This document shows positions 1 through 64,000 of a stretch of DNA of 64,000 bases, one piece after another; position 1 is the first letter of the stretch, and each line of letters starts with the position of its first letter. Under the pieces are notes generated by a model. It was given only the letters and a program-made list of their open reading frames with translations, did not search any database and was not told where the DNA came from. Origin of the DNA: Pegea sp. RAD2-039 (lineage: Eukaryota > Chordata > Thaliacea > Salpida > Salpidae). The stretch spans positions 3,224,001-3,288,000 of the forward strand of contig JAQGEQ010000380.1 of NCBI GenBank assembly GCA_034620365.1, read 5' to 3'. Both the position numbers and the translations under genes were made by a program.

Positions 1-3000
1 GTCTGAAGACACATCTTAGATGATACAAGATCATTTTGAGATCAACAAACTTGGATAAATTTTGCTTCAGCTTTTTTCATCGCCTCTGAAACTTCATCAC
101 TTGACAAGAAATCATAAATGAACAAGTTGCCATCACAACCAGCTGTGAAAATCTTCCTGTTATCCACATCATCACAGATTGAAGTGATCTTTCCTGAACA
201 TCCATCATCATTAAGATCAACAATTGATAACAAATCACAAACCATAATTGTTATCATGCATTCTCATCTCCCAATAAGTCTTTAGCGAAGATAATTCGAA
301 GTTTTTAGACGAAGATTCCGGATAAACACGAAGCAAACCATTTTTGAATCCTACTAACACGTTCTTACCGTCACTAGTATGACGTAGATACGTGATTGGG
401 ACGTCATCGCTGTCTGTGGATGACGTCACAAGCTGAAAGTCGAAAGCTTATTGGATAAAGAACTAACCATCGACAGTAAAAGTTTCAACTGGATTTTCTG
501 GAGGAGAAGATGCAGACGTTGAAGGATCGAAACGACATTTATAGAGATAGCCAGCATCAAAATCATCCATCGAAAGAAAGAATGTGTCTTCACTCAGATA
601 ATTTGCAATTAAAACAGCTGATGGTTGAGATGGGAATTCCAGTTCTTTCGAATCGAGATCATCTTCTTCAAGAGGATCATTAGCAAGGAAAGCATCTTGT
701 TCTTCTTCTGACATCTCTTCACCCGCATCAAGCATCTTTTGAAGATCTTTCTTCCGTTCTTCTAATCTTTCTAATTTTTTAATCTCTCTTCTTTTTTTCT
801 CCTCTTCTCTTCTCAGTATCGGCTTGACACATTTCAAAGAAAAAAATCTGAGAAAAAAACCAGTAATAAAATGGTTGAGGCCCACAAAATCCGGCCCACC
901 TCATGTCCACGTCATTAAGAAGATAACTTGATGACGTATTAATCTTCTTTTCATCGGGAATTGTAATTTCAACAACTTTTCCGCTATCCAATCCAACAAG
1001 CAAACATTTCTTCCTCTTGAAGACAACAAATAATTTCTAGAATTAAACCAAAATGGTCTTTCTTACAAAATGGCCTGGACTGAACTGTAATGACGTCACA
1101 CTGCCATCTACTGGCACAAAACCAATCGTGCGAAGCATGACGTCATCGTTTTGAGTAGCAAATAAGAAAACGGATCTGTCCTTGCTACCAGTAGCCATGA
1201 TTTCCGCGGAAGAATCGAACGCGATAGCTGTGATGTCATTTGAGTGCGGCTTCATGGCCTACGTCATCAAAACACAAGTTTATTGGTTGTTGTAAATCGT
1301 CCAATCACAGACCTGGATAAGATTAAGGACTTTTTGGTTCTTTTTGTTGACACCAAATCTCAAAACTCGAAGGACGCCATCAGAGAAACCAACTACGATA
1401 CTGTTACCGTCCTCCTGAGGTGGTAAATGGTCACAAGTCCCTTTAAGTGTCAAGACCACTAACCAGGTTTGAAGGCCACTTCAGAGCTGTTCCTTTGGAC
1501 TGGAAGTTGGGAGATTTGTAGCTGCATACAAACTTCTTGTCCTGGTAGTCATGGATACGGACTGTTGAGTCCCCTGTATAAGCAATCAGTTGCTGGTTGG
1601 ACGATACTTCCAGCGCTGTGATTGGTCCAGCGATAAAAGAAAACATTTTGACGGGAGCTTTAGTCTGGACACAAAATCTTTTAAATGATGTTTTTGAGCC
1701 TTCTCTGTACCGTATGGGAAAAAGAAAGATCAAGTTTCCAGATGATGCCATTTGCATCTTGAGCGAACCAAATCGAAGTCCCAGCTTCGATCTGATCATC
1801 TTTGTCTCTCGTGCACTAAATTGAGGATCAACATCAACTGATTTGCATAAATGATAAAAGTACCTTGACGATGCTGAGTAAGTGAACACCATTCCCAACT
1901 TTCATCTCATTCATTGGTTCAATTTCAAAGATACTACTTTCATCTGAGATATCAGCAGAATCAATTGCTTCTGTTTCCCAAACCTATCAACCAATCATTA
2001 TTTGTTGGCAAATGCAAATGTGTCACTAACCCGGATGTAACCATCAGTTCCAATCGTAATCAGTTCTCCTTCATCTAAATGAAGTTGTTGCACAGCTCCT
2101 ACGTGACACGGCTTCCCATTCTTCCTTCTGATCTCCATCTGCAAGAACCTTATAACATCTGTGTCTTATTTAAAAATACAAACCTCAATAAGTCCCCCGT
2201 CCCATAACAATATGTTGCCCCAGTCTGTCCCAGATAAAACTTTACCATCCGGTAGTTGAATGTAGCCTTCAATATCGGTCAGAGCAGTTTTACCAAATCG
2301 ACCTAAGTCCCCTTTCAATTTAAGGCCCGTAAAAGTCCAGGCCATCTTCCAAAACCTAGGGATAAGCAAGCTGGTCTACATCAACCACCAACATGTCCAC
2401 TGACCTGATGTGGCTAGTTCCACATGAAGTCAACTCTCCTTCTTGCTCAGGTGAAAAAGTCACGCGATAGACTTCCTGTGAGAAAGCCTAGAACACCAAA
2501 GTCAGCTGCATCCTCATCTCAGGAAGATCAACTCACCTTGGATCTCAGCATCACTGCTTCTTGCTTCCAGCTCCACACTGTTAGCATATAATCTGGCGCA
2601 GATCCAACAGAAGCCAAAAGATTTCCTTTTGGGCTGAAGTCAATCGACGAATAAGCTTTCTCGGTTCCACCTGAGAATAAACGATTCAATCTACCGCGAG
2701 AAGATGATCTTGAAAACCTTGAAGGATTCGATACAGCTTTAAAGATGGGAATTTGTAAATCATGATGTTTGGTTTGTTTCCTTTCTCAGCTACAGCAAAG
2801 AAGTTGCCCTTGGGATGCACCTAAAAGATGAAGTCTATAAAAAAGAAAGATCTAAATGAAGAGCCATACAGCAAGAGCACCAATTCCTCCTCCGCTGAAA
2901 GTCCTGATGTAGGTGTGAGAGTCTTCTTTGACATTAAGCAGATGAACCTGTTGATGAAGAATTGAACAAACTGATTAAGAAGCTTATTAACTCACCATAC

Positions 3001-5693
3001 TACCAGCTGCAAATAACAAAGTTGGTCCTTTTAGTAGGTACAAGTTGGCTCGTTTGCAACAATCATATCCAAGTGATGTTGTAAACTGTAATAAATTTGC
3101 TGGAATCCCTGAATCTTCACTGACCCTAGCAGAGGATTTATATTCCTGTATATGATGGTGACAAATGAAGAACAAACAATTGACTGAAATAATAACTTAC
3201 TTCTGATTTATAAAAAAAGTCATTTGGAATTTTTTGTTCTTCCACACTCGCTAAAATTATAAAATTAAAAATTAAAAAGTTTTCAAAAAGTTTACTTCAA
3301 AAAGCTATAATTTGAATTCTAATAAAGAATATTTGAAGCTAGTATATCAAGTTGTATGAAGAAATTAGTCGAATAAGAATAATGATTTATGACGGTTAGA
3401 TGATTGAAAAAAGAATCTAAAAAATGCAAATTAGCTGCATGCGAATTAGTTGTATTCAAAATTCTTTATCAATTACTTGATACATGCATCTTATAATTAC
3501 TAACAAATGCTCCAACTGTTCATATTTCATGCTTCATGATTCGTTTTCACTAATGTGCAAATTTACCCGCCAAACTCGTACTTTTGTCATCAGGAGTTTC
3601 AACAGCTGATAAATTTGAAGTTGAACTTCTGTTTTTTTCATCTTTTGAAAAAGTTGTGACATCATCAGCTGTATCCTGAACATTATCAATATTTCTTGAT
3701 TTTACTTGTTCAACTTTATGTGACGTCATTTTTACGTCATCTACTTCTTGTGACGTCACTTTTACATCATCTTCTTCTTGTGACGTCATTTTTATGTCAT
3801 CTACTTCTTGTGACGTCACTTTTACATCATCTTCTTCTTGTGACGTCATTTTTACGTCATCAACTTCTTGTGACGTCATTTTTAAGTCATCTACTTCTTG
3901 TGACGTCACCTTTACGTCATCACTATCTTGTGACATCATTTGTACGTCATCACTATCTTGTGACATCATTTGTACGTCATCACTATCTTGTGACGTTATT
4001 TGTACGTCATCTACTTCCTGTGACGTCATTTGTACATCATCTACTTCCTGTGACGTCATTTGTACATCATCTACTTCTTGTGACGTCACTTTTACGTCAT
4101 CACTGTCTTGTGACATCACTTTTACGTCATCTACATCTTTAGAGGTCATTTTTACGTCAAAAAATTGAGTTTTGTTTGAAACATCAATTGCTCCTGAGAG
4201 TAACTTCATATCACTTATCGTTTCATCTTCTTCATTCTTTCCTTCTTTAACATTTTCAGTATCCGAACAAATCATCGTGACGTCATCACGACTCTCTGAC
4301 GTCATATCTTTACCATACAGAGACTCACTTTCTACATCTTGTTCAGCATCTACTGATTTTGTTTCAAAATCTTTTTCAGTTTTAGAAAAATCTTTAGCTC
4401 CTTGATCTTTTTCAGAAGTCTTGTTTTTGTCTTCAATATCTAAAGATGTTTTCATAGCAACTTCTATGACGTCATCACTCAAACTTATATTTGTCTCTGG
4501 AGTATTTTTAGTAATATTTTCCTCATTAGAAATCACGTGATCAGTTTTCAGGGAGTCTTTATCTGTTTCTTCTTCCACCATAGTCTCACCAGATTCAGAA
4601 TTATCTTTCAAATTTTCATCTTCATTCTCACCTTGTTTGTATCTAAATTTTGATTCCATCTCTCTTTCGCTATTTCCTTCTTCTTCAAGTTGTTGAAGCT
4701 CTGAAACTGAAGAAAAAGTTATTTTTCAAGTTAGAAATGATTTTCAATAGCTTCATGCAATTAAAAAGGGTTTTAACTTCACTTGACAACTATTGTAATT
4801 AAAGTGACTGATGAATGAAAAACTTATTAAAAATGATGAATGAAACATGCCTTTAAATTGACTTATTCATTATAAATTAAAAAAAGAATTATTGATGAAG
4901 AATAGATTTGAACTTCTGTTTCAATTTCTGTTTCTTAGCTTTTATATTATGGTACTTATTAAAATCAAAAATATGCTTAACTACTTGAAAATAGATGTTT
5001 ATTTACAAAAACTGACTCAATTGTTTAAATTAGTAAAAATATATATGAATAATAGAAAACAAAGTGGTCTACTATTTAATTAATTTATAAAGTATGAAAA
5101 TTGTAGATAATAGATTTAAATAATTAAAAAAGAAACATAGAAAGTAGTTTATAGCATGATTTAAAATTGCTTTTACATATCAAACTGTTTAAACTTCTGA
5201 AAATAAAATTCAGTTAATAATTAAAATATGAATAATTTATTAATAGAATATTTATTAATGTTTTTGAATGTGAAAAATTAAAGAAATTTGTGCAAATGAA
5301 ATTATATAAAGATTTATTAACTGTTAAAAACTTTAAATAAGACCCATACATTTAATCACTTGAAAACTTATCACATGCATTGATAATAAAATGAGTGAAT
5401 CCATCAGCTTGATTTTGTGCATATTACATGCTTTTATGATTAAAATGACACATGGGAGCATATATACCACGAGTACCTCCAACATCATCAAGAGATTCAT
5501 TAAAATCTACTTGATCATCATCTATTTCAACTGAAGATGAATTTAAAGTCTCATCATAACTTAATCTGAGTTTTCTTCTATATTTTTTTAAAGCATATGC
5601 TTTCAAACGATGAGTGGCAGCCTGTAAATTCTTTGGAGGTGGATGTGGGGGAGTTGGGGGGCTAGGGATTCTTTGCCATTCATCTTTGTCCAT
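1..5693 (-). CDS. CFAP44: CFAP44 (WDR52-like) axonemal WD-repeat protein, N-terminal part; C-terminus beyond left edge
   Basis: CFAP44 is part of the tether complex that anchors inner-arm dynein in motile cilia. Exons read leftward with closely spaced phase-consistent introns: 5468-5693 (start ATG 5693, proline-rich, basic), 3567-4706 (acidic, 10-residue repeats), 3201-3250, 2996-3145, 2870-2947, then many WD-repeat exons. Family landmarks seen: [14 protein letters not shown] (about 3060), [19 protein letters not shown] and [18 protein letters not shown] (2166-2369), [18 protein letters not shown] (1200-1255), a charged [20 protein letters not shown] helix (near 750) and [12 protein letters not shown] followed by [19 protein letters not shown] across a 49-nt intron at 194-242. 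Oddities: the repeat-rich acidic exon is not a family hallmark, and the join of the first exon to the second across a 760-nt AT-rich intron rests only on matching phase. The 5' exon could instead belong to a separate small gene. The identity of the WD part is secure; the N-terminal 450 residues are less so. Confidence 0.9.
3721..4163 (-). repeat. 30-bp coding minisatellite in the second CFAP44 exon
   Basis: Fourteen full 30-bp units lie end to end from 3721 to 4140, followed by a decayed part-unit. Read on the minus strand each unit encodes ten acidic residues, consensus [10 protein letters not shown], so the array forms a roughly 140-residue low-complexity tail at the CFAP44 N-terminus. On the plus strand each unit starts with TGACGTCA or a one-base variant; ten of fourteen keep the palindrome intact. 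Unit length is a multiple of three, so copy-number change would not break the frame, and opposite-strand frames are open as a by-product. Two sub-types alternate at 3721-3840, suggesting a 60-bp duplication, and two units at 3931-3990 are identical. Confidence 0.95.
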
Positions 5694-8214
5694 CTTTAAA
5701 TGAACATAAAAAATAGCAAGTACTATTTAAGCTATAGTTGAATGCAAGCTCCTTAAAATTGGCGGCTATATAATTGTTTTTTCAATTTTACTTTATTTGA
5801 AAAAATGAATAGAATTTTCAGTTTTGTACATTTACATAAAATGTAAAAACAACTTGCTGATAAAAGTTGTGATCAAAATTCTTTTAAATTTTAAATAATA
5901 TCCGTCATAAACGATCCCTCAACTAGAATGAAAAAAAAACTTCTAGATGACAGAAGGGTAGAAAAATTGTTACTATGTTCTGGATGGTTCAAAAATTCCA
6001 TATAAATAGAAGATTGGGTAAATTACTTGCAAACTTTTGTTTGTAAAAGTTGTTTTAAAATGAAAAAGTTGTTTTATAATTGTATTAATAACGATTTAGA
6101 AATAACCCACATAATAAAAACATATTTGAAAGTTAGCTGAATAACTATGAACACTTACCTTAAATTTAGGATGAATACTTTTTTTAATGATTAATGAAAT
6201 CAATCAAATTTCCAACTTGTTCTAGCCTAAACAATTAAAGGAAAAATAGAAAATAAGTAGTTTTTCACAAGATTATAAATAATTTACTTTAATTTTGGAT
6301 TGCTTATTGCCATGGATACAATCAAGCGTGACAGTAACTCTAGTGGTAACTTATTTAAATATTGACAAAAGTTTATAATAAAATTAAGTGACTAAAAATC
6401 GTAGTTCTAATAATTGTTTAAAATATTTATAATTTGATAGATTTAATTGAGCTTTTATAATCTGTAAAACTTTATAATACCAAGATTTAAATACTACTAA
6501 GCGCTCTGGGTCTTAAAAATCATTAAATAGGCTAAAGCTTTTTTCGGATTTATTTTAATTGTCAAATTACTACTTTGAATTATTTTTTCAAACGAAAATA
6601 CACACTACCACCAGAAGAGATATGCATTTATATTAATTTTAAGTACCTTCGACCACTAAAGACTACTTTTGCTGCAAGACAAGTTTTTCTCGGCTCATTT
6701 TTGCCACAAAAAAGGTATTCACCTTCTAAAAAGATTTTTTTATCATAACTACCTAACTTGATCATAACTTCAATTTAAATTAAACTCTTTTATAACCTCT
6801 AAATAAAACTGCTAAATAAAAAAGCAAACAAAATCTATTTTTGTTAGTAATCCGAATAAGCTTTTCATTAAGTTCTTATATAATCTTATAGGCAGTTAAG
6901 TTATCATTTAAGTTGAGGCTATATAGTGCTATTATATATAAATTTTAGGCATTTTCTGATTCAATTTTTCTGCAATCAAGAAATGCTTCTTTGGTTATAA
7001 TGTTTTACCATAAAATCGTTTTCACTAGAAAAGTCGATTCAAAATGTTTTATGATTGGTATCATACTTTTACGCTTGTACAGTACTGATTCACGACTGAA
7101 AGTAAGTTTTTCCAAGCTTCTATATTTAAATTCTTTCCGATTACATAGGTACATAAATTTATTTAATTAGCTGCTTTGTAATAACTAAAACAAAACGTTA
7201 AGGATAGTTACCTAAGATTTTAAAATGACTACAAAGACGTCTAAAATGGCTACAAAACGTTGCAAACCCAATTAAAATAAAAGACATTTTTAAAAGATAT
7301 CTTATGCAATACTAATACTTTATTAAGTATTTCTCTATTCGTCATCATGGTAAAGAGGATGTAGATCGTATAATTTAAATTTGTTCCTTATAATTGTGGA
7401 GAGATTGTACTCACAATGGCTCATATAATTCCCATAAAAATGGGATCTTGGCATCAATATTCTCTTAATCTTAAAATAATTTTATCAGTAGTTGGTTGGT
7501 TTATTCATAAATTAAGAAAAAGCCTATGATGAAATATGCTTTATATATTTACTTTTAAATAAGTTTATCGCTAAGTTTTTGTGATCGTTTTAACGTTTTA
7601 ATGAGCTGTTTAAAAGTTCTATTTCACAATTATATCTTTAATAAATATTTTGAAGTTAAATTTTTCTTTTAAGAATAAGTATTTTTATAAATTAAGTATT
7701 ATAGATAAGTATTTTTAAAATTATTTTTATAATTTCAATTTAAAATTACTTATAAGGTATTTCTTAAAGCAACTTTTATGTAGAAATAATAATTTATATA
7801 CATTTTAGTAGTTTGTTAATGATTGGTTTTAATTAAATTTTTGTTTGTATAATTTATTGTGAGTTATTCCTATTTCAGAAGATATTTAAACTAAAAATTT
7901 CTTGACTAAATTTTATTAAAACTTGTTTTTTTCTAGTTATTGGTGATTATTAAAATATTTTTATATTTATGATGATTAAGGTTAACTTTAAAAAAATAAT
8001 TTAAAATTTATTTAGAGCAAATTTTATGTTTGTTTGTTAGTATATCAAATGATATAAAATAAAATTACTTTTATGTTAAATATCCTCTTTGTGTTTATAT
8101 GAAATTTCCTTTCTATTGATTAAGTTTAATTTTAAGAAAAAAATATATGTTATTTGATTGTTAGCTTTTTCAGAATTTTATTTTTTATAATTATAAATTA
8201 TTTAAGTATTAAAG
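5694..8214. other. AT-rich intergenic region between divergent CFAP44 and ABCF2
   Basis: The two flanking genes start in opposite directions from this 2.5-kb stretch, so it must hold both promoters. It is almost entirely AT-rich with homopolymer runs. I found no convincing exon, RNA gene or repeat array. A small island near 6600-6730 is less AT-biased but has no open frame of note. Confidence 0.6.
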
Positions 8215-12033
<3,819 letters not shown>

Positions 12034-15000
12034 CACTGTTGTGAGAATCTGATCAAAAAAGTCATTTCGCCCATACTTGCGTTCATATCTTAAATTCTAA
12101 TTTGCTCAACTTTCCTTTGCATAAGTAATAGGTAATCTTTAATGTTAGTTTAAGCTATTGTCACCATTTTCTAAAGTTGTAAATTAAAACTTTATGGAAT
12201 ATATGTGTGGGATCATTAGACAGGAAGTGAAAAGATATTAAAATGAAAACATTTGTGATGTGGGGCTGTTAGGAAACATGTTTGAGAAAGACTACTTGTC
12301 TGTTACAACCAGCACCTTTGACCACTAGACGCAATAAGAGATGTCTACGAAACAGTTTTTATGGACTAAAGTGCTAAAACAACTCGACTGGTTTTCGATT
12401 GAGCTCGAGTACTTGAATATTGCCGATTGGTAGACACTTATGTAAGCATCAACGCCAATTACAGCTAATAAGTAGTAGGCGATATTTCTACAAGCTGCTT
12501 GATGTGATTTAGTTGCTTTGTTTCCTATCTTAGTAGTTTTGAGTTTTATTAAATTACTTTCAGGATAGTATTTGTTATAGACAATAAATCTTTTTTAGTT
12601 GTTTAGGACAATTAATCTTTAATTCTTAAAATGTTACTGTAGCCCCAAAATATTAACACGAAAGTCCATAAAGGTATAACAAAAAAGTATAACTAATAAG
12701 CTACACATAATATCATATTGTGATTTCATATATTACTGTTGTTGATCATACGACAAGATGAACTAGCCGTTAACTCGATTGGCAGCTACTCCATAATGCT
12801 CTTCGAAGAAGAACTCGAATCAATACCTATCGGGCGCGGAAAGTATTTTTCCCAACCATGGGTGAATAGTGCCTCCGGCTTCAGGTGATACAGGTGAAGT
12901 AAACCCAGACAAAAATTCTACAATCCATTGATCTTGGTATGATTATCTCAAGTTATCTCGTGTCAGCGAACTGAATATCTAAAAGAGGGAAAAGTTCAGC
13001 GCACGCCACTAGGCCAACATACACCTCTAATAATCCTATAACGATGATGGTGAAAGATGATATCTAGAAACCACAGTCACCATTCTGCTTATAGGTGGTT
13101 CAGAGTTAAGTCGTATTTGCTTCACGCAAAGAGCATAGTACTACCTGGTAGCAATTAAAGATCATAAAATAGCTATAATTGTCTTGAATTTATTGAGTCT
13201 ATGTGAGTACAAAGCTGTACTGAAATTCGCCCAAATGTTGTTTGATAATTATCCTGTTTATAGATCCGGGATATAAAGAAAATTTAAAGCAGCATTTTGT
13301 TAACGCTTAATTAATTTATTATTCTAGTTTATTTATTTTTTAAAGTTTTTTTATTTAGTAAATATTGCTCTTAAACAGTTCTGTTTCTAAGTAAACCGGA
13401 CAGAAATTTATTTTTTTGAATTTAATGAGCTTATAACTTTCTCCCGTAAACCAGCTGCAAATTCATTAAACTAATATTCCATCAATGAACTTATTATTCA
13501 ATAAATATCTAGAGTCTAGCGTTACTCTATCATCTCACTTTAATGGCACAATTATGTTTCCAATATCTTTGCATAATCAATCAACCTCGTCTACCTTATC
13601 ACAAAAACCTTTAATTCTAAGGATCAAAACTTCTTTATCAATCTCTTCAATTTGTACATACGTCCAATTCTTGTTAGTGCATGGATGTCATATCAAGTTG
13701 GTGATATAAAAAAGTTGAATCTGTTCAGGGAACATTTACGAGATTGGTATGCAAGAAACTTAATATTAAATACGATAGTTATAAGCATCGCTTCTTAAAT
13801 TAAGATACTTTGGAAACTCGGCGGATTAAATACGATTTAATTTTTATTTTAAAAATTATCCAATATTTAATTGACCTTAAATTCGATGCTTTCTTTTGCA
13901 TTAGTCTTTCCTTCAAGTTATTTCAATTCAGACGACACACATTGCATCTTAATAAGTCCATATCACCTGGTACATTAATCAAAGCAAATTTTTTTCTCAT
14001 ACCGCACAATTAGTACTTAGAAATAGCTGCCATCAGACATCGTCATGTCAGAACCTTTTGGGTTGTTCAAGCAGAAGTCGAACCGTTATAATATTGCCAA
14101 CACTGCCATTTCTAAACTGTGATTTTTTCCATTTTTTATATTGATAACATTCTATGTAATTGTTCACTGCTATATGCTTCGAGGACTACTGAAATTTTTT
14201 TTAATTAAAAAATGTATATCCAATTATTTATTAGAACATGATTGTTGTCTAGAAACTATACATGATTATTACCACAATTTAAAGCTTGAAAGTAAATAAT
14301 TGATAGAAAATATTTTTGGGGTATATTTTAGAATTGTTTTTTATGTTAGGTAGATTTATTAGTTTAGATAAAATTAATAATATTTTGGGGGATCATCTCA
14401 TTGTTTATTTTAAATTCGTGATTTTAACAAATTTCAAAATATTGTGTTTGATTCCTATACAAAAAAATAAAATTCTTAATAAAAATAGAACCACGTGTTC
14501 TTACTGGTTGTGCTTTTTACGAATATAACAAATGCTTAATCAATTTACTTTCAAATGGAAGAATTTGACTTTTTAATCTATTTGATAATTAATTTTATTG
14601 TTTACCAAAGTGTGTTTGATATTTTGTTAAATATAAAATTAGAAAATTGAATAATTTTTTATCAGTCTCTATTTGTTGATTATTTGGAATTTTTTTAAAT
14701 ATTAGAGCTAATAAATTTGATAAATAATAAGAAATGTACGTTCATTTCATAAAATGATTAAAATAAAAAGAATAGTTTGAGACATAACTTAATAATCTTA
14801 GTAAAAATCTTTTAACTGGTTGAGTATTAGGAAATACTTATCATGAACATTTTAAATCATATCTTATAGTTACAAAAAACATATTAATTAAGAAAATTTT
14901 ACAAAAAAATTATATATCAAATAAAATGGAATAAAATGTATAATTAAAAAAATTAAAATTGTTACTTTTATCTTATATTTCCTCAAACTATGTAGTTCCT

Positions 15001-15427
15001 TTTTCTAAGCTACATTTAACTGGATATTTCACATATTTTATAAGTGTATGTCATGCTTTACCTCTAATTTTATATTAGTAATAAAAAGTATCTTATAATT
15101 TATGAGATGTTTTGATTTCTTTGAATCTAATTTCACATAAACTTTTTCAGCAAAACTCTAATTATACTTAATGTGAGTTATTGTATCCAACAATGACTTA
15201 CTAAAAAATTAACAATGTTATAACTTCTAAAATATTTACTTTTAGTATTAATTATATATATTATACTTTCTATATTTATAAAGATACATTAAGCAAATAT
15301 TTACAAGTGAGCAAATTTTTTTTTTGTAGAATTATATAAATATTGTGCTGTTGCTTATGACTAATCACTTTTAATACTCAGGGTTTTAATGGCTTTATCA
15401 TTCCAAATTTAGACCAAATTTTCACTA
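12034..15427. other. Intergenic region with a less AT-rich island at about 12250-13170
   Basis: No gene is visible between ABCF2 and the carrier gene. From about 12250 to 13170 base composition is clearly more balanced, with stretches such as TACCTATCGGGCGCGGAAAG (near 12820), but all frames are closed at short distance. This looks like the decayed remains of an inserted sequence, origin unknown. The rest (13200-15400) is AT-rich with only chance ORFs. Confidence 0.5.
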
Positions 15428-17882
15428 ATGTCTTCTTTAATAAAAGATTTTGTGGCAGATCTAACATCTGGAGGATTAGGTAAGGTTTTATGAATTAAAA
15501 TAGTTGATAATTCCATCTTTATAATTTAAGAAATTATAAAAACTTTCTTGTTTTAAGTTTGTTTTACTTGAAATGTTTGTTGTTATTAGTTTATGTTTAA
15601 GAATGAAATTTAAAACAAGTGTAATAATAGATTTTTTTATTTAAAAGTTAAGATATTAACAATAAAACTGATTAATTTAAGTGGTTTGCTACTAGCATAT
15701 AGAGTTCTTTCATCATGTTTATTAATTCACTAAAAGTAAATAATGCTTAGATAGCAAAATACTATAAATCTACAGAAATTACTTTATCTTTTAAACTTAT
15801 CTTCAAGTGATTTTTATTTATGAAATGAATATTAGCTTATGAAATTTTGCTATACACATTTCAGATAGCTCAATAGCATTCTTCTATCACAACTTATTTT
15901 CACAAATATTTTATTTTACATTTGTGAACTAATTGCATAAAAATGTTGAAAAAACTGAAAAGTAAATATTTAATTACTTACAAAATAACTCATAACTGCT
16001 GAAAGCAAATCCTGTAACTCTTATAGCAAATATAACCCAATATACAAAGAATATTTAACAAAATAATGTAAGACATAAAAATTTATGGTTAAGAATATAA
16101 AACTAATCATAATTTTTAATGTTAATTTTAAAAGAAGTGACAGAATTTAGCATGATGATAAACTATGAAAATAAAGCTTTTTTTATGTTTGTACATCAGG
16201 CGGTGTTGTTTGTGTATATGCTGGTCAGCCACTTGACACTATAAAAGTAAAGATGCAAACATTCCCATCCATGTACAGAGGGATGTTACACTGTTGCCAT
16301 TCAACTCTTACTAATGAAGGAATATCAGGATTATATAAAGGAACTACTCCAGCATTATTATGCACAGTTTCTGATTGTAGTGTCTTATTTGTTTCTTATG
16401 GTGGCATTAAAAAAATGATTGGTTCCATTGTGGGTAGAAGTGAACACAATTTAACGTAAGATCTTGAAATATTTCAGCTGATACTAACCACACATTTTCT
16501 CATCTAGTGAACTGCAAACTGCTGTGGCTGGCAGTTTTGCTGCTATTTTTGCCTCTCTTGTAATTTGTCCAACAGAATTAATTAAATGCAAAATGCAAGC
16601 TCTAACTGAAATGAAAAAAAGCGGTAGACTTTCTTCGAAATCAGCCGGGTGAGTCATTTTCGAGTTTTAGAAATTCAAATTTACAATTAATTTGATTTAT
16701 AGAACTCCAATTTCAATTGCAAAGTTGATGTGGAAAGAAGGGGGACCCAGGGCCTTTTTTCAGGGTCTTACGAGTACATGGGCCCGCGAAATACCTGGTA
16801 GTTTTGCCTATTTCTATGGCTATGAGCTTACAAGAAGTTTTTTTGTGTCTCCTGGAAAAACAAAAGAAGATCTGCGTAAGTACAACTGGTTTGCTTTCAA
16901 TCTTGTTTGTAATTTATAATATCAGAAGCATTTTTGTAGTTGACAAAAAGTCATTAATAGATTTGACATCATATGTTTTGCAAACCATCAAATTATTTGT
17001 CATTTTTTAGCTGCTTATCAGATTTGGTTGTCTGGAGGAACGGGTGGGATTGTTTTGTGGCTTGTTACCTTTCCAATTGATGTTGTTAAGACAAGAATAC
17101 AAGTTCTATCTTCAGGAACTCAATTACAAGGATTTTTCTGGACTTTAAGACATATTATTCGCACAGAAGGTTTGCATAAAAGTAGTTGATAAATTCAAGG
17201 AGATTTTTTCACTTCAATTGTTACATTTACCAAACATTTATAATAACCGTTTTAAAAAAGCTATAGGAAAGATTTTCATAAATTTTAACATCAGTAATTG
17301 TAGGCTAATCCTAGTAAAGAACAAAACTTGAATAAAAATTCCAGTTAGACTCATTTAGCAGCTTTACTCATAAAAAACTTCTTGGAAAACGAAACTAAAC
17401 CAACATTATTTGTCTTATAAACACTTCTTGTGCTTAGTAGTCGAGGGTTCTAAAGACTCACTTTCAGTTGACCATCTTATAATAGTCGTATAAAGTCTCC
17501 TAATAATATTTACTAATTGTAAATCCCTACAATAACTTACAATCAAAGATTACCCCATAATTTGTAAAAGAAGTTAAAAAAAAAGAATTCCAGTAAAATC
17601 TGATCATTATACTTCAAGATGTTTTATTTTCTCTTATATGTTCAGTCAGAACAAACTTTTTCTAATATTTGTTTGGTTTATTTACATTAAAGCTATTTAT
17701 CGAACTATTTTGTTTTAGGTGCTAGTGCCTTGTTTAAAGGTTTGCTTCCATGTTTAATTCGTTGTTATCCTGCCAATGGGTCCTTGTTTGTCGTTTATGA
17801 ATTTGTCAAGAAGAAATCAAGATATTGGGATATACCTGATGAAGATGACAATTATTCACTCTCAAAAGATCTTCTTTCATAA
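15428..17882 (+). CDS. SLC25A15: Mitochondrial ornithine/citrulline carrier (SLC25A15/A2-like), complete, 6 exons
   Basis: This inner-membrane carrier exchanges cytosolic ornithine for matrix citrulline. The exons 15428-15479, 16200-16455, 16508-16648, 16703-16875, 17011-17169 and 17719-17882 join in phase to 314 aa, close to the usual 300. All three mitochondrial-carrier signatures are present: QPLDTIKVKMQ, CPTELIKCKMQ and FPIDVVKTRIQ, each at the end of an odd-numbered helix. ORC-type features include TFPSMYRGM after the first signature, WAREIPGSFAYFYGYELTRSFF in repeat two, and FPIDVVKTRIQVLS with CYPANGSLFVVYEF in repeat three. There is a short acidic C-terminal extension (IPDEDDNYSLS). 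No cleavable presequence is expected for this family. SLC25A20/29-type carriers are relatives, but the repeat-two sequence favours the ornithine branch. Confidence 0.93.
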
Positions 17883-19845
17883 GCACAATATTTTTTCCCG
17901 TATTTTGATTGTTCTTCATTTTCTTAGATAATTAAAATCATGGTATGATTGTTTCTAGAGAATTTCTTTTATCTACTGTTCTTTAGTCACTTGTAACATT
18001 TCAACTTGCCTTCTATGCGGTTAGTGCTGTTGATTTCATCTAAATTGATTTTTTATAAAACCTTTAAAAACTATATTAAATGCAATAAACAAAAAAATCA
18101 AACCAATCTCTCATTTAGAATAAGCTCCTGGTTTTTTTCAACCATCAGTTTTTTAAAAAAAGCTGTAAGTAGAGATTTTTAAAGTATTCAATTTGCATTT
18201 AAAAAAAATGTTTTATTTCAATTTTCATTCATTTTAGACAAGATCTCAAAACTCGAAATAATACTAGTTTGTTTCTATCAAAGTAAAATGTTATCTGAGA
18301 GTAGGCTTGTTGACTTAATTAGTGTTTCGACCAAGAACAATTTATTATAATTAAGAATCTATTAATCGATTTTCAGATATTTTCTAATTTGAATTACATG
18401 AGGTATTTTTCATTGGTATTTTGAGAACATGTTGATCAAATAGCTAAGATTAAGTATTTATCAATTTCTACTAAAAGTACATTCAAACTATTTTTGTAGT
18501 CAAATGGTTTCTTCTCAATCAAAATTATAAAGTATCACTGGTAGAAATCATCTTTAGCTTGAATTTTATTAAACTCAATTAAAATTTCTTTTCAAAAGCT
18601 TAAAGGAAATCTTTTTTCATCCGTTAAGTCATTCTATAAAAAACAATTCATTAATGTCTAAAAATACTTTCTCCAAAACTTCAAATTCGTAAATCATTCT
18701 TTTGTATTTACTTTTTTCGAAGAAAAATTTTTACAATCAACTCTAAATGTCAATTATGAACGTCAAGAACCTCAAGAAATTAGAAGAATGCAAAAAGAAT
18801 ATCAGAGATATCTATCTGATTCAATGTTACAGATGGTTGAGTAGCAAGGAGCGATTTTGAATTTCTTAACATTCTATTGTAAGGGTACTTATTTACAAAA
18901 TGACATCATTTTAACATCTCTTTTAACTACCTTCAAAATATATTTTTCTACAAGCGCTGACTCATGATCACAATCTACTAAAACTTTGTAAATTTATAAC
19001 TTCTTGAACTGGAAGTTTTTCATAGGATGCTTTTTAACATTTTCTTACATTTAACAACCAATAAGTTAGCATAAACAGACCCAAGAACATATGCAGTAAT
19101 TTTGATGATGTCTTATTTGGCTGGAAGAAGATTATAAATTCTCAATTAGAACTCTATGCTGGCAACTGATTACTTAATTTAAAAGTAGCTCATCTAGAGT
19201 ATTAATCTTCCTTGCAAAAAATGTTTTACAAATAAAAATCAAACTCATAAAATTTATTTCATATTGCAAACAACTCAATCTTCATATCTTGTTTAAATAT
19301 TGTAAGTTTATATTTGTATTTTCTTTAATTTTTTAATTTATATTTTATATCATAATTATATTAATTTAGCTAAGATCAACTTACTAATCATTACTTTTAC
19401 TAAATTATAAAACCTTATAACCGTATATACTCGGATATTTTAATCAAATAAAAAAGATTTTTTGAGTATATTTTACAAGTTACTTGCTACTGAAAGGTTC
19501 GATACAATAGTATTAGTAAAACGCTTTGAAAGATTATTTTAGTGGGTAACACTAATATAAGAAATTAAACATTATGTCAGTGTTATATAAAATTTTCTAT
19601 CATTACTGATAAAACTGCTTTTAACTCATCTCGATATTGAATAACAGGAGGTTTTTGTTACCAAGTAAATCAATCTATGCAAGTAGGCGGAAGATCTTAA
19701 GAAAGACATTAATTTATTAATATTATTAATTCAAGTTAAATAGTTTGTGCAGTTTTCTAATCTTTCTAAAACATAATCTTATTTTTCAAATTAATAGTTT
19801 GTGTTCTTTTTTTATTTCAACTACTTTGTTATAAAGACAATCAAA
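17883..19845. other. Intergenic AT-rich region with one possible orphan exon
   Basis: Apart from the exon-like stretch at 18723-18844 (separate entry), I see only AT-rich sequence with T and A runs and no repeat array. Confidence 0.5.
18723..18844 (+). CDS. Possible terminal coding exon of an unseen gene
   Basis: After a pyrimidine-rich tract ending in AG (18721-18722), a frame of 39 codons runs to TAG at 18842-18844. Its composition is protein-like, charged and helical (NYERQEPQEIRRMQKEYQRY, then LSDSMLQMVE), unlike the Phe/Ile/Lys/Asn bias of chance ORFs here. The frame needs one base from a preceding exon, which I could not find; an ATG peptide at about 18656 ends in a possible donor but its phase does not fit. 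It may be the last exon of a small gene, a relic, or chance. Confidence 0.28.
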
Positions 19846-21373
19846 ATGGGAAATTGCTGTTTCAAGCAAAAGAAACTCTCAGAAAATAGGTATGCGATTG
19901 AAGTTATCTCTAGTTAAGCTCGCTTGAATAAAATCATATAAAAGTCTATATCATTAGTATTTACATCACCTTGTTAAAAAATGTTTTCAATTTGGTAGAG
20001 ATACTGAAATATTGGAAGAAATTAAAAGAAATTCATTTAATGAAACTTATGAGATGATTACACTCAATCGGATTGCCTCTTCTGATTTATCAGTCGTTCC
20101 GTGGAACAGCAAAGATTTGATTCCACAAATAAATGGTACCAACTGTGAAAATATCTTTTAAAAATATTTGCTAATTTGTGAATGTTGAATGTTAGAAGTA
20201 TGTGCATTGAGGAAAGCTTCAAGTAACTTTATGATCAAACAAGTTGATGCAAAAGATGAAGAAAATGTTAGAAAGTAAATTAAACTGATAAAACTAAAAC
20301 TTAATACTTAAAGATTATTTATAGATTAGTTAAGGAGGCTGAGTTATTGAAAAATCTTCATCACGAAAATGTAGTTCCGTTTTATGACTTCTTTTTTTCT
20401 TTTACTGGTTGTTATTGCTTACAAACAGCATTTGATGGAAAAGATTTGCAAAAAATGATCAAAGAAAAAAAAGGTAAGGAATCAATTTCATCTGTATTCT
20501 GATGATGGCTACTAAACTATATTTCAGAGCCTTACGCCTTCGATTTTATAATGAGGGTATCGAAGAAGACTGCTGAAGCTTTATCTTATCTTCATAACCA
20601 AAAGCTTCTTCTCCATGGAAACTTAAACAGCTCTTCAATTCTCGTAAAAGTAATAAATGTAATAAAAGTTTGTAGTTTTTAAATCAATTTAATATTTTTA
20701 TGGATAAAAATTGTTGTCTAAATCTCTTAAGATTTTAATTTATCTTTTCTTTAGAATAATAGTGAAGAAGTTAAAGTATCTAGTTTTCAAAATTCCATCA
20801 AATTAAACGAGGACCTCCTTTCTCTCTACGAAGATGTCAAGTACTTGGGTGATTTTCATAGATCTCCAACGGAAGTTTTTAATGGTTCAAAAAGTTTTAA
20901 TTAAATCTTATCTGTTTATTTTCTAAGTTAATCTGCTTTTAGAACTTATACTTTGAAAATGTTGATGATTTTTATATGCTTTTACGAAATCTAAAAGTTT
21001 ATTTTTCTAAAGGTCTACGATTGACCCACAAAGTAGATATTTATTTATACGGTCTTATCATATATGAAATGTTGACATTAGCTGAACCATATTCACATCT
21101 TTGGAATAAAACCAATCAAGCGGAACTAAAACCTCAACTGCTAGAGCATTTCGGTTTGTTTTAACTCTAGCTTCATTAACTGTTTAACTAATTAAATGGT
21201 TTTATGTAGGCAAGAGACCACCGCTAATAAATTTTTCGTTTAATAGCTCTTATAAAGACTGCATTGTACTTTTTGTTGCTTGCACTAACACTGTTGCTGA
21301 GATGAGGCCTTCTGCCACTGATATTTGTAGTGCTTTTAGTAATCCAAAAGGATTCATCATACCTGTTCATTAG
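19846..21373 (+). CDS. Putative lipid-anchored pseudokinase, 341 aa
   Basis: The exons 19846-19889, 19999-20135, 20196-20274, 20325-20473, 20528-20649, 20755-20874, 20943-21153 and 21210-21373 join in phase. The N-terminus MGNCCFKQKK fits N-myristoylation plus palmitoylation, predicting membrane attachment. A protein-kinase fold follows: FMIKQVD (VAIK lysine kept), EAELLKNLHHENVVPFYDFF (helix C glutamate kept), then HGNLNSSSILV where active kinases have HRDLKxxN, and VSSFQ where DFG should be. The C-lobe is clear: KVDIYLYGLIIYEMLTLAEPY and MRPSATDIC. Loss of the catalytic Asp, Lys and Asn together with the metal-binding Asp argues that it does not transfer phosphate. It looks tyrosine-kinase-like, but I cannot name a family. 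The donor at 20875 is the least certain join; a later in-phase donor would add a few residues. Confidence 0.75.
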
Positions 21374-24300
21374 GACATTTAAAAAATTCCATTTTTTCAT
21401 CTTTACATTTTGTATTTACTAGTTTATATATCAAGTACAATTCTTCAAGCATTTTAAAATATGTTTAGAATTTTTAGAAATCTAATTTGTAAATACTTTT
21501 ATTACATCCTCTTGTTTCAATGAATACGTTACTGAACGTCACAAATAAACGAAGCTTATAGAAACTTTAATCTTTACTAACTTGTATACTTGACGTATTT
21601 TATCTACTTTATATAGAACAAATGTTATGATGCACAATTGCTGAATAAACTTTGATATTAAAAAGTATTTGATTTGGTTATTAATTTAGTTTTTTTGTTC
21701 ACAATTGTAACATACAATAAATAAATTCAATTTGTTACAAAATTATATAAATAGAAACTACTAAAAGCAAAATCTTTTATGAAATAGTCAAAGAATGTTT
21801 TATTGACGTAGTCTAAACATATAAAACAAAACAAACTTAGCTATTCATGTTTTAAATTAATTTAACTGTTCAATATGTATATTATAAAACTTAGAACTTG
21901 TAAAGGTGTTTGATTAAACATTTACTTTTACGGCGTGAAAAAAAATGTAATAAATCTTAATAAACTAGATTCGTTGGTTTTTATGAATCAGAATTTCTAA
22001 CTAACCGTCGAATTATGCTCAGTACCTTTTGACGCTTATAAACTAGGTAAATACGGATAAAATGATAAATAATTAATTGCAAAGTTTCAAAAGTCAACAA
22101 AACTTTAGAGCAAAACATTGTTTAGTGAAAAGTAGCTTACCTTATCTACCGGGCCATACCATCTGCATGAATGAAATAAAGTTACTTAATATTTTAAAGT
22201 CTATAATTATCTTACAACTTTTAAGTTTTGAGTAGTAATCACGTCTTCAAGTTTTAGTAAAATATATTCAAGTTAGTTCTATAAGTAATAATCTATATTT
22301 ATATCTTGTTTTTTTGATGTATTAGTCAAATGATTTCTTGTAGCAAGTGTTTGAACAGTTTGTTTTAGTTTATATTGCCGTTATATATGTTACAGGCCGC
22401 AAAGGAAGTTAGCATTTTGTCAAAATACGTGCCAATGGTTTGACTTTATAAAATATCAGCCTCTGTGTAGCCGTTACTTAATATATTTTGAAAAGTTTAC
22501 AATTTATCAATGGTTTGCAATGAGCTTGTATAAATAAATGTTTGATAAGATTTTTGTTAGTTTTTAGTTTAACTTCTGACTTTTGTGTGATGAAACTTTT
22601 AACAAGAAGCTTCTAAATCAGATAGAGCACCTTAAACGTGAGGTGTTTCATACATAAACAAAACTTCAAGACAGTTCTGTGGGCTGACTGCTTTACCGAT
22701 ATTAGCAAGATAAAATTTTAGAAAGAGTTTTATCAGTTATTTTAATTTTTTTTATTTGCTGGTTGCAAGTTTTATAAGAAAGAGTTAAATACTTGTGATT
22801 TGTAAGTTGACTTTTTAAAATCAAGATTTTTAACTTTAATATACATTAAAAAAAGAATAGTTAAGTTGTTTTATTATATTATTTTGTATTTTGTGCTTTT
22901 GCTGTGTTGACTTTGTCGTTCAAAAAGCACTTTAATGCAAACTAATAAAAAAATTGCATAATATAAATTTTTTGCTTATATAAGTTTTATTTTTGTATTT
23001 GAAAATTTAAGCTGATATACCAAATAGTTTGGCTATTGATATAAGATTGACTTTTTTAGAAATGATATTGTTGTGTTATGCATTTGACTTGTAAAGTTTC
23101 AAACTAATCTCTCTTAAGGCTAAGTAATGAAACTTCTTGATATTTCCTTTTGAAAATGTCGAATCTGGTTTTATTAAACTAAGTATGAATGAGTATAACG
23201 GAAGCGATATTTTAGGTAAACACTTTTTTGACTAAAACTGATTTATCCTATTTTGTACTTTGAATTTCAAGTGAAGTTCAAATTTTATTGATCACTCAAG
23301 TAGCTATCGTACTAAAATATTTATGAAATAAGATTGCCTACTTCATAGATTACATCTTAAAATGTTTTAGATAATATATTTCAATGTGGAAAAGTTTCAA
23401 TTTTGTAAATTAAGTGAATACTTTAATAAAATACTGAATAACAAGCTGATAAAGTTCAACTGATAAGGTAACATTTAGTTACAAAAAGGAACCTTAAATA
23501 TAATTTAATAAGATTGACAGAATTTTTTTGGTTGTAATAACTGGTCCACGATCAGTTCAAAAAGCTATAAAATACTATTTAATGTTTTGGTAAACTTTAT
23601 AAAGTTTAGTATAAACTAATTCAGTCTTTTAGTCTTCTATTTTTCAAAATTAAAAAATTGTAAACAATAATTAAGCACAAAATTTATCTTTAAAGTTTTC
23701 CAGTAAATAACTAAAACTAGTAAGACAAATTCATATTCATTACATTTTACAAACTATAAAATGCTGTCAATCAACCTATTTTCTTTGTTTATATTTCTTG
23801 AATGTTTACACTATAATATGACTCTTATTTATTTTTACTTTTAAGCATTTACAATAGTTTTTTTATTGTTTTAATGACCTGGGTAGTATTCAGAAAAGCC
23901 AAAGACTTGTTTCTTGATAATTTATATTTATGTTTTTTAAGCTGTTTATTTCTATACTTTATTGTTATTTCTATCAGTATAATTTTTAGGTAATTTTTTA
24001 TTTAGTTTATTTGCAGGAAATTTTCTTAAATATTTTCAAAAATTATCTATTTTGATTTTTCAAATAAAAATCAAAGCTTATTTTAAATATTGATTATATT
24101 AGTTATAAAATAATTATTTGAAAACTAATTTGTTTTCTTAATATGAAACACCCGATAAATTTCAAATAAACGTTTAGAGTATTGCTTTAATGTATATTTT
24201 TGATAACTAAATGTGAATGTTACTTATCATTAAACATGTTTTTAAATATTATATAATTAGTTTTAATTTCTGAAACGTAAATTTTCTAAAAATAGTAAAT

Positions 24301-24461
24301 AATATAAAGCTTTATTTTTATATAGAGGCAGTCAATACTGCAGTTTTACAACCTTTAGATTGATTATTCATCATATAAACTTAGATTTGTATTTCTTATA
24401 GTAAGACGTTTATTAGGTCAAAATTTGTAATCATATCACTGTTGAAACTAAACTAAATAAA
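21374..24461. other. Long AT-rich intergenic region
   Basis: Three kilobases between the pseudokinase and the formin. All six frames are broken at short intervals and composition is uniformly AT-rich. No RNA gene, repeat array or exon was recognised. Confidence 0.6.
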
Positions 24462-27400
24462 ATGACGTCACGCATAAGAAGCTTCAAAGTAAGCAAGGTA
24501 AGTCTATTTAAATTGATATATATATTAAATCTTTTGAATTTTTGGATAAAAATACGTTTTCGGAATGATACTCTCAAAAAATTATATAAGTTGCTTTAAA
24601 TAAATTATGTATTCTTTAAATAGTTGATCATATAAATATTATAATGACTTGCAAAAAACTCTTTATCTCTAATTCTTTTTTCTATATAGCTGAAATTTCA
24701 GTCATTTGATATCTGCAGTAATTATTGATTTGATTTTTAGTTTTAATATGACAGTTTTTCAAGCAAACTGAAATAAGTATGCTTATTTAGTTATTCGATT
24801 TATGATTGACATAATATTCATGAATAATTCGATTTGAAATGCAAACCTTATTTTTGAGCTCTGTTGTTATTTCTATAAGTTTATTTTTTTGAGCATACGT
24901 AATACTCGTTACCGGAAACAAAACTTCATAACCGGAATTACTCAGTCGATAATAATCAAGAGAGATATATAAACGATAACGTTCTGTTCATGATTTGCTG
25001 TTTCATGTGTTATTGTTGGCACAATTTTCATTTACTATTGAATTTAAGGTATGAAAAGCAAGAAACACTTAAAATAATTTTGAATTTACTTTTTTCTGTA
25101 AAAAAAATCAATAAAATTTTTTATAAGTTTTAAAGTGGCTTATGCTACCTTATTGATTTTCAATAAAATATAACGATAGACAGAAGTCGGTAGATGTCAG
25201 TTTGAAATTTTGCTTTTACTAATATTCCGTTTTTAGTTCTTATCTGATTTCTGTTATTAATATTTTCAATAAAGTTGCGTAGGATGAAAACTTTTTTTCT
25301 ATATATAGCTCTTAGTGTTTAGAAAACAGTTTTTTTTTAGTGACAACATTTATCCTAAAATAATCAAAATATTGTTTGTAAATTTATATTAATAGATTTA
25401 TTGCTTTTTTGCGTTCACTCTATGAGCTTCAAACAGTTTTCTTTTAATCTTTAAAAATGTTTTAATTAAAAATATCTGAATAAAAAAATGTCGAAAATGT
25501 TATTTGAAAGTTTGATTTGAGTATTGAAAAAATCTCATGAATTTAGTTGTAAAAAATCTCGATTACTAAAATGTATCTTTAAGCGCAGACATCATCCGCT
25601 AAAGATAAATCTACTAAATTCAAAAAAGGAATCACTAGATCCTTTAGAAAAATCAAAGAGGTAGATAAAACTATGGCTCATCAAAAGAGGATCAGTAATG
25701 AGGATCAATTATGGTTGATGAGTCAAGTAAAGGAGCAGAAAATGACGATTGATGAAGCTGTTAGCTGGACTGAGTCGAGGGAGCTAGAACTGCGTATGGG
25801 AGAAGAAGATATTAAGGTAGTGAAAGAAAATGAAAAGAAGCAATTTGATATTTCTTTTTCTTTGATCTTGTTTAATTTCATTGACACTTTTCATTTTAGG
25901 TTTCTGATGAGAAAAAATTGAAGCAGTCAAAGAAACCTAAAAATGGCCTAAAGAGCTTCCTGACTAAGAAAAAACCTTTAGAAGTAACAAAATTCTACAT
26001 AAATCTAGAAAAACTTAATTTGAAAGTTTATACAATTTTATTCGTACACATTCAGCTTGTAACCTCTCTCAAAACCAATTCTATAGTAACTATTTCATCT
26101 CAAAATTTGATCTCAACAATCACCATGAAGACCAAAAAGTCTTTGGTTAAAGATTATTAATCAAGACTCTGTGATACAGAACAAAATACCTGAAACAAAC
26201 GGAAAAGCTAGTGAAAAGCCCACAGCGGTTCAAATGTACAACTTTATAGTATTTGTTCAGAGGAAATCAAAGCCTCAACAGAAAAGAATTTTACAGGTGA
26301 ACGATTGACTGATAAAAAGTGTTATTTAATTAATAATTATTCAAGGTTGATTTTGAAACAAAAGTTTTGGCACTTATTGATCATGGAAATTTTGTGAAAA
26401 CTGAGAAATTTAGTTCGATTATGACAGTTGAAGGACAGGTAAGTTACTTCGTGGACTTGCAAAATTCATTCTTAACTAATGTTTTTATTACTACATCATT
26501 GTAATGTGTTTTTCTAATAAGTAATTAGAGCTTATTATGATTACTTTGGTTTATTTTAGAATGTTTCCTTCTCTAATTAAGAATTTGTTTATAATATGTC
26601 TTTTAGAACTCTAAGCATTTATCCATTCACTTTGAAGATAGTTTTGATGTTGATATCGCGATGGAAACACTTTCAGATAAGATTAAGGTGAGAATGAAAC
26701 TAGATTAATCAACGATGAACAGCTGTTTCTAGCATAAAGTATTTGGTATTAATTGTTTATCATGAGTTCTACATATGACACAAAATCTAAATGAGCAATG
26801 ATTTAATTTCATGATCTGTAAGACTCTTCTGTTAGCAAAAGCGTCAATATCTTTGTTGAAAGCTGAAGGTAGTTCAACTTGTGTGTCCCAAACTGTTTAC
26901 AGCTGATTCGTCTTCTTCACGTAATCATGGAACAAAATGAATACGAAGAGAAAGGACTTTCATTCAACCAACTCGAAAGATTACAGCAAAGCTTCACTGT
27001 CATCAAAGCAGGAGTCTTGGAGCGAGAAGAAGCGTTCGGAACGATAACATGGATCAGGTTTGTCATCTTTAAGATAATGATGTTATTTTGATGACGTCAT
27101 TTGCTACAGGCGTTACGTTGAAGTTAGATCCGGAGAGCTGGCTTACTACCGCATTGATGAAGAAGAGCAATCATCTGCTCTTAATGTAGTCCGACTTGCT
27201 CCTGGAAGCATCCTCATAAATATTCTCACTGATTCGTCATTTCAGTTTTCAACTATTAGCGAAACTTACAAGTAAGTCACGTGACAAGCTCTGAGCTGTG
27301 AAAAGCTGATTTGAAAATTTGTTTGAAGATTTAAAGTCTGCGGTGATGCCAAATATTACAAAGAGCTTCGTGATGAGTGGATTGCTGCAATCAAATCCGC

Positions 27401-30400
27401 TTCTCACAGGGACTACCTGGATGCTGAAAGTATCCCAGATATTTCTACGGATGTAGCTAGTGTTGATCGTCAAAGCATCAGCGGTTTAGAAAAGATTTTA
27501 AAAGTAAAAACAATTCTAACATTTCAAATTATTCCTCTCCTCTTCTGCAGGATTTACAAAAATACAGAAATACGAGTAAGAAAAGCTCCGAAGCACAATT
27601 GAAGATTAATCAGGCACTGGAACTTGTTCAAGAGGCAATTTTGGAAGAAGAAAGAGACAGCAAACGGGAGTCCAACAGAAACTCAAGAAAAAACTCTCTT
27701 TTTAAAGGAATCTTTTCAAAGAACAAAAACTACTCTGAAGATATCCGACCAATATCTTTAGTTTCCAACATTGATTATCCTTCCGAGGTCTTTAAGATCC
27801 CAGATGAAGATCCTGCAAAGGTTACTTCATTTGGAGCGGAGGAGGAAGTAAAAGATGTTCCGACAAATGAATCATTAAAAGAAGTCTCTGATATAAAAAA
27901 GGATTCTGAAGGATCAGATTCAGATGTAGAAGCTTCTCAAGTTCCGATGCTCAAGATTGATCTTGATCAGATTCTTAAACTTTCTAAATCTCTAAGTAAA
28001 GTCCCTGGATCATTACGAAGATCTTCGGATGCCCTTGTTACGAAAAACGTTTCCTCACTTCCGTCATCTAAGCCTACCACTCTTAAAGTCGCTACTGTTC
28101 CTATCTCATCTTCTAAATCAGATCCCATTATCCGAGACTCTACTTATCCAACGCCGCTAAACACTAAAACTTCTTTCAACTCTTCTCCGGAGTCGTCTTC
28201 TGACATCGTTTCTCAGCAGATCGATTGCTCTTCGCTGCCAGCATCCTCAGAATCAATCCGTCCCTCAACAAAGACACCTACAACAGAGGACCCTACTTCA
28301 AAGGACCCTACTTTAACAGATGAACTTCCCTCACCAGAGCCACCTGCTTCAACAGAAGCATCTTCTCCCATCATAGAAAGTTATATCCCACCACATCCAG
28401 CCGGGATTCCTCTTCCACCACCAGTTCCCTCTCCTCCACCTCTAGCTGGAATTCCTCCTCCTCCCTTGATAGAGATTCCTCCACCTCCAGTAGGGATTCC
28501 TCTTCCCCCGCCTCCAGTAGGAATTCCTCTTCCCCCACCTCCAGTAGGGATTCCTCTCCCCCCACCTCCAGTAGGGATCCTTACTCCCCAACCTCCAATA
28601 GGGATTCCTACTCCTCCTCCTCCACCTTCAGGAGGAGTTATTCCTTCATCAACCTCTGGATCCCTTCTTCTACCTCCATCAAATTCTGTTATTTCAAAAA
28701 CGAAGAGGACTCGCGTGTTTCATTGGAATCCGACTCCAAAAGATCTTGTCAGTCATTTCTGGATCTTACTACCCACAACTCTTTCAACTTTTTTTTAGAT
28801 TGGAAAAAGTCTTTGGAAGAAGCTTCCAGATGTAAGCTCCTTGGTCGATTTCGAGAAGATCTACGAAGATTTTGCAGTGAAGACAGTGAAAGGATCAAAT
28901 GATGAAAATAAATCCCCAAAAATAAAGATTAAACCAAAGAAGATCACTTACCTGGATCAAAAGACTGCTCAGAATCTGGGAATCTTTTTGGCGGGATTTA
29001 AATTTCGAAAAGAGGAGCTTGTGAAAAAAATCTCAATTGTCAGTGTCAAAGATGGAGGACTGCTGAGTGGCCAAATTGAGAATTTGATTAAGTTTGTGGT
29101 CCCATCATCACCAAAACCACTTTTGCAAGTCTTTTTCTTTATAGATTTTGCCCTGAACCTGATTTGAAAACTTTGTACGATAAACACATCTCAGAACCAA
29201 AAGTTTTGACCCGAGAGGACCTTTTTATGATGCAGGTCAGTTGCTAAGCTAATTGCTTTGTTAAAAGGATTGAGTTAACAACGAATTTGCATAACTTTAT
29301 AATCACGTGACGTAATAATTAAATGTGGTTTAAGCTGTAATGTAGTAAAAACCAGAAAATTGGTTACATAGAAATGGGTTTTTTATCTTGTTGATATTTC
29401 AGTTATGTTCAATTCCCAAGCTTAGTATCAGATTAGACATCTTGAAGCAACTTCATGAACTACCTCAGCAAATGGAAGGACTCTTACCTGTAAGCAACTT
29501 CATCTAGATAGTCAAGCTTGACTTCTTGGCTCACATTTATTATTTGGTTCTGTCGATTTGAAATCTTTAGAATTTACAATAATTAAAACTAAGTATACCT
29601 TAGATTTGAAATCAAATGAGTTCATAATATTAATTATCAATATGTTGTTTCAAAAGCATCGATTAGTTATCATCTTTTTATTCTATCTTCTTAAGGAGAA
29701 CTTTTCGGTTTATCAAACGTCAAGTTAATAATTTGTAGGAAATGGAAATACTTCTGTCAGCTTGTGAGCAGCTGTTAACTAGTAAACTTTTTGACGAATT
29801 TTTGGCATATTTCAAAGCGATTACAAACCAAATCAACTCTCATAATAGTAAAGGAACTGCTGAAGGAATCAGTTTATCCTCTTTATCACAAGTAACTTTT
29901 TATTTGTTAACTCATTTGGTATTATCAGAAACATAATGCTCATATAAAATTTATAAGACATCATTTCCATTAATGATTAATTGAAAAACAAAAACTTTTT
30001 TAGAAGGCAGTTTTTTACTGTAAACAAATAATAAAATATTACAGATTAAAATAAAAGTTAATTTTTGTAATATATAAAAGAAAAAAATAATTTGACTTTT
30101 ATTGTATCCAGACTTTTGCAATGCGAACAAATGATAGAAAGAGAAGTTTATTGCAAGTTTTAATATCTGTCATCAAAGAAAAGGCTCCTCATATATTACA
30201 ACTACCAAATGATCTTACAAGTGTTAGTAGAGCAAAATCTTGTGAGTAACAACTTATTTATGTCTAATGGTAGTTACTAAACCTGTTTATTTTTATATTT
30301 CAATAAGAATAGGTTTTTAGTCATTGTCTTATTTCTAAATATATTTATGAGTGAATCATGTCACTTAATAAAAATTTCATTAAAGATTTAATAATACTCA

Positions 30401-31380
30401 AAAAGTCTAAATTTGTTTATACAATTTTGACAGATTCAACGAAAGGCTTGATTGCAGAGGTTGATGGTGAGTAATTTAAAGAATATTTTGTCAGATTGCT
30501 TTCAAAATCAATTTTAACAGTCATTCGTAAAAGCTTGTTCAAAGTTGAAAACAACAGCAAGTTTTTGCGTCGGAAAAAGCAGCAATTAGGTGACGATATT
30601 GTGAAGTTTTGTGAAAATGCTGAAGTGAGTTATAACATCAAAATTTAAGTGTTATAAAATAAACTTTTTTAAACCAATACAACTATTGAAATTGATAAAA
30701 AATTTTATAATAACTGTTCAATTACTGAAATCAATTAATGATTAAAGACAAAGTTTCTTAAAAACATTTAGGTCTTGTGTTTTTACAAAGTAAACATTTG
30801 AAACCACGTGCTTGACCACGAGTTACAAGCTTGAGCTAAATATTTACACTTGAGATAAAAAAAAAGAAATTTTTATAAGATCTTTTCTTTAATAATTTTG
30901 TAGCATCATCAAAATATAAGAACTTAAAAGTATATTTATTGATTGTATTTATAAAACCTTTTATTCTTTTAATTTTTTCTTGTAAATATATTTGTTGTGT
31001 TGATCATTTTTATTTAAACGATATTTAAAAAGTTTTTATTCTACTTTGTGGCTGTTTTGCTTATTTTAAAGCTTTAAAAAGTTGTTTTCGATTATGTTAC
31101 AAAATGGATTTTCACTCAAAAACTCATCTAATAGTTTTAGCTTATTACAGCTTTACCTGTTGCAACCTATGGGCTTTAATAACCTATATCTTCCTCCAAT
31201 TAGGCTGCTGTTAAGAATCAGGAAGAATCTTTGGCTCAAATGTCAGATAAATTAAAAAAAATTCATTCCAAAATGACCTCTGTACTCATCAAGTTTGGAG
31301 AACCGCAAAGTACCAATTCACAAGAGCTTTTCGGCTGGGTGGATGAATTACTAATAAACTTCAAGAAAAACTGTCGATGA
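24462..31380 (+). CDS. Formin with two PH-like regions, FH1 and FH2 (PHCF-type), 1131 aa
   Basis: Formins nucleate and elongate unbranched actin filaments. Eighteen exons join in phase: 24462-24497, 25589-25816, 25900-25983, 26180-26296, 26346-26438, 26607-26687, 26903-27057, 27110-27271, 27329-27503, 27551-28747, 28799-29091, 29145-29235, 29403-29489, 29739-29891, 30112-30241, 30434-30466, 30521-30624, 31204-31380. Approximate order: basic N-terminus (1-120); first PH-like region (150-225: RILQVDFETKVLALIDHG to IKLIRLLHVIMEQ); second PH domain (245-345: KAGVLEREE, TWIRRYVEVRSGELAYYRI, closing helix LRDEWIAAIKSA); Ser/Pro-rich stretch; FH1 (660-730) with repeated PPPPVGIPL; FH2 (755-1131), beginning FHWNPTPKDL, with LDQKTAQNLGIFLAG, FCPEPDLKTLYDKH and TNDRKRSLLQVL. 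The GNxxNxG motif is poorly kept (TNQINSHNSKGT). No GBD/FH3 or DAD was recognised. The fourth exon's acceptor is the least certain. Confidence 0.88.
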
Positions 31381-34300
31381 AAGACTGTTTGAATGCCAAA
31401 AAGACTTTAGGCAGCTGATGGAGCTGTATTTTATTGAAATAATCTAAAAAAGTCACTTTAAACTTTTTTGTACTCCTTGAAAATATTTGTTATTTCTATT
31501 CATTTCATATTTCTTTTTTTTCGATACAAAAAGATAATTGATCTTCGGACTAAATATTTTGTTTTATTGGCAGTTAAAATTCTTAAACAATTTTTGTTTA
31601 AGTTATAAAGTATTAAGAGGAATTTGTTTATTAGTAGCAACTAAAAACTTTCAACTAATCTTTTAAGAAATAGCTTATTACTTTTATAAAAATCCTAATT
31701 GAAAAAGGTTAGAAGGGAGTTAATTATACTAATCCTATATTACCTCTTGCATCAAAGTCTTAAAAATTTGTTCCGGGAGTCAGGTACTTAAGTTTGTTCT
31801 CTAATGTGACCTTTATGGAAATAAGTTATGTAACTGTGTCAGGTGAAAGCATCGAAATATTTGCACAAACAGGCTTGTAAGACTTTAATGTTTTTATTTC
31901 TGTCACTTATACTAAATTTGGCAATGATATAACTTTTTATCTTACCATTTTAAACTTTATCGTTCTACCTAAATGCAGTCTCAATTATGAACAAAACTAT
32001 TTAAACAATCTTTAAAATCGAAGTTAAAGATTCAAAAAATCTATAAAATGTCGGTCAAAGCTGACAGAGTTTAAAAACTTTGATCATGACTAGCATTTAC
32101 TTTTTTAATTTGATAAATGATATGAAAAAGAGATATATCATAAGTTCAAATTACAATTTGTGTTTATTACTACTGCAAAAAATGAGTAAAATATTAACAT
32201 TTTTTTCTAAGTTAGTGCTAGCTGTGTAAGGTCAGTTAATTATTTTTATTTCAATTAACGAGCAGTCTATAATCACTTATAATATTTATGGTAGCAAAAA
32301 TAATTAAAGTCCTGAGATTTTTTAGTTGCCTCATGCACTACATTGATTTTATTTCAAAATAATTACGTGAAACTTAATTATTAATAACGGTAGGAATTTT
32401 CATGCACATATTAGTCATTTCTTTGAAGGTCATCTTCAGTAGTAAATGCAGTTTAGTATTTGCTTTATCAAACTTTAAGTAATAATATGTAGTTAGCATT
32501 AAACATTTTTTTAATGATTAACAAAAAATGCAGCTATTACAAGCAGTACCATTGTGCACTGAAAATCTTGAGAAAAAAATTGTTCTGTCATAAGATGGGT
32601 CAAAATTCAAACAAATAGCTTTTACTAGACTTGTATTACTCTGATTGTACACTTAAAGTTTACTTAACCAGCTGAAATAGTATTTCATGATTTGACTTCA
32701 GGGATTAAATAAATCTTTAGATGTATTACTCATATCACGGGTTCTACTGTGTTTGTTAACTTTTAACCCTTTATTAAGTGATTTTTTCACTAATTGTGAT
32801 TCTAAAACAACAAATAAAAATGATTTGCCTAATTATTAATTTCTTTGATCGGGCTATTTCAGCTTTTTTATTTAGAGGTTTAAAAATAAACAGGCTAAAA
32901 GGCTTTCTACAAAAAGTTTGACTTAAAATTTTGTAATATACTTACAATGAAATCAACAAATTAAAATATTTTACACAATAGATTCATCTTTAGACAAATT
33001 ATATCTATGAAATCGAAAATCTACTGAGAAAATGTGGTTTTTTATGAGACTATATTTTAGAACATCCTGTAATGACGAGTCAAACTAAATTACTTAATTA
33101 GGGCGAACCTTTCAAAATACCATGAAAACGAGTAACGCTTGTTCAACATTTAACCGGTTAGATTATTTTGTTTACTTTTAGGGTGAAAAAGTTTTTTAGT
33201 ATTTGCACGTTGCTTATTTTACAAATGAATTTTGAATTAAAAGAATTTATTGAATAAAAAATTGTCTTAAAAATCGATTTTTTTGGAAATTTAACATTTT
33301 GATTTAATCTGTCTTTTTAAAGGTAATGATTTATTTTCAAATTTCAAATTAATTTTATAGTGTTTTGTTATTTTATAAGTAATTGTATATAATATAAACA
33401 AACTATTTCCAAGTATTTGTTATTATTTTTCATTACGTAATATTAATTTTTGTAAATATTTTTTGTTCATTAGAAACACCTCAAATAATTTTCAAATGTA
33501 TACAACTGGTTTGATAAAATAGTAGTTATGCATTTAAAAAAACTGTTTGTATTTTCTTTTATTTTAATGGTATGACTGTCTTCATTGTGTTAATATTATT
33601 TGTTGATTTTTTGGCTTTTTAGTTTGATTAAAGGAACCCATATTTCAGAAGTTCATTTGATTGACTGATTATTTATTTGTGAAAACATTTTTCAGAAATT
33701 TTTAGACTTGTTTTTGTATACATAGTTATTAAAATAAACTATCTTATAAAAACTGGCTGTAATCTTAGTAGATCATTTCTGACTTTATTAATGAATAGAA
33801 ATATTTTTTTAAATGTAAGTTTTGTATGATGAAAACATTTGTAAAATATTCTTAATAATAGCTATTTATCATGAAAATTTACTATGATTGATAAAGTAAT
33901 GTAGAAAGTTTAAAATTTTTTGAAATTATGAATTATATTTATAGAAAAGATTTTATAAATTATTTACTTAGAAGCTTTTTTTGCAAGTGTTTTTTTGATT
34001 ATTTATCTACTACTTTTTTTGAAGAAAATAAAACTTATTTTTATTTTATTTTTAATTATTTATTAAATAATTAAAAAAAAAACTTTTTATAACTTTTTGG
34101 GTGATAATCTGTTATCTAATTTTTACTAATGCTTAAAAACTAGTTTTAGTTTTATTAAACTAAATATTTTTATATTTTAAGTTAGCAATATTAAAAAACT
34201 TAAATCCTAAATCTTATTTTTGTGGTTTATTTAGTAGAATGTTATCTAATCTTGATAAAAGAAAATTATGATAATAATAATAATCTATAAAACCTTTTCA

Positions 34301-34679
34301 TATTTATTATTTGTTAAGTTAAATAAAATATTATTACATAAGTAGGTAAAGTTTTATAATAAATAGATAGTTTTATCAATAATCTTAATCTATAATTTAC
34401 TTAATTTATATAAACCATATATTTTTTTGCTGTTAACATTTTCACCAAAAGAAAAAGAGCAGATAAAGATTGTTTGGCGAAGCTTTCCTATTATCATAAT
34501 CAATATTGTTTGTTTTAATTATACTACAAAAATCAGTTTAAAATTATGTTTGATAAATAGTTTCATTCATTTTTTATTTAGTTATGGACTAATACTGTTT
34601 ATTTATCAAAGTAGTTCTTGTAATGTAATTTTTAATTAACTATTTTTTTAAACACAGTAATTTTTTAGTAATAAAGACA
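31381..34679. other. AT-rich intergenic region
   Basis: Between formin stop and the phosphatase start. Only AT-biased chance ORFs occur, such as 34427-34639 (Ile/Phe/Asn-rich). No repeats or RNA genes were seen. Confidence 0.6.
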
Positions 34680-37329
34680 ATGATTATTACTGAAAAGAAA
34701 CCAAATGTCAAAAAGGATCAAAAACTTGATCAAAATACTAATTATATCAAAGCTCCAATTGGTGTGTATTTTGATTTGTTAATTTTGTTTACTTTAAACT
34801 TGCTTGAACCTTGTTAATAAAACATTTAAATGATTAAAAGAGCTAGATAAGAAAGGAGTTTATTAATAAATCTTTATCTTTTTAGATAAGTTTGGTTATT
34901 ATGGTAGATGGTTTCGTCATAAACTTTTAGATGGTATTTTAGTTGGAACACCAGTTTTATTAACCATTCAACAACACCGTACACCATTAAGAACTAAATT
35001 TATGAAGTTTTTAAGTTTTCTTGGAACAGAAGACTTCTACACAGTATTATTACTCTTTTTAATCTGGTCGGCAGATTTATCTATTAAATTTTTGTTGTCT
35101 TTTAAATTGTTTCTTTAATCTCATGTAGGATGATTGATTGTCGCTTGGGTCGCTTGTTTGGTGTTCTTTTAGCTGTTGGGTTTTACACTACTGGATCATT
35201 GAAGACTCTCTTTTGTTTACCAAGACCTCCATCACCTCCAATACAACCTTTGGAAGAAGCATATGATTGGTTAGTTGTTTAGTTTATCTTTATTGTAAAC
35301 AGTTTAAAGTTCATTTAGTTGTAAGCTTTATTGTTGCATTTATTTTAAAGTTTGATTATTTTTCATAATCGATTAATCTCGTGTTCAAAGATCATCATTT
35401 TATTTCAGGGCCTTACCAAGTCATCATTCTTTACTTGGTGTTATCTGTCCTTGGTATATTTGGCTCTATGTAAATCTGCATTATGAACTATCGCCTTTAG
35501 AAATGGGTTTTCTTGGCTGCCTAATTGTTTTATGTTAGTTTTTCTGCTGATTAATTGCAGCACTCTATATCAACAACGATTAATTTTCAGGGTCTTTTGG
35601 TGTTATGCTCAGCCGATTGTATCTTGGTGTACATAGTCCTGCTGATATCGTATGCGGGGGTATTGTAGGAGTTTTAGTTCTGTCTATTTGGATGCAGGTA
35701 ACCTTTTAAAGCTTTTTCATTTTAGTGTTTATTGTAATTAGCTTATTGCAAAACGTTTAAGTTAATGATGAAATAAAAAAAAGATTTTTAAAAACCAACT
35801 GTGTCATACTACTGTGGTTTGAATTTTGTTTTTATTAAAATTGATTGACTTTTGTAAACAAGCCTATCATGCTTTTTCAAATTGACAATTTTTTTCTCTC
35901 TATGAATTTCTTAACAAGATTTTTTACGATTTATTTTGTGGCTTTAAACTGACTTTTTACTATTTATTATGACAATAAAAAAATAAGCTCGAGTGGTTCT
36001 TATAAAGCGTCACCAAATTTCTACGTTTAATTAATTCTCTTCCTGTATAACTACTTTAACAGCTTAATGAAACTAAATATTTGATTTTAACCCAACAAAC
36101 CTTTAAAACAAAACTAATTTGTATTTGATTCACTTTTTCAAACTTATTTCTACAGATCGACGATTACGTTGATTTTTATATCAGCCAGAGAATTGAATTA
36201 CAAGTGAAGATGTTTGCAGCTGTTTTCTTGCTGCTTCTCTTTCACCCGCAGTCTGAACGTGGAAATCCTTCTTATCCAGACACGGTTTCTATTTATTCAT
36301 TAATTTTCTCTAAAAATAAAACAAAAGAGTTTGAAGTCTGCTGTTCACTTCTTCGAATATTTCATTTCTTCTAAGCTCTGAAAGACTTTTTTGTTGCAAA
36401 CTTTTAGTGTACAGTGATGGGAGTCTTCTTCGGGATTGTATTAGGGCGCAGTCAACGTCATTGGTCACGAGGGTGGCCCACTGTCCTTGACGTCAGCCCT
36501 GATATTAGCGTCCTGGAATTTTTCAAATCAACTTTTTCCCGTTTTATTGTTGGTCAGTTGTTTTTACTAAAATGTTTCTTTATTTTTAGTTGTTTGTTTT
36601 ATTTATTCGCTAAAAATTGATTTTTTTCTTTTCAAATTACTTTTTATTTTTTGAAATTATTCTTTAAACTGAAATTTCCAACAAAATCAAACTTCATTTT
36701 CTAAATCTTCTTTGTGTCCCTTAAACATTTCCTTGTTGACATTCATCTCTTAATCCAGGTAACGATTTTCTGATCAACAAACCAAAAATATTAAATTTCT
36801 TTCAAATGAAATTAAATGAATATTCAAAAATCAAATCTTACAAATACAATAACAAATTTTAGGTGGATTTACAATACTAATTGTGAAGGTAGTAGCCAAA
36901 ATCCTCACTAAAGCCATTTTCTCTCAAGTATTTCGTTTCTGTGGTTACTCGACGTACAGTGGTAAAACTTTTCGAAAGAACTTCCCACAGAACAAACATT
37001 TTACTTCAAAATTCGTCATTCCACCAATTTCTCAAGTGAGTCTTCATCTCATCTTATTAAATCTTTAACTAGATCTTTTAAAGATAAAAAACGAGAAAAA
37101 TGAGGTTAAAGATAATGAAAGAGAGCAGTCTTCCTCAAAAGAAACTAAAGAAAGAGATTCTGCTGACAACTCAGCAAATACTCAGCTGTTCACTACTTGC
37201 TTACTTGGTTGGTCTTTATTTAAAGAAAATTGGGACCTAGACATCCCAGTTAACATTGTAGTTTACACTATAATCACATATGTAGCTGTTGAAATCTCAC
37301 CACAAATATTTTTTCATATCAACATATGA
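34680..37329 (+). CDS. SGPP: Sphingosine-1-phosphate phosphatase (PAP2 superfamily), complete, 442 aa
   Basis: SGPP enzymes are ER multipass proteins that dephosphorylate sphingosine 1-phosphate. Nine exons join in phase: 34680-34761, 34886-35066, 35129-35269, 35409-35533, 35591-35697, 36156-36284, 36408-36552, 36863-37035 and 37084-37329. The length equals that of human SGPP1 (about 440). All three phosphatase motifs are present: KTLFCLPRP (K-x6-RP), LPSHHS (the PSGH position, His for Gly), and SRLYLGVHSPADI (SR-x5-H-x3-D). Hydrophobic helices lie between them, and the end IPVNIVVYTIITYVAVE is the typical last membrane span of the family. A hydrophilic loop rich in Glu, Lys and Ser (ERDSADNS) precedes it. 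The last acceptor (AAAG at 37083) was chosen because the nearer TAG acceptor leads to an immediate stop. SGPP1 and SGPP2 cannot be told apart here. Confidence 0.9.
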
Positions 37330-38477
37330 GTACTTTTTTATTTCATCTCTTAGAAAACTTAAAATAAATCTTTTTTATCCTAAGAGATTGGTTATTTTTA
37401 CAAAATTCTTGTTTTTGTTTCAAATAGAACTGATAAATAAATATTGGCAACTAATTATTGGTGGGATTTCTGTGAATTTTTCTATTCAAATTTGTAAGCT
37501 TATAAAAATGCGAATTTCTCTTTCTTTGAATCTTAAGAATTTAACTTATTGTTTTATATTATTAAGACTTTTTCTGTATGAAAATATTCATTTTGAGAAG
37601 ACTTTAAGGTTAAATTACTTGTAACTTGAAAAGTGCTTAATGTAAGAAATCTGTAATGTAATTACAATTTTTATGAAAATATTGCTTTTTTATTTTTACA
37701 AAATCATAATTGTTTCACTTTTCAACTGATTGAAACAAACTCAATTCTTTAGTCAATTTTTTTCATAAAGATATGTACGATGTTTGTGTTATAATAAAAT
37801 ACCGAAAATTTTACAAATTTGTTTCGAAATATTTAAGAATATAACCAAACAACTAAACTTCATTTTTAATATTTATAAAATAAATTTCAATCTTCAATTT
37901 TTTATTTATTAAAAAGAAGTTTTCGGAAATATTTTTCAGAAACATAAATTTTTGAACAACGTTTTTTTTTGGAGATTTTTTTTCTTAAAAGTTTCGTTTT
38001 TGATAAAGATTCTGAAAAGATGTTAATGTCATATGGAGTAACATCTTACTCGTATCTTTGATTTCTTTTCTGTTCATTTTGTCTCTAATCTCATAATTTT
38101 ATTGATTATTGTCCTAGTAAAATTGTAGATTTGTTATGATAAATTATGATAATGAGTAAATAGTATGATTTGCAAAATAACAACTTTGTAAAATACAAAT
38201 AATTGAATAACCTTTGCACCTAAGTGTAGTAAACTATTTAAATTTACATGATGAAATTACCAAATTGATCTAAAAAGAAGATAAAGGTCTAAATAAATCA
38301 GGTTAAAGACAAGTTGTATAAAAAAAGTTTATTGTAAACACCATAATGAATGATATCCACAAAGTTTTTATTAATTATTTTAATATATCGTTAATATGAT
38401 AAACACTTAACTATAATGTGACTTCATTTATTTCTCAACTATTTTCTATTTAATCTTTTAATAATTTGTCATACACA

Positions 38478-38606
38478 ATGTGTAATCCTGTAAAAGTTTA
38501 TTCAAATGAGCCTGAGAAAAGGAGAAAGTATTTGGGATGGTTCGTATTAATACTTTTTTGGTTTGGAATAATTAAGTTCAGCAATTTTCTGAATAATTTG
38601 AAATAA
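38478..38606 (+). CDS. Candidate single-pass membrane micropeptide, 42 aa
   Basis: ATG 38478 to TAA 38604-38606. The first half is hydrophilic and basic (VYSNEPEKRRKYLG), followed by an aromatic-rich hydrophobic segment (WFVLILFWFGIIKF) and a short polar tail. A charged cytoplasmic head before one membrane span is the architecture of known regulatory micropeptides, and the charged half is unusual for chance ORFs in this AT-rich DNA. A GT after GGATG (38539-38540) could instead be a donor, making this the first exon of a spliced gene. No homolog is known to me. Confidence 0.3.
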   Translation: MCNPVKVYSNEPEKRRKYLGWFVLILFWFGIIKFSNFLNNLK

Positions 38607-39113
38607 TCGTTTCTGTGTAAACAGATAAAGTTTTTTGTAGAAATAATAAATCAAAAATTAAAACGATAAAAATAAAAAGATGATGCAGCTACTGAAAACA
38701 TCGTTGTCAATGACAAACTGATTTTTTAAAGAAATAGTTTAAATATGAATCATCATGCAGTCAGCCTATTATTTCTATATTATAATACTTAAGACCTCTT
38801 TATTATCTTTCTACTGATGTTGTTTTATATAAAATCTGTATAATTTATCATGCGTAGCCATTCGTTGGATTAAATAGATTTATATTTAAATTTGATTTCA
38901 AATATATTTTTTCAACCAAGTATACTTCTAACGTATGTAAAGAATATAAATGAAAAAGAAATTAGTTTAAAAATCCAACTTTTCCTAATTAGCTTAGAGT
39001 TGTCAGACAAGGGTTGTTAATGATGTAATATTTTTTAACTTTGTTGCAATCTGTTTTGTAGCAAATTTTATTAAGGTTGAAAACATCACGAGATGTTTCA
39101 TACAGAATTACAA

Positions 39114-39275
39114 ATGTTTAAAACATTTTCAAGCATTTGTTTTTTAGTTTTATCTTTTTATGTAAAGGTCAACAGCTTACAAATGTTTTCTGAAAACATA
39201 TTTTCTAATTTATTAGATAAAATCTTCAAGTTACACCAGCAAGCGATGAACTTTATGCTCCAACTGAATAATTAG
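39114..39275 (+). CDS. Candidate small secreted peptide, 53 aa
   Basis: From the ATG at 39114 the product starts with a signal-peptide-like segment (MFKTFSSICFLVLSFYVKVNS, with a plausible cleavage after VNS) and continues as about 32 residues that could form an amphipathic helix (FSENIFSNLLDKIFKLHQQA). A slightly upstream in-frame ATG at 39093 would place polar residues before the signal. It sits a few kilobases from the secreted-peptide pair. There is no cysteine framework and no homolog that I know; chance is possible. Confidence 0.25.
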   Translation: MFKTFSSICFLVLSFYVKVNSLQMFSENIFSNLLDKIFKLHQQAMNFMLQLNN

Positions 39276-39743
39276 AAAATTGATTAACATTTAAACATAT
39301 AATATCAGCTTTGTGAATTTAGTCTTTGAATATTGTTTAATTGACAAAAAAAATATTTTCTGAAGAAAAAATCTTTACAAAAACTTCTTGAAAATCTATC
39401 TAAGAAACTAAAAGTGGAAGTTAGAAATTTGAAAAAGATTATTCAAAAAAATTGTTTGGTGATTTCAATTGTTTAAACTGTAAATGGAAATCTTTTTATA
39501 TGGTTAGTTGTTACTAACTGTATATCGTCGTCTCGTGTATTGTTAAAATTTTCCAAAAACGAAGCAACTATTTTATAAAAAGTCTTTAAAATGAAATCTT
39601 TAAGAATTAGTCATCTGAATAAGTTGTTCAACAAAATTTGCTTTTAGCGAATTTATTTCAGCAAATTTCTTCACCAGTAAAAAAAGAAATTTGTCGCAAT
39701 TGTAAGAACAAAACAAAAAGTTGGCAGTGAGCAAAAGTGGTGA

Positions 39744-42700
39744 TTAGTCGTCACTTAGAAGAAAAAAATTGGGAAAAAACATTGAATCCTGTAAAAAAAT
39801 AATAAATTACAAATTAAATAAAAAAAAAACAGATGATAAAACTTACAACGTCAAAACCAAAGTTGGTTTCAAAGCCATCTTCATCATCAGTTCCACAAAC
39901 ATGATCTTCCTCTTCTGAAAAACGCCAAATTGTCACAAAATTGTAAAGATAAACATCTAAAGAACAAACCTGGACAAACATTCGAGTAATAATCAATTAA
40001 GTTCTTCCCTAGATCATCAGATAGGTCCTAAAAATTAAAAACCAATTAAGACCAGAGACTTCAAAAATCACAAAGATCTAACCAAAGAGCCAAGAAAAGA
40101 GATCAAATTTGTTAGCTTGTCTTCACTTGAACAGTTCGGTGACGAAACAACTGAAGTGACGTCATCATGTGATTTGATCACGTGATCAACAGTCGATAAA
40201 TCAGGCAAGTCGCTTTCACTACAGCCTGACCAGCAGCCTTCATCGACCAAATCTGGCTTTTTAACATTTTGGATGGAGTTAGGTGTGGAGATAGAATGAA
40301 GTAATGTCATCAGCTCTTTTTCATCTAAATTGTGTTTCTTCATGAAGATTGTAGAGATTAGACGGCTCCGATTTTCATCTCCGTATCCATCTTCTAACCG
40401 ATCCAAGTTAGATAGAAGAAGCTAATAAAAAGTCTTTAAAAAAAGATCAATATCCGACTTTCCAAACCTCTTCAATTACAAGTCCTGGTAATTTATCTTT
40501 AACTCGTTTAATGACAAAAGAAAGCAGATATCGTAAAGTGACCCAAAATCCCCGATCAAACTGATCTTCCATTTGACATTCAAAATATTCTGGATGAAAG
40601 ATGCTGTTGATTTGTGAAAACATGTTTGGAAACCCTCACCTTTTCGTTTTTCATCGTTTTCAATAAGTTTTTTTATGGATCTGGCAAATCTCACCATTTC
40701 CTGTTTATACTTCGAGATGTAAAGTTTATTCTGTAAAGTCACGTGATTAGATCTTTGAAAGACATAGATGAAGATACTCACTGAGATATAGGCCTGCAAA
40801 TTCGTTTCTGTAATTTCGATGAAATTATTTTGGACAAATTGTAACAAGTATTCGTGTTCCTTCGGTTCGTACAGATGACACACACAAATCTGTCAATTGA
40901 TAAGATGTGATACAAGTTGCTTCCCACAAGACACAGTATCTTTTCATACTCAAACACAAATAATTAAACTCTCATCTAAACTTTTTCTGGCAAATTTCAA
41001 ACAATTAGATAAACTCTAAAAAGAATTCCGTCAGAATGATAAAAATATTTGATCTTTGCTGAAAAAGCAAGAGGTGGATTTGAAGAGACATTTTATTTGG
41101 AAAACTTGAACTTTCAACTTCAGCTAAATTTTGTTTACCCACTGAAACTATAGATTTTATAAAAAGTTGGCATTTTGATGGAGTATAGATTTAAAGAAAT
41201 GATACAAAGCAACTTTAGAAGAAATATTAAATAAAAATGATCAAATCTTTGCAGGCCAGGGGAACAGAAGTTTTGTAAGAGATAAACTCTTGACTATGTT
41301 GTGCTTTGAGGTAAACTTTGTAGGCTGAAGCAGTAGATAGAAGTTGACATCTATACTTTTTCCTGTCTGCGCATGAAATTAAGGCGAGGGCAGGGTGGGC
41401 TGAACTACCCTCACTCTGTAGATCCGCAGTTTGGCGATACAGCCCAGCGAGATCAAGGTCTTGAGAGGATTGGAAATTTGGGCTCACTCCCATATCTCTT
41501 GCTTCTCCCAATTAATAGTTGGGAAATAGATCTTTCACATTTGTGGGGTAATGTAGCGCTGCCAACTGTGTCTTTGAAAGTGAGGTGGAAGTCGAATCCA
41601 CACTTTTAAAACACCGCTCGTCCAGATGGTCACCAGATAATGGAAATGATATGGACGATTTGAAGATATAATTAAAAGGTTTAATGAAATGTTGAAAAGC
41701 AAACAAATTAAGAATTAGAAATTAATTCAAGAATTTTGTGACTTTTAGAGTTGTAAAGCTGACTTATTGATTGTCAGAAAGTTTTAACATTCTTTTAGAT
41801 TAGAGATAACCATAAATTGATTTCTATCTAATTTCGTTGTCATGGTAATTATTCCTAAAACTTGATAATAAAAGTCAAAGATACTATCATAAAAATATTT
41901 TAACATAAAAATGAGAATAAAAATTGAAAAAGAAAATTATGAATACCAATCGTTTGAGCATGAGACTGGCGAAGAAGCTCTCTTCTCTACAATCATTAAT
42001 GTTTCCATTAGTCATAAGAAATTGTAGTCCTCTATACAGACTACACAATTGTGAAAAAAAATTATTGGTCTTCAGATTTGGCGATTGGTAAAAATCATCT
42101 TTTATCATTCCAAATTGTTCACTAATAACCAAACGAATTTGGCATTGTACAGACAACATCAAGTTTCGTGCAAAACATTCTGCAATAAAATGTGAAAATA
42201 TGAATAAATATGGCGACTGTTTGCATATTAAAGTTCTTCTTGTCTATAAATGTAAAACATTGAAAAAGTATTTCAATGAAAAGTTTTAAAATTGAAAACT
42301 CTAAAATCATTTCTAAAACTCTGTGAGTATGACTCAATTGAGCTAAGACTAATGAATAAATAAGCATTTAAAATATTAAATCATAACTACTACATCAGAG
42401 TTTAGAGTTTTTTCTGAACCCTCAATGTTAAGATACCCTTTACAGAAAAGTTTAAAAATTATACTTTGTTTGTGTAAAACAAATATTTGAAAATATTAAA
42501 CTTTACAAAAGAGTATTTTTACCAAATTTAAAAGTTAATATTCAAAACCAAACTTTATTGAGATAAAGCATTTTTATTAAAAGTTAAAAAATATGTAACA
42601 AAAATTTTCTATTAAGTATCATTAATAACTATTAGAATTTACAGTTTACTATTTTACAATTGTCATTAATAATATATACTTATTATATATTGTGATACAA

Positions 42701-43234
42701 TTCAGCAAATATTTTTACTTTAAAAAACAAAAAAGTTAAACTTTATTACCATAACATTAGTTTAAAGACAAATTTGAAACAGATGAGCTAAGTTGACTAA
42801 AACTGCTAACAGACAATTTCAAAATGTGTGGTATTTTGTGATACAAACAAAATTAGATAAATATAAACAATTATTTAAAAGAAATTGTGAGAGTAAATAT
42901 ACAATAACACTAGAGAAAGAGGGGGGGTACAAAAAAATAATGATTTTATTAACTATATTTATATATTTTAAATTAACATAAATAAATATTTCATTTTTGG
43001 TTTAAAGAAATTTAAATTAAGGGGATAATCAAATGAAAAATTCTAGCAAACGCAAAAATAAAACAGCATGATCACCTTTCATAACATTAATAATTCTTTT
43101 TTCAATGGCATACATCAATATATCTTCAACACATATGTAAATTTCTTTCTCATAAGTACTTGTTGAAAGAATCGTACTTTGTGATTTTAATGTATTTTGT
43201 TTTTTTGTTTTGTCAAAAGCTTTGTGCATTACTT
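39744..43234 (-). CDS. Unidentified multi-exon gene, helical protein with acidic tail; 5' end not found
   Basis: Nine exons read leftward and join in phase for about 407 codons: 43076-43234, 41947-42179, 40782-40889, 40640-40730, 40468-40589, 40083-40421, 39970-40027, 39847-39914, 39744-39788 (TAA at 39744-39746). Typical stretches are EIYICVEDILMYAIEKRIIN, QCQIRLVISEQFGMIKDDF, ICVCHLYEPKEHEYLLQFV, QFDRGFWVTLRYLLSFVIKR and VKDKLPGLVIEE, then an acidic Ser-rich C-terminus (PEEEDHVCGTDDEDGFETNF). Predicted largely alpha-helical, no signal peptide or membrane span in the visible part. The DEGCWSG element and acidic tail faintly recall glypican C-termini, but the cysteine pattern and size do not fit, so I do not claim that. 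Nine consistent joins make it a real gene. At least one upstream exon is missing, because the first visible exon needs one base from before it. Confidence 0.65.
41227..41700. other. GC-richer segment inside an intron of the unidentified gene
   Basis: The 1.06-kb intron 40890-41946 contains a block of balanced composition (for example GGCGAGGGCAGGGTGGGCTG near 41385) in otherwise AT-rich DNA. Open frames on both strands (41227-41511 minus, 41373-41609 plus) overlap each other and encode nothing I recognise. A tRNA T-arm-like stretch (GTGGAAGTCGAATCCAC near 41585) lacks a matching tRNA body. It is most likely an inserted repeat of unknown class. Confidence 0.35.
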
Positions 43235-43729
43235 CTTGAAAATCAATAAGCAAAATTGTACAAAAGTTCAAGATACTTTTACAAAAACAAAAAATAAATT
43301 CAACGTATCATGCTGAGTTCAATATTTTAGAAATTTGCTAACTGGCGGGTTGAAATAAAAACACTATAAACATAGCAATCAGTCGTAGTAATTAAAGATA
43401 TTTCACAGAAAGTTGAAATTAGTAAAGATTTAATACTTTAAAACATTATGCAATGAAAAAATAATTAAGTTAAAATTAGATACTTAAAAATAATAAGTAT
43501 TAATGAGTTTTCTTATAAATCAATCTATTGAATAAAAATAAATTATATTGTTAAACTAAATCAAATCTAGAAAATAAATTTGAAGGAAATTGTTCTAGCA
43601 TAAAAAAAATGAAACCTTAGATAGATCTAATTTCGAAAATTTGTATTGTTGCAAGTAAATTATGTTAAGGCATTCAAACATGACATCTTAAGCTATAAAA
43701 GTTGATTTTAAATTAATTCAGAGTTTATT

Positions 43730-44170
43730 AAAGCCTGCTTTGGCCGAGAACGGCTATACTTGTATTGCTCTAGAGGTGCTGTTAAAAACAAAGCAAAACA
43801 CAGTGAGATGTCACCGGATTAAATGTCTCTATGGTTTCTTTCTTTTTTTTGAAGCTGGTTTTTCTTCTCTCTTCTTCAATAGTTTTCAGAAAAGAGAGCG
43901 CCATTTGGGGGCAATCCGCTGCGTTATCCTGCTAATTGCTGGTATTGACATTGAGCGATTTCATATTGCGCTTGCAAGGTATCCTTGAAGTGGAGAAAGG
44001 AACGGCCGATGCTGAGTTTGCCTTTTGATAGTTCTTCCTCCCGACGGACGTATCCAATTCACCGAGGTCCGTGGGTCTTGTTACACTCTTAGTATCAATG
44101 CTTACGGATAGGTGTCACTTCTTGCTGATACAGATTGAATTTTTGCGCCTTTGCAAAGTCAAAACTCATT
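43730..44170. other. GC-richer segment of unknown origin upstream of the peptide genes
   Basis: This block stands out from the surrounding AT-rich DNA (for example CGGACGTATCCAATTCACCG and GCCCTGC-free balanced sequence up to about 44170). One frame is open at 43740-43988 but the product resembles nothing I know. It resembles the blocks at 12250-13170 and 41227-41700 in composition only; I saw no shared sequence. It is probably an old insertion, and could lie in the 5' intron of the unidentified minus-strand gene. Confidence 0.3.
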
Positions 44171-45352
44171 GGCACAGTTTAAAGTTCAGAGTTTAAAAAG
44201 TCTTTATTCAAAATCATAAATTTTACTTTCGACATGTTTTGATTTTTGGCACAAAGAAACTATAGACAAAGCATTGTGCAATATATATCGTTTTTCCTGA
44301 AATGTAAAATATGGTATATTATATTAAATTATCAAATTATGAAGCTTTTGCCTTAACCTATAATTTAATCAATCTGAAATAACCTTTACAGGATATAATA
44401 TCTTTAACCTTGTAAAGTATTTTATAATTATATAAGTTTGCACCGACTTCTTAAAAAAAAGTATTAATGGTTTCAGGAAAGTCAAAAACTATGTCTGTGC
44501 GATATTTTCAAATTGAGTACTAGATACACTCTCTAAAATAAATAGTAAGTTCAAACATAATTATTTGAAAATTATTTTAAAACAAAAGAAATTGAAACAA
44601 AATTAATTACAGAATGAAATGATATAATGGAAGGTACCATATAATTCGATAAGAAATTTTACGTAAGTGGTAAAATACTCTTCTGATATACAATTCAAAT
44701 ATTGATACATACCAAGAATAAAAAGGAATTTATACTTGTATAAAACTCAAATTTAACGATTGTGCTAAAAAAGTTAGTTTTGTAAAAACTATTTTAAGTG
44801 GATAGTTTTTTGTAATAACTATATCAATTGTAAAAACATCTAACTATTGTATCTAATTTATTATTATTTATGCAATCTACTTTGTTAATTGTTTAGTAAA
44901 TGTTGTCTTATGTGAACAAGTGAGTTTTTCTTGAACAAAGTAGTCAAAGGTAAACTAAAATAAAATTAATTAGAAAAACTTTAAACTTGTGTATACCATT
45001 AAACAAATTTTTGAACTTACATCTGTCTGTTGATAATTGATCTACATTACTTATTTCATTACATTGATAATGTTTGTTAATAAAACAGTTAAGATCAATC
45101 TATGTTTCATTATCTAAGTAATGCACAAAACAAATTACAACTAAGTAATTCAGTGTAAATTGAGCTTAATAATAAATAAATTGATACTTCCTTAACAGCA
45201 GAAGTTTTAAAAGCTTTTAAAACACATTTGCAACAAAACAAATTAAGTCAAGAGGAAAACAATTATAAGTAAAAAATATATAACTAAGTTAGATATAAAT
45301 TAACAACAACAAATTAAAACGTGTTTTTAACATTTTAAAACAAAATATTAGG

Positions 45353-45972
45353 ATGAACTTTTGGTTGATTTTTGTTCTTGTGATTGTCAGTTTTATCTCG
45401 TCATCACTATCTTGTTGCCCTGCACACAAATGTCCAGACGAATATCTTGAAGTAGGTTTCAACACTTATAAAATCAATTAAAAATAATATTTCTTAAAAT
45501 AGTACAAATTTTTTCTTTTGATTATATTTTTTTCTGTATAAATACTTGAGAACTAGTTTTCAAACATCTAGACAAACTAATGATACTTATATATAAAATT
45601 TAAAGTCTCTAGTTTAAAAAAAAAAAGTATTTATTTTATTTTTCTAGAATACTCTAAGTTCGGATGCTCTCAACTACCTCCATCAACTTCAAAAGGTAGA
45701 AACTAATCCAATTTTGACTATGTTGGCTAGTTATTTATAATGAGAGATTATCTATATCATCTAGAATGATATGAGCCCAGCAAACACAGTTGAAGCAACT
45801 TATCAGCTCTTAGCTAACATCGCTGGAGATAAAAAAGCTCGAATATTCATCGCTGCTTTGGCTAAATCTTACCCTCTTACTAAAAAGTGAGTCATATATG
45901 ATTTAGATACGTGTTCCAGGATTAAAACTTTTTTAAATCGATGATTAATTAATTTACTTTAATTTCAGATAA
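45353..45972 (+). CDS. Secreted short peptide gene A, 90 aa, 4 exons
   Basis: Exons 45353-45451, 45648-45695, 45765-45886 and 45969-45972 join in phase; the stop TAA (45970-45972) is split from the last sense codon by an intron. The product has a strong signal peptide (MNFWLIFVLVIVSFISSSLS), a short cysteine motif CCPAHKCPDEYLE, the segment NTLSSDALNYLHQLQK, and a 41-residue C-terminal module starting NDMSPANTVEATYQLLANIA and ending ARIFIAALAKSYPLTKK. The module is helical and cationic at the end. I know no family with it. Likely secreted; whether it is a hormone, defence peptide or structural peptide cannot be read from sequence. An AATAAA lies at about 46131 downstream, and a TATATAA at 45277 upstream. 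The C-terminal exon is nearly identical to that of gene B. Confidence 0.7.
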
Positions 45973-46452
45973 TTCAAAATGAATGATTGACTCACATCAA
46001 GATTTCATGAACAATTTGATTGCAGTGATTTAACTTCTTATTAATCTACTTATATAACCAGTAATATAAATCTAAGAATATTATAACCAAACTTAACTTA
46101 TAACTTATTTTGTGTTGTTTAAACACAGAAATAAAATTGCTTGTCAAAAACACTTACGTCTCATTATTTTCTCAAGATCTACTTCTTCTCATTTAGTTTT
46201 TAACTTGACTATTTATCTTATTAAATTATTTTATGACTTTTATGACTGATGTTAGCTGCAAACAGTTTTTTAAAACGATGTCTCAAAATATATAATGAAA
46301 TAATAATTAGAAGTTTTTAAGAATGAAAGAAAATCATTAACTTGACTTTGAATAATAACAGTCTGATGAAAAATCTAAAATGTGTTTTAGCAGCTGAAAT
46401 AAGTAAAAGATAAAAGATTTTTTGGTTTGATTAGACTTGGCGCGACAAAAAG
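45721..46452 (+). repeat. Duplicated block, copy A (last coding exons plus 3' flank of gene A)
   Basis: About 732 bp nearly identical to 48566-49296. It starts within the intron before the shared exon and ends at CGCGACAAAAAG, well beyond the poly(A) signal. Differences are scattered single bases and one or two tiny indels; in the shared 122-bp coding exon I see a single change, silent (ATCGCT versus ATTGCT). Confidence 0.93.
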
Positions 46453-48343
46453 CTTGACCTTTGAAATACGAAAAATGATTTAAATATCACCTAAGCACAA
46501 AAACATCTTTTTGTTTAAAGATTAAAAAAGATTTGCTCAACAACACCAATTAATTGAAGATGTTTGATAGATCAAATTAGTTCTTAGTAATTGTGATTGG
46601 TTAAAACTTTTAACAACTAATTTGAAAGCATAACACTTTCAATACAAAGGTACAAGATATTTCAATCAAATAAATATAAAAACAAACAGCAAATATTTAG
46701 TAGAAAGAAGTTAGATACAACACCACAACTTAAATACTTTCAAATATTGAAACTTAAGACTGAGGCTGGTAGATGTTTTAGTTCACCAAGTTGTTTAAGG
46801 GTTGCTAGTAAGCTAGGCGCTTTTATAAACTTCCTTTACCACTAAATACAAGGTTTGTAGGTAGAATAATATTTTTGTGGCTTAGTATTTTTACTCTGTA
46901 ATTTTTACAATTAAAGCTAATTATTTTATCCAAATGAATTTTTATTTGATGAATTATTATAGTTACAATCAAACTAGAGCTGTTGGTTTTCAAATCAAAT
47001 TGCTTTCTAGCTGCCAAACAAGTAAACAAAATTGATTGAGACAGTCACTTAAAGTAGTATTTTTATTGTTTTAACTTAAAATAAAAACAATGAACGAAGA
47101 AAAGCTTGGCTTAAATTCAATTAAAACCTTTAAATCGTAAAAAAAGCTGTTAAGCTTGTAAAGGACCCATTGTGTTAATTGTTGTCATACATCAATGAGT
47201 AAGTTTTTTTTGTGAACAAAGTGGTCGGAGTAAAATCCAAGGTCAACTGAAGTAAAAACTAATCGAAAATACTTCGACCTTGAGTTTAGCTTTTATGAGA
47301 AAACAAGATAAAATGCAATAAAATTTGCTATTATTGATGTTTACTTGGATGTATGAAGCCCCATTTTGTTGTAGATTGGAGATGGCATGCGCCCTAAAGT
47401 AATTAACGTTTTTTATTACTCCAGTAAAAGAAATTTGATTAAAAAGACTAAAATTGACGACGTAGTTGCTTATAAGATAGATTTTATGTGCAATTCAAAG
47501 AGTTCTGAAAACAATTTAACATAACCTAAGTAGACTTTGAAGAACATACAAGTCACTAAAAGCAAGTGGATTTTTAGAGCCCTTAAGCACCTAACCGATT
47601 ATTCTTTTTTCGATAGTCAAACTGTTAATACACCAAACTATCATCTTTTTTATGTACCTCATACAGGATTCAACCCAATTTGCTGGTAAATATGTAAGAT
47701 TTAAACACATTACCACATGAACCATTGTTATCTTCATATAATGACACAAAATCTTAAAAATAATAAATAATAATTTAAGATAAAAAGAAAAACGAAATCA
47801 TCCAATTACACAGTATAAGCAAATTCTTTTTCTTTATTTAGATTTCTTAAGCATACATATTCATATTTGTTAAAAGATAATAAAAATCAGGTTGAAAGCT
47901 ATTGCACCTGATTTCAAAAAATGTGACAAATGATATATTTCAAGTAATATCTCAGATTTATTTTTGAAGCACAACAATGTCAATTGAATTCTAATGTTAT
48001 GTTGCGGTTTTTTTAAATCAAAAGGCAAACACAAACTAAATCATTTAAGCTTAAGATCAATTAATCTCAAAAGATCTGTACTTCCTCATGAAACAGAAGT
48101 TGAAATTAAACCTTTTAAATCTTGCAACAGCTCTAAATAAAACTATAAAGGAAGACACATTAAACCTACTTTACCATATATAAGGCCACAGTGCTTTTGT
48201 ATTTCAAAATCATCTTTCTAGCTACAGAAATTAGTTATCATTTTACTAAGTAAAGTTAATTAGGTTTCGATAATAGTTAAAACTCAATCTTAAAATCAAT
48301 ATTTTTTGTGATTTTTTAGTACCGTAAATCTTAAAAACTAAAA
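46453..48343. other. Spacer between secreted-peptide genes A and B
   Basis: AT-rich. The part from about 47200 to 48340 shows patches of weak similarity to the region upstream of gene A (for example GAACAAAGTGGTCGGAGTAAA near 47215 against GAACAAAGTAGTCAAAGGTAAA near 44935), consistent with an older tandem duplication of the whole gene with its promoter. No other gene was seen. Confidence 0.5.
48177..48185 (+). promoter_or_regulatory. Possible TATA box of peptide gene B
   Basis: TATATAAGG sits about 160 bp before the gene B start codon, in a short less AT-rich patch (CCATATATAAGGCCACAG). TATA-like words are common by chance in DNA of this composition, so support is weak. Confidence 0.3.
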
Positions 48344-48817
48344 ATGAATTTTAACTTGATGATTGTTTTGGTTGTGATCGGCTTAACCGCCTTTTCAACA
48401 TCAGATGCTTCAAGTCTCAACCACCGTCTTCAAGTTCAAAAAGTAAATATCTTATGGATTTTCAAAATCTTTCATTTTGAAGATTAGTTGTTTTAATTTT
48501 CTTTCAAAAACGTTGTTCAAATTTTCGTATTTTAAATGAATGATTCAATTTCGTGTCAGTACTAGTGTTGGCTAGTTATTTATAATGAGAGATTATTTAT
48601 ATCATCTAGAATGATATGAGCCCAGCAAACACAGTTGAAGCAACTTATCAGCTCTTAGCTAACATCGCTGGAGATAAAAAAGCTCGAATATTCATTGCTG
48701 CTTTGGCTAAATCTTACCCTCTTACTAAAAAGTGAGTCATATATGATTTAGATGCATGTTCCAGGATTAAAACTTTTTTAAATCGATGATTAATTAATTT
48801 ACTTTAATTTCAGATGA
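48344..48817 (+). CDS. Secreted short peptide gene B, 74 aa, 3 exons
   Basis: Exons 48344-48442, 48610-48731 and 48814-48817 join in phase, with the stop TGA (48815-48817) again separated by an intron. The first exon gives a signal peptide (MNFNLMIVLVVIGLTAFSTS) and SSLNHRLQVQK; the second encodes the same 41-residue module as gene A, with identical amino acids (NDMSPANTVEATYQLLANIA to SYPLTKK). Gene B lacks the CCPAHKC segment, and its first exon ends in a sequence resembling the second exon of gene A (LNYLHQLQK against LNHRLQVQK), so it is either a rearranged copy or the two were made alike by conversion. The leader has diverged strongly while the module has not. Confidence 0.7.
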
Positions 48818-49296
48818 TTCAAAATGAATGATTGACTCACATCAAGACTTCGTGAACACTTTGATTGCAGTGATTTAACTTCTTATTAATCTACTTATAT
48901 AACCAGTAATATAAATCTAAGAATATTATAACCAAACTTAACTTATAACTTATTTTGTGTTTTTAAACACAGAAATAAAATTGCTTGTCAAAAACACTTA
49001 CGTCTCATTTTTTTCTCAAGATCTACTTCTTCTCATTTAGTTTTTAACTTGACTATTTATCTTATTAAATTATTTTATGACTTTTATGACTGATGTTAGC
49101 TGCAAACAGTTTTTTAAAACGAGGTCTCAAAATATATAATGGAATAATAATTAGAAGTTTTTAAGAATGAAAGAAAATCATTAACTTGACTTTGAATAAT
49201 AACAGTCTGATGAAAAAACTAAAATGTGTTTTAGCAGCTGAAATAAGTAAAAGATGAAAGATGTTTTGGTTTGATTAGACTTAGCGCGACAAAAAG
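48566..49296 (+). repeat. Duplicated block, copy B (last coding exons plus 3' flank of gene B)
   Basis: About 731 bp, direct-orientation partner of 45721-46452, offset about 2.85 kb. Identity drops abruptly at both edges: upstream at the TGTTGGCTAG motif and downstream after CGCGACAAAAAG. Confidence 0.93.
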
Positions 49297-49931
49297 TTTT
49301 ATATTTTTGCTATTATTGCTGTTGTATCTTTAACTTAAATCCCAAAAGTTTTCAGATTTTGATTTCCTTATTATAGTTTAAGGCCTACAAACTCAAGTTA
49401 AGTAAATTTTTACATATTTCAAAGTTAGCTGAACTTTTATAGCCAAGATCCTATCACTTAAGATTGCTCTTAAATTTTTCATTCACAAAATAAGATTCTA
49501 AATTAATCAATTTATTTTCCTAAAATAAATTGAAAAATTAGGATATTTAGACTCGATAATGATAATTATCCCTTGTTACTTATCTATTCTTTTATTGTAA
49601 AAGAGTTTTTGCTTTAAATCATAAAGTATTAAATTTAAATATAAAATTTTTCTGTTTTTTAATCAGAAAGTTCTACTGAAATGTGCTTATGAATAGTTAA
49701 TAATATTTCGAAAATAAGCGAATAATTTATAAATATGTTTATAAATCAGTAAATTTTAACGAAAACTGAAAACCAATTTCTAAACTCATTACTTCTATAT
49801 AACAAATAAAAGAAAAAAACTCATTTGATTTTTGATTTCGATTTAATTTGAACTTATAAGTAATATTTCACAATAAATGTCTTTGAAATTCAAATAAAAG
49901 ATTTTCAGGTAATAACTTTGCTCCTAACAGC
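49297..49931. other. AT-rich spacer between peptide gene B and the convergent MMP
   Basis: Peptide gene B (+) and the MMP (-) converge here. I see only AT-rich sequence that must hold both 3' ends. Confidence 0.5.
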
Positions 49932-52514
49932 TTAGCAGGCAAGCCAATCTTTAGTAAAAGAGCTTGACCTAACTACTTTCTTCAAATCCATATCGTAAAC
50001 GTAATATTTTGTTTTTCTCAAAAAATAGATCATGTTTTTATCTGAAAACATCAAACAGTAAAAGTTAACTGAAATATTTTGTTTGAAATTTTAATAAAAA
50101 CTATTGAATAGGGTTTTACTTGGTACAATTATTTTGAGCATATCGATTAATTTATAACTTGTTAAGATAAAAAAACTTATTATAGATTTTTTGTGATAGT
50201 AAACAAACTAATACTTTACCTTTAGAAGTGGTAAAAGCAGCTTGGAACTTCTTGGGCGACTTAGGAAACGCATCTAGCCGCTTTTCAGGACCACTTTCAA
50301 CGTTGATGGTTTTTTTATCACCTAACTTCCAATATATGTTACCTTTAAAGATTTCAATTAAGACACAATGAGTTAGAGTCATAGAACAAAATAGATAGCT
50401 CAATTTAAGTAAGGAAACTTTTCAATATGAATTTTTTAAAGAAATTAAATGACTGCAAAATAAAAAAGATATTATAAAAAATTAAAGTAAATAAACCAAT
50501 TTTAGATAATTTTTAAACAATCTAGTAATAGAAAGTTTGATTAAAATTTTTCTGTATAAGCCAAATAAAAGCCTTCTACCTTTTTTGATAAAATTATAAA
50601 AGAAAACCGAAAGAATATTTTTTTTTAATTTTGTAAATACTATTATACAAAATATGTTTTTCAAATAAAATTAGACAAAAGCTAAAAGATTATAACCTAC
50701 CATTAAACAGAAATGTTTTTTTTGACTGCGCCAACCAAACAGCTGCCTTGATGGGCTTTTTAACACCTTTTCTTTTTAAGCTGTAAGGTCCTCTTAGAAA
50801 CCTATTTCCTCCTGAATAATCCCAACAATTTTTCCCTGAAGCAACGTTTTAAAAGTTTTAATAAATTTATTTAATAAATTTGATTTACTTCAATAATCTA
50901 AATATAGATTTTATAATACCCAAATAAGATGTTAAAAAATGTGACTTGACGCTTAAATATATCATTCAATATTAATAAAAAATTCTTGAGTTTGTATAAG
51001 ATAAAATATTTAATAGAAAATTTTAGTATAAAAGTTAAATAAATGAAATAAAAACTTTTAAAAAATTTCATATTTCTAATGACATTTCAAATAAAAATGA
51101 AGTTTGTATATAAAAAACTAAACCTTTGAAAAAACGAACGATATCTTGCTCCACATTTTCATATACTGCTGTAAAATCTCCTGAAAGTTGTTTCCAGAAA
51201 GTATCTACTCTGCGAGGTTCATTAAAACTAGTTTGTCCTTTTAATCTTCTCCAATACCACAAACCGCTGATAAAAACACATAGATAAATGTTCTTAATTG
51301 AAACTGAAATTATCATAAATAAATATTTCTTTATTTACCTAAAGACAAACAAATCTTCTCTAATAAAAGTGACAGCATCATAAGATTTTAAATCACAAAG
51401 ATTTGGAGGAACTGGTTCGGTTGGTATCTCAGTAGGAGGTGGTACTGTAGTTTTCCAAGCTCCTTTAGTAGTCATTGGCAAGCTTCTTTTTCCTGAAATT
51501 AAAGTTACAAATGAAGTTAACTTGTTTCGTTAATTAAGATGCTTAGTCGACCTCATTTAGCCTGTTTCAAAATTACAAACTCACCATATAAGCTTTGAAT
51601 GTCTTCAATATCTCGTTTAAAAAGCTTAAAGTTTTTTGAATCGTGGTATTGATAAGAGCTATACATGATAGACTGCTTAGTGCCTATATGACCTAAGCCT
51701 AGAGCATGACCAATTTCATGAACAGCCACCAAAAACAAGTCACAGCACGCTATAAAACAACAATTTCAGTAAGATGATATACTGTTAAGTTAAAATACTT
51801 ACGAGTGCTGACATTAGAGTTGAAATGCCAATTTTCTTCGTCATCAATATGGATTGAAATAAATGGAAACTCCCCATATGGTATGACATGTGCAAGGTAC
51901 CCACCATTTCCTTCAAATGGCTGTCTGTCCCTATGGCGACGCTTCACGAAACTTATCACATAGTTTTCATTTCCAGTATAAGATTTTTCATAAAAGTCAA
52001 TGTTTGTATATCTACTCCATGTATCAAACGCTCGTTTGATAATTTGTTGAATCTTGACATGCGGAATTTGTGGCGAAGTGTTTGCAAAGCTGAAAGTAAA
52101 ATTTAATGACAAATTATAAAAATAAATTAGATAACAAACCTATAAGAGCGTAAATCCACATTAGAACTTCTATAGACAAAGTTGGAAGGTTTGTTGACCT
52201 GAAAAAGATTAAGTTTAAAACATAATTTTAAAGAGCAACTGAAAAGGCTTTTTGATATCTTTAAAAAGCTGACAAAACTTCACTATTAAAAGAAGAAAAA
52301 AAGTAATAATAAAAATACAATTTCGACAATTTAAAAAAGGTAGTTAAAAACAACATTTTTAATAAAAAGTTAAACGTTCACTTACTATATCTAACTTTGA
52401 TGTCAAAGAATTAGTATTGTTAAGATCAGTAAGATCTTTGTTAATGACAGGAGATGATAAAGCAAAGCTTAGGATAGTAACGCCCACAAATAAACCTATC
52501 AATTTCATTTTCAT
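49932..52514 (-). CDS. Matrix metalloproteinase with hemopexin domain, no visible prodomain, 434 aa
   Basis: MMPs are secreted zinc endopeptidases that cut extracellular matrix. Nine exons read leftward and join in phase: 52386-52514, 52140-52198, 52089 down to 51803, 51585-51749, 51339-51492, 51124-51266, 50701-50835, 50220-50342, 49932-50041. Order: signal peptide (about 1-20, MKMKLIGLFVGVTILSFALS), about 35 residues, catalytic domain (about 50-220) with FDTWSRYTNIDF, PFEGNGGYLAHV, HEIGHALGLGH (three zinc histidines and catalytic Glu) and Met-turn SIMY; Pro/Thr hinge; hemopexin domain from NLCDLKSYDAVTFI to the closing DWLAC, with the expected pair of end cysteines. The usual 80-residue propeptide with its PRCGxPD cysteine switch is absent: only VINKDLTDLN-type sequence and VNKPSNFVYR lie between signal and catalytic domain, and the 187-nt intron there holds no such motif. 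No furin site or membrane anchor was seen. Confidence 0.9.
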
Positions 52515-55500
52515 CGATAAATCTCAAAACTCAATAGATTATTAAGCTGTCTGCTAAACGGCTTAAATAATTTTACTGTACTTTATATAGAATATTAGAT
52601 AAACTGAAATATTTTCAATAAAATTTTGTAGCCATTTTTAGAATAAGTATGTTATTATAAAATATTATATTATTAGCCTAAGTATTAGTAATCAGAAAAC
52701 ACAAAAATAGCTTTTATTATTAAACTCTTTCATAATTTCCAAAACGAATTTTTTTGTGATAACTTAAAATTATCATGAAGTATTCTAAAAAATATAAAGA
52801 AATTAATGAAAAATTAACCGTTGAAAGTTTCTCAAATATTTTACTGATTATTCATTTTCTAATAAACGCATAACATGGAAGAACAGATTAAAAAGTTTTT
52901 TTTTTTACTTTTATGTTTATAAAAATACAATTTCAATTTGTTACACTCAATACTGATATTTTCAATCAATGCTATTAATTTGATTATAATATTCAATAAT
53001 AGTTTACATCTTATTTGTAAAACTTTTTTAAAACTAATATTTAATTAACTCATTCTACTCAATTTACTATATTGAAATGTTTGCTTTTGTATAATGGTAT
53101 TATTTTTATAAAAAACATTTAGACTTTCCATAAACACAATAAAAAATTTTAGAGCTTAAATAAAACAGAGTAAATGCTGAATGAGACTTATTTAAATATT
53201 TAATAACTTTTTTTATAATGTATAATCTCTATGAAAAGTAAATATAGCATAAGTATTTGAAGAATTATCTAATAGTTAATATAATTAACATTTTATAGTA
53301 AAATTTATCCTTAAGCTTCAATTAAGTTAGTTAGAATTTTTTTTGAAGTGACTCTCGCTTTGATTTAAGCTTTATCTTTGACAACAGCTTTGAAAACTAA
53401 TTTTTAAAATAAAACTGACAAATAAAAAATGTATTTTGTTTTCTTCTTTTGTTAGTCTTTAGTTGCCGATCACTGAAACAATAATTTCCAGATAAAAGAT
53501 AAATGCTTAGGTTACAGACTATTTTTTAGGTTAAGGCTTGGTTTTTTACTACCGAATTTTACTAGTTTAGATGATAATTTGACTGAGGTATCTTTGTAAA
53601 TATATATAAATTCATTAATTCATTTAATAATTTATTATTATCCATGAACCTAATATATAGCTTTATCGAACTAGTTTCGGCGACAATTATTCTTTTAACA
53701 AATTTATCACATTTATGAGGAGCAATCAGTTTTAGGATTAGTGTTAAGTCTAGTAACTTTTTGTTAATAGAACTAAACCTTAAAATATGAAAAAGTATGT
53801 CTCACTAACTTTATTCTTATTTATATCTTTAATGCTTAATGTTATAAACTGTTCAGAGTTTGACTTCGTCAAGCAGTGCAAGTTGAAAGGGTTGACTAGA
53901 CTAGTTTACTTTATAACATCTTTCCACCCTTGTTACTAGATTGTAGATCTAGGAGACTTTTATTTTTTATATTTTGCTTGATTTTGAGGCAGTCTAAACA
54001 TAGTCTTTTACAACATGATGACTATTGTATTTGTGTATTTATTTTTGATAAATTTATTCTATAAGCCTAGCAGGCAAAACCTCATAATGAAAAGAAACTT
54101 CACAAAATAAAAAATATATTTTTTCTATCTTAAAAACAAACAATTTTGATCTAGACTTTGTTGTTTTGTTTTACTATGTATACTCGTTTACAGTCGTTAA
54201 TCTAACCATCACATTAAAGTTTCTGGGCTTCGATCGTTGTTGCGATATAAATACTAATATAGATATTTTATAAGAATAAAAGTGTCATTTAGAAACTTTA
54301 TGGATCTTAATTATTTAAAACTATTTATAATACTCAGATGTCTACTAACAGTATTAAGTCAAAACAAAAGTAGAAATAATGGAAAAATATGCTAGGACTA
54401 AAATAGAAAAAAACAGTAAAATATTAGAATAGACTTAAAAGATATTATTTTTATTCAAATCAAATTAGAAAAATTGTTTGTTATTTATATCACCATGATA
54501 TTAATCGGTAATAATTGTATAATTTCCATATTGGTTTAAAAATATCGTTGTAACTTTTAATAACTGAAAATTGTTTGTTTTCATGCTAAACTTCTTATTT
54601 GTTTTATGTTGCATACTTATTTACTTAATTATTTCTGTCACACTTTAAATACAAACTTTATGATTCTTTTTTAGCACTCCTTGTATTTTCATCGTGCTAT
54701 TGTATTCTTTTGATAGTATCTTTTACACTTTGTGTTACTATTTTTAAACTTTCACTAAAAGAGGTCATGTTTAAATTTTTATAGTAATAATCTTTAATTT
54801 CTATCATTTTTTAGTGAAATAGATTACAACTTAATTATTAATTGTAGAATGCTTGCAAAATATTTTGGTTAATGATGTTGTTTAATGAAGTTTTTAAATA
54901 GTAATTTAAAATTAAAATGTAAACAATAATTAGTTTTAGAAAAGTCTTACTTATTAGTGTAAAACATTGAACTTGTTTTAAAATCATTTGAAACATACAA
55001 AATAGAGGTGGCATATTTTTCAATGGATTTATTTATGTTTCATTCATTATTTTTAGTTTTAAATCAGATTCTATAACACTAAGCATAAAATTTAATTTTA
55101 CAGCTTGTAAATTTTAAACATAAATATAGTTATAAGCATAGTTGTAATATATAAACAAATTACTATTGTAAATATAAGTGTTTGTTCAAAGTAATTCTAT
55201 AGTAATACTGAAATGAAGTTTTTCAAAAGTTTTATTTGCTCTAAATATTAAATATACCTAAGAAAATATTTTTATACACCTGATTTTTCAAAGGTCATTC
55301 TTTTACAAATTTATTGGTTATTTTTATCAAAATTTAGGTATTGATTAGAAATGTTTTGTTTGAGTTTATAAACTTCTGATATTTATCACTTATTACTCAT
55401 CAATGAAATTTGGCTTTTCATGTTTATGTATTCATCTTGTTTATATTTTTTCTGAAATGCGTTTGTTTTTGATATTTTGATTAATGAAACATGTCGTTTT

Positions 55501-55874
55501 CTATTTTAATAATTTCAATAATATTTGTCTAGTTCTTATAAATCTAAATATTTTTTAATGATTTTTTTATTTGCACAAACAAATAGTATAAATTTTTAAT
55601 TACATTTTAATTATTACTAACTAAATAAATTCCTTAGCATAATAGGTTAGAAAATTCATTCTGTAATCATTTTAAACATAATTTAAGCTTTATCTAACAA
55701 GCTTTATCTTGTTTTTTAGATTATGAAAGTTTTTATAAATCATATGTATAAAATATTTATTGAATATTCTTACAACTTTATTTTTTTAGTTTTTATTGTA
55801 CTGTGAAAAAAATTTTGTTTTTAATTCTAATAATTTTGTAAATAAATGTAAAATTTAGAAGCTGTGAAGGCAAA
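52515..55874. other. AT-rich intergenic region between divergent MMP and myosin V genes
   Basis: About 3.4 kb holding both promoters. Apart from the small ORF at 53787-53939, I see no exon, repeat array or RNA gene. Confidence 0.55.
53787..53939 (+). CDS. Candidate small secreted cysteine-containing peptide, 50 aa
   Basis: ATG 53787 to TAG 53937-53939. The first 22 residues form a near-ideal signal peptide (MKKYVSLTLFLFISLMLNVINC), followed by a short basic stretch with cysteines (SEFDFVKQCKLKGLTRLVYF) and a final FHPCY. The signal peptide pattern is much better than chance hydrophobic ORFs nearby. It could continue by splicing. It shares no sequence with the peptide pair at 45-49 kb, and I know no homolog. 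Confidence 0.35.
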   Translation: MKKYVSLTLFLFISLMLNVINCSEFDFVKQCKLKGLTRLVYFITSFHPCY

Positions 55875-58800
55875 ATGTCAAACATAGAGCTTTATACTGA
55901 GGTATATTTTGATTATTTGTACCTTTTGTTTGTTGAATAAAATGTTGTTGAAATAGAGAACAAGAATTTGGCTCCCTGATCCTGAGTTAATCTGGAGAGG
56001 AGCAAAATTAGTTAATAATTATAAAGAAGGTGATGAAAGTTTATCTGTTTTCTATGAAACTGCAGATGGTCAAGATGAGGTGAATTATTTTGTTGTAATC
56101 CTAAATTTGTGGTTTTATAAATATCATGTTTAACAAATCTTCAACAATATTTTTCATTTTTTATTTTATACTTTTAGCTTGTATTAGACCTATGAAAGAT
56201 AATTAAACACCATATGAAGAGAAATAGAAATAAATTATTTGTTTCTACTCATGATAAATTGAAATTTTTTAATAAACAAGTTTATACTTTTACTTTCACA
56301 TCAGTATTTTGAACATTACATAAATGCAATTGTTGTAAAATCTCTTTCACAGGCTAATGTTAGTGTAGTGAAGCTGCCCAAGTCAAAGGTGCTACCTTAC
56401 TTGAGAAACCCAGAAATTTTAGTTGGAGAAAATGATTTAACTTCTTTAAGTTATTTACATGAGCCTGCTGTTTTACATAACTTACAAATAAGATTTGTAG
56501 AGAAAAATGCTGTTTACACCTATTGTGGTAAGAACTAAAAACTACCAGCAATCTAATTAGTTTCAAAACTTGTTGTTTTCAGGAATTGTTTTGGTGGCTA
56601 TTAATCCTTATGACGAATTAGATATTTATTCTGATGATTTTATCCAACTTTATTCAGGGCGTAATCTGGGTGAAATGGATCCTCATATATTTGCTATTGC
56701 TGAAGAAGCTTTTAACCAAATGTCCAGGTAATCAACACTATTAGCTTCCAGAAAAAAATTTTATCAAAATATTTTTAAAAATGGACAGATATAACAAAAA
56801 TCAGTCGATCATAGTGTCAGGAGAATCTGGTGCTGGTAAGACTGTCTCAGCTAAATTCACCATGAGATATTTTGCAACTGTCGGGGGTACATCAAAAGGA
56901 GAGTCAAACGCAGAACAACGAGTCCTTGCGTCCAATCCAATCATGGAGGTAAGTAGAGCTCTTCTCATGAAATTAATTTCAAATTCATGTCGTTGCTAGG
57001 CAATCGGAAACGCAAAGACTATTCGAAATGATAACTCGAGTCGATTTGGAAAGTATATTGAATTAGGTTTTAATAAAAGATCAAATATAATTGGTGCAAA
57101 TATGAGAACTTACCTGCTGGAGAAATCCAGGGTTGTTTCACAGGTAACTACTTCTAATCTTAGTAATAAAGATCATTTGATGTTGATCTTTACAGGCTCC
57201 AAATGAGAGGAATTATCACATCTTCTATCAGTTGTGTGCTTGTTCAGATATGCCTCAATTTCAGCCTTTGAAATTAAGTCAGTTTTGTGATTCGAATTTT
57301 GAGTGAAATTTTCTCAATCTATTTTTTAGTGAGTGCTGATAAATTCGAATATACTCGAAATGGAGATTGCATGACGATAGATGGTGTAGATGACAAAAAA
57401 GAGTTTGTGGAAACTGTTCACTCACTTACTATGCTAGGTATAGTCGATAAAAGTTTATTGAAAATTAATAACTTCTTAATTCAGGAGTAAGCAGTCAATA
57501 TCAATCCTTAATTTTTCGAGTTTTATCAGCAATCCTGCACATGGGTAACATCGATATTCAAGCATCCAGCAAAGGACATGATTCTTGTACAATCAAGGTC
57601 GGTTGTCATGAAACTAGTGACCTTAATGATCTATTGTTCTCTTTAGCAAGATGATTACAGCTTGACTACAATGTGTGAATTATTAGGAATTGAACGAAAT
57701 CAAATGCTTCAATGGTTATGTCATAAAAAGATTACAGCAATGGCTGAGGTTGTTGTAACACCTTTGAAATTAGAGCAGGTAACTTCAAATGTTATTTGGC
57801 AACTTTTGATTGTATCGATTACTTGTTGACTTTCTTGAATTTCAGTAGTTCGATGGCTGCTAGTAATTCAACAAATTCTTAAATTAATTTAAATGAAATT
57901 GAAGTAATGTCATTAGGGTTTGTTTCTATCATGTCATCTCAGCCTTGTAACTTATTAAAATAAATTTGTTTAAAATCTTCAAACTTTTTTTCTTACTGTG
58001 CTGTTGTTACAAACCATTTTAAAAGTTTTCTTAGTAATCAAAAACTTTTCAAATATCCATAAAAATAATTAATTTTTAGTTCACTTTAAAGTTATTTGAT
58101 AAAAAACTGAAAACATTTTCTAATTTGTTTAATTTTAAACCATTGTCAGCAATTTTTATACTTTCATCAAACGTTTGGTCACGTGGTTTCATTTTGTTGC
58201 TGGTACTTCTCTCAATATAAACAAATAGAAGACTGCCATCTTTGATTCGCTAACAACTTTCATCTGCTGCAGGCTTTACAGGCTAGAGATGCTTTGGCCA
58301 AGCACATGTACTCTAAATTATTTGAGTGGATCGTGGACAAAGTCAATAATGCCCTGGTTACCTCATCGGTCCAACATTCATTTATTGGGGTTCTGGACAT
58401 CTACGGGTGATTGAATTGAGATTTTTGGTCGAATTTTAATCGAATTTTATGATTTTTTAGTTTTGAAACATTCCAAGTCAACAGTTTTGAGCAGTTTTGT
58501 ATCAACTATGCCAACGAGAAGTTACAACAGCAGTTTTGTCAGGTAAGGACCTCTTTCACATCTTCATCTTGTCTTATCTTCATCTTTTGTAGCATGTTTT
58601 TAAACTTGAACAAGAAGAATACATCAAAGAAGAAATAGAATGGAAATTTATTGATTTTAAAGACAACCAACCTTGTATTGCTTTAATCGAAAACAAATTA
58701 GGAATTCTTGATCTTCTAAATGATGAATGCCGAGTAAGTTTGTTTCTAACAGAAGATGTTAGATTTGATGACGTCATCATGATCTAGATGCCACGTGGTA

Positions 58801-61800
58801 GTGACAGCTCATGGGCTGAGAAGTTGTATTCGAGACATTTGAAAACTTCGGAATATTTTGAGAAATCAAAATTATCAAATACTTCATTTTTTGTAAATCA
58901 TTTTGCTGATAAAGTCAGGTAAGATTTTGTTGACCTGTTTATCTGTTTAGAAGTTAATTGTTTCATTTTTAGATATGAAATTGAAGGTTTTCTTGATAAA
59001 AACCGGGACTCGGTGAATTCTGAGCAACTAGCTATTTTAAAAGCTAGTCAGGTTAGCTACTTATTATTATTTTTTTTAACATGTTTATAATTGATAAAAC
59101 TTCAAAACTAAACTAATACCTTGTAAATTTTTTTGCTGGAAAATTTGGCAACATTGAATCTACAGAAGGTAATTAGTAAGCATGTCTTTTGAGGTGTCCT
59201 CATCTTATTTCAATCACAATTCACTCACTTTCTAATTTAGTTGTAAAAGAGTCACTGAGTGAAGAGATGACATTTGTGACACGCTTTTATTAACAAAAGT
59301 TTAACAATATTTTCATTTGTGTGTTTTTATAAAAGTGTACATCAATATTCAAGATACTTTTTTGTTTTATTTTAATTATTATAAAGTTTGTTTGTAAGTT
59401 GAAAGTGTTGGTTAGTTAATATAAAAAAAGAAATTTTTCTGGTTTATAATATTCACCTAAAAATTTGTTGGTTTTGTACTTCCTGTTTGTATTCTGTCTA
59501 TCAACTTCTGGTTATTAAGCTTAAAAACTCCACCTAACCAATATGCTTTTGACATTTAATGCATGATTTAATCGCATTATAGTGTTTCAACAGCATGAAA
59601 CCTGTGCAAGTTTTATTTAAAGACTTTTTATCAACTTGATTGTATATTTTTTTATCTAAAAATAACTTGAATTAGAAAATGTTTTAAAAAATAAGTGATG
59701 CTTCATCTAGTTGGTGAATTAACTGTAAATTGTGATTAGTATGCTCTCGTTGCGGAGCTATTCGTGGAAACTGAATCCAACACATCAAAAGATATAACCG
59801 CTGGTATTGATAGAAAAGGCACAAAGCGTGTAACTATAACCTCATCAACAACAGCACCATCTAGTGGTCGTGCTGGTCGCAAAAAAGAAACTAAAAAAAC
59901 AGTTGCTAGTCAGGTAATGAGAAACTCCTGAATAAACATTTGAACAAAAAATTTAAATAAATTTTTTTAGTTTCAAGAATCTTTAGGAAGTTTAATGAAG
60001 ACATTAAACTCGACAACACCTCATTATGTGAGATGTATCAAACCAAATGACTTCAAACTATCCTTCACGTCAGTACTTCATCTCAATTTCAACCTCATCA
60101 TCTTGTTTTATCACTAGGTTCGAACCTCGTCGAGCTAGCCAGCAGTTGAGGGCTTGTGGGGTTTTGGAAACTATCAGAATTAGTGCAGCTGGTTACCCAT
60201 CTAGATGGAACTACAACGAATTTGTCACTCGGTTGCTCACATCTACATCTTCATCAACATCTTCATCATTCATCTTTCAGATATCGTGTCTTGATGAAGA
60301 GTTCTGAATCCAAGGGTAATCCTCATCAGATCTGTGGCAAAGTTTTGGCAAGATTGATTCCTGATGACTCAAAGTATCAAGCCGGAAAAACAAAGATCTT
60401 CTTCCGAGCCGGACAAGTTAGAGATCTTTCTCATCTTCTCATCTGCTTTTATCTTATTTGATCTTTGAAGGTGGCTTTCTTAGAGAAGCTGCGTGCTGAG
60501 AAGCTCCGAAGTTGCGCAGTGATGATCCAAAGAAACCTGAGATGCTGGTTGCAGCGGAAGAGGTATCTGAAGATCTTAAATGCTGTCAAGATGCTCCAAA
60601 GAGTCTATAGAGGTCATCAAGCTAGGAGGTGAGGATCATTTGATTGATGAAGATCAGTTGGAGGTTTTATATTTCCTTGTTTGCAGTCTTGTCACAAATA
60701 TGAGAAGAAATGCTGCTGCTGTGAAGATTCAGGCAAAATGGAAGATGTTTATCGAAAAAAACAAATATCATTTGATCAAGACCTCCATCGTTGTCATCCA
60801 ATCATTCACGAGAGGATACTTAGCTCGTGTCCGATACAAGATCATGTTACAAAACTTCAAGTCCATCGTCATCCAGGTTCAATCATTAGATGTCACGATC
60901 TTTGTCTGATTGTTCAACTTCAGAAACATGTTCGTGGGTGGTTGGCGCGCAGATCCTTCAACAAAAGACTCAAATCGATTGTGATCATCCAGTGCTGCAT
61001 CCGGAGACATATCGCAAAGAAAGAGCTGAAGAAGTTAAAGGTGATTTGCTCTGAAATCGTAGAATTTCATTTCATCATTTACTGATCTTAGATTGAAGCA
61101 AGATCAGTGGATCATTTTAAGAAGTTGAATATAGGAATGGAGAATAAGATCATGGAGCTGCAGCGGAAGTTGGATGCTTCGGTAAGATCCTTTATCTGAT
61201 CTTTCTTATTCACTTCTTCCTGATCCTCATCTTGCTGATTATCTTTTTCCTAATCATTTTACTGATCTTCTTTCTGCTCCTCGTTCATTTACTCCTGATC
61301 TTTTTGATCTTCATCTTCCTGATCCTCATCTTCCTGATCTTTTTGATCCTCATCTTCCTGATCTTTTTGATCCTCATCTTCCTGATCTTTTTGATCCTCA
61401 TCTTCCTGATCCTTTTGATCCTCATCTTCCTGATCCTTTTGATCCTGATTTTGTTTTGTAGATGGCGGAAAGTGCATCGTTGATGACAAAAGCGAATCAA
61501 GTTGATCATCTGAAAGATCAACTTCAAGATCATTTAAGGGATGATCAGAAGATCAAAAATCTCTCGTCATCTGTGGAACAATTAGAAGAAGAGATAAAAA
61601 GATGTAAATCGGATGCAAATGATAAAGAGTCCAAGATGTTGATACAAGTTGAAGATCTGATGACAAAAGATACTGAAAAAGAAGATTTGATCTCTCAGCT
61701 ACAAGATGAAGTTTCAGAACTAAAAAGAGAAAGATCAACATTAAAAGAAGAATCAGAAAAACGAGAAGATCAAATCAGAGGTAAGATCAACCTCCAATGA

Positions 61801-64000
61801 TCAATCTCCAAAGATCACTTATCACTTGTGACGGTACAGATGCAAGTAAAGAAGAGTGGATGCAGGAAAAGATGAAGATGCAAGAAGAGATTGAAGAGAT
61901 GCAGAAGCAGATGTCTCAACAGCAAAAGGATCAGGATCTTCTACAGCAACGTTACGACAACTTGAAAGATGAACTGGAAATCGCGCGTCGTGACGTCATT
62001 CAGCGATCGTCTTTTGATGTTTGTTCCATTTTACTTATCGGTATCCAAGTGATTCATCTTGATTTTTCAGGATCAGGAGCTTCAGATGCAAGTAAACAAA
62101 CTGGAAGAAGAGAAGAAGAATATGGAGTCAAAGATGCCTTCTAAAGAAGAGCAAATTACTTCTCAGGTATTTTCTTCCCGATCTGCCGTTCCTAATGATC
62201 TCTGATCTTCATCTTACTCTGAAGATGCTACTTGAATCTCAAAATGAATGCCAAGATCTCAAAGAAGAAATGAGTAAATTAAGACAAAGTCTGACACTAG
62301 ATGGAGGTAAAGAGCTGAGCAAAGACAGCGCAGTATTCAAAGTAAGTGATGACGTCATCATCTGCGCTCGAATGTGACGTCATTATTGACGCAGGAGCTT
62401 TGTGAGAAAGTGGAATTGATGCAGAAGGAACTAGATGTTTATAAAGAGAAAGAAATTCATCGAAAGCTCAAGCAATCTTCAAATGACGTAAGTTTAGCAA
62501 TCACGCGACTAGATGACGTCATCTCATGTCTTGTGACGTTATCAGACTCGCTCAACGATGACGGATGCTGAGTTGTTGGGAAGTAGAAATCGAATGGAAG
62601 ACATCAATGTAGAAAAGTTAGAAAAAAGCGATTTGAAAACTGTTCTGGCCAAAGTTTATGATCACAACAGGTAAGAGGTTGTTAGTTCGAAATACCAGCT
62701 GGTTCGAAACATCAGCTGGTTCAAAACATCAGCTGGTTTGAAACATCAGCTGGTTCGAAACATCAGCTGGTTCGAAACACCAGCTGGTTTGAAACATCAG
62801 CTGGTTTGAAACATCAGCTGGTTCGAAACACCAGCTGGTTTGAAACATCAGCTGGTTTGAAACATCAGCTGGTTCGAAACATCAGCTGGTTCAAAACACC
62901 AGCTGGTTCGAAACATCAGCTGGTTTGAAACATCAGCTGGTTCAAAACACCAGCTGGTTCGAAACATCAGCTGGTTCGAAACATCAGCTGGTTTGAATCA
63001 TCAGCTGGTTCGAAATATCAGCTGGTTTGAAACATCAACTGGTTCGAAACTGATTAAAATATCTTTTTAGAATTTTGGAAGTTGAACTGGAAGCGCAGAG
63101 AAGAGATCATGAAACGGAAGTTGAAGATTTACGGAAGAAGTCAAACTTGAAGATTTCAACCATCAAAAAAGTTGTGTTGATGTTTATTAAATCAACTATT
63201 TAATAACCAACTGGTTACCAACAGAACAGTAACTTTGATGTGGCTGGTGATTTAGATTTCCACCAGGTAGAAATGACACGATTGAACCATGAAAACAACC
63301 AACTACAACAACAAGTAGAAGCTTGTGAAAGTACCATCAAGAAACTTCGGCGCCAACTGAAATTGTATAGCAAGAAATTAAATGAAGGTCTTTACCTCCT
63401 TATCACGTCTCGATGTCATCTACAACTCATCTATATTGTTTCAGGAGCCAATCAAGAAGGTTTATTGGGAGCTGATGAGGATCTGGTGCCAGTGGCAGTT
63501 ACTAACCATCCAGTTCTACGTCATAAAGATTCGGTGACGTCATTAGGAATGCTGCAGTATAAGTTTGGGGATGAATTCCACATCGTAAAACAGATCATCC
63601 ACGGTAAGAAGATCAAGTGATCCAAGTAGATGATGGATGTTGTGTCTTGCAGAGTATCCACCACCCGAAGGCACAGAACTTCCTGGCCTACAAGCTTATC
63701 TGCTTTTTAAATTACTTCGATTTGCTGATTACAATAATGATGAAAGGATGATCAAATCTCTTCTTCAACAGATCATCAGTGGAATCAAGACTGTTGAGAA
63801 GGTCTTAGAAACCTGCATCCAAATAGAATCTCATTTCTACTCTTTTCACAGAAACATGAAAACGACTTTGAATATATGTCCTTCTGGTTCTCAAATACCA
63901 ATATTTTTCTTCATAGTATGAAACAATACAGCGGTGATGACGTAAGTCCCAACCTCCAAGGACCCCAGATCCCAACTTGATTATTGTATTTAGGAATATG
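55875..64000 (+). CDS. MYO5: Class V myosin heavy chain, C-terminal dilute domain cut by right edge
   Basis: Class V myosins carry vesicles and organelles along actin. Thirty-four exons join in phase for about 1481 codons, from ATG 55875 to 63941, and a further exon opens at 63994. Motor: SELYT-like start (MSNIELYTE), P-loop GESGAGKT (56820), switch [16 protein letters not shown] (57007), switch II LDIYGFETF split by an intron at 58407, actin-binding [10 protein letters not shown] (60030), converter near IFFRAGQ (60400). Neck: six IQ motifs over 60471-61040, ending KKELKKLK as in vertebrate MYO5A. Tail: coiled coil from 61092 to about 63387 in several segments, then the dilute/globular cargo-binding domain beginning [13 protein letters not shown] and [18 protein letters not shown]. 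Loop 2 (59740-59913) is Lys/Ser/Thr-rich. Introns are mostly 47-61 nt, with AT-rich outliers at 57779-58272 and 59052-59739. The first half of the gene is AT-rich, the second clearly less so. Confidence 0.97.
61321..61445 (+). repeat. 24-bp intronic minisatellite in myosin V
   Basis: About five units of GATCCTCATCTTCCTGATCT plus TTTT, within the intron 61182-61461 just before its acceptor. The upstream part of the intron (61190-61320) is a looser version of the same CTGATCTTCATC-rich sequence. The array makes the intron about 280 nt instead of 50. Both strands are open because the period is a multiple of three; the antisense reading (KDQEDEDQ repeats) is not a gene. Confidence 0.9.
62683..63050 (+). 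repeat. 17-bp intronic minisatellite in myosin V (CAGCTGGTTCGAAACAT)
   Basis: Within the intron 62671-63070, the 17-bp unit CAGCTGGTTCGAAACAT repeats about 21 times in perfect register: CAGCTGG recurs every 17 bp from 62696 to 63019, then once as CAACTGG at 63036. The variable positions are C/T in TTCGAA/TTTGAA, C/A in TTCAAA and T/C in CAT/CAC. Each unit therefore holds two palindromes, CAGCTG (an E-box) and often TTCGAA. The array fills nearly the whole intron, which is 400 nt against the usual 50. Confidence 0.97.

What the first reader, a model, noticed from the sequence alone, without database searches (positions are those of the whole stretch)
45353..48817. Undescribed tandem pair of secreted peptides sharing an invariant 41-residue module
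Two adjacent genes have different signal-peptide exons but encode an identical C-terminal module (NDMSPANTVEATYQLLANIA to SYPLTKK). Gene A adds a CCPAHKC segment that gene B lacks. In both genes the stop codon is split off by a final intron. I know of no family with this module. Different leaders on one conserved module suggest a secreted effector or signalling peptide expressed in different settings.
Basis: partly seen in the sequence, partly recalled or inferred. Interest (0 to 1): 0.75.

Follow-up and report, generated by a model that had tools for sequence, protein, structure and literature searches.

The report
Sea-squirt-type secreted defence-like peptide family
Two neighbouring small genes for secreted-looking peptides belong to a large peptide family in what is probably a sea squirt (tunicate) genome, some of whose members are built like natural antibiotics; the "invariant" piece that the two genes share is identical mainly because it was copied recently.

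Summary
In detail: genes A and B lie at the stated positions, with different signal-like exons, the same 41-residue module exon and a final intron that splits the stop codon. "Invariant" misleads: the module lies in one 737-column, 97.7% identical copied block that also covers introns and 3' flank.

The module is not confined to this pair. Single-protein searches of the window's own genome gave 48 module places of 8 types (1 partial; 37 read as DNA), 27 on this contig. The genes read encode small secreted-looking proteins: signal exon, variable middle, module exon. Type-3 modules show purifying selection (pN/pS 0.17). Types 6-8 are built like ascidian antimicrobial-peptide precursors: signal, cationic stretch, acidic module. 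A and B lack the cationic stretch; their module is net +3. A GH6 gene points to a tunicate host.

Best reading: A and B are diverged members of a tunicate secreted peptide family, probably of innate defence. Membership is well supported; the link to the AMP-like types runs through types 2 and 3, and a defence role for A and B is inference by association. No transcript or activity data exist here.

The parts
45353..45451 (+). Gene A exon 1: signal-like peptide plus CCPAHKCPDEYLE
   Evidence: Open frame from ATG to a GTAGGT donor, phase 0; exon end resembles that of type 2
45648..45695 (+). Gene A exon 2: NTLSSDALNYLHQLQK
   Evidence: CTAG acceptor and GTAG donor, phase 0 on both sides
45765..45886 (+). 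Gene A module exon (41 residues)
   Evidence: CTAG acceptor, GTGAGT donor; recognised by a profile built without A/B, E 2.3e-7
45969..45972 (+). Gene A start of terminal exon: last base of Lys codon plus stop TAA
   Evidence: TTTCAG acceptor; split stop as in gene B and type 2
48344..48442 (+). Gene B exon 1: signal-like peptide plus SSLNHRLQVQK
   Evidence: Open frame from ATG to a GTAAAT donor, phase 0
48610..48731 (+). Gene B module exon (same 41 residues)
   Evidence: CTAG acceptor, GTGAGT donor; profile hit E 2.3e-7
48814..48817 (+). Gene B start of terminal exon: last base of Lys codon plus stop TGA
   Evidence: TTTCAG acceptor
45717..46452 (+). Copied block, copy at gene A (end of intron, module exon, last intron, 3' UTR, flank)
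   Evidence: 97.7% identical to 48561-49296 over 737 columns
48561..49296 (+). Copied block, copy at gene B
   Evidence: 97.7% identical to 45717-46452; no third place in the genome

Best explanation
Genes A and B are two diverged members of a large, clustered, duplicating family of small secreted peptides in a tunicate. Each gene has a signal-like exon, a short variable middle, and a main last exon for a conserved module of about 37-51 residues, probably two short helices joined at an invariant glycine. In types 6-8 the middle is a cationic stretch that ends before an acidic residue and the module is acidic, as in ascidian linear cationic antimicrobial peptide (LCAMP) precursors; there the module would be a neutralising proregion that is cut off. 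In A, B and types 2, 3 and 5 the modelled members lack that arrangement and the module is net positive, so it is probably part of the released product. The likeliest role is innate defence, for example in blood cells or on epithelia. SHOWN by sequence: gene layout, family, recent copying, constraint on the module in type 3. INFERRED: secretion, helical fold, tunicate host (strong). INFERRED BY ASSOCIATION ONLY: a defence role for A and B.
For: Seven own-genome searches at E <= 10 listed only places I group in this family, though the tool's first look filters hard; 48 places in all, 27 on contig C6, which holds 4% of the genome (binomial 2e-25, not corrected for tandem copying); types 1, 2, 3, 4, 5 and 7 all have members there. 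A profile of 13 modules without A/B ranks A/B first in the window, E 2.3e-7, next 0.77. The 13 modules each lie straight behind an AG (I had chosen their starts at acceptors). Gene A and type 2 align over their full length, E 1e-9, and share the split stop. Type-3 module pN/pS 0.17 at pS 0.395, 9 sequences, 8 distinct. Type 6, 6 of 12 places: middle pN/pS 2.47, module 0.59. Middles of types 6-8: net +4 to +7 before the acidic site and mu 0.37-0.58 in 5 of 5 examined, against 12% of 495 unrelated pieces and 5% of 63 coding pieces reaching mu 0.35 with the same charge rule. Module net charge -2 to -7 in three members of types 6-8, +1 to +4 in six of types 1, 2, 3, 5. Most Ciona LCAMP candidates run signal, cationic region, anionic helix; styelins and clavanins are cut before D or DD (PMC7387483, passages). 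GH6 exon E 1.8e-8 (place).
Against: A and B have no cationic helix: middle net -2 (A) and +2 in 11 residues (B); the module's best cationic window has mu 0.26, and 27-36% of unrelated pieces pass that loose test. A profile without type 2 and L017 gives A/B only 0.0092, and without types 2 and 3 only 0.67, below an unrelated piece at 0.35; so the link to types 5-8 rests on types 2 and 3. Amphipathicity beats shuffling in 2 of 5 middles (p 0.018, 0.028; the others 0.137, 0.24, 0.38). The module profile does not recognise 14 published Ciona anionic helices: best 0.4 bits, shuffles up to 5.2. Type-5 module pN/pS is 2.27, on few differences. In type 3 one member (L017) has a long middle of net +7 with a positive module, which does not fit a neat charge switch. 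No expression or activity data; the structure job never finished.
Confidence: 0.58

Rival explanations
1. A and B make signalling peptides (hormone-, pheromone- or cytokine-like) with the module as the receptor ligand; the family is shared but the role of this branch is communication.
For: Small size, signal-like exon, conserved module and no cationic helix in A, B, types 2 and 5; type-3 modules under purifying selection.
Against: No dibasic cleavage sites flank the module in A or B as read; many recent tandem copies and a fast-changing middle in type 6 are more usual for defence.
Confidence: 0.17
2. The peptides are structural or reproductive secretions, for example tunic, mucus or seminal components.
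For: Large families of small secreted proteins in clusters occur there too (established knowledge, not tested); nothing here excludes it.
Against: The AMP-precursor layout of types 6-8 has no evident use in that setting.
Confidence: 0.12
3. A and B, or one of them, are dead or unexpressed duplicates, and only other family members work.
For: Recent copying of only the 3' part; no RNA evidence; the 3' copy alone could have been pasted behind an unrelated signal-like frame.
Against: Both frames are intact, with standard splice sites, and the only coding change in the copied module is synonymous; full-length kinship of A with type 2.
Confidence: 0.1
4. One reading: an isolated pair with a module kept invariant by selection on a secreted effector.
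For: The module is identical in both genes.
Against: Introns and 3' flank are nearly identical too, and 46 further module places exist in the genome.
Confidence: 0.03

Closest known systems
Ascidian linear cationic alpha-helical AMP precursors of Ciona (Ci-MAM, Ci-PAP, Ci-META; PMC7387483, passages seen)
   Same: Small secreted precursors with conserved signal peptides; types 6-8 here have the same order: signal, cationic stretch, anionic C-terminal region, with acidic residues at the boundary.
   Different: A and B lack the cationic helix and have a net positive module; the module profile does not recognise 14 published Ciona anionic helices, so common descent is not shown.
Styelins and botryllin of Styela and Botryllus (PMC9966394, passages seen; cleavage before D from PMC7387483, passages seen)
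   Same: Order signal, mature peptide, proregion; type-6 middles begin (G/D)W and end LG before D. That styelins begin with GW is recalled and comes from no call.
   Different: No sequence comparison with styelin or botryllin precursors was made. The botryllin precursor has 158 residues and a 37-residue mature peptide.
Pfam PF10917 Fungus-induced protein
   Same: Residues 1-27 of gene A, mostly the signal-like part, match weakly.
   Different: E 0.19, 12.5 bits against a cut-off of 24: no membership.

Membership tests
Ascidian LCAMP precursor (criteria as in PMC7387483) | Signal peptide | tested here: inconclusive
   Hydrophobic N-termini in A, B and the members modelled; no signal-peptide predictor was on hand.
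Ascidian LCAMP precursor (criteria as in PMC7387483) | 50-100 residues | tested here: met
   A 90, B 74.
Ascidian LCAMP precursor (criteria as in PMC7387483) | No cysteine after the signal | tested here: not met
   Gene A has 3 Cys; gene B has none.
Ascidian LCAMP precursor (criteria as in PMC7387483) | Cationic amphipathic helix between signal and proregion, in A and B | tested here: not met
   Middle net -2 in A, no qualifying window; +2 in 11 residues in B, too short.
Ascidian LCAMP precursor (criteria as in PMC7387483) | Anionic helical C-terminal region, in A and B | tested here: not met
   Module net +3.
Ascidian LCAMP precursor (criteria as in PMC7387483) | Cationic stretch plus anionic C-terminus, in types 6, 7 and 8 | tested here: met
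   5 of 5 middles examined, net +4 to +7 before the acidic site; modules -2 to -7. The rule is loose: 27-36% of unrelated pieces pass it at mu 0.1, 5-12% at mu 0.35.
Ascidian LCAMP precursor (criteria as in PMC7387483) | Sequence relation of the module to Ciona anionic helices | tested here: not met
   Best of 14 published helices 0.4 bits; shuffles reach 5.2 bits.
Ascidian LCAMP precursor (criteria as in PMC7387483) | Antimicrobial activity | not testable with these tools
   Needs peptide and assay.
The family described here (common module exon) | Module recognised by a profile built without A/B | tested here: met
   E 2.3e-7; 0.0092 without type 2 and L017; 0.67 without types 2 and 3.
The family described here (common module exon) | Module exon directly behind an AG acceptor | tested here: met
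   A, B and 13 of 13 other modules examined; the starts had been chosen at acceptors.
Host is a tunicate | GH6-domain gene in an animal genome | tested here: met
   C14:74494, over the Pfam cut-off, E 1.8e-8 on the exon. [quoted passage not shown]
Host is a tunicate | Cellulose synthase (CesA) gene | not tested
Pfam PF10917 Fungus-induced protein | Score over the curated cut-off | tested here: not met
   12.5 bits against 24.

The most novel reading that the evidence does not exclude
One conserved C-terminal exon serves as a common frame for a tunicate peptide arsenal: different middle exons stand between a signal exon and this module, and the module's charge goes with the payload, from an acidic mask behind cationic peptides (types 6-8) to a positively charged, possibly active module where there is no such peptide (A, B, types 2 and 5, most of type 3). 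The split stop of A and B would be the shrunken remnant of an acidic tail exon that still codes in type 7.
Probability: 0.25. Interest if true: 0.7.

Novelty: new variant of a known kind. Interest (0 to 1): 0.5.

Why it matters
Short, fast-evolving defence peptides are hard to find by homology. A constrained module exon that can be followed through 48 places and 8 subfamilies gives a handle for collecting such peptides in a relative of vertebrates, including AMP-like members (types 6-8) that could be synthesised and tested. It also makes testable how a precursor's proregion and payload change against each other in charge. For the pair in the window it replaces an orphan pair by a place in a family, and shows that the identical module reflects recent copying.

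Tried and rejected
Considered and dropped: (1) module invariant through selection: contradicted, it lies in a 97.7% identical block with intron and flank. (2) A dispersed repeat: the 1,100-bp query matches two places only (the tool skips very common words). (3) Arthropod host: PF00379 gave nothing, but nothing rang in the control genomes either, so inconclusive. (4) COX1 for naming the host: none found. (5) Paper searches for the assembly and for a matching tunicate genome: no identification. (8) A first upstream A/B alignment with weak gap costs scored below the shuffle mean (2147 against 2207); redone with stricter costs. (9) Automatic modelling of the type-5 middle worked for 3 of 14 loci. 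(10) Weak Pfam hits below the cut-offs, taken as chance: SurA_N_3 (E 0.00088, 19.6 of 27.2 bits) and DUF659 (E 0.002, 18.2 of 34.7 bits) for type 5, Imm17 and Neprosin for gene B, others. (11) Not found in print: three searches, of which I saw listings with starts of abstracts; none of the listed titles names such a family, but only the top rows were shown and subscription papers are mostly not held. (12) Rfam: no match at the gathering score; the two tRNA-Phe calls lie in a 17-bp satellite and are probably false.
Full report
WHAT IS THERE. Gene A has three coding exons before the terminal exon, gene B two; the coding joints before the last intron are phase 0. The last intron splits the stop codon (AA|A TAA in A, AA|A TGA in B). 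Because a GTRAGT donor in that phase reads as a stop, unspliced RNA would end at the same residue. A is 90 and B 74 residues long.

WHY THE MODULE IS IDENTICAL. The module exon lies in one block, 45717-46452 against 48561-49296, 97.7% identical over 737 columns. It begins in the intron before the module and runs through the last intron and the 3' region. One of the 15 mismatches falls in the 126 coding positions and is synonymous; coding and non-coding parts do not differ significantly (Fisher p 0.33-0.49). So the identity is what recent copying (duplication or gene conversion) gives. The 5' parts show only weak similarity: an upstream stretch whose score 3 of 200 shuffles reach, and signal exons whose score 1 of 500 shuffles reaches. 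An older tandem pair with a converted 3' end is plausible, not proven.

THE FAMILY. The window is part of a 105.7-Mb assembly of 387 contigs. Gene B at E <= 10 found, besides A and B, one place on C78 (E 0.18) and two on C6 (E 0.27). Reading these gave small genes with a signal-like first exon and the module as last main exon. Searching on with their modules brought the total to 48 places of 8 types: type 1 (A, B) 2, type 2 2, type 3 9, type 4 1, type 5 14 plus 1 partial, type 6 12, type 7 6, type 8 1. I read the DNA of 37 of the 48; the other 11 are known from search rows only. Of the 48, 27 lie on C6 between 2.08 and 4.27 Mb, and types 1, 2, 3, 4, 5 and 7 all have members there. The type-2 genes lie 3.5 and 9.3 kb from the nearest type-5 gene (places). 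Some copies on short contigs may be unmerged haplotypes; on the other hand the tool calls its counts lower bounds.

HOW FIRM THE LINK TO A AND B IS. A profile from 13 other modules puts A and B first in the window with E 2.3e-7; the next piece has 0.77 and the best in the reversed window 0.16. Type 2 and L017 were found with gene B and so favour it: without them E is 0.0092, still first. Without all of types 2 and 3 it is 0.67 and an unrelated piece ranks higher at 0.35. Gene A and type 2 align over their whole length (E 1e-9 for that single comparison) and share the split stop. Between the other types the genome searches give: 3 with 5 at 0.007-0.27, 3 with 6 at 0.01-0.24, 6 with 7 at 2.3e-5 to 2.6e-4, 8 with 6 and 7 at 0.14-0.81. 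The 13 modules lie straight behind an AG, though I had chosen their starts at acceptors. I hold membership of A and B to be well supported through types 2 and 3, and the tie to types 5-8 to be probable.

CONSTRAINT. In type 3, 9 modules (8 distinct) give pN/pS 0.17 with pS 0.395: purifying selection on the module as protein. In type 5, 14 modules (8 distinct) give 2.27 on very few differences, which I do not interpret. In type 6, from 6 of 12 places, the middle has pN/pS 2.47 with an indel, the signal 1.28, the module 0.59; these are few and related sequences.

AMP-LIKE MEMBERS. Type 6 reads signal, then for example GWVRHFVHHAWKGVKHAALKTAVHYLG before DEQ, then an acidic module. Type 7 has DWSSAFIRRLFKGRRRTKPSIHHFMRVVLG before DKN, an acidic module and, behind the last intron, an acidic tail ANHMSDGFEDEEAVDELDSEIDN. 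Type 8 is similar. Five middles examined (three of type 6, one each of types 7 and 8) have net +4 to +7 before the acidic site and windows with mu 0.37-0.58; 12% of 495 unrelated pieces and 5% of 63 coding pieces reach mu 0.35 with the same charge rule. Against their own shuffles 2 of 5 are significant. In Ciona most LCAMP candidates are signal, cationic amphipathic region, anionic helical region, with acidic residues at the boundary, and styelins and clavanins are cut before D or DD (PMC7387483, passages). Botryllin is a styelin-like pre-propeptide of 158 residues made by morula cells (PMC9966394, passages); tunicate AMPs are mostly made by hemocytes (PMC5465252, passages). The module profile does not recognise 14 published Ciona anionic helices, so this is likeness of layout; common descent is not shown.

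GENES A AND B THEMSELVES. They lack the cationic middle (net -2 in A, +2 in 11 residues of B). Their module is net +3 with at best a weak cationic window, mu 0.26; 27-36% of unrelated pieces pass that loose test. Gene A adds three cysteines. They therefore fail the definition of an LCAMP precursor, and a defence role for them rests on association with the family.

THE SPLIT STOP. In type 7 the last intron leads to a coding exon for an acidic tail; in A, B and type 2 the intron behind the module leads to an exon that supplies only the last base of a lysine codon and the stop. In most of the type-3 copies and in the C6 type-5 copies a donor-like GT lies a few bases behind the stop. The split stop thus looks like a family trait, perhaps a shrunken tail exon (inference).

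HOST. A GH6 exon at C14:74494 passes the Pfam cut-off. [quoted passage not shown] With matrixin, FH2 and IQ domains in the window the host is an animal, very likely a tunicate. COX1 was not found, the arthropod cuticle search had no working control, and CesA was not tested.

VERDICT. The invariance is explained by recent copying. No family over a cut-off turned up in Pfam for A, B or the six other members scanned, none in the PDB for gene B or a type-6 middle, and none in the listings of three paper searches. The function of A and B is untested.

Noticed in passing
G000:C6:3034108 and 3039926 (L007, L008): A second recent tandem pair of the family (type 2), 98.0% identical over 1,351 columns including introns and flank: the same copying pattern as A and B.
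   Followed up: partly
L057 1276-1407 and the exon behind it: In type 7 the last intron leads to a coding exon for a strongly acidic tail; in A, B and type 2 the exon behind the module supplies only the end of a lysine codon and the stop.
   Followed up: partly
window 51750-52139 (-): Matrixin (peptidase M10) exon, E 5.1e-20, about 2.5 kb downstream of the copied block.
   Followed up: no
window 3719-4159: 30-bp tandem repeat, 14.7 copies, inside a 391-codon open frame on the minus strand: a protein with a ten-residue repeat.
   Followed up: no
window 62685-63050: 17-bp satellite of 21.5 copies; both tRNA-Phe calls of ARAGORN lie in it and are probably false.
   Followed up: partly
G000:C14:74494-74718 (L059): GH6 glycosyl hydrolase exon in a stretch with several further long open frames, the basis for calling the host a tunicate.
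   Followed up: partly
G000:C6:4263856 and 4266087: A partial type-5 module with an internal stop and a type-7 module lie within the last 4 kb of contig C6, so family copies reach the contig end.
   Followed up: no
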